Of a stretch of DNA of 30,315 nt, positions 1-30,315 are shown piece by piece. The notes beneath the pieces were generated by a model that searched no databases, had not been told where the DNA came from, and worked only from the letters and a program-made list of their open reading frames with translations. Location of the stretch: the IMG/VR virus record IMGVR_UViG_3300018080_000447, positions 1 through 30,315 of that record; one strand, written 5' to 3'. The translations under genes and the position numbers were made by a program. Source of the stretch: a virus. Position 1 is the first letter of the stretch. Every line of letters begins with the position of its first letter.

Positions 1-30
1 ATCATTGTTTTCGTAATATTCTTCGTCCAT
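1..30 (-). CDS. Start of a leftward gene, cut by the window edge
   Basis: Reading leftward from 30, an ATG opens ten codons (MDEEYYENND) that run off the window without a stop. The reason to call it a gene is context: a perfect TATCTTTG promoter element ends only five bases before the ATG, just after the terminator of the fibre unit. No function can be read from ten residues. The very short leader is odd and suggests a leaderless or nearly leaderless mRNA. Confidence 0.55.
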   Translation of the reverse strand, partial: MDEEYYENND

Positions 31-35
31 AGTTA

Positions 36-43
36 CAAAGATA
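36..43 (-). promoter_or_regulatory. Late-type promoter -7 element
   Basis: The minus strand reads TATCTTTG then TAACTATG. It fits the Bacteroidota TAnnTTTG -7 element and the variant repeated before other units here. A TTTG lies 22 bp upstream, slightly beyond the usual 19-21 bp, inside the terminator stem. It would start the gene at 30..1. Confidence 0.6.
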
Positions 44-49
44 AGAAAA

Positions 50-78
50 AAGGGAGGGATAACCACAAACCCTCCCTT
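50..78 (-). terminator. Rho-independent terminator of the fibre unit
   Basis: A perfect 9-bp stem (arms 50-58 and 70-78, AAGGGAGGG with CCCTCCCTT) encloses an 11-nt loop. On the minus strand it is followed by a T-rich tract, as expected for transcripts coming from 103. A second weak 6-bp hairpin (81-86 with 93-98) lies just before it. Confidence 0.85.
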
Positions 79-102
79 AACCTAATCTAGCAATTAGGCT
101 TA

Positions 103-3100
103 TTAATCTGTTTTTGGCCAGTTAGGTAATTCAATAGTATTAGCGGGAGTGCTGTATGTTCGTGTCGTTGGATAACCATTACCTGACTTAAACTGGAATA
201 CAGTGAAATCATCGAATATAATCCACTGATCAGTGTCTGGAGAAAAAGAATCATCATTACCGCCATAAAACCAGGCTATATCTATTCTATTCATTAGTTG
301 ATCCATATTCGTGCCGTGCAGCCATTCTATCCCTTCGAGCCTTTCGACAAATTCTCCATCTACCCACGCTTCCATGAACCCATCCCTGTTACCGTCCGAA
401 AATGCATCTACGAAAGTATTACAAACCCAGCGAACCGTGATGTTGTGCCATTCTTCTTCCTGTATGTCCCAGGAAAACTGCTCTCCTGTATCCCACCAAT
501 ACCAGTGATTAACATCAGCATATTTTGCATATGGCATATTCTGATGATAATAAAAGTATTGCATACTTCCTGGTATGTTGTAACTATTGAACATCAATAA
601 GCCAGAAAAGCCTTGTTCCTCTGCAGGAGGTTGTGCTCCTTCGTATACAGGTCCACCTGCAAGGTAAGGAAGTTTACCCCCTTTCTGCCAGTCTGTGTTA
701 GGTTTGAACATCACGTTGTAGGAGAAGTACAGTTCCTCATGTTCCGTACCCAACTGGAATTTGAAGTATTCACCACCACGAGAAGGTCCAAAAGTCCCAG
801 CTAACTGCCATAATTTCAACCCTCTGCTTGAAGTAACTGGATCTTCCGCAATTGTATCTTTATAATAATAGTCAGGGTATCTTGCTGAGTCTATTCTTGT
901 TGGATTATACCATGAATCAGTCCATCCTACACCAGGGAAATCCTCTCGTATCTCTTCAATAGTATATACTCCCAAATCAGTGTCTTCGAAATCTTGTGAA
1001 TAAATAATGTCAAATATTTCAGGATCTGGGTTGGGAGGTTCTACGCTTCCCCCACCTTCCACCATTTCACCTACATTATTATATATAGTTGCTATTTGAT
1101 TTGCATTCAATAACCCTGCATATATCTGATAATCATCTCCGTATCCCCATAAGGGCGATCCGTCATCAAATTTTGCCCCAAACCTGATTTGAGCAGATGT
1201 GCCTATGCCTGATGTAATGCTTCTACCCACATCGTATTGACCATTTATATAGAATGCAACCGTATCGGCATCGTCATCCACAACAATAGCCCCATGTATC
1301 CAAGCTGTGATGGTGTTATGCCCGGTTGTTGAATAAACCGTTGTGGTAGTTCCACCATCCGTTGTTTCAAGGAAAAATCTTCCCTGGCTGTTGTCAAATC
1401 CATATCGCCACCCTGCTCCCTCATTAATTGTGGTTGCAATTGTCTTTGTCGATATTGTATTGAAATGTCGGCCCCAGCCTGACAAAGTAAACTGTGAGGT
1501 ATGGGGAATGGCTGGAGTGGTAACAAACCTATCGTTTCCATCAAAATTCCCTGATTTCGTTCCTTCCAATTTATTTGTCGAATAAGCAAAACTCCCCGAT
1601 GCAAAAGCATCATATGAATTTTCATTGTCTGTCAATGCATCATTAAACAGGTAGTGTGCAAGACCGCTTATAGCGGCAACAGGCGCATCATTTTCAACGA
1701 CAATGGTAAATGTATCCACTTCATTATCTGCCCTATCCCGCAGATCATTTCCTCCCGTCTTATCATAATTCAGACTCAGGGTTGTCCCACCCGATACTGA
1801 ATCACAAACAAACGATAATATATTACCAATTATCCTGGGGTTTGACAGGTCAAGTTGAGATCCGTCCTCAAGAAAATTAAAACTTGCAGTGTCTACCCCG
1901 GAATTATACAAATCCTCATCAAAATAGATCTCCAGCAATTTCCCGGTATCATCCACTTTTGCCGTATCTGGGGAAGGTGCAGTGGTGTCGACAACCGCAT
2001 CGTATATACCGTAAACATAATGCAGGCTGTCTATTTCTGTCTCTGTCAACCAGTTACTGTATCTCCGTAAATTATCCAGATACCCCCAGGCCTGTAGTGT
2101 ATCTTGATGATTAAGCCCTATGCGGAGCGTGTCATCAACGGGGAAATCGGTTCGAATCGTAGTGTCTGCATCTACATCCTGTCCGTTCACGTAAAAATGA
2201 GCGTATCCCGTTGTCTTATCTACAAGTAAGGCTATTGTCATTAATGTCCCTGCAGTATAAATAGATGAATCACTATCTGCATAAGCGGTATCTGTAGCGT
2301 TTGTTGTCATTAATCTAAAGTTACCGTTCACGGCATCAAGGAGAAGTGTATATCCTCCATCTGTGTCACTGTTAGTTAATAATGTGCGATTAGTGTGTTC
2401 TTGAGTAAAGGCTCGGAACGTGAAGAAATAACTAAACTTATTAATCGTATCATCCAACGGTATGTCTACATACTGTACCGACCCATCCAGGTTAGCTGAG
2501 TATGAACCTGAGCTATATGAATGAGTAGAATATTCAAATGCGGCAGAGGCTATTCCGTCCTTTGAGCCGACCCCGTCAGTAACAACTTGTTCGAAATCAT
2601 ATCTTGCTATAAGCGTTGCGTTTAATTTTACATCACTAACATTGTTCGTTACTGATTGATTTGAGAAGCTTGCTGTTTCATTACTGCTAGCGTCCTGTAA
2701 CATGTTAGCTGCAGGTTTCTCATAAGAAACCCTTACAGATTCCCCAAGTAATATACTCTCATTTAACGACAAATAAATAGATGCACCAGAGACTGAAACA
2801 CCAGAAACCCTTACATACCTGTAGTTTGCATATACAGCAAATGCGCTTGTATCTGGAATATAAGATGAACTTAATGTTTCACTCATAGTTATTGTAATCG
2901 TATCCCCAGTAGTATTTGTTGTTGCTGTAGACATGGTGGGAGCAGTGACATCAATCAACGGATTTAATGATGATCTTAACGCTGTAATAGAATCCATATA
3001 GGCATTTAAAAGCTGTCTGTGTACACTTACTGAATCATCTACGTAACTCTTAGTGACAATATATCTTTGCCCATAAGTTGATAAACTCAATGCTAATAAT

Positions 3101-3123
3101 ATAAAAAATAATATCTTCTTCAT
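103..3123 (-). CDS. Exported multidomain fibre or depolymerase: SwmB-LamG-SwmB-LamG-PL14-like
   Basis: This 1006-residue protein starts with a signal peptide (MKKILFFILLALSLSTYG, then Gln). A segment at about 60-165 resembles SwmB or bacterial Ig-like repeats (end motif QDASSNETASFSNQ). Then come a LamG or concanavalin-like domain (about 172-377), a second Ig-like domain (380-480), a second LamG domain (485-692), a Gly/Pro/Glu linker (693-712) and a C-terminal domain (about 707-1006). That last domain resembles polysaccharide lyase family 14 (the stretch KGGKLPYLAGG is typical). The likely role is binding and cutting a capsular or extracellular polysaccharide, as a tail spike or a secreted depolymerase. 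It is last in a leftward unit, four bases after its neighbour, and is followed by a terminator. A signal peptide on a phage fibre gene is unusual. The catalytic residues were not verified. Confidence 0.72.
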   Translation of the reverse strand: MKKILFFILLALSLSTYGQRYIVTKSYVDDSVSVHRQLLNAYMDSITALRSSLNPLIDVTAPTMSTATTNTTGDTITITMSETLSSSYIPDTSAFAVYANYRYVRVSGVSVSGASIYLSLNESILLGESVRVSYEKPAANMLQDASSNETASFSNQSVTNNVSDVKLNATLIARYDFEQVVTDGVGSKDGIASAAFEYSTHSYSSGSYSANLDGSVQYVDIPLDDTINKFSYFFTFRAFTQEHTNRTLLTNSDTDGGYTLLLDAVNGNFRLMTTNATDTAYADSDSSIYTAGTLMTIALLVDKTTGYAHFYVNGQDVDADTTIRTDFPVDDTLRIGLNHQDTLQAWGYLDNLRRYSNWLTETEIDSLHYVYGIYDAVVDTTAPSPDTAKVDDTGKLLEIYFDEDLYNSGVDTASFNFLEDGSQLDLSNPRIIGNILSFVCDSVSGGTTLSLNYDKTGGNDLRDRADNEVDTFTIVVENDAPVAAISGLAHYLFNDALTDNENSYDAFASGSFAYSTNKLEGTKSGNFDGNDRFVTTPAIPHTSQFTLSGWGRHFNTISTKTIATTINEGAGWRYGFDNSQGRFFLETTDGGTTTTVYSTTGHNTITAWIHGAIVVDDDADTVAFYINGQYDVGRSITSGIGTSAQIRFGAKFDDGSPLWGYGDDYQIYAGLLNANQIATIYNNVGEMVEGGGSVEPPNPDPEIFDIIYSQDFEDTDLGVYTIEEIREDFPGVGWTDSWYNPTRIDSARYPDYYYKDTIAEDPVTSSRGLKLWQLAGTFGPSRGGEYFKFQLGTEHEELYFSYNVMFKPNTDWQKGGKLPYLAGGPVYEGAQPPAEEQGFSGLLMFNSYNIPGSMQYFYYHQNMPYAKYADVNHWYWWDTGEQFSWDIQEEEWHNITVRWVCNTFVDAFSDGNRDGFMEAWVDGEFVERLEGIEWLHGTNMDQLMNRIDIAWFYGGNDDSFSPDTDQWIIFDDFTVFQFKSGNGYPTTRTYSTPANTIELPNWPKTD

Positions 3124-3127
3124 TTTA

Positions 3128-4165
3128 TTATAATTTTAATCCTTTAATTAAACCCCTTAAGAGAACGATCAGCAGCCCCAATATGATTAATGGCAGTGAA
3201 ATAAACACAATAATTTTTAATGTCTTTAGTTCATCATTTAACTGCTTAATAAGCCTTAAGTTTATCTCATTAGCAGCCATAAGAGACGAGATGGCTTTCG
3301 CCGGATTAGAAGGAAGCCCATATTCCCAAACCATATCCTTATCCTCATTATATCTTAACCATTTTATTTCTCCATTCTCATCTCTATCTGATAATAATTC
3401 CTGTGGAATGGGGAGTGGAACATCCAGAGCCTTGCTAGCACCTAATATAGGGTCAGAACCCACCGTGCCTGTAGACCTAATAAACAGTATTTCATCTGTA
3501 GTCCCTTTTTGATTAGTATAATAAATACTATCTGCATTAAAGAATAATCCATTAGATGAAGCAGCCACCTCATTAGTCTGTAGGTTCTGCGCATCGAATG
3601 ATGATATGAATATTGAATCTTCCTCTACATATAACCTAGAGTTAGCTGGTAATGTACCAACACCCCTAAATGTTATTTGCACTTTATTAGTGTCTATTCT
3701 CACACCACCTCCACCAGTATATACATCGCCATCATCATACATCATATCAAAATCTGTATCGGTCATATCAAGATAAAACAACCTAGAACTAGAAGCGTTC
3801 TCATCAACTGCTATACGTATAGAATCTTTAGATAAACGTATTTTGGTATCGTTAGGAGGTAAGCCATAAGAATTAGAAACTGAAAAGAACTCATTCTCAT
3901 CAAGGCTTATCTGCAATTCGTTAGTCGGATTAATTGAACTGCCAATAGATATTGCTCTACCTGCACTAACATTTATCCCATCACCACCCGTATAAAAACT
4001 TCCATACACAGTAGTAAGGCTATCACTCTTCCAATCAAGGTGTTTATTAATAGAGTCTCTAAACGCATTACCCTGCATACCTGATGTAATTACTTCAGGC
4101 CATGACTGTGCTGATAGCCCTATCCATAATAAGGATAATGTGAGTATGGTTAATATCTTTTTCAT
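3128..4165 (-). CDS. Fibre-like protein with signal peptide and C-terminal membrane helix
   Basis: A start at 4192 is possible, but the second ATG at 4165 is preferred because it opens directly into a signal peptide (MKKILTILTLSLLWIGLSA, then Gln), giving 345 residues. The body is rich in Asp, Ser, Asn and Gly, with short beta-type phrases (for example SRLYVEEDSIFIS) like phage fibre shafts. Near the C terminus an amphipathic stretch (AISSLMAANEINLRLIKQLN) looks like a coiled coil. A strongly hydrophobic helix (IIVFISLPLIILGLLIVLL) and a Lys-rich tail follow. A protein with both export signal and membrane anchor would sit in the host envelope. It is followed after four bases by the 1006-residue gene. 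The C-terminal arrangement is vaguely like that of fibre chaperone domains, but no S74 catalytic motif is recognisable. Confidence 0.65.
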   Translation of the reverse strand: MKKILTILTLSLLWIGLSAQSWPEVITSGMQGNAFRDSINKHLDWKSDSLTTVYGSFYTGGDGINVSAGRAISIGSSINPTNELQISLDENEFFSVSNSYGLPPNDTKIRLSKDSIRIAVDENASSSRLFYLDMTDTDFDMMYDDGDVYTGGGGVRIDTNKVQITFRGVGTLPANSRLYVEEDSIFISSFDAQNLQTNEVAASSNGLFFNADSIYYTNQKGTTDEILFIRSTGTVGSDPILGASKALDVPLPIPQELLSDRDENGEIKWLRYNEDKDMVWEYGLPSNPAKAISSLMAANEINLRLIKQLNDELKTLKIIVFISLPLIILGLLIVLLRGLIKGLKL

Positions 4166-4228
4166 TGTATTATATTTTAATATCATTGTCATTTTATTAT
4201 CAATCCCAATATTATCCCATGTATTTCA

Positions 4229-4777
4229 TTAACTACCAATACTCCTGTTATCCTTAAGCCTACCATAATCATTAAACACGTCATCCCAAAACCACCATAA
4301 GTCAAACTCTTCATGTATATCATCTATCTGTTGCTGGGTTAATGTTATTCCTGATTTTAAAATGGCAATAGCATATATATGGTAAGGTGATTCATTCGCA
4401 TATTTAACAAGCACTCTTGTGTAATCAGAACCACATAACGTTGCATTTGATACGGTGGTTGGTATTCCTGATTCATTATATAATACATTGTCTTCATCTG
4501 CTGTAGCTAATGTAGTATTTACAGGAGCAGTAATATTAACTGTCGAACCACCAGGTATATAATCAGTAACCAATGATTGACTAAGCGTTAATGGTTCACC
4601 ACCAAAACTATCAATCATTTGATTACCACTCACGGTATTCCAATAAGCAGCATATATCCCCGTTATTGAAACAACATAAGATGTAGGTTGCGCTCTCCAG
4701 ATATCCGATACACCTACCGAACCAAACTCATGCTTGGAGGAAAAGCGTGTGGCGAATTGACGTTTAAAATACTGCAT
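4229..4777 (-). CDS. Unknown protein of the fibre unit
   Basis: This 182-residue protein is not recognised. It is rich in Thr, Ser, Asn and aromatic residues, and its C terminus has a helical segment followed by WWFWDDVF. There is no signal peptide or membrane helix. Its ATG overlaps the stop of the preceding gene (TAATG), so the two are probably translationally coupled. Position between a small beta-rich protein and the fibre-like protein suggests a baseplate, fibre-attachment or other virion component, but this is inferred from context alone. Confidence 0.6.
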   Translation of the reverse strand: MQYFKRQFATRFSSKHEFGSVGVSDIWRAQPTSYVVSITGIYAAYWNTVSGNQMIDSFGGEPLTLSQSLVTDYIPGGSTVNITAPVNTTLATADEDNVLYNESGIPTTVSNATLCGSDYTRVLVKYANESPYHIYAIAILKSGITLTQQQIDDIHEEFDLWWFWDDVFNDYGRLKDNRSIGS

Positions 4778-5031
4778 TAGCTTACGTTACTCTGATATAC
4801 AACTACCGTACCTGATTGAACAGTTATCGTAACCCATCCTCCCCAATACTCAGTATCCTGAAATAATGTTTTACCAACTAAAGCATCTTCGCCTCCATAT
4901 TGGTTAGTCATTACAGAAAGAACTGCTGTTCCACCTTTAGGAACTATGAGCCTTGCTGGAGGGGATAATACATTAGTAGAACCTATGGATTGTCCTGCTG
5001 TTACCTGATACGTTTGTTTGATTTCATTCAT
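4777..5031 (-). CDS. Small beta-rich protein, first gene of the fibre unit
   Basis: The 84-residue product has alternating polar and hydrophobic residues typical of a small beta-sandwich (RLIVPKGGTAVLSV, WVTITVQSGTVVVYQ). No family is recognised. The start at 5031 lies 23 bases after a TATCTTTG promoter element, and the stop overlaps the next start. It could be a head or tail decoration protein or a fibre adaptor. The gene is well supported by promoter, coupling and composition, but the function is unknown. Confidence 0.62.
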   Translation of the reverse strand: MNEIKQTYQVTAGQSIGSTNVLSPPARLIVPKGGTAVLSVMTNQYGGEDALVGKTLFQDTEYWGGWVTITVQSGTVVVYQSNVS

Positions 5032-5054
5032 CGTACAATAAATTACATTTTGTA

Positions 5055-5062
5055 CAAAGATA
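5055..5062 (-). promoter_or_regulatory. Late-type promoter for the fibre unit
   Basis: The minus strand reads TATCTTTGTACAAAATG, identical over 17 bases to the promoter at 23960 on the plus strand. No TTTG stands 19-21 bp upstream. It should drive the leftward genes from 5031 to 103. Confidence 0.72.
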
Positions 5063-5085
5063 CTAAGATTTGGTTAGAGTGATGA

Positions 5086-5613
5086 TTATTCAATTACAAG
5101 AGAACTACCCTGATGCTCTTTATGATATTTTTCATGACATCTTTCGCATAATGTTTCTAAAGCATCATCAGGATATTCCCATACCTTTCTTCCTTTAATA
5201 TACTTTTTATGATGAACATGTAAGATAACGTTAGAGTTCCCGCATTTAACACACTTATAATTATCCCTGTTTATTATACCTTCTCTTTTTTCGCTCCATT
5301 CCCTTGTTTGATATTGTAATCTGTATGACATTCTTTCTCTTGATGGTAAATATCTTCCAGTTACCATTTTTACATTCAACTGATAATAAGAACCTTGATG
5401 TCTTCCTTCATCGTTATAAGGAACTCTTATATAGCTTAAATAGCCATACTTAATTAACTCCCTTATTCCCGATTGTACTGATTTCCTGCCATCTTTTTCA
5501 CTAACATTTATTAAATCATAAACCTGTAATCTCCATGCATTAGGCTTATGAGCCGCATAAGCAAGTATCCCTCTTGCCTTATAACTTAATCTCGTGTCAT
5601 TTACGTAAGACAT
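5086..5613 (-). CDS. Winged-helix plus HNH endonuclease fusion
   Basis: The N-terminal part (about residues 9-62) resembles the winged-helix domain of replisome-organiser or replication-initiator proteins (LSYKARGILAYAAHKPNAWR, then DGRKSVQSGIRELIKYGYL). The C-terminal part is an HNH nuclease with a zinc-binding frame: CVKC, then HVHH, then a second pair CERC followed by His residues. It probably cuts DNA at sites chosen by the winged helix, either as a homing nuclease or a packaging or recombination nuclease. ATG 5613 (175 residues) is preferred over GTG 5619, because AGG lies five bases before it in an A-rich leader, one of the few Shine-Dalgarno-like sites here. No promoter of either type is visible upstream. 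It may be transcribed by readthrough. Confidence 0.8.
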   Translation of the reverse strand: MSYVNDTRLSYKARGILAYAAHKPNAWRLQVYDLINVSEKDGRKSVQSGIRELIKYGYLSYIRVPYNDEGRHQGSYYQLNVKMVTGRYLPSRERMSYRLQYQTREWSEKREGIINRDNYKCVKCGNSNVILHVHHKKYIKGRKVWEYPDDALETLCERCHEKYHKEHQGSSLVIE

Positions 5614-5629
5614 ATTCACCTACTTTTTT

Positions 5630-5863
5630 TTACTTATTAATTATAGTAGCCCCTACATCCCTCATGTACCTGCTATAGGGAAGTGCTTCCATAAGAAAAG
5701 CCAGAGCTTCAGTAACAGTTCCTATCCCTCTATTGTTAGTTCGTTATATAAAGCTTGGTCTCTTTCGAGCATGAGGTCGCTAGTTGTCGGGCTTGGGACA
5801 TTGCTAGCACTAATCCGCTTTATATAAAGTTTACTGAAACTCACACACGGTTTTATACTGCAT
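5630..5863 (-). pseudogene. Possible frame-disrupted small gene
   Basis: On the minus strand, ATG 5863 opens MQYKTVCEFQ then a stop. A second frame continues with KLYIKRISASN... to LERDQALYNELTIEG and a stop at 5722. The first frame then resumes as IGTVTEALAFLMEALPYSRY and ends MRDVGATIINK at 5630. The pieces read as plausible protein. A +1 and a -1 shift would cancel exactly, because 234 bases make 78 codons. Either the gene is broken or translation involves frameshifting. A short intact piece from GTG 5844 to 5722 (40 residues) is another option. No family is recognised. It lies directly upstream of the wHTH-HNH gene. Confidence 0.35.
5744..5829. repeat. Direct repeats TTATATAAAG, 76 bp apart
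   Basis: TTATATAAAG occurs at 5744-5753 and 5820-5829. The second copy is part of a perfect 12-bp palindrome, CTTTATATAAAG (5818-5829). The spacing is tRNA-sized, but no tRNA cloverleaf could be built from the interval. Confidence 0.4.
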
Positions 5864-5884
5864 TTTTGTTTTCTGTATGCAGTA
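5856..5884. repeat. Inverted repeat TACTGCAT / ATGCAGTA
   Basis: Perfect 8-bp arms at 5856-5863 and 5877-5884 flank a 13-base T-rich spacer. The left arm contains the ATG of the disrupted gene at 5863. It could be an operator, a hairpin in the leader of that gene, or a nuclease recognition site. Confidence 0.45.
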
Positions 5885-5921
5885 GAACAGCCCGTATGTT
5901 GTATGATTTTGGTTAAAAGAA

Positions 5922-5966
5922 AAACCCCAACCGAAGATAGACCACCTATGTTTCTGGTTGAGGTTT
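5922..5966 (-). terminator. Terminator of the leftward early operon
   Basis: On the minus strand, AAACCTCAACC (5966-5956) pairs with GGTTGGGGTTT (5932-5922) over 11 bp with one G-U pair. The loop itself can fold (ATAG with CTAT), and TTCTTTT follows. It lies about 95 bases after the stop of the exonuclease gene at 6062. Confidence 0.75.
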
Positions 5967-6061
5967 CGTGATTCTTACGAATCAATATTTTATTTTGTGG
6001 TCTAATCTTCATGTGAACAAAATTACGAAAAATAATTTAATTCACACAAAGAATCTAAGCA

Positions 6062-7018
6062 CTAAATTTTACTACCGTTTGTTTTGAACTGATCTTCAAG
6101 CATATGCATGTATGTTCTATTGCTTATTCTATATTGTTTGCGACACGCATTACATTTCATTTTTCTTCTTATTATACCCATAGGGGTAGAATAGGTTCTA
6201 TACATCTCTACATCTTCACTTGCACATTCAGGGCAGTGCCATTTCTCTCCACCTGTTAATATAGCAAAGTTATTGTTATGGTTAATGAATGGGCTAATAA
6301 CAAAGAAGGTATCTTCAAGAAGTATCACATCGTTATTGCAATACTCAATCATTTTATTCAGAGCTTCTTCATCACCTTCCTCCACAATCTTCTTCCACAT
6401 ATCAAACCCTTCGTGTTCTGTTTTTCTTCCTGTATTAAGAAATTCACCGAGGTAGTCTAATTTATTACTTGCAAAGAGAAAGTGTGATCTTGCTTTTTTA
6501 AGTGGGTCTAATGTACGGTAGGTTGGGAACATTAAGATTCCATGTTTTATGCAACGTGTTCTTAAGAATTTAATATCGAAGTTGTCACCGTTGAAGGCGA
6601 TTAATTCGTCAGCGTCTCCTATTATCTTAATAAACTTTTTAAGCATTTCTTTTTCACCCATTCTCCAATCCAGGTTATGTACTTCATCTTCATACTGCCA
6701 CTTATAAGATATGCAGATAATCTGTTTCTCTACCTCTATATCATCTGGGTCGAAATATGTTTTATAGTTTTTCAGTTGCCAAACCCTTAATTTAAGGATA
6801 TAGTAGCTTGTTTCAATATCAAAGAACAATCGTTTGATTGGTATTTGCTTAGCCTCTACTTTCCATTTTTCTCTCCACCTACTTACATTTTTTCTTACTC
6901 TGTCTAATTCAGTATTTATCTTAAACTTATTTTTAATATCTCTTGCAATCTGAGTGTTGTTTGGGGTTTGCTCCATGCGTACACGTGCAAACTCCTGTAT
7001 TTCCACTGGATAATTCAT
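6062..7018 (-). CDS. DEDD-family 3'-5' exonuclease with HTH and zinc ribbon
   Basis: The 318-residue protein has the DnaQ-like exonuclease motifs in order: Exo I as DIET (67-70), Exo II as NGDNFD (143-148) and Exo III as YCNND (226-230), i.e. the YxxxD type. An N-terminal helical stretch (about 5-52) resembles a small DNA-binding helix-turn-helix. The C terminus carries a zinc ribbon with CPEC (262-265) and CNAC (289-292). It should remove nucleotides from 3' ends of DNA using two metal ions, in replication, repair or degradation. It is the last gene of a leftward operon. The N terminus overlaps the kinase gene by 86 bp, so a later start at Met15 (6976) is possible. No polymerase domain is attached. 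Confidence 0.85.
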   Translation of the reverse strand: MNYPVEIQEFARVRMEQTPNNTQIARDIKNKFKINTELDRVRKNVSRWREKWKVEAKQIPIKRLFFDIETSYYILKLRVWQLKNYKTYFDPDDIEVEKQIICISYKWQYEDEVHNLDWRMGEKEMLKKFIKIIGDADELIAFNGDNFDIKFLRTRCIKHGILMFPTYRTLDPLKKARSHFLFASNKLDYLGEFLNTGRKTEHEGFDMWKKIVEEGDEEALNKMIEYCNNDVILLEDTFFVISPFINHNNNFAILTGGEKWHCPECASEDVEMYRTYSTPMGIIRRKMKCNACRKQYRISNRTYMHMLEDQFKTNGSKI

Positions 7019-7538
7019 AGGTTATTATTTGGTTTATAATACTATCAACTTGTTTATATGTTTTAATAGGGTCATAATCATTAAAAATACAGAAATCAAA
7101 TTCATCCAATGGTATTGTAAATTTACCATTATCTCTTGAGGTTCTACTGCGGTCAACTCTCTTGTGCCTTTTAATATTGTCGGCTATGATTCGTACGGCA
7201 AAGATATTAAAAGTATTAGAGAAATATCGTTTAAGATATTTAAGTCCGTATTCATCTATCACGTATGTCATGATTGGGTCGGTAACATCTTCTATTAAAC
7301 AACAATATCTACATCCTCCAAACTCAGTAAACGCTATCATATTCTCTTGTGCGTACGTATCGAACTCTTGTTCTGTCACCCACATGTGTCCACTCTCTCC
7401 CTTATGTCTTGGCGGTCTTGTGGTTCTTGATTCTATTGGGTAGATATTATATTTGGCAGCTATGTAATCGGCAACAAAAGTCTTTCCCGATCCGCTTTCA
7501 GCTACGATGCAGATGATAATTTTTTTGTCTCTTTCCAT
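6933..7538 (-). CDS. Guanylate-kinase-like (deoxy)nucleoside monophosphate kinase
   Basis: The 201-residue protein has a P-loop, ESGSGKT (14-20), the guanylate-kinase substrate loop SRTTRPPR (37-44), an Arg-rich lid (RHKRVDRSRTSRD, about 124-136) and the late strand FDFCIFND. It should phosphorylate a nucleoside monophosphate, probably dGMP or a derivative, with ATP. Length matches the family up to about residue 175. The Cys/His-rich last 25 residues lie in the overlap with the exonuclease gene and may be an extension without function. It overlaps the deoxyribosyltransferase-like gene by 37 bp, consistent with coupled expression and a shared nucleotide pathway. Confidence 0.8.
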   Translation of the reverse strand: MERDKKIIICIVAESGSGKTFVADYIAAKYNIYPIESRTTRPPRHKGESGHMWVTEQEFDTYAQENMIAFTEFGGCRYCCLIEDVTDPIMTYVIDEYGLKYLKRYFSNTFNIFAVRIIADNIKRHKRVDRSRTSRDNGKFTIPLDEFDFCIFNDYDPIKTYKQVDSIINQIITYELSSGNTGVCTCTHGANPKQHSDCKRY

Positions 7539-7888
7539 TCTATTAAATCTTTTTCATTAAAAAATACAGGGATATTGTGTTTTTTAGCTTCTTCTATTTC
7601 ATTTAGTGTCCCTTTAGAATCTTCCCAATTCTTTAACCCTGACATATTAGGAACGACAAATACAGCATCCGATACTCTTAACCACTCCATTGAGTAGTTA
7701 TAGAACATGGGTACAGTAAATTCTTGTGTCCAACAATCTGTTACGAATGTTTTATCATGCCAAGGAGTAAAGGGTGCAAATCCCATCATAAAGAGTTTAG
7801 ACGCATAATGTTCTCCACGTCCAATATTTTTTAATACACCAAGGACGTTATCATCGGAGTAAGCTCCGGCTACATAAACTTTTAACAT
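7502..7888 (-). CDS. Nucleoside 2-deoxyribosyltransferase-like protein
   Basis: The 128-residue protein starts with MLKVYVAGAYSDD, has a central SDAVFVVPN strand and a KGTLNEIEEAKKHNIPVF segment. These fit the nucleoside 2-deoxyribosyltransferase and DUF4406-type fold, in which a Glu near GTxxEI acts as nucleophile (here likely Glu97). Such enzymes exchange bases on deoxyribonucleosides or cleave deoxynucleotides. The neighbour is a guanylate-kinase-like enzyme, so the pair may salvage or modify a deoxynucleotide pool. The exact substrate cannot be read from sequence. Confidence 0.72.
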   Translation of the reverse strand: MLKVYVAGAYSDDNVLGVLKNIGRGEHYASKLFMMGFAPFTPWHDKTFVTDCWTQEFTVPMFYNYSMEWLRVSDAVFVVPNMSGLKNWEDSKGTLNEIEEAKKHNIPVFFNEKDLIEWKETKKLSSAS

Positions 7889-7903
7889 ACAATATAGTTT
7901 TGG

Positions 7904-8140
7904 TTATTTCTTTTTGGTAGCCATATCTCTTATAGAACTAAGAAACTCATCCCACTCTTTTTTCAACCTTTGGCTTTGTAAAGATTTTCTTTTTTTCTTA
8001 ATGTATATAAGATAATTGTGCATAGATTTTATACCCTCACAAAAAATCTGTGTTCTATAATTATTCAATCGTTGTTCTATTTCCTCGTTGGATACGGTAT
8101 TATTGGCGAAGTATTTTGCCAACTGTTTTGCTGTGGTCAT
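7904..8140 (-). CDS. Short lysine-rich helical protein
   Basis: First gene of the leftward operon, 78 residues and predicted all-helical, with a basic middle (YIKKKRKSLQSQRLKKEW). No family is recognised. It starts 35 bases after a full Bacteroidota promoter and is followed after 15 bases by the deoxyribosyltransferase-like gene. Position and size fit an early host-takeover or DNA-binding protein, but that is inference only. Confidence 0.6.
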   Translation of the reverse strand: MTTAKQLAKYFANNTVSNEEIEQRLNNYRTQIFCEGIKSMHNYLIYIKKKRKSLQSQRLKKEWDEFLSSIRDMATKKK

Positions 8141-8175
8141 ATGAAATGTTTTTAGTTATTTAAAATAACGATACG

Positions 8176-8207
8176 CTAAAGTACGTATTATCATTGACAT
8201 ACGCAAA
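8176..8207 (-). promoter_or_regulatory. Leftward early promoter
   Basis: On the minus strand, TTTG (8207-8204), 20 bp, then TACTTTAG (8183-8176). This matches the Bacteroidota consensus TTTG-N(19-21)-TAnnTTTG with one mismatch. It should drive the genes from 8140 to 6062. Confidence 0.65.
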
Positions 8208-8243
8208 TATATTCTAAATAATTTTAATTTAATCCTTAAATTA

Positions 8244-8275
8244 TTTGCATAAAAGAATGATATGGTTTAATTTTG
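8244..8275 (+). promoter_or_regulatory. Rightward early promoter
   Basis: TTTG (8244-8247), 20 bp, then TAATTTTG (8268-8275), a full match to the Bacteroidota housekeeping consensus. It lies back to back with the leftward promoter, 36 bp apart, and 20 bases before the ATG at 8296. The A/T-rich bases between the two could hold a regulator site. Confidence 0.8.
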
Positions 8276-8295
8276 TTTAGAAATAATCACACAAT

Positions 8296-8520
8296 ATGTC
8301 CGAATCCGATTTTGCAGATTACCTAAGTTTTATTCATAAGATAAAAGAAAGGCTTATAATAATCTTAGATTACAAGCTAAAGGAAAAACAGGAGTTAAAC
8401 CAATCAGAAGAATTATTTTTAAAATCCATGCATAGGATATGGAGAACTGATGATTACTTAGAGAAGTATTGTAGACCTGATCATATACCTGAAGATGTGT
8501 CAGACCAAGAATTGTTTTAA
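8296..8520 (+). CDS. Unknown helical protein, first rightward early gene
   Basis: The 74-residue protein is predicted helical and charged, with a middle rich in Lys and Glu (KLKEKQELNQSEELF) and a C terminus ending DVSDQELF. No family is recognised. It is the first gene behind a strong promoter, followed after 20 bases by the Hsp20 gene. The start has an A-rich leader and no Shine-Dalgarno site. Confidence 0.6.
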   Translation: MSESDFADYLSFIHKIKERLIIILDYKLKEKQELNQSEELFLKSMHRIWRTDDYLEKYCRPDHIPEDVSDQELF

Positions 8521-8540
8521 TATAACAAAATGACAGGTAT

Positions 8541-8894
8541 ATGGAGTGGCTTAAAAATTGTAGCACAACCTCAGATGTTGAATTAAAAATTATAGATATG
8601 TTACATGGAGGTATTATACAAAGGCAGAGGTTAACGGATGGTGTCTTAGTAAAGATAGAAGCCACGGGATGCAAAAAGGAAGACATTAAGATTATTGGTA
8701 GACCAGATGGTTCTATGACTGTGTTCTTACCAGAAACAGATTTTTATTATCCTGAGATGACAAAGGAGTTTAAGGTAGATAAATCATTAGACGCACTGAA
8801 GTCATCAGCTAAGTATAAGCATGGAGTATTAGAAATTCATATTCCGTTTAAGGAAGATGCTATCGGAAAAGAAATCGAAATAGAGGACGGGTAA
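8541..8894 (+). CDS. Hsp20 / alpha-crystallin small heat-shock protein
   Basis: The 117-residue protein has a compact alpha-crystallin domain (about 32-104): DGVLVKIEATGCKKEDIKI, then a strand EFKVDKSLD, then the signature KHGVLEIHIPF (94-103). The C-terminal IEI (112-114) fits the IxI motif that joins subunits in oligomers. Such proteins hold unfolding proteins without ATP. The short N-terminal arm (about 30 residues) is typical of minimal family members. It lies in the same operon as a GroES-like protein, so the two may form a phage folding module. Hsp20 genes occur in some other phages, notably cyanophages. Confidence 0.82.
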   Translation: MEWLKNCSTTSDVELKIIDMLHGGIIQRQRLTDGVLVKIEATGCKKEDIKIIGRPDGSMTVFLPETDFYYPEMTKEFKVDKSLDALKSSAKYKHGVLEIHIPFKEDAIGKEIEIEDG

Positions 8895-8943
8895 TATCCC
8901 GTTATTTAATAAACACAACACAAATTAAAAAAAAAAAGAAAAC

Positions 8944-9336
8944 ATGGAAAGTTACAGAATTTCAGGAGTATTACACGAAAGATTACCGGATGTTACATTT
9001 AGTAGTGGAGGTCGGAAGGCAGAATTTGTTATTGAAACTTTAAAACCGGGGAAGGACGGTAAAGAGTGGAGGGATTTCATCAAGTTTGAGGTTATAGAAA
9101 AGTTTATAACTATATTAAATAACCTTGATGTAGGGGATAAGATAACAGTAGAGTTTAGTGTAGGTGGTAGAAGATGGAAGCCTGAGGATGCTGATGAATA
9201 TAAATACTTTACTACACTTAAGGCTTGGGGAATAACAGATATTGTTAAGGCTAGTGGAGAGAGGGTGGAGACATCAACGGATATTGTTGGTACATCAGAC
9301 CTAAACCCTGAAGAACATGACGATCTCCCTTTTTAG
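8944..9336 (+). CDS. Single-stranded DNA-binding protein, DUF3127-like
   Basis: The 130-residue protein reads as a small OB-fold: RISGVLHERLPD, then KAEFVIETLK, a KFEVIEKF strand and VGDKITVEFSVGGR, as in the DUF3127 family common in Bacteroidota and their phages. The C terminus is acidic and ends DDLPF, like the protein-docking tail of bacterial SSB. It probably coats ssDNA during replication and recruits host or phage replication proteins. An unusually A-rich leader (AAAAAAAAAAAG) precedes the ATG, which may act as the translation signal. Confidence 0.78.
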   Translation: MESYRISGVLHERLPDVTFSSGGRKAEFVIETLKPGKDGKEWRDFIKFEVIEKFITILNNLDVGDKITVEFSVGGRRWKPEDADEYKYFTTLKAWGITDIVKASGERVETSTDIVGTSDLNPEEHDDLPF

Positions 9337-9349
9337 TAACTACCACTAA

Positions 9350-9658
9350 ATGTGCGCATTAAACAAAAGTCATACAAAAGTTCTTTATAGAGTTTTGGCT
9401 AATCCAACCAAGTCTGCCGAGCATCACAAACCAACATATGAGCAATGGGTTTTGGGGAGTATGTGGAACGGTAAGAAGGTTATAAGTATGGATTATGTTT
9501 CGGACGCTAATGAGCTTTGGGTTTTGTTAGAGGATGGTGAAGAGATAGAGATAAGGCACGTAGCAAGAAAACATTATTTACCGATAGAATTATTAGATGC
9601 CGAAGCTAAGGATTTGTATGTAAGGGGTTCTAAAAAACAAAATGATCAAACTTCCTAA
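9350..9658 (+). CDS. Unknown 102-residue protein
   Basis: Not recognised. It has a possible beta-rich centre (KKVISMDYVSDANELWVLL, EEIEIRHVARKHY), similar in feel to small SH3-like folds, and charged ends. The start is 13 bases after the SSB stop, and its 3' end overlaps the methyltransferase by 17 bp, so it belongs to the same operon. Function unknown. Confidence 0.6.
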   Translation: MCALNKSHTKVLYRVLANPTKSAEHHKPTYEQWVLGSMWNGKKVISMDYVSDANELWVLLEDGEEIEIRHVARKHYLPIELLDAEAKDLYVRGSKKQNDQTS

Positions 9659-10340
9659 TATAACTATTCATAACATGGACTGCATGGAAGCTATGCGTGA
9701 AATGAAAGATAATGAATTTGAGTTGGCTATTGTTGACCCGCCTTATGGGATAAATATAGCGAAAAGCGGAAAAGTAGGGGGGGGAGAGTTGGCTAAAGTG
9801 AAAGATTATGGGGCAAAAATTTGGGACATAAAATCCCCATCAAATGAATACTTTAACGAATTAATGCGAGTTTCTGAAAATCAAATAATATGGGGGGCAA
9901 ATCATTTTTTAGGGTTAAAGTCACCTTGTTGGATAGTGTGGGATAAGGATAATAACTCAAATGACTTTGCAGATTGTGAACTCGCTTATACGTCATTTAA
10001 AAGCGCAGTAAGAAGATATAAATATAGATGGAATGGTATGCTGCAAGAAAACATGAAACACAAAGAACACCGCATTCACCCCACCCAAAAACCAGTTGCC
10101 CTATACAAATGGCTACTCCAAAACTACGCCAAACCGGGCGATAGAATATTAGACACTCATTTAGGTTCAGGAAGCATAGCAATAGCCTGTTTGGAGCTTG
10201 GTTTTGACTTAGTGGGGTATGAGATAGACAAAGACTATTATGACGCTGCAATGGAACGAATACAGACTAAACAAGAGGCTTTGACGTTAGGCTACGCAAA
10301 GACTAAATTAAATAAATCAGATCAGAAAACGTTGTTTTAA
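9642..10340 (+). CDS. DNA adenine or cytosine-N4 methyltransferase
   Basis: The 232-residue enzyme has DPPYG (32-36, catalytic motif IV), HPTQKP (146-151) and, after it, the AdoMet-binding motif DTHLGSGS (171-178). This order is that of the beta class of N6-adenine / N4-cytosine methyltransferases. DPPYG cannot decide between the two, but adenine is more common. No restriction partner is nearby, so it is likely a solitary phage methylase that protects against host restriction or marks DNA. The last residues, QKTLF, fit the QxxLF clamp-binding motif. Confidence 0.85.
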   Translation: MIKLPNITIHNMDCMEAMREMKDNEFELAIVDPPYGINIAKSGKVGGGELAKVKDYGAKIWDIKSPSNEYFNELMRVSENQIIWGANHFLGLKSPCWIVWDKDNNSNDFADCELAYTSFKSAVRRYKYRWNGMLQENMKHKEHRIHPTQKPVALYKWLLQNYAKPGDRILDTHLGSGSIAIACLELGFDLVGYEIDKDYYDAAMERIQTKQEALTLGYAKTKLNKSDQKTLF

Positions 10341-10352
10341 AAATTAAAAGAT

Positions 10353-11297
10353 TTGCCGAGTAGAGAAGTTTATATATTAGACAAGAAGGCGTTCAAGAAT
10401 CTTAGACTATTAAATAGAAACAATTCTGTTTTAGTCCGCATAGATACTAAGAATGTTAACAGAAGAACTAAATTAGGGATATATGTGGTTGGTGATACAG
10501 ATTTTAACCAACACGCACATGCCGATAGGATAGGGATAGTTGAGTGGATTCCCGAACATCTTAACTTAAATGATATGGATTGGGAAACCGATGTAGAGGT
10601 ACAGAAGGATGATGTGGTTTGGTTTGATTACATGGCTAGCTTAAACTGTCAGGCGTTTGATGTAGATGGTGTGGAATATAAGATGATTCACTACAGGGAT
10701 TTATACTTTGCTAAGAGGGGTGAGAAGGTGTTTCCGCTTAATGGAGTGTGTTTATTTGAGTTGGTTGATGCTGAAACTCCTGAGAGCAAATATGCTATAA
10801 ATACCAAGAAGAAGAAAGATGTAAGATACGGTATAGGCAAGTATATGTCAACACCCAACAGAAAATACAAGGATAATTTATATGTAGATGACGAGAGGAT
10901 AAAAGAGGGGACGAAAGCTATATTTGGTATGCCACCTATATTATTAGAGGATATGTTACATGCTGAGTTTGGTGGCGATCAGTTAAGAATCAGTGAAAGG
11001 AAGTTTGTGTTGGGTTGGGATGAAGGGGGCAGAGTGTATCCAACTAAGAACAATGTTGTTATTAAGCCGGATAAACCAAAAGAGAAAACGGAAGGAGGAA
11101 TCATCACTCCATTAAGGGTAAGGGATATTAAGAATGTAGAAGAAGGTGTGGTGGTGGAGAGTGATGCAGAAGGCTTACGCAGAGGTGTTCGGGTACGCTT
11201 TGCTCCTAACATTCAAGGTTCATCTTATGTACCTGATAAGAAACATGGGATCGTATATTTAACAAGAAGTAATAACGTGTATGTAAAATTTTCTTAG
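10353..11297 (+). CDS. Triple GroES-like (Cpn10) domain protein
   Basis: The 314-residue protein is read from TTG 10353. The C-terminal domain (about 230-313) strongly resembles GroES: NNVVIKPDKPKEKTEGGIIT, then EEGVVVES, RRGVRVRFAPN and a final strand. EGGIIT corresponds to the GroES mobile loop that binds GroEL. Residues 24-122 (SVLVRIDTKN, LGIYVV, IGIVEW, VQKDDVVWFDY) and 127-222 (GVCLFELVDAETPES, YGIGKYM, IKEGTKAIFG) follow the same strand order, so the protein seems to be three tandem Cpn10 domains, although the first two are weaker matches. It would act as a co-chaperonin for host GroEL, for example to fold the capsid protein. It ends the early operon after the methyltransferase. Confidence 0.7.
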   Translation: MPSREVYILDKKAFKNLRLLNRNNSVLVRIDTKNVNRRTKLGIYVVGDTDFNQHAHADRIGIVEWIPEHLNLNDMDWETDVEVQKDDVVWFDYMASLNCQAFDVDGVEYKMIHYRDLYFAKRGEKVFPLNGVCLFELVDAETPESKYAINTKKKKDVRYGIGKYMSTPNRKYKDNLYVDDERIKEGTKAIFGMPPILLEDMLHAEFGGDQLRISERKFVLGWDEGGRVYPTKNNVVIKPDKPKEKTEGGIITPLRVRDIKNVEEGVVVESDAEGLRRGVRVRFAPNIQGSSYVPDKKHGIVYLTRSNNVYVKFS

Positions 11298-11305
11298 TAC
11301 CTTTG
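11298..11305 (+). promoter_or_regulatory. Late-type promoter -7 element
   Basis: TACCTTTG starts directly after the stop codon of the GroES-like gene and lies 32 bases before the ATG at 11338. No TTTG lies 19-21 bp upstream. Confidence 0.55.
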
Positions 11306-11337
11306 TTGATATTTAAACGTTTAAAATATTAATTATC

Positions 11338-11595
11338 ATGGATGTATGGACAATAGTTTCGGTAGTAATAGCAGCAGTGGCGGCATTGTTTGGGACTCAG
11401 TGGGGGCTTGTTAAGACAAAGGTTAGCCAGGTAGCTTCGCTTGTTAAGCAGACGCTTGAGTTGGTAAATGCTTTATTGAATGCACTTGAGGATGACAAGG
11501 TAACTGCTGAGGAGGTGGCTCTATTAAAAGCAGAGGCGAATGATGTCAAGGTTGCCTTTAAGGTACTCTTAGGAAAGAAAGTAGAGGTTGAGTAG
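11338..11595 (+). CDS. Small membrane protein with one helix
   Basis: The 85-residue protein has an N-terminal membrane helix (IVSVVIAAVAALFG, residues 5-18) and then a long amphipathic, probably coiled-coil, helix. It has its own promoter and is followed by a terminator, so it forms a single-gene unit. Holin, spanin-like or membrane-bound regulator are all possible. Only the topology can be supported. Confidence 0.65.
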   Translation: MDVWTIVSVVIAAVAALFGTQWGLVKTKVSQVASLVKQTLELVNALLNALEDDKVTAEEVALLKAEANDVKVAFKVLLGKKVEVE

Positions 11596-11636
11596 TTTTT
11601 GTTTTTCATAATTTGTAAGTTTTAAGGTTAGTAATT

Positions 11637-11669
11637 AGCCCGTTCTATTTAGCTGGAACGGGCTTTTTA
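11637..11669 (+). terminator. Rho-independent terminator
   Basis: A perfect 9-bp stem (AGCCCGTTC 11637-11645 and GAACGGGCT 11656-11664) with a 10-nt loop and a T tract. It ends the small membrane gene and sits directly before the promoter of the virion block. Confidence 0.9.
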
Positions 11670-11679
11670 TTATTTTAAT

Positions 11680-11687
11680 TATCTTTG
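11680..11687 (+). promoter_or_regulatory. Late-type promoter for the first virion genes
   Basis: TATCTTTGTAC lies 31 bases before the ATG at 11719 and just after a terminator. No TTTG is found 19-21 bp upstream. Confidence 0.7.
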
Positions 11688-11718
11688 TACACAGATTAAT
11701 CTTTAAAAATGAATTAAA

Positions 11719-12204
11719 ATGTTAGTAAAATTAACAACACTTGCAAGTGATTTTGCATCAGGAAGTGGGCCATGGGTAGACAGCCTTGCAGCCTCTACAG
11801 CATACCTGTTTAACACCAATAACTTTGTGGATTCTAAGGTATATAGCACCGATGACCAAGAGTTCAGGTATGTATTTGAACCGAATGACAGACAGAGTTC
11901 AGCGGTTACCATAAGGGTAACTGAAACAAAAGCCGCTACAACTACTGAGGCTAACTATGATGCTCCTGCCGCTAGTCAGGCTTCGAAATGGATTGCGTTA
12001 GATGTATTTGAGGAAAATGATACAGCGAGTACTGCTGTTGAGCATTCCATTAACCAAGATTGGATAACGTTTGCTGAAACTTATTCTGATTCAAACATTA
12101 CTTCCAAGGCAAGGGTATGGGTAAATGAGGGTGGTTTTTCTTGTAAGAGTTATATTGTAGACCACACTATTGCGGCTATTGAAACATTAGCACAGGCTAC
12201 ATAA
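11719..12204 (+). CDS. Putative virion protein, paralogue A
   Basis: The 161-residue protein resembles the next gene along its whole length: both begin with a KLTTL phrase, contain F-P-DR (EPNDRQSS / NPQDRETD), a V-E-A-D/Y segment and an end like GGF-KSYIVDHT / GGF-KKYIISHT. Composition is Thr/Ser/Asn-rich and beta-like, typical of small virion surface proteins. It opens the late rightward block and could be a decoration or head-fibre protein. No named family is recognised. Confidence 0.6.
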   Translation: MLVKLTTLASDFASGSGPWVDSLAASTAYLFNTNNFVDSKVYSTDDQEFRYVFEPNDRQSSAVTIRVTETKAATTTEANYDAPAASQASKWIALDVFEENDTASTAVEHSINQDWITFAETYSDSNITSKARVWVNEGGFSCKSYIVDHTIAAIETLAQAT

Positions 12205-12207
12205 TAA

Positions 12208-12663
12208 ATGATTGCAAAGTTAACAACATTATCTGCTAATTCTTCTTATGGGAACGTTATTATTCCTATAGAAGATTCCACTGAGTATATATTTAATTGC
12301 GAGTGGATAAAAGACCTTACTGCCCATAATACAAATGACAGTAAGTTTACTTATTCATTTAATCCACAGGATAGGGAAACAGATACGTGTTTGTTTTTAG
12401 TAGATGAAACGGTATCCTCTATAGTAACGGAAGCTGATACGATACCATACAGTTCAAGAGTTTATTTTAATGTATATGAGGACGGGGATACAACAGCTAC
12501 TCCCGTTTCTCATTCATTTAATGTAAGTGATATATCTTTTGGCGTAGGGTTGGGTTCTTCTAATTCTGTAGTATTTATTGCTACGGGTGGCTTTGCATTG
12601 AAGAAGTATATTATCAGTCATACGTTAGCAGAAATAATAACATTAGTTAAAACAGGTTCGTAA
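12208..12663 (+). CDS. Putative virion protein, paralogue B
   Basis: The 151-residue product is a diverged copy of the preceding gene (see shared KLTTL start, DR motif, and GGF...KKYIISHTLAEI end), so a tandem duplication is likely. It starts three bases after the upstream stop and its own stop overlaps the next ATG (TAATG). Two copies suggest either two-component surface structures or one evolving under host-driven selection. Confidence 0.62.
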   Translation: MIAKLTTLSANSSYGNVIIPIEDSTEYIFNCEWIKDLTAHNTNDSKFTYSFNPQDRETDTCLFLVDETVSSIVTEADTIPYSSRVYFNVYEDGDTTATPVSHSFNVSDISFGVGLGSSNSVVFIATGGFALKKYIISHTLAEIITLVKTGS

Positions 12664-13265
12664 TGGGGAATGCAAACAGACAGGGGTTAAGAGGTTTTTT
12701 GGGTGATAGTACGGCTATGACGCAAACTATAGAGACAAATGCTAATCCTCCTGTGAAGTATAATGATACTGTATGGGATGATTTAAGATTCCCCGTTACT
12801 CAATCTAAAAGAGGAGCTAATGTAGAACCTGATTTTGATGAAACGAATGTTGGTTTTCTTTTTCCAACAGATGATACTTCTGAGATAGCTTATATTATTG
12901 CTCAGTTCCCGCATGATTGGAAAACGGGGAGTGTTATTTCTCCTCATGTTCATTTTGCTCAAGGCGGTGATAATACTTATGTCTTTAAGATAGATTATAA
13001 ATGGATAAATTTAGGTGATGCCGTTCCGGCTACGTGGACTACCATAGCCACTACGGGATATGCATATACTTATGAAAGTGGAACTATTCATCAGTTAGCC
13101 GAGTTTACAGATATAACTCCACCAGAAACCATCACAGATGTTAGCTCTATTATGTTAATCAAGTTATATAGAGATGATGAGGTGTCAGGTGATGTATTAG
13201 TTTGGGAGTTCGATATTCATTATCAAAGGGATGCTGATGGGTCGAGTTCCGAATATGTTAAGTAA
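12663..13265 (+). CDS. Probable virion protein with beta-sandwich
   Basis: The 200-residue protein contains PHVHFAQGGDNTYVFKIDYKW, then beta-type strands and a closing segment VWEFDIHYQRD. Similar PHxHW-Q and YxW phrases occur in small structural proteins of other phages, but I cannot name the family. It follows the paralogue pair with overlapping codons (TAATG), so all three are probably one unit. Role: head decoration, vertex or collar are guesses. Confidence 0.58.
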   Translation: MGNANRQGLRGFLGDSTAMTQTIETNANPPVKYNDTVWDDLRFPVTQSKRGANVEPDFDETNVGFLFPTDDTSEIAYIIAQFPHDWKTGSVISPHVHFAQGGDNTYVFKIDYKWINLGDAVPATWTTIATTGYAYTYESGTIHQLAEFTDITPPETITDVSSIMLIKLYRDDEVSGDVLVWEFDIHYQRDADGSSSEYVK

Positions 13266-13283
13266 TTAGATAAAAGAAAAGAA

Positions 13284-13988
13284 ATGCGAACAAGGGAAGC
13301 GGATTACAGCAAATGCTGGTTGAATCCTTATAAGCCTAAATTCCTTTCTAATATACAGAAGGAGCTTACGCTTTTTAAGGAGTTTGACGATAGCAAGCTA
13401 GGGAAGAAGAGGGTCTATCAATGGATAGTTATGATGTATGATCCTAACAGTCCTTGGCGAATGGAGGAGGCGCAATATTATAATAGAAAGAGGGAGGCTG
13501 CCAAAGAGGTTGGTTGGATTATTGAGCAGGGAAGATTTGATGATGATGTAGAGAAATTTCTCACAGGACAGGATAAGGTTATCAACGCTATGGTAGCCTC
13601 TTTTATTTCCCGATTTGCGAATCCCGAATACACACAGCTAATAGGCTTACTTGAGCTACAGCATTTAACCACAAAAAGTATTCTTGCTGGTAAATATACT
13701 CAACACACCACTAAGATTCTTAATGATATAACTAATGATATTAATCGTATTACTAATCGTTTGTATGGTAGTGGTGAGCAGGATGAGGTTTTATTAGCTA
13801 AGAAGGCGTTATATCAGGAAGCAGAGGAGAGTAGGATAAGGTTAAATCCTGAGAATATAGCTAAGGTGTTACAGGAGGATGGGGAGTTACCTGATGATTT
13901 TAACCCTTATGGGGATTACGAAACGGAAGATATACATTTTATAAGTGATGAGGGGGAGGAAGAAACAAAACGAAAAGGTACAGTATGA
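13284..13988 (+). CDS. Candidate small terminase subunit
   Basis: The 234-residue protein is helical, with a charged C-terminal tail rich in Glu and Asp (GDYETEDIHFISDEGEEE). It directly precedes the large terminase gene and overlaps it by 41 bp, the position typical of TerS. No helix-turn-helix or other motif can be assigned with confidence, so the identification rests mainly on gene order. The segment ELQHLTTKSILAGKYTQHTT may form a helical core. A head-completion protein is an alternative. Confidence 0.5.
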   Translation: MRTREADYSKCWLNPYKPKFLSNIQKELTLFKEFDDSKLGKKRVYQWIVMMYDPNSPWRMEEAQYYNRKREAAKEVGWIIEQGRFDDDVEKFLTGQDKVINAMVASFISRFANPEYTQLIGLLELQHLTTKSILAGKYTQHTTKILNDITNDINRITNRLYGSGEQDEVLLAKKALYQEAEESRIRLNPENIAKVLQEDGELPDDFNPYGDYETEDIHFISDEGEEETKRKGTV

Positions 13989-16314
13989 TTATAAGGATGC
14001 TGATACGTATTTTATTATCAACGATGGAGATGTTGATATTAAACCTTTAAGATTATCGTTACCCTCTCCACCTAAATTAAAATTCATAGATGGCTATGGG
14101 TTGCCACCCGAAGAACAATACTTTCGCCCATTAGAGATTCCAAAGAAACTTATCGAATTACAGCGTAGGGCATTTAACCAATGCAAGAAGAACTACGAGG
14201 TTAACAAACAGCTTGTCGTTACGTGGGATAGGGTGATAGACATGTATTGGACAATGTTTGAGGAGCAGAGGGATGATATGCCTGAAGAAGTTCTGTTTAT
14301 TAAACACGTTCATTGGTACAGAAATAATGGGTATTGGTTTTTCAATGACGGAAAGCCCACATGGCTACCACCCGATTATTTTGATTTCTTAAACTTCTAT
14401 AGAATAGCAGAGAATGGGGGGGAGCTACCTGAGTATAGGGATGAGGATAGAAAGAAGTATTGTTTCAGGCACTACCTTGAACATGCAACAGAAACTTTCG
14501 CAGACTTGGATGATAATGGGATGGCTGTTAAGGGTGTTGATGGCAAGTATAAGATGATAGATATAGGCTCACGTGTTTTCTTTGGGGATTTAGAGCCTAA
14601 GTTCAGAAGAAGGGGTTCAACACATCAGGGCTGTCACAAGGTAAAGAAAGGCTGTGAGACGACTTTTGGTTCATATGGTACAATTATATCAATGGAGGGA
14701 GATAATGCCGAGAAACATTACTATAAGAAGTTATTACCCGCATTTGAGAGGTATCCTTACTTTCTTATTTGTAAGAACGATGCTACGGTAGGTAGATTTC
14801 CACTTAAGATAAGATACAGGGCGAGAACATCTATGTACGATGTTTATTCTATGGATTCTATGATTGACTTTACAGATAGTGCTGATGAGAAGAAGAACGA
14901 TGGTGACAAATTGTTTTATTCACTGATGGACGAGGAAGGAAAGGCAGACCGAGTGGACGTTTTAGAGAGATGGAACGTTAATAAACTTGCTCAGTCCACG
15001 GGTTCTGGTTCTAAGATTATAGGTTACAGTCAACACCCTTCAACGGTAGAGCAAATGGAGGAGGGTGGATTAGCGTATATGAAGATGGCTCAGTTATCAA
15101 ACTTCTATCAAAGGATACCGGGAAAAGGACAAACAAACAGTGGATTAGCAAGGATATTTTTCCCTGCATATAAGGGGCTTGAGAATTTCATAGACCGTTT
15201 CGGCATGTCTGTAATAGATAAACCTACCGAGCGGCAGAAAAGGTTACGTCCTGATGCCTTGTTTGCAAGATTAGATATGGGGGCGTTAGAGTACTTATTA
15301 AACGAAAGAGATAGTTTACTTAAGAGGGGAACACCTGAAGCGATGGAGTCTTATCGTTCACTCAGGCGTAAAATGCCTATACAATATGCAGAGTGTTGGT
15401 TAGGTTCAAGTGGTGATATGGGATGGGATTTAGAGAAGGTAGATAGAAGGTTAGTAGAGCTTAAGCGTAAAGATAATATTAGGGTAGGGAACTTTGAATG
15501 GGCTGATGATATTCCTGATAGCAAGGTTGTGTTTGTAGAAGATAAGAATGGAAGGTTTGAGGTTAGCCGATTATTGCCTGATACCTTATCCAACAAGAAA
15601 ACCAAAGAACCCGTTTACATAGCTAAGAAAAGAAAGACAGAATACCAACATGCTCCTTTGTTCACTAATCGGTTTACATTAGGTGCTGACCCGATACGGT
15701 TTTCTAACAAATCAGATGCTAAGTTAAGAGATAATAAGAGCAGGCAATCTGATGGTGGTATAGCTGTATTTTGGGAGAGAGATACAGAGATAGATAAAGA
15801 TGATAATCCTAAAGAGTGGAAAAGTAGTAAATTTGTTGTATCGTACAGGTACAGACCTGCGAGTACATTTGAGTATAACGAAGACGTATTAAAAGTTGCA
15901 GTGTATTATGGAGCTACAGTTTACATGGAACGAAATGTTGAGAATCTGTGGGAACACTTTTTGGATAGAGGATATGGTGGGTATCTACAATATGACATCA
16001 ATCCCGGAACAGGAAGATATAACGACAAGCCAGGATGTTACATGGACAATGCCATAAAGGATGAGGGCTTTCGTTGGGTAAAGAATTACATTAATAAGCG
16101 TTGCCACATGGAAGACTTTGCTTCATTCCTTAAAGAAATAAAGAGAATGCAGGGGCCTGAACATATGACATATAATGATAGATTTACAGCACACATGATA
16201 GCTGGGTTAGGTTCATGGAGGAAAATGGGTAACGAATATTATAATCCTAAGAAGACTGAGAAACAGAGTGAAGGGTATAGTATTAGGAGTGCGGTAAAAT
16301 GGCTTAGGGGGTGA
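13948..16314 (+). CDS. terL: Terminase large subunit
   Basis: The protein packages DNA into the prohead using an ATPase and a nuclease domain. ATG 13948 is preferred over GTG 13945, giving 788 residues, long for the family. The ATPase part has a degenerate Walker A (RRRGSTHQ, about 220-228 instead of the usual GxxxxGK[ST]). The nuclease part begins with FTLGADPIRF (near 580; GAD holds the first acidic residue), continues with VYMERN (near 660) and ends with DRFTAHMIAG (near 745), fitting the RNase H-like fold with three acidic metal-binding residues. The gene overlaps the candidate small terminase and is followed by the portal gene behind its own promoter. Confidence 0.82.
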   Translation: MRGRKKQNEKVQYDYKDADTYFIINDGDVDIKPLRLSLPSPPKLKFIDGYGLPPEEQYFRPLEIPKKLIELQRRAFNQCKKNYEVNKQLVVTWDRVIDMYWTMFEEQRDDMPEEVLFIKHVHWYRNNGYWFFNDGKPTWLPPDYFDFLNFYRIAENGGELPEYRDEDRKKYCFRHYLEHATETFADLDDNGMAVKGVDGKYKMIDIGSRVFFGDLEPKFRRRGSTHQGCHKVKKGCETTFGSYGTIISMEGDNAEKHYYKKLLPAFERYPYFLICKNDATVGRFPLKIRYRARTSMYDVYSMDSMIDFTDSADEKKNDGDKLFYSLMDEEGKADRVDVLERWNVNKLAQSTGSGSKIIGYSQHPSTVEQMEEGGLAYMKMAQLSNFYQRIPGKGQTNSGLARIFFPAYKGLENFIDRFGMSVIDKPTERQKRLRPDALFARLDMGALEYLLNERDSLLKRGTPEAMESYRSLRRKMPIQYAECWLGSSGDMGWDLEKVDRRLVELKRKDNIRVGNFEWADDIPDSKVVFVEDKNGRFEVSRLLPDTLSNKKTKEPVYIAKKRKTEYQHAPLFTNRFTLGADPIRFSNKSDAKLRDNKSRQSDGGIAVFWERDTEIDKDDNPKEWKSSKFVVSYRYRPASTFEYNEDVLKVAVYYGATVYMERNVENLWEHFLDRGYGGYLQYDINPGTGRYNDKPGCYMDNAIKDEGFRWVKNYINKRCHMEDFASFLKEIKRMQGPEHMTYNDRFTAHMIAGLGSWRKMGNEYYNPKKTEKQSEGYSIRSAVKWLRG

Positions 16315-16388
16315 GTAAAAGAAAACTTAGTACCTAAACAAACAAATTATTTGTATTTTATAAAAACAGTTGTTACAAACGGATTTGT

Positions 16389-16396
16389 TACCTTTG
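16389..16396 (+). promoter_or_regulatory. Late-type promoter before the portal
   Basis: TACCTTTG lies 19 bases before the ATG at 16416. The direct repeat TTGTTAC at 16370-16376 and 16385-16391 overlaps it and might bind an activator. Confidence 0.55.
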
Positions 16397-16415
16397 CATT
16401 AAATCGTTAGTTCTT

Positions 16416-18785
16416 ATGATAAAGAAAAATAAAGTTACGGGTTATCCGAAGGTGGACATACCCGATTCTCAGAAGAATGAGAAATACCACTTACAATGGT
16501 GTAAAGCAATAGGCAGTGCAATAGCAAGAAACAAAAGTGGAATAGACCAATCCATGCGTAATCATTTTAGTTTAATGAGGATGTATGGTGAAGGAAACCA
16601 ACCCGAAGATTTATACAAAGATTATAAGTTTGGTGAGGGGAATATCCCGAACTCAGAATCAGATCAGGACGGGAGTTGGAACAATCCGGGTCAAGGATCA
16701 CGTGAGGGATACCAACATATAGATTATACTCCCGTATCTCCAATGCCACGTATTAAAGATAAGCTAAAGGGCTTGCTCGATGGAGTAGACTACAATGTTT
16801 ATGTAGATACTATAGATGAGCAGAGTGGCGCAGAGAAAGAAGAGAAGAAGTGGAGGCTGTGGGTACAGAAGGAACACGGAGCATTCCTTAATCAATTAAA
16901 ACAAAACGCAGACATACCCGTACAAGAACCTAATTATATTCCAAGCACCCCATATGAACTTGAACTCTTTGAAAAGGTAGGTGGGTTAAAGTCTCGTATT
17001 GCTAAGGCTATGGAGAAGCTTACGAGCCATACCTTTGAGATAAGCGAGTGGGATGCTGATTTAAGGGATGCTATCATAGATGACTTAATGGATAATGGTC
17101 GGGCTGTAGTAAAGATTAACTTAGACCCTGAAGATGGCAAGTGGAAGATTAAGTATATTGATTTGGTAGATGCCATTTTACCATACATGAGGAAATATGA
17201 TTTAAGTGAGCTACCATATGCGGGTCATTATGAGTGGATGACTATAGCCGATTTAAGGCAGCATGTGGATATGAGTGAAGAAAAGCTAGCGGATTTGGCT
17301 AAGAGGTTTGCTGGTAAATATAATAATCCAGGTGCTACACAATGGGAAGAACTCAGTCGTGCGCAGGATGATGGTTCATTTGGCTATGAATCATTTCGTA
17401 TAAAGGTTATGCATCTTGAGTGGATAGACGAGTCTCAGAAGCGTACTATGTATTACAAGAATCGTTATGGTAAGAAGTCTGCTTTCAGGTTAGAAAGGGA
17501 TGAACAGCCTAAACCAATAAGCGATAAACAAAAAGAACGTGGAGTACAGCAGAGGGTGGAAACAACTAATTACCGTGTACTCAGACAGGCATCTTGGGTG
17601 GTGGATAGTGACGTAGTATTTGATTGGGGGAAAACTAATTTCATGGACAGACCCATTAAGAATAAGGTTGTCCCATCATACATTCAAGTTAAACTTAATA
17701 ATAAGCCCATTACAGAGCGTTTAAGACCCGTGATGGATGATATAATGGTTGCGTGGTTAAAGTACCAAGACGGGCGTGCTATGGCTATTAAAAATGGTTA
17801 TGCAATAGACTTTGCCATGATGCAAAACATAACAGATGGGGATGGGAATAAGTTTTCGTTTAGAGATATTATAGAGATGTGGAGGGAGGATGGTATATTA
17901 TTATTCCAACAGTCTATGTCGGGAAGATATGAAGGAGGTTCAGTAACTCCTGTCATACCGATTGAAAGTATGACAGGAAGGGTATTACAAGATGCTGCTG
18001 ATATGTGGACGCTCGCTATGCGCAAGATAGAAGATTTAACAGGATTAAGCCCCGTGGCTTTAGGTGCTTCACCTGCTGGAGAAACAGCTACAGGAACTGA
18101 ATTAAGTATGGCTTCTACGGCAGATATTCTTAAACCATTAATAAATAAGATGCTTACTCTTAAGGAGAGGGTAGCACGTTCTACTATGCGTAGGATACAG
18201 ATGTTCTGTGATGGTGATTACATAGATGTATATGAGGGAGCAATAGGTAAGATGGATATACAGAGATTAAAACAAGCGATGAAAAGGAGTACCCCGGTTC
18301 AATATGGAATGAGCTTTGAAGCGAAGCCAACACAGCAAGAAAAACAGCAACTAATAGATTTTGTAAATATATCTGTGAATAACAGGAGAGAAGGCAAGCC
18401 AGGATTATCGTTAGCAGATGCTAGTTATGTGCTTGAACAAATAAATGGTGGTGGTAATCTGAAAGAAATGAGAATGATTATTGCTTATAAGGAGGAGAAG
18501 GCTAGGGAGGAGCAAAGGATACAGGAGCAAGAAAATATTAAATTACAAGGGGAACAGAATGTTAAACTCAAGGAGGCAGAGGCTCAAGCTCAGAGGGAAA
18601 AAATAGAGGGAGAATTAACGGTAAAGCAGGCTGAGGGTCAAAATGAATTGCAAAAAGTTCAGGCTGAGCTAATGAAAACCGTTCTTGTGGATTACATGAA
18701 GGAACACGCAGATGAGGCTAAAAAGTTTATTGAAGAAAATAAAATGATTGGTAATAGCAATGGCGAAGATATGCGGAATATATAG
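16416..18785 (+). CDS. Portal protein
   Basis: The 789-residue protein has the size, place and composition of a portal: it lies between TerL and the scaffold/capsid genes. The segment LTGLSPVALGASPAGETATG, followed by a helix ending LTLKERVA, fits the portal core around the tunnel-loop region. The last quarter is a long coiled coil rich in Gln and Glu (about 690-770), like the barrel of other portals, and the final residues read into the homing-endonuclease start. It forms the dodecameric ring through which DNA passes. Assignment is by position and general features, without a search. Confidence 0.75.
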   Translation: MIKKNKVTGYPKVDIPDSQKNEKYHLQWCKAIGSAIARNKSGIDQSMRNHFSLMRMYGEGNQPEDLYKDYKFGEGNIPNSESDQDGSWNNPGQGSREGYQHIDYTPVSPMPRIKDKLKGLLDGVDYNVYVDTIDEQSGAEKEEKKWRLWVQKEHGAFLNQLKQNADIPVQEPNYIPSTPYELELFEKVGGLKSRIAKAMEKLTSHTFEISEWDADLRDAIIDDLMDNGRAVVKINLDPEDGKWKIKYIDLVDAILPYMRKYDLSELPYAGHYEWMTIADLRQHVDMSEEKLADLAKRFAGKYNNPGATQWEELSRAQDDGSFGYESFRIKVMHLEWIDESQKRTMYYKNRYGKKSAFRLERDEQPKPISDKQKERGVQQRVETTNYRVLRQASWVVDSDVVFDWGKTNFMDRPIKNKVVPSYIQVKLNNKPITERLRPVMDDIMVAWLKYQDGRAMAIKNGYAIDFAMMQNITDGDGNKFSFRDIIEMWREDGILLFQQSMSGRYEGGSVTPVIPIESMTGRVLQDAADMWTLAMRKIEDLTGLSPVALGASPAGETATGTELSMASTADILKPLINKMLTLKERVARSTMRRIQMFCDGDYIDVYEGAIGKMDIQRLKQAMKRSTPVQYGMSFEAKPTQQEKQQLIDFVNISVNNRREGKPGLSLADASYVLEQINGGGNLKEMRMIIAYKEEKAREEQRIQEQENIKLQGEQNVKLKEAEAQAQREKIEGELTVKQAEGQNELQKVQAELMKTVLVDYMKEHADEAKKFIEENKMIGNSNGEDMRNI

Positions 18786-19704
18786 GATTCAGTCTAAGTC
18801 GTGCCCTGATAAATATTATATAGGTAGTTCTGTGGATGTATTTACTAGATGGGGGACTCATATTAGAAAATTAAAGTCTAATGAGCATTGTAACAGGAAA
18901 TTGCAGAATCATTATAATAAATACGGTGTTAATGATTTAATGTTTTGCTTAGTGGTTGAATGCGGGAAGGATGATGTACGATCTTTAGAGCAGATGTATC
19001 TTGATATTTTATCTCCTCCGTTAAATTTAGCTAAGAAGGTTATATATCCAAGTGCAGGTATTGAGCTTTCTGAGGAGGGTGAAAAGAGAAGAGCAGAGGC
19101 TTGTTATACAAGAGTGGTGCAGTTAGATTTAAATGGGAATTACATTAATGAGTATGAATCTATTAAGGAGGCTGCATTTGTTAATGATTTAAACGCTAAA
19201 AAGATATCGTCATGTGCAAGTTTAAATGATTCTATGAAAGCGCATGGTGGCTTTTTATGGGTTAAAAAGAGTGATTACGAAAATGGTTATATACCTTCAT
19301 ATAAGCCACCTAAAACAAAAATATACCAATATACATTAGATGGAATATTTGTTAATGAATGGGGGAGTGTTAAAGAGGCTGCTAGATATTTTGGTATAGA
19401 TGACAGAAAAATTCATTGCGTTAGCAAAAATGAAAGTTCATATGTTGCTGGATTTCAATGGAGGTATTATAAGAAAAATAAAATTTCTAAATATAAATAT
19501 AGGAGGGTGTGTGTGCCAAAACCAGTTAATCAATATGATTTAAAAGGGAATTTTATAAGAAGGCATGAGTCTATAAAAGAGGCGTTAGACGAGTTAGGGA
19601 AAAAGTCTAATGATAGTGGTATAGTAAGGGCGTGTAAAGGTAAGGCTACTTACGCTCATGGATATAAATGGGCATATGCAGAAGAACCTGTAGAACAAGT
19701 GTGA
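18760..19704 (+). CDS. GIY-YIG homing endonuclease with three NUMOD1-like repeats
   Basis: The nuclease domain at the N terminus shows CGIYRIQS (GIY 6-8), KYYIGSS (YIG 20-22), an Arg at about 30 and Glu77 in LEQMYLDILSPPLNLAK, all typical of GIY-YIG enzymes. Three repeats follow (about 118-168, 187-236, 256-306), each with Y/L-x-L-x-G-x-F, S-[IV]-K-E-A and a closing [FY]-x-W, which is the NUMOD1 DNA-binding module. ATG 18760 (314 residues) is preferred to TTG 18748. It overlaps the portal stop by 26 bp and sits between portal and scaffold, as a free-standing mobile gene inserted into the virion block. The nuclease would cut genomes lacking the insert at this site. Confidence 0.88.
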   Translation: MAKICGIYRIQSKSCPDKYYIGSSVDVFTRWGTHIRKLKSNEHCNRKLQNHYNKYGVNDLMFCLVVECGKDDVRSLEQMYLDILSPPLNLAKKVIYPSAGIELSEEGEKRRAEACYTRVVQLDLNGNYINEYESIKEAAFVNDLNAKKISSCASLNDSMKAHGGFLWVKKSDYENGYIPSYKPPKTKIYQYTLDGIFVNEWGSVKEAARYFGIDDRKIHCVSKNESSYVAGFQWRYYKKNKISKYKYRRVCVPKPVNQYDLKGNFIRRHESIKEALDELGKKSNDSGIVRACKGKATYAHGYKWAYAEEPVEQV

Positions 19705-19728
19705 AAAGTACGTTTAAAAAATAGTTTA

Positions 19729-19736
19729 TATCTTTG
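19729..19736 (+). promoter_or_regulatory. Late-type promoter before the scaffold
   Basis: TATCTTTG lies 29 bases before the ATG at 19766 and directly after the homing endonuclease. No matching TTTG upstream. It would make scaffold and capsid expression independent of the inserted gene. Confidence 0.65.
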
Positions 19737-19765
19737 CAAGGAAAACGAATTTAAAAAGGAAGAAA

Positions 19766-21058
19766 ATGGAAGAGCAGTTTGGAACTAAATTTAATCCTGA
19801 AGAGGATGCGCCTGTAGCTGAAGAGACACAGGTAGAAGAACCTAAACAACAAGTAAATGAAGCACAAGAAGAAGTCGTGCAAGAAGAAGGGCGGCAAGAA
19901 GTAAAGGATGTGGTATTTGGTCAGAAGTATGATCCCACTAATCCACCGCAAGAGGAAGATGTCCAAGAAGAAGAACTATCCACTGGAGATGGACAAGAAG
20001 AAAAAGTGGACATAGATGAAAATACGGAAACTAAAGAAATTGATATATCAGCGTTCTTTAAAGATAAATTTGAGACAGAGATTCAAGGAGAGGATGATGT
20101 AAAAGAAATCCTTAATAAAGCATCGAGGGTTGATGAGGTTATTAAGGAGCTTGAGGAAATCAAGAACAATTATAACACCCTTTCTGAGAAGTACGAGGCG
20201 TATAAAAAGTATGAGGATGGTGTTGACCCTCTGGCAGATTTCCCATCGGTAGAGGATTATAAAGCTCTACAGTATAGGAAGAAGAATCCAGACAAAGACC
20301 CATTTATTATACAGGAAGCGTTTACTTCCGATCTCAGTAAAGTTGGTGACTTAGATTTGTTAGCCAAGTATGAAAGATTAAATAATCCTAACATTGGCGA
20401 TGAAGCCACAATAAAGGAAGAGTTGGCAGACAGATTTGGCATTGACATTGAAAATATCAACGACCCCTCTGAGTGGTCTAATGTTCAAAAGGTAAGGATA
20501 GCAAAAGAAGCGAACCTTGCCCGCAAGGAGTTCAATGACATGAAGACATCCATTGATGTTCCTGAGAAAATAAACATAGATGAACAGATGGCTAAGCAGA
20601 AAGAGGATGCACGGCAGAGGAAAGATGCTTTGAAAAATGAATGGGGTAAGGTTTTAGACTTACAGATGAAAGAGTTAAAAGAGATACCCATTTATGATAA
20701 TCCTGATAAGGATGGTAATCAAGATAAGCTGATTAACTTTACTGTTACGGATGATATGAGGAAGGAATTAAACAGCGACATGATGAGTTATTTGACAGAA
20801 AACAACCTTGAGGTGAATGAGGACAATATTCAACAAGCAGGTGAAGTTGCAACGGCTAAGGTAATACTTGCTAATCTCCCTCAGATTATGAAGAGTTATC
20901 GGAGTGATGCATTAGCAGATCAGGAGGAGGCTCATAACAAAGAGATACATAATCCTGTGAAGCCTAAGATTGAGGAAAAGCCAAGTAAGCAAGAAGAACC
21001 TAAAGGTTTTGATGAAGCCTTAACTCATGGGAGGACTGTCAGGAGAAGACAATTATAA
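19766..21058 (+). CDS. Putative scaffolding protein
   Basis: The 430-residue protein is highly acidic, with long Gln/Glu-rich disordered and coiled-coil stretches at the start (residues 1-90) and helices in the middle (for example DEVIKELEEIKNNYNTLSEKY). The C terminus turns basic (GRTVRRRQL), which in scaffolds often contacts the capsid protein. It lies immediately before the capsid gene, 23 bases apart. It probably guides assembly of the prohead and leaves later. No protease motif is seen, so cleavage would need another enzyme. Confidence 0.7.
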   Translation: MEEQFGTKFNPEEDAPVAEETQVEEPKQQVNEAQEEVVQEEGRQEVKDVVFGQKYDPTNPPQEEDVQEEELSTGDGQEEKVDIDENTETKEIDISAFFKDKFETEIQGEDDVKEILNKASRVDEVIKELEEIKNNYNTLSEKYEAYKKYEDGVDPLADFPSVEDYKALQYRKKNPDKDPFIIQEAFTSDLSKVGDLDLLAKYERLNNPNIGDEATIKEELADRFGIDIENINDPSEWSNVQKVRIAKEANLARKEFNDMKTSIDVPEKINIDEQMAKQKEDARQRKDALKNEWGKVLDLQMKELKEIPIYDNPDKDGNQDKLINFTVTDDMRKELNSDMMSYLTENNLEVNEDNIQQAGEVATAKVILANLPQIMKSYRSDALADQEEAHNKEIHNPVKPKIEEKPSKQEEPKGFDEALTHGRTVRRRQL

Positions 21059-21081
21059 ATCTATTAAAACATTAAAATACA

Positions 21082-22545
21082 ATGGCATATACTAAACCGT
21101 CAGCTAATACTAAAACCAGACATTATGGTCTTGAGTATTATGATTTGGCAAGTTTCGAAAAGTTCCCTGCATATTTAGCTACACGCTATAATAAATATGG
21201 TAAGGGATTTGGTTTTTACGATTTCTTAAGGATGGCTAATAACCAGGTGGATATTCTTATGTCCGATGGTGGTAGTGGTCTAACAAGAGATCAGGTAACA
21301 GCATTTGAAAAAGGTGCTTACTGGCAGCCTATACGTGTTAATGCAAGTGGTATATCTACTTCAACAACTGCGGGGGACAGTATTTCTTTTACCCTTCATT
21401 CAGGTGAGTATGATTCAGACAACAACACTTTCTTAAGGGTTGGTGATACTATCACTATTCCCCCTGCTTATTTATCTGAGGATATACCTGCTGCTTATAG
21501 GGTGTCTGCTGTGGGGGCTACATCATCTGCTGCTTGTACCGCTTATCCACTTAGATCAACAGCACAGATCACAACTGCTGTTCCGGCTAATGCTTATCTA
21601 CAGGTTGGTTTCAACCCCCACGGTAGAGGAACTGGACAGCCTTCAGCAAGAAGCACTTATGGATATTCAAGAACTTTCTATACTACTATTCTTAAAGAGA
21701 CTATGCATATCACGGGTGGTATGGTAGCTCAGGAAACTTACATTGAGAAGCTTAAGAATGGTGGACAGGGGTTGTTCTTCGAGTCACAGTTTGAGGCTGA
21801 AGATTCTCTTGATCGTCAGATTGACAATGCAATTTGGATTTCTGATGTTAATGATAACTCAGTAACTGAGACTGATGAGAACTCTGCTTCTGTATCAGTT
21901 AAGACTACTGATGGTTTTTGGGTACATCTTGATTCACTTGGACAGAGTCTTCCTTATGTTACTCGTTTCAGTATAACTGATTTCGATACAGCAAAAGAAC
22001 TGTTCCGTTCACAGGGGGTAGTTGATACCGAGGTTGCATTCCTTGTTGGGCCTAAGCTTGTAACACAGCTTGATAATATGGGTCTTGACTTTATTAAGGA
22101 ATATTCCGGTGGGACTGATTTGACTAAGACAATGGGAGAACTTGGTGTTAGCTTCAATGCATTTGTTAAGAATGGCATGAAATATGTTGCTAAGGAACTT
22201 GTTTCTTTCAGTGATGCTACCTCATGGGCTGCTGGTACTCTTGAAGATTACTTCAGTAACGCAGGTGTTATGATACCAATGACTCAGGCAACCATTATGG
22301 ATACGCAGAAGTTTTTCTCACCTGAGGGTGGAAAAGTAACGCTTCCTAATGTTAGTATCGGTTATCTGAACAACAACGGTGAAGATAGGAGTAGAGTATT
22401 TAAAATCTCTGCTGGTGTTAATGGACTGAACTATCCTGCAGTTAATCAGTACGACAGTGTTAAGGGTTATCTATTAACTGAATTTGCTCTTATAGCAATG
22501 CAGGTTAATCAGATGATTAAAGTTACCAAGTCAGGAACATATTAA
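21082..22545 (+). CDS. Major capsid protein
   Basis: This 487-residue protein is the best candidate for the HK97-fold capsid subunit: it directly follows the scaffold, precedes a strong terminator and uses more C-ending codons (for instance TTC for Phe) than its neighbours, a sign of high expression. Features include an N-terminal region rich in aromatic residues (HYGLEYYDLASFEKF), a GGMVAQETYIEKLKNG helix and a C-terminal AGVNGLNYPAVNQYDSVKGY segment. The beta-rich insertion at about 100-180 may form a surface domain. Identification is by position and composition, since HK97 capsid proteins share little sequence. Confidence 0.78.
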   Translation: MAYTKPSANTKTRHYGLEYYDLASFEKFPAYLATRYNKYGKGFGFYDFLRMANNQVDILMSDGGSGLTRDQVTAFEKGAYWQPIRVNASGISTSTTAGDSISFTLHSGEYDSDNNTFLRVGDTITIPPAYLSEDIPAAYRVSAVGATSSAACTAYPLRSTAQITTAVPANAYLQVGFNPHGRGTGQPSARSTYGYSRTFYTTILKETMHITGGMVAQETYIEKLKNGGQGLFFESQFEAEDSLDRQIDNAIWISDVNDNSVTETDENSASVSVKTTDGFWVHLDSLGQSLPYVTRFSITDFDTAKELFRSQGVVDTEVAFLVGPKLVTQLDNMGLDFIKEYSGGTDLTKTMGELGVSFNAFVKNGMKYVAKELVSFSDATSWAAGTLEDYFSNAGVMIPMTQATIMDTQKFFSPEGGKVTLPNVSIGYLNNNGEDRSRVFKISAGVNGLNYPAVNQYDSVKGYLLTEFALIAMQVNQMIKVTKSGTY

Positions 22546-22561
22546 TCTCTATATATTAGGT

Positions 22562-22586
22562 CGGTAGCCATTTTGTGTGGCTACCG
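22562..22586 (+). terminator. Terminator after the capsid gene
   Basis: A perfect 9-bp stem (CGGTAGCCA 22562-22570 and TGGCTACCG 22578-22586) with a 7-nt loop, followed by CCTTCTTATT. It may lower expression of downstream genes relative to the capsid. Confidence 0.85.
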
Positions 22587-22629
22587 CCTTCTTATTAATA
22601 AAAAAGAAAACAATTAAAAACAAAAGAAG

Positions 22630-23760
22630 ATGTTATATTTAAACGGAGAGCGTATAGATTTAAATGCGAAGAGCGGTGATTGGAAAGAGATTGCCGATGA
22701 TTACAGAGAAAAGATAAGGGGGTACAAAGAGTTATATGGTACATCCATATGTATTAAATACAAGAAGCATTTAGACGGCCCTAAGATAAACCCATCAGGT
22801 AGACCAGAACCATTTCCTATAGAAGGATTTCCACTTATATCTAATTATTCAGGTAAGTCAGGATTAGAGGAGTGGGTATATACAGAAACCCCATTAAGCA
22901 TAAAAGATGGTGAGTATACAAACCTAAGAAGGCATTTATTAGTATCGGGTGGTGAATTTTATATACCGCTTGAGGGGGATAATGCTACTCCTGATTTAGC
23001 ATATTTTATTATAGAGAAACATAATTTCTTTAATAAACAGGTGGTGATCTATGACACAAGAAGTAGGGCTAAACAAGATGTAGATAATTACAGGATTGAG
23101 GCTAAGCTTAAATCAACTATCTTTGGCGAAAACTCACCGCTTGTGGAACATAATATCATACTAAGGAATGTATCTAAACGTTGGGGTATAGTAGATACTG
23201 ATGTTAAATCGGTAGAGGAATTACAGGTTGAATTATATGATAAGGTGATGACGAATGAAAAGAGGCGTGGGCAAATAAACAACCCATCTGCAAGAGCAGG
23301 TATCAGGGGCGTAGAGGCGTTTCTTGAGGATGTTAAGTATAATGATGACACTAAGTTGGGTGCTAAGGTTATGTCTGCTGTAGAAAGAGGTATAGTACAG
23401 TTTGATTTCGATCATAGTGTATGGCATATACCTAAAATAGACGGGGGTACTGGGAATGTTATTTGTAGTGTCCCTCTTCATGAACAGAATATAAAGAACG
23501 AGGTGCTGATAACAGCTATGTTATCTGATAAGCAGAAGATGATGGATATAGAGAATGCTTTAGGTGAAGACGTTCAGTTAAATAAACCATGTGAGCTTGA
23601 GGATATTGAAAAGTCATCTAGCTATATGTGGATGAAAAAGATAGCTAAGCAGATGGATGTAGGTGTTGATGCTCATGGTTTGAAGATGGATGAGATGAGA
23701 GACTTCCTGATAAAAGCTTGGAAGGATAAATATTTACCAAAAGAGGTAGGGACTTATTAA
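22630..23760 (+). CDS. Unknown virion-block protein
   Basis: The 376-residue protein has no recognisable family. It has a mixed alpha/beta pattern with a likely helical C terminus (SSSYMWMKKIAKQMDVGV). Located between the capsid and ring-type genes and followed by its own terminator, it may be a connector, a virion-associated protein or a regulator of assembly. No promoter of either type is seen in the 44 bases after the capsid terminator, so it probably depends on readthrough. An A-rich leader precedes the ATG. Confidence 0.6.
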   Translation: MLYLNGERIDLNAKSGDWKEIADDYREKIRGYKELYGTSICIKYKKHLDGPKINPSGRPEPFPIEGFPLISNYSGKSGLEEWVYTETPLSIKDGEYTNLRRHLLVSGGEFYIPLEGDNATPDLAYFIIEKHNFFNKQVVIYDTRSRAKQDVDNYRIEAKLKSTIFGENSPLVEHNIILRNVSKRWGIVDTDVKSVEELQVELYDKVMTNEKRRGQINNPSARAGIRGVEAFLEDVKYNDDTKLGAKVMSAVERGIVQFDFDHSVWHIPKIDGGTGNVICSVPLHEQNIKNEVLITAMLSDKQKMMDIENALGEDVQLNKPCELEDIEKSSSYMWMKKIAKQMDVGVDAHGLKMDEMRDFLIKAWKDKYLPKEVGTY

Positions 23761-23804
23761 GAGTTGCGTTTTCCGTTTTCTTTCTTTGTTTTCTTTTTCT
23801 TTTT

Positions 23805-23837
23805 CCCCCTATTGCCTTCGGGTTATAGGGGGTTTTT
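23805..23837 (+). terminator. Rho-independent terminator with UUCG loop
   Basis: CCCCCTATTGCC (23805-23816) pairs with GGTTATAGGGGG (23821-23832) with one mismatch and one G-U pair. The loop is TTCG and TTTTT follows. It separates the unknown gene from the tail unit. Confidence 0.9.
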
Positions 23838-23862
23838 GTTTCTTTAAATATTACTGAATATA

Positions 23863-23915
23863 GGTAGTCCTACTACCAATATCTGTTCATTTTTAAAGAA
23901 TGTCCACGTTACGTG
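23863..23915. repeat. Two short palindromes before the tail-unit promoter
   Basis: GGTAGT-CCT-ACTACC spans 23863-23877, and CACGT-T-ACGTG spans 23905-23915. Both lie in the 224-base gap between genes, upstream of the promoter at 23960. Either could be an operator. Confidence 0.4.
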
Positions 23916-23959
23916 AACGGGCGTAAAAAGTGATTTTCCGTCCTTTACTTAACTTTCAT

Positions 23960-23967
23960 TATCTTTG
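23960..23967 (+). promoter_or_regulatory. Late-type promoter for the tail unit
   Basis: TATCTTTGTACAAAATG, 17 bases identical to the leftward fibre-unit promoter at 5062. The -7 element lies 17 bases before the ATG at 23985. The ATG inside the shared stretch opens only a four-codon reading frame. Confidence 0.72.
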
Positions 23968-23984
23968 TACAAAATGTTGATGCG

Positions 23985-24743
23985 ATGAACAATAATATTA
24001 CCAATGATGATATTTATCAGTATTTAACAGGAATCCTTCGCAAGTCACGTAAAGGCAATGCATTAGACCCAGACACGTTCACTAAGTATTTACAAACTGC
24101 CAACCTTGAATATTGGAATAAGGAGTGGGAGAAATTGGGTGGTACATATAGAGACACAGAAACATTTAAACCGTTTCTTGCCAATCATTCAGATTATATA
24201 TCTAATTATTATGTGCAGTTGCCTAGTGATTATTTTCTTCTGTTGACTGAAACTATAATGTATAATGGGAATAAGGTTGATTTTATATCACAGACAGAGT
24301 ATGCCGACAGGGTGAGCGATGAGCTTACACAGCCAACAGCCACTAATCCTATAGCTTATTTTAAAGAGGATTCTGTGTCTGGGGCTCCGACCTCTTATTA
24401 TATTTATATAGGTGGAGTGGAGACAGATGGGAGTAATCTACTTTCTTTCATGTATTTAAAGGAACCTGATGAGCCTTTCTATGATTATTATATAGATGCT
24501 AATAGCGAGGTTCAGTATCTTACTGAGGGGCAATCTGCTTATACTCTACAAACAGGTGAGGTATATAGGGATGGGACTACAAGTGGTTCTGTCACATCAA
24601 CAAGTAAAGAACTTGATTGGAGGGATTATGATAAGATTAAAATACAGAATATAATCTTGGGATATTTGGGTGTTCAGTTAGAAGATCAGGCTTCTTATCA
24701 ACATAGTAATTTACAGGAACAACAAGATGACATATTGAAATAA
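23985..24743 (+). CDS. Head-tail ring or adaptor-type protein 1
   Basis: The 252-residue protein has the phrase LPSDYFLLLTET, echoed by LPSDFVNFISIS in the third gene of this cluster, followed by beta strands and a helical C terminus. Such proteins in crAss-like and T7-like phages form rings between portal and tail. It opens a unit of four tightly spaced genes leading to the giant stabilisation-like protein. The assignment depends on this order and on the shared phrase, not on a known motif. Confidence 0.58.
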   Translation: MNNNITNDDIYQYLTGILRKSRKGNALDPDTFTKYLQTANLEYWNKEWEKLGGTYRDTETFKPFLANHSDYISNYYVQLPSDYFLLLTETIMYNGNKVDFISQTEYADRVSDELTQPTATNPIAYFKEDSVSGAPTSYYIYIGGVETDGSNLLSFMYLKEPDEPFYDYYIDANSEVQYLTEGQSAYTLQTGEVYRDGTTSGSVTSTSKELDWRDYDKIKIQNIILGYLGVQLEDQASYQHSNLQEQQDDILK

Positions 24744-24749
24744 TAAAAT

Positions 24750-25367
24750 ATGACTAAATCGCAGTATATAAGTTACATAAAAAATCTACTTCCTAAGATA
24801 GATCAGACAAACAAGTATCATCCAAATGTGATCGCTATGGCAGTCACGGCTGCTCAAGAACAGTTGTTTAATGAGTTGTATAGAAAAGGTGAGTTATTAG
24901 AGATGTCTCAATATACCTCTATACATTCTGTTGCAAAATCATCAGCAGAAACCGGATGGCAACAGCTATTATTTTCTGACATAGGAGCTAACCCCATTAG
25001 TCTTGAGAGGAAAAGCGGAGGTGTGGATAGGATAGTGAATGAGGAACAATCTTCTACTATTATATATGATTTTAAACCAACGACACATCAGGAATATTAT
25101 CGTATGGATACGGATGTACACGCATATTATAATGATGTGATATGGTATATTGTAGAGCCTAGCAGAATATTAGTAGAGGATAAGACGCTATTACAGTTTG
25201 TGACTAACTTTTATGTATATATGATTCCTAAGTTCTATGATCATTCGAGTACTCAGGAGTTTAATTTTCCAAGGGGGCATGGGCGTTTAATGACACAGTA
25301 TACACTAGAGGCTTTAGGCGTTATTCGTCCTAAAGATTTAGTGTCTGATAATACAGATACACAATGA
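24750..25367 (+). CDS. Ring-type protein 2
   Basis: The 205-residue protein begins with a helical region (KSQYISYIKNLLPKI, VIAMAVTAAQEQLFNELYRKG) and continues in a mixed fold with many aromatic residues. It lies between two ring-type candidates, six bases after the first, and overlaps the next start by ATGA. Its N-terminal helices resemble adaptor proteins that bind the portal. No family is identified. Confidence 0.55.
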   Translation: MTKSQYISYIKNLLPKIDQTNKYHPNVIAMAVTAAQEQLFNELYRKGELLEMSQYTSIHSVAKSSAETGWQQLLFSDIGANPISLERKSGGVDRIVNEEQSSTIIYDFKPTTHQEYYRMDTDVHAYYNDVIWYIVEPSRILVEDKTLLQFVTNFYVYMIPKFYDHSSTQEFNFPRGHGRLMTQYTLEALGVIRPKDLVSDNTDTQ

Positions 25368-26083
25368 GCGAGATAAGCGGAAATATAACGTATAGTAGAT
25401 TTATTAATGATATGCTTAATAAACTAAGATTAAGCGATGATGATTATTTGCGGTTAGCAAGTATAACTTATGACGGGATGGATGAGCTTGAATTGAATTA
25501 TCTTGCTAATTTTAAAGATGCTAAGGTTACTGTTGACACAGATACTAATACAATAGATTTCCCAAGTGATTTTGTAAACTTCATTAGTATATCTATTCCA
25601 TGGGAAGGTAGAATGTGGACATGGACAAGAGATGATAGGTTAGTGATAACTACAGATGGGACACAGGGCGTTGATGAAGTGTATGATGTTAATGACGGTG
25701 AGGGTGTGAATGTAGCCGACAATGGAGTTGTGCAGGGATTAGGTTCAAGAGGTGCTGTAAATAAATATTTCTATACAATAGATAGAAGGAGGGGGAGAAT
25801 AGCTTTTAGTGGATATACGCCTGATAATGTAATATTAAGATATAAGTCTACTAATATAGATGATACAACTACTAATTATATTCCTAAAGTAGCAAGAAGG
25901 TGTTTAGAATATTATGTGAGATATATGGATGCGGACTATCAGAACGCACCTGCAGTTAAGGTACAGCAATTAGAAATGAAGTATAAGGATGAGGTAAGGA
26001 AGTTAAAGAAGAACATTGGCCCGAATGTTACTGAGATAAGGGATATGATACGCAGAACAGCAAGTCAAACTGTTAGAAGATAA
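25364..26083 (+). CDS. Ring-type protein 3
   Basis: The 239-residue protein has an N-terminal helical segment, then LPSDFVNFISISIPWEGR, beta strands and a C-terminal helical, basic region (LEMKYKDEVRKLKKN). The order helix-strands-helix matches protein 1 of this cluster, so it may be its distant paralogue. Its start overlaps the previous gene by ATGA and its stop overlaps the next start as TAATG, pointing to coupled production of a stoichiometric set. Confidence 0.57.
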   Translation: MSEISGNITYSRFINDMLNKLRLSDDDYLRLASITYDGMDELELNYLANFKDAKVTVDTDTNTIDFPSDFVNFISISIPWEGRMWTWTRDDRLVITTDGTQGVDEVYDVNDGEGVNVADNGVVQGLGSRGAVNKYFYTIDRRRGRIAFSGYTPDNVILRYKSTNIDDTTTNYIPKVARRCLEYYVRYMDADYQNAPAVKVQQLEMKYKDEVRKLKKNIGPNVTEIRDMIRRTASQTVRR

Positions 26084-29000
26084 TGGTAAGAATTAAAGAT
26101 ATAATTTTTCCAGGAAATGGTGGATTGAACACCGATAGAGATCCTCGCTTTTTTGAGAATGGAGAGACAGATTACAGAAAGAATGCTGCTCCATTTGGTG
26201 ATGGCACGGAGGGGTTAATCACTAATATGAAGGGTAATGAGCAGATAACTCATGCGTTTACCCATGATGCGGCTTATTCTTCTGCTACATATACTATCAT
26301 TGGTGGGTGTTATGATGAGAAGCGTAATGCTTATTATTATTTTATTTATGGAACGGGGAATGGCTCTGTTAATAATGACTGTATCTTAAGATATAATATA
26401 GATGACGATGATTTTGATAGGATTGTCTGGGATGCGGACTTATTAGGATTTGATTTAGATTATCCAATAGTAGATGCATTTGTTATGGATGACTATCTGT
26501 TTTATAATCCGAGAAGTTCGAGTCCTCGTATGCTCAATGTAGAATGGGCTACTAACTATTATGATTATACGGTATTGGATGATACTGATACATCAGCAAG
26601 TTATGATTCAGGAGATAAGTTTAGATATTTAGGGAGGATATGGGAGTGTCTACAAGATTCTACTGATGGGGCGGATTTAGATACTGATATAACAAGTGGT
26701 GAGTTTCAGTTGTGCCAATGGACGGGAGATACGCATTATGATTTTGATTTAATATTTGAGCAGTTTCATAATATAGTTTATCAGCCAAGGTATTCTTTAT
26801 TAGCTTTTTATAGTAATGATTCTTCTATATATTATAATAATCTCTTACAAAAAGTTTTTCAGTTTAGTTATAGGTATGTATATAATGATGGTAGAACATC
26901 TCTTTATGCTCCTTATACAAATGTTTTATTCCAGATAGATAACGAGGATTATTTCGGGTCTACTGTTGACTCATTACAAACCAGCAACAAGCTTACACTC
27001 ACTCCAAATTATTATTTGTTTTATACTGAGAGGTATATAAATTATGTTGAAATAATTTTCAGAGAGAGTACGTCAACAGGTTGGGGTAATTGGAAGAAGG
27101 CGGGTACGCTTGATTGGGTAGATATATATAATGATAACTCATTTGAGTTTTATAACGAGGGTAATTATGAGGAGGTAGACCAAGATGAGGTTGCCAGACA
27201 ATATCAGAATCTGCCTATAACAGCTAAGGCGCAAGTGCCATTAGACAAAAGGATAGGATATATAGGCGTTAAAGAAGGGCGTAATGATATTATTCCAAAT
27301 GTGGTTTTATCAGAACAGTATATAGAGCAGGAGATTCCTAAGCAGGGTTCTACCATAAACCACACGTATATTATAACAGAAAATTTCACTACTTCTGGTG
27401 GGGTTACTACGTATGATTATGAGATTGCTGTTCCTGCGGGCTTGCCTACTGCGGGGTATTTGTTTGAAATTATTATTGGGACGGAGAAGGCTACTTTTAC
27501 TATACCCTCTACATATAGTGTCATAACTGACTATACATCTGGTATAGCAACGTTTATACAAAATAACTTTAATGATGTTGCGACTGTATCATCTGATGCC
27601 AGTAACGTTTATTTTACAATGAATAGTGAACAGTTGTCTTATGATCCTATAGTGTTCGCTTATTTATATGTCAATGCTGTTGTGGATTATCAGGTTGTTC
27701 CTGGTTTTAAGTTAGGGGCAAAGCATCGTTTCTGTATTTTCTATTATGATGCTCTTATGCGTAGGGGTAATGCAATAGAGTCTAATGACTTAGAGGTTTA
27801 TCTTCCTACTATTATGGAGCAATCAGCGTATTCTCCATCTGATGCAGATATAATAAGGTATAATATAGGGTGGACAATTAAGCATCTTCCACCAACATGG
27901 GCTACTCATTGGAGATTCGGATATACGGGTAATACAACCATAGATAAATTTTGGCAATATTCTATTACACATATTAAAGATACGGGTGATAGCGGAAGAT
28001 ATTACGGCACAGGGGCAGCAGAGTATCCTCAATATGAGGAGTTCGTAGAGATATGTATAGACCCCTTGCAATATCATAAAGATGAAAGTTATGCTCAATC
28101 AACTTTAGAATATTCATTTCCTAATTCAGAGATAGATTTATATGAGTTTCAGGCTGGAGATCGGGTGAGGTTTATGGCGAGTGTGACACAGGCAACGGGG
28201 GATGTGACTTATATGACATCGGTTTATGATTATGAGATTAAGGCTTACGATGAATCTGGTGGAAGCGGTACGGCAGCATGTATTTTCATCGAAGATATAA
28301 ACGTGTCTGTTGTGGGTCTTGGCGCACATGGAATCATTGAGATATACAGACCATATAAGACATCTGAGGACACTGTTTATTATGAGTATGGGCCTATTAT
28401 GTCCACATATACATCTAGTGGTGTCCTTTATCATAGGGGATTAACACAAGATCAGGATGCTTCTAATGATGCCACTGGCACGTTTACGGCAGGAGATGTT
28501 TACCATATACAAAGATTATTTTCAGACCCCATACACGCAGGTAATGTAGATACATTTACAGTAGAGTCTTATTCACCATCTGATTTTTACAAAGCGGATG
28601 TGTGGTCACAAGGTAAGATAGGCATAGCTTCTCCTATTGGACAGACAGAATCTAATAAGATTTTATTTTCTAATGTAATGTTAGAGAGCACGAAGATAAA
28701 TGGGCTAAGCGATTTTGATTTTAATAATTATGCTGAGGTAACAAATTTGTATGGAGATGTGAATGCCGCAAGAGTATTAGGCTCAAGGCTTAAGATGATA
28801 ACAGATAGTGTGGTTATCACGGCAGGACTTGGGATACGTGAGATACAGGATGCAAGTGGCAATATATCATATGCTACATCAGATAGCGTAGTCGGTTATC
28901 AAAGAGTGAGTTCAAATCACCATGGAACTATCAACCCAGAAAGTGTTAGGGTAGTAGATGGTGCGTTATATTTTTGGGATTATAAGAACGGATGTGTGGT

Positions 29001-30168
29001 GAGGGATTCCGGTAATGGGTTATTCCCCATCAGTGGTAGATATCCAACTGCTACAGGATGGACAGACCATAAGATGAGGACGTTCTTTAGGCAGATGAAG
29101 GAAACAATACGTGCTAATACATATACTGATTGGCTTGTGTGGAGTGGATATGAAAGGAACTATGACTTATTATACTTTTACTTTAAAGACACTACGGATG
29201 CTACTAATAATGTAATCATAAGTTATCAGGTGTCTACAGGGAGATGGTTTTGTAATAATCATATATGGAGTAATTCTTCAGGGACGTGGCCTTACTATAT
29301 TGGAGGTGGCGGTAGATTCTTTTCATCAACCATAGGTGAGGATATATATAAACACTTTAGTGATTCGTCTAATTATTGTACATATTATAGTGATGCGAAA
29401 CCATTCGAATTAAGGATATATACGTCCGAGGGTAACAGTGAGGTTAAGTTATATGATAGGTTCGGTATACAGGCAAGCGATAAACCGGCTGTTAATGATA
29501 TACGGGTGACTACTGTTGAGGATGTTGATGGGATTATGATAAGCCAGATACCTGCTAATTATATAGAAAAGATAGAGAATGGATGGTATGCTCCATTTTT
29601 ACGAAACATGGCTACGTATCACGATACGGTATTAAACACTGACACGGAGATGATAACGGGTTGGACAGAGGTATCAGGCAAGGAGTTTAATACTGCCTTC
29701 ACTTCTTCAGGTGCAAACATAACTGCTGCTCAAGAGTCTGGTGGTGATGAGGCTGCTGCTTATACTAATGCTTCAAGTCCATTTACGTTATATAAAAATG
29801 TTACATATATTGTTACTACTAATTTAACAAACAGCTTGGGTTATGATTTACCTAATTTATATTATGGTGCTAGTTTTGCAGGTAAAATATTAATAGGTGG
29901 GGTGGCATCAGGTTCTTCATTTATGACATTTACACCTAGTTCTGACATATCAAGTGCTTATTTGTATATAGTGAATGAGGATGGTTATTCATGTGATTTT
30001 TCTTGTACGTTTTCATTAAAGGTTTCTCCTACCACTTACTCATTAGGGTTAATAAAAGGAGATTATTTAAGAGGAAATAGTTTACGTTTAGACTTAGACT
30101 ATACTACTGCTACATCAGAGATTACGGTGTTTAAAGTGGTGATAGGTTCTGAGTTAAGTAATATATAG
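26083..30168 (+). CDS. Giant tail stabilisation-type protein (P22 gp10-like)
   Basis: The 1361-residue protein starts with IIFPGNGGLNTDRDPRFFEN, matching the GGxNTDxDPR beginnings of the stabilisation proteins found in crAss-like phages and P22 gp10, with NMKGNEQI as a further family-like phrase. The rest is mainly beta-rich, with many Tyr and Asp residues, consistent with a large tail-hub scaffold. No lytic domain was recognised. It closes the ring-protein unit with a TAATG overlap. An internal structure at the C terminus (residues about 1170-1361) resembles carbohydrate-binding folds but was not identified. It probably plugs the portal and forms the tail needle or collar base. Confidence 0.72.
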   Translation: MVRIKDIIFPGNGGLNTDRDPRFFENGETDYRKNAAPFGDGTEGLITNMKGNEQITHAFTHDAAYSSATYTIIGGCYDEKRNAYYYFIYGTGNGSVNNDCILRYNIDDDDFDRIVWDADLLGFDLDYPIVDAFVMDDYLFYNPRSSSPRMLNVEWATNYYDYTVLDDTDTSASYDSGDKFRYLGRIWECLQDSTDGADLDTDITSGEFQLCQWTGDTHYDFDLIFEQFHNIVYQPRYSLLAFYSNDSSIYYNNLLQKVFQFSYRYVYNDGRTSLYAPYTNVLFQIDNEDYFGSTVDSLQTSNKLTLTPNYYLFYTERYINYVEIIFRESTSTGWGNWKKAGTLDWVDIYNDNSFEFYNEGNYEEVDQDEVARQYQNLPITAKAQVPLDKRIGYIGVKEGRNDIIPNVVLSEQYIEQEIPKQGSTINHTYIITENFTTSGGVTTYDYEIAVPAGLPTAGYLFEIIIGTEKATFTIPSTYSVITDYTSGIATFIQNNFNDVATVSSDASNVYFTMNSEQLSYDPIVFAYLYVNAVVDYQVVPGFKLGAKHRFCIFYYDALMRRGNAIESNDLEVYLPTIMEQSAYSPSDADIIRYNIGWTIKHLPPTWATHWRFGYTGNTTIDKFWQYSITHIKDTGDSGRYYGTGAAEYPQYEEFVEICIDPLQYHKDESYAQSTLEYSFPNSEIDLYEFQAGDRVRFMASVTQATGDVTYMTSVYDYEIKAYDESGGSGTAACIFIEDINVSVVGLGAHGIIEIYRPYKTSEDTVYYEYGPIMSTYTSSGVLYHRGLTQDQDASNDATGTFTAGDVYHIQRLFSDPIHAGNVDTFTVESYSPSDFYKADVWSQGKIGIASPIGQTESNKILFSNVMLESTKINGLSDFDFNNYAEVTNLYGDVNAARVLGSRLKMITDSVVITAGLGIREIQDASGNISYATSDSVVGYQRVSSNHHGTINPESVRVVDGALYFWDYKNGCVVRDSGNGLFPISGRYPTATGWTDHKMRTFFRQMKETIRANTYTDWLVWSGYERNYDLLYFYFKDTTDATNNVIISYQVSTGRWFCNNHIWSNSSGTWPYYIGGGGRFFSSTIGEDIYKHFSDSSNYCTYYSDAKPFELRIYTSEGNSEVKLYDRFGIQASDKPAVNDIRVTTVEDVDGIMISQIPANYIEKIENGWYAPFLRNMATYHDTVLNTDTEMITGWTEVSGKEFNTAFTSSGANITAAQESGGDEAAAYTNASSPFTLYKNVTYIVTTNLTNSLGYDLPNLYYGASFAGKILIGGVASGSSFMTFTPSSDISSAYLYIVNEDGYSCDFSCTFSLKVSPTTYSLGLIKGDYLRGNSLRLDLDYTTATSEITVFKVVIGSELSNI

Positions 30169-30176
30169 TAACTTTG
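30169..30176 (+). promoter_or_regulatory. Late-type promoter
   Basis: TAACTTTG starts directly after the stop codon of the giant tail gene. It lies 44 bases before the TTG at 30221. No TTTG stands 19-21 bp upstream. Confidence 0.55.
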
Positions 30177-30220
30177 TAGAAATATTAGTTTGAATTGTTT
30201 AACATTTAAAATTTAAAGTT

Positions 30221-30315
30221 TTGCCAATAGGATTAATAGCTAGTTTAGCGATACCCGCACTATTTAACTTAGGTAAGAGTATTGTTGGAGGGCGAGCTCT
30301 TAGTAAGATAAATAG
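30221..30315 (+). CDS. Start of a membrane-associated gene, cut by the window edge
   Basis: TTG 30221 opens 31 codons (PIGLIASLAIPALFNLGKSI, then VGGRALSKIN) that leave the window open. The start rests on a promoter 44 bases upstream and on likeness to the TTG start of the GroES-like gene (both TTGCC). The hydrophobic Ala/Leu/Ile segment suggests a membrane-active protein, perhaps an ejected internal virion protein or a tail component, but too little is visible. Confidence 0.5.
   Translation, partial: MPIGLIASLAIPALFNLGKSIVGGRALSKIN

Follow-up and report, generated by a model that had tools for sequence, protein, structure and literature searches.

Natural chains with tandem GroES domains are, in the literature that we searched with incomplete coverage, the two-domain Cpn20 proteins only, and longer ones have been engineered. 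Cpn20 and Cpn10 of the chloroplast build seven-domain hetero-rings, and covalent lids of six to eight domains work with GroEL (PMC5780408). The engineered GroES7 loses only about twofold in GroEL affinity when two of its modules are silent, and more than 25-fold when three are (PMC5575113). In phages, T4 gp31 folds gp23 (PMC6318259). Phages of Cellulophaga, Flavobacterium, and Maribacter encode, directly upstream of the terminase, a protein of 180-200 aa annotated as co-chaperonin GroES. Here, we describe a 314-aa protein encoded in a 30,315-base IMG/VR virus record, the whole of which was analyzed and is called the window below (Table 1), and conclude that it is real and unusual: a natural member, with three domains, of a known family of phage co-chaperonin-like proteins that mostly have two.

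Table 1. Positions in the window of the three-domain gene, its parts, and the hairpin that follows
Feature	Position	Strand	Details
Three-domain GroES-like (Cpn10) ORF, 314 aa	10353..11297	+	TTG start 10353, stop 11295-11297
N-terminal extension, residues 1-23 (strand and helix)	10353..10421	+	AlphaFold2 strand 6-8, helix 11-20
Cpn10 domain 1 (D1), residues 24-122	10422..10718	+	Pfam, sister D1 profile, tree
D1 mobile-loop position, residues 35-48	10455..10496	+	pLDDT <50; motif TKLGIYV
Cpn10 domain 2 (D2), residues 123-223	10719..11021	+	Sister D2 profile, hhalign, tree
D2 mobile-loop position, residues 142-155	10776..10817	+	pLDDT <50; motif lost in the alignment
Cpn10 domain 3 (D3), residues 224-314	11022..11294	+	Pfam, sister single-domain GroES profile, alignment
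D3 mobile-loop position, residues 245-257	11085..11123	+	KTEGGIITPLRVR; pLDDT <50; matches KTDGGIIIP of L158
Terminator-like hairpin, strong	11637-11664	+	11 pairs, then a T run; 3′ of the 85-aa ORF

The window is most likely a fragment of a Bacteroidota podovirus, judging from the relatives of its terminase, which is about 23-27% identical to those of Cellulophaga phi19:3, Flavobacterium elemo phages, and Maribacter phage Panino, and from a sister terminase (34%) that sits in a MAG carrying the label Bacteroidetes bacterium. In PHROG, the large terminase, portal, and capsid proteins of the window match terminase, portal, and virion families. The small-terminase-like protein and the large terminase are encoded by two overlapping ORFs (13284-13988 and 13945-16314); in the closest terminase relative (L006:1947-4778), a small-terminase-like N-terminal part is apparently fused to the large terminase in a 943-aa ORF. 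Elsewhere in the window, a 318-aa ORF with a GIY-YIG-like start (CGIYRIQ...KYYIGSS), located between the portal gene and the next structural gene (18748-19704, + strand), probably encodes a homing endonuclease, going by its sequence, and a 1006-aa ORF (103-3123, − strand) with a TIGR02059 (swm_rep_I) repeat, at 37.8 bits against a cut-off of 40.1, is probably a large surface or tail protein.

A DNA methylase gene ends 12 bases before the three-domain gene, and the 85-aa ORF comes after it. The genes leading to the terminase start beyond the strong hairpin, so that the three-domain gene may be transcribed apart from them. The TANNTTTG promoter matches number 36 in the window, about as many as the 34 expected by chance, and the motif at 11298 is no evidence of a promoter. 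About 1.5 kb upstream lies a second chaperone-type gene (8541-8894, + strand), encoding a 117-aa small heat-shock (HSP20-like) protein whose matches to NCBIfam Hsp20 (E=9.9e-6) and Pfam HSP20 (E=0.0018) are both under the curated cut-offs. The TTG start of the 314-aa ORF is plausible, because no other common start codon comes before residue 75 and the model shows the N-terminal strand and helix at fair confidence (pLDDT about 75-88 over the extension). The extension is absent in L007, the closest relative examined in detail, and mostly missing from the nearest sister proteins. At the start of D3 (11022-11036, + strand), an in-frame GTG at 11034 stands 4 nt after GAAGGGGG, and from this GTG a free 87-aa single-domain GroES might be made.

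All three segments of the protein were confirmed as Cpn10 domains, as the original prediction had proposed. The whole protein matches Pfam Cpn10 over two stretches (E=2.6e-10, 40.6 bits, cut-off 21.1). When submitted alone, D1 (residues 20-122) scores E=2.3e-4 and 21.6 bits over profile positions 7-89, just over the same cut-off, and D3 (residues 223-314) reaches E=2.9e-5 and 24.5 bits, while D2 alone (residues 122-224) gave no direct match to Pfam Cpn10. The assignment of D2 follows from linked hhalign results: window and sister D2s match the D2 of more distant family members at 98.2%, and those distant D2s match single-domain phage GroES at 98.0% and 97.4%. Against profiles of sister proteins built without the window, D1, D2, and D3 scored 49.5, 27.5, and 32.1 bits, whereas with 200 shuffled copies of each domain the highest scores were 9.6, 8.9, and 8.5 bits. 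An AlphaFold2 model (26 rows; mean pLDDT 81, pTM 0.79) repeats the identical strand order three times along the chain, residues 24-222 included, giving three Cpn10 beta-barrels each with a mobile loop, and the sole segments with pLDDT below 50 are the three loop positions. The top Foldseek match of the model in the PDB is 7ekq_R (E=3.6e-5, 211 columns), named in the PDB, by sequence search, as the Cpn20 co-chaperonin subunit, a two-domain chloroplast chain; GroES chains come next with probability 1.00, and the T4 gp31 structure 1g31 is also found (E=0.096).

By its sequence, the gene belongs to a family whose two-domain GroES-like products are encoded upstream of the terminase in Bacteroidota podoviruses, and the family gene also adjoins the terminase in many IMG/VR loci. 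As single queries, the window protein, its terminase, and its portal retrieved no relatives from viral contigs, nor did the window protein from GenBank phages; the relatives were reached with alignment queries. Family members were gathered by iterated profile searches in loci fetched through the terminase, yielding 102 distinct members, 97 of them complete, and 95 of these 97 measure 160-267 aa, so the window protein, with its 314 aa and three domains, falls outside the two-domain norm of 160-270 aa. Over D1 and D2 it is collinear with the family: identity to L007 is 33% over the aligned D1-D2 part, and a two-domain sister profile (A8, built without the window) finds the window protein at E=6.3e-23. 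The two-domain form was present in 14/14 other sister records where the gene was found. The tree places D1 among sister D1s (98/89) and D2 among sister D2s (97/95), and profile scores and tree identify both as orthologs of D1 and D2 of the two-domain family. The Flavobacterium elemo phage L005 has, besides its two-domain terminase-adjacent protein, its own GroEL and single-domain GroES (779-2592 and 7736-8278), and similar sets occur in G045, G047, and G048; since a complete pair is present there, the two-domain protein is not simply the GroES of these relatives.

The mobile loops are not equally conserved. The original prediction held that only the third domain keeps the GGI loop and that it alone might be active, which our alignment does not bear out as put: D1 retains a GI-x-hydrophobic (GI-x-V) loop, with TKLGIYV aligning to TKSGIKL and TASGFEL of sister proteins. 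Only in D2 is the motif lost. The GroES tripeptide I-V-L is kept in part by D1 (GIYV) and D3 (GGIIT, with I-I-T at its position) and missing in D2. The same prediction argued that three-domain chains could not simply tile seven positions and would need a different cap geometry. The first part stands for a pure homo-oligomer, but a new geometry is not forced, given that lids of six domains and hetero-rings of Cpn20 with Cpn10 are functional; by analogy, a GroEL ring would accommodate either a pair of chains, which supply six domains, or such a pair plus one single GroES (3+3+1). Because D2 is without the motif, a 3+3+1 ring would have five working and two silent loops, the same state as GroES7 with two dead loops.

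The simplest reading of D3, from sequence comparison, is a single-domain GroES that was joined to a two-domain gene. A separate single-domain GroES of 83-93 aa is encoded in 6/6 sister records longer than 60 kb that carry the two-domain gene (G002, G010, G011, G017, G024, and G030), as well as in the 56-kb sister record G027, and these genes lie elsewhere than the two-domain gene. G011 has a second single GroES, of 90 aa, whose gene and the end of the two-domain gene overlap (L094, 1669-1941 vs 963-1679). The joining origin is favored because D3 scores with the sister single-domain proteins (32.1 bits; hhalign, 94%) and not with sister D2s (0.6 bits; 0.9%), its score to sister D1s being similarly low (2.6 bits; 1.6%), and alignment A9 pairs IKPDKPKEKTEGGIITP of D3 with IKPDALPEKTDGGIIIP of L158. 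The same scores speak against an internal duplication of D1 or D2 as the source of D3, an alternative that we consider possible but unlikely and that draws on two observations which also count against joining: the linker between D2 and D3 (EGGRVYP) is similar to that between D1 and D2 (RGEKVFP), and in the tree D3 has a long branch, without a settled placement, that lies outside the D2 group, nearer the D1/single side and not with the single-domain genes.

Our preferred explanation for the protein as a whole, to which we give a probability of roughly 0.65, is that three Cpn10 lid domains have been linked covalently into a phage co-chaperonin, which would act by capping host GroEL. We propose that it arose by fusion of a single-domain GroES unit to the two-domain gene. 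With the two units fused in one genome but encoded apart in others, the two-domain and single-domain products are likely to work in a common complex, like chloroplast Cpn20 and Cpn10. No GroEL was detected in the records of the window clade and none was seen among the window ORFs, so the partner would be the host GroEL, whose ring could be closed by two chains or by two chains and one host or phage single-domain GroES. As the window is a 30-kb fragment, an additional single-domain GroES may lie elsewhere in the genome. Docking would be carried out by the D1 and D3 mobile loops, with D2 mainly building the ring, and the likely clients, by analogy with T4 gp31 and gp23, would be phage head or packaging proteins. 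The absence of GroEL from the clade records, the missing loop motif of D2, and the I-I-T of D3 in place of I-V-L count against this explanation. A more specific version is offered only tentatively: phages would have a natural multi-domain lid system with a two-domain and a single-domain subunit, separate in sister phages and one chain here, and two chains plus one host GroES would form a hybrid seven-position lid (3+3+1) on host GroEL, with the silent D2 loop tuning affinity.

A different function is conceivable, in which the Cpn10 barrels were repurposed as a terminase- or head-associated structural or packaging accessory factor that no longer works with GroEL. The family gene adjoins the small and large terminase in nearly all relatives, D2 has lost its loop motif, some relatives also hold the complete GroEL and single-domain GroES pair described above, and the Cpn10-type chains of 7ekq are in a ClpP complex, not on GroEL. 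However, D1 and D3 still have mobile-loop sequences, their disordered loops are of the expected kind, and the window gene precedes a strong terminator, away from the head genes, so that we regard this alternative as rather doubtful.

It is very improbable that the chain is an artefact in which assembly or sequencing error removed a stop codon between two adjacent genes: L094 shows exactly such a separate, overlapping arrangement and the GTG at 11034 could start a separate 87-aa D3, but the frame is single and open, the junctions are tight and confidently modelled, and chains with three domains are found again in L147/L148 (two contigs) and in L149. The L147 (2173-3237) and L148 proteins have 354 aa: three segments match Cpn10, and the N terminus adds about 100 residues. 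Their genomes also encode GroEL; L149 has three Cpn10 segments, with its 5′ end open, plus a separate GroES. Four Cpn10 domains in L147 were not confirmed, as the first ~110 residues mostly have pLDDT below 50 and the first 80 have no Pfam match; the N-terminal part of L147/L148 could be a diverged fourth domain, and we count these proteins as three domains plus another N-terminal part. A tblastn search of phages with the four-segment L147 and the two-domain L100 proteins gave no matches. The BFVD match A0A516L046, a viral protein of 304 aa aligned over its full length, may be a fourth case with a third Cpn10 domain.

Three phage lineages thus have natural three-domain chains alongside forms with two domains or one, and the fit of non-sevenfold lids to a sevenfold chaperonin becomes testable with natural proteins. 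The pattern of separate and joined units further predicts that a very common phage gene, annotated simply as GroES, acts as a hetero-oligomer.

Among known systems, the closest are the two-domain proteins of Cellulophaga phi19:3 (gp101), Maribacter phage Panino (CDS0088), and Flavobacterium elemo (gp30), annotated as co-chaperonin GroES or chaperonin cpn10. The window shares their phage lineage, as seen in the large terminase, portal, and capsid matches, and D1 and D2 are collinear and homologous with these proteins, whose genes likewise lie upstream of the terminase; in contrast to these chains of 180-200 aa, the window protein adds a third GroES-like domain, and its gene is four further genes away from the small terminase. 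It resembles the chloroplast and apicoplast Cpn20 in having head-to-tail Cpn10 domains in one chain, 7ekq being the best PDB match of the model, and, as proposed for the window system, Cpn20 partners a separate single-domain Cpn10; Cpn20, however, has two domains, is targeted to eukaryotic organelles, and has an experimentally tested function, whereas the window protein has three and is a phage gene product. With T4 gp31 and other phage GroES analogues it shares a phage-encoded Cpn10 fold, although these have one domain per chain and form homoheptamers. Finally, like the engineered GroES concatemers of six to eight domains, such as GroES7, which tolerate being covalently linked and having one or two loops silenced, it holds several GroES domains in one chain, but those are artificial identical repeats, whereas the window chain is natural and made of three diverged domains.
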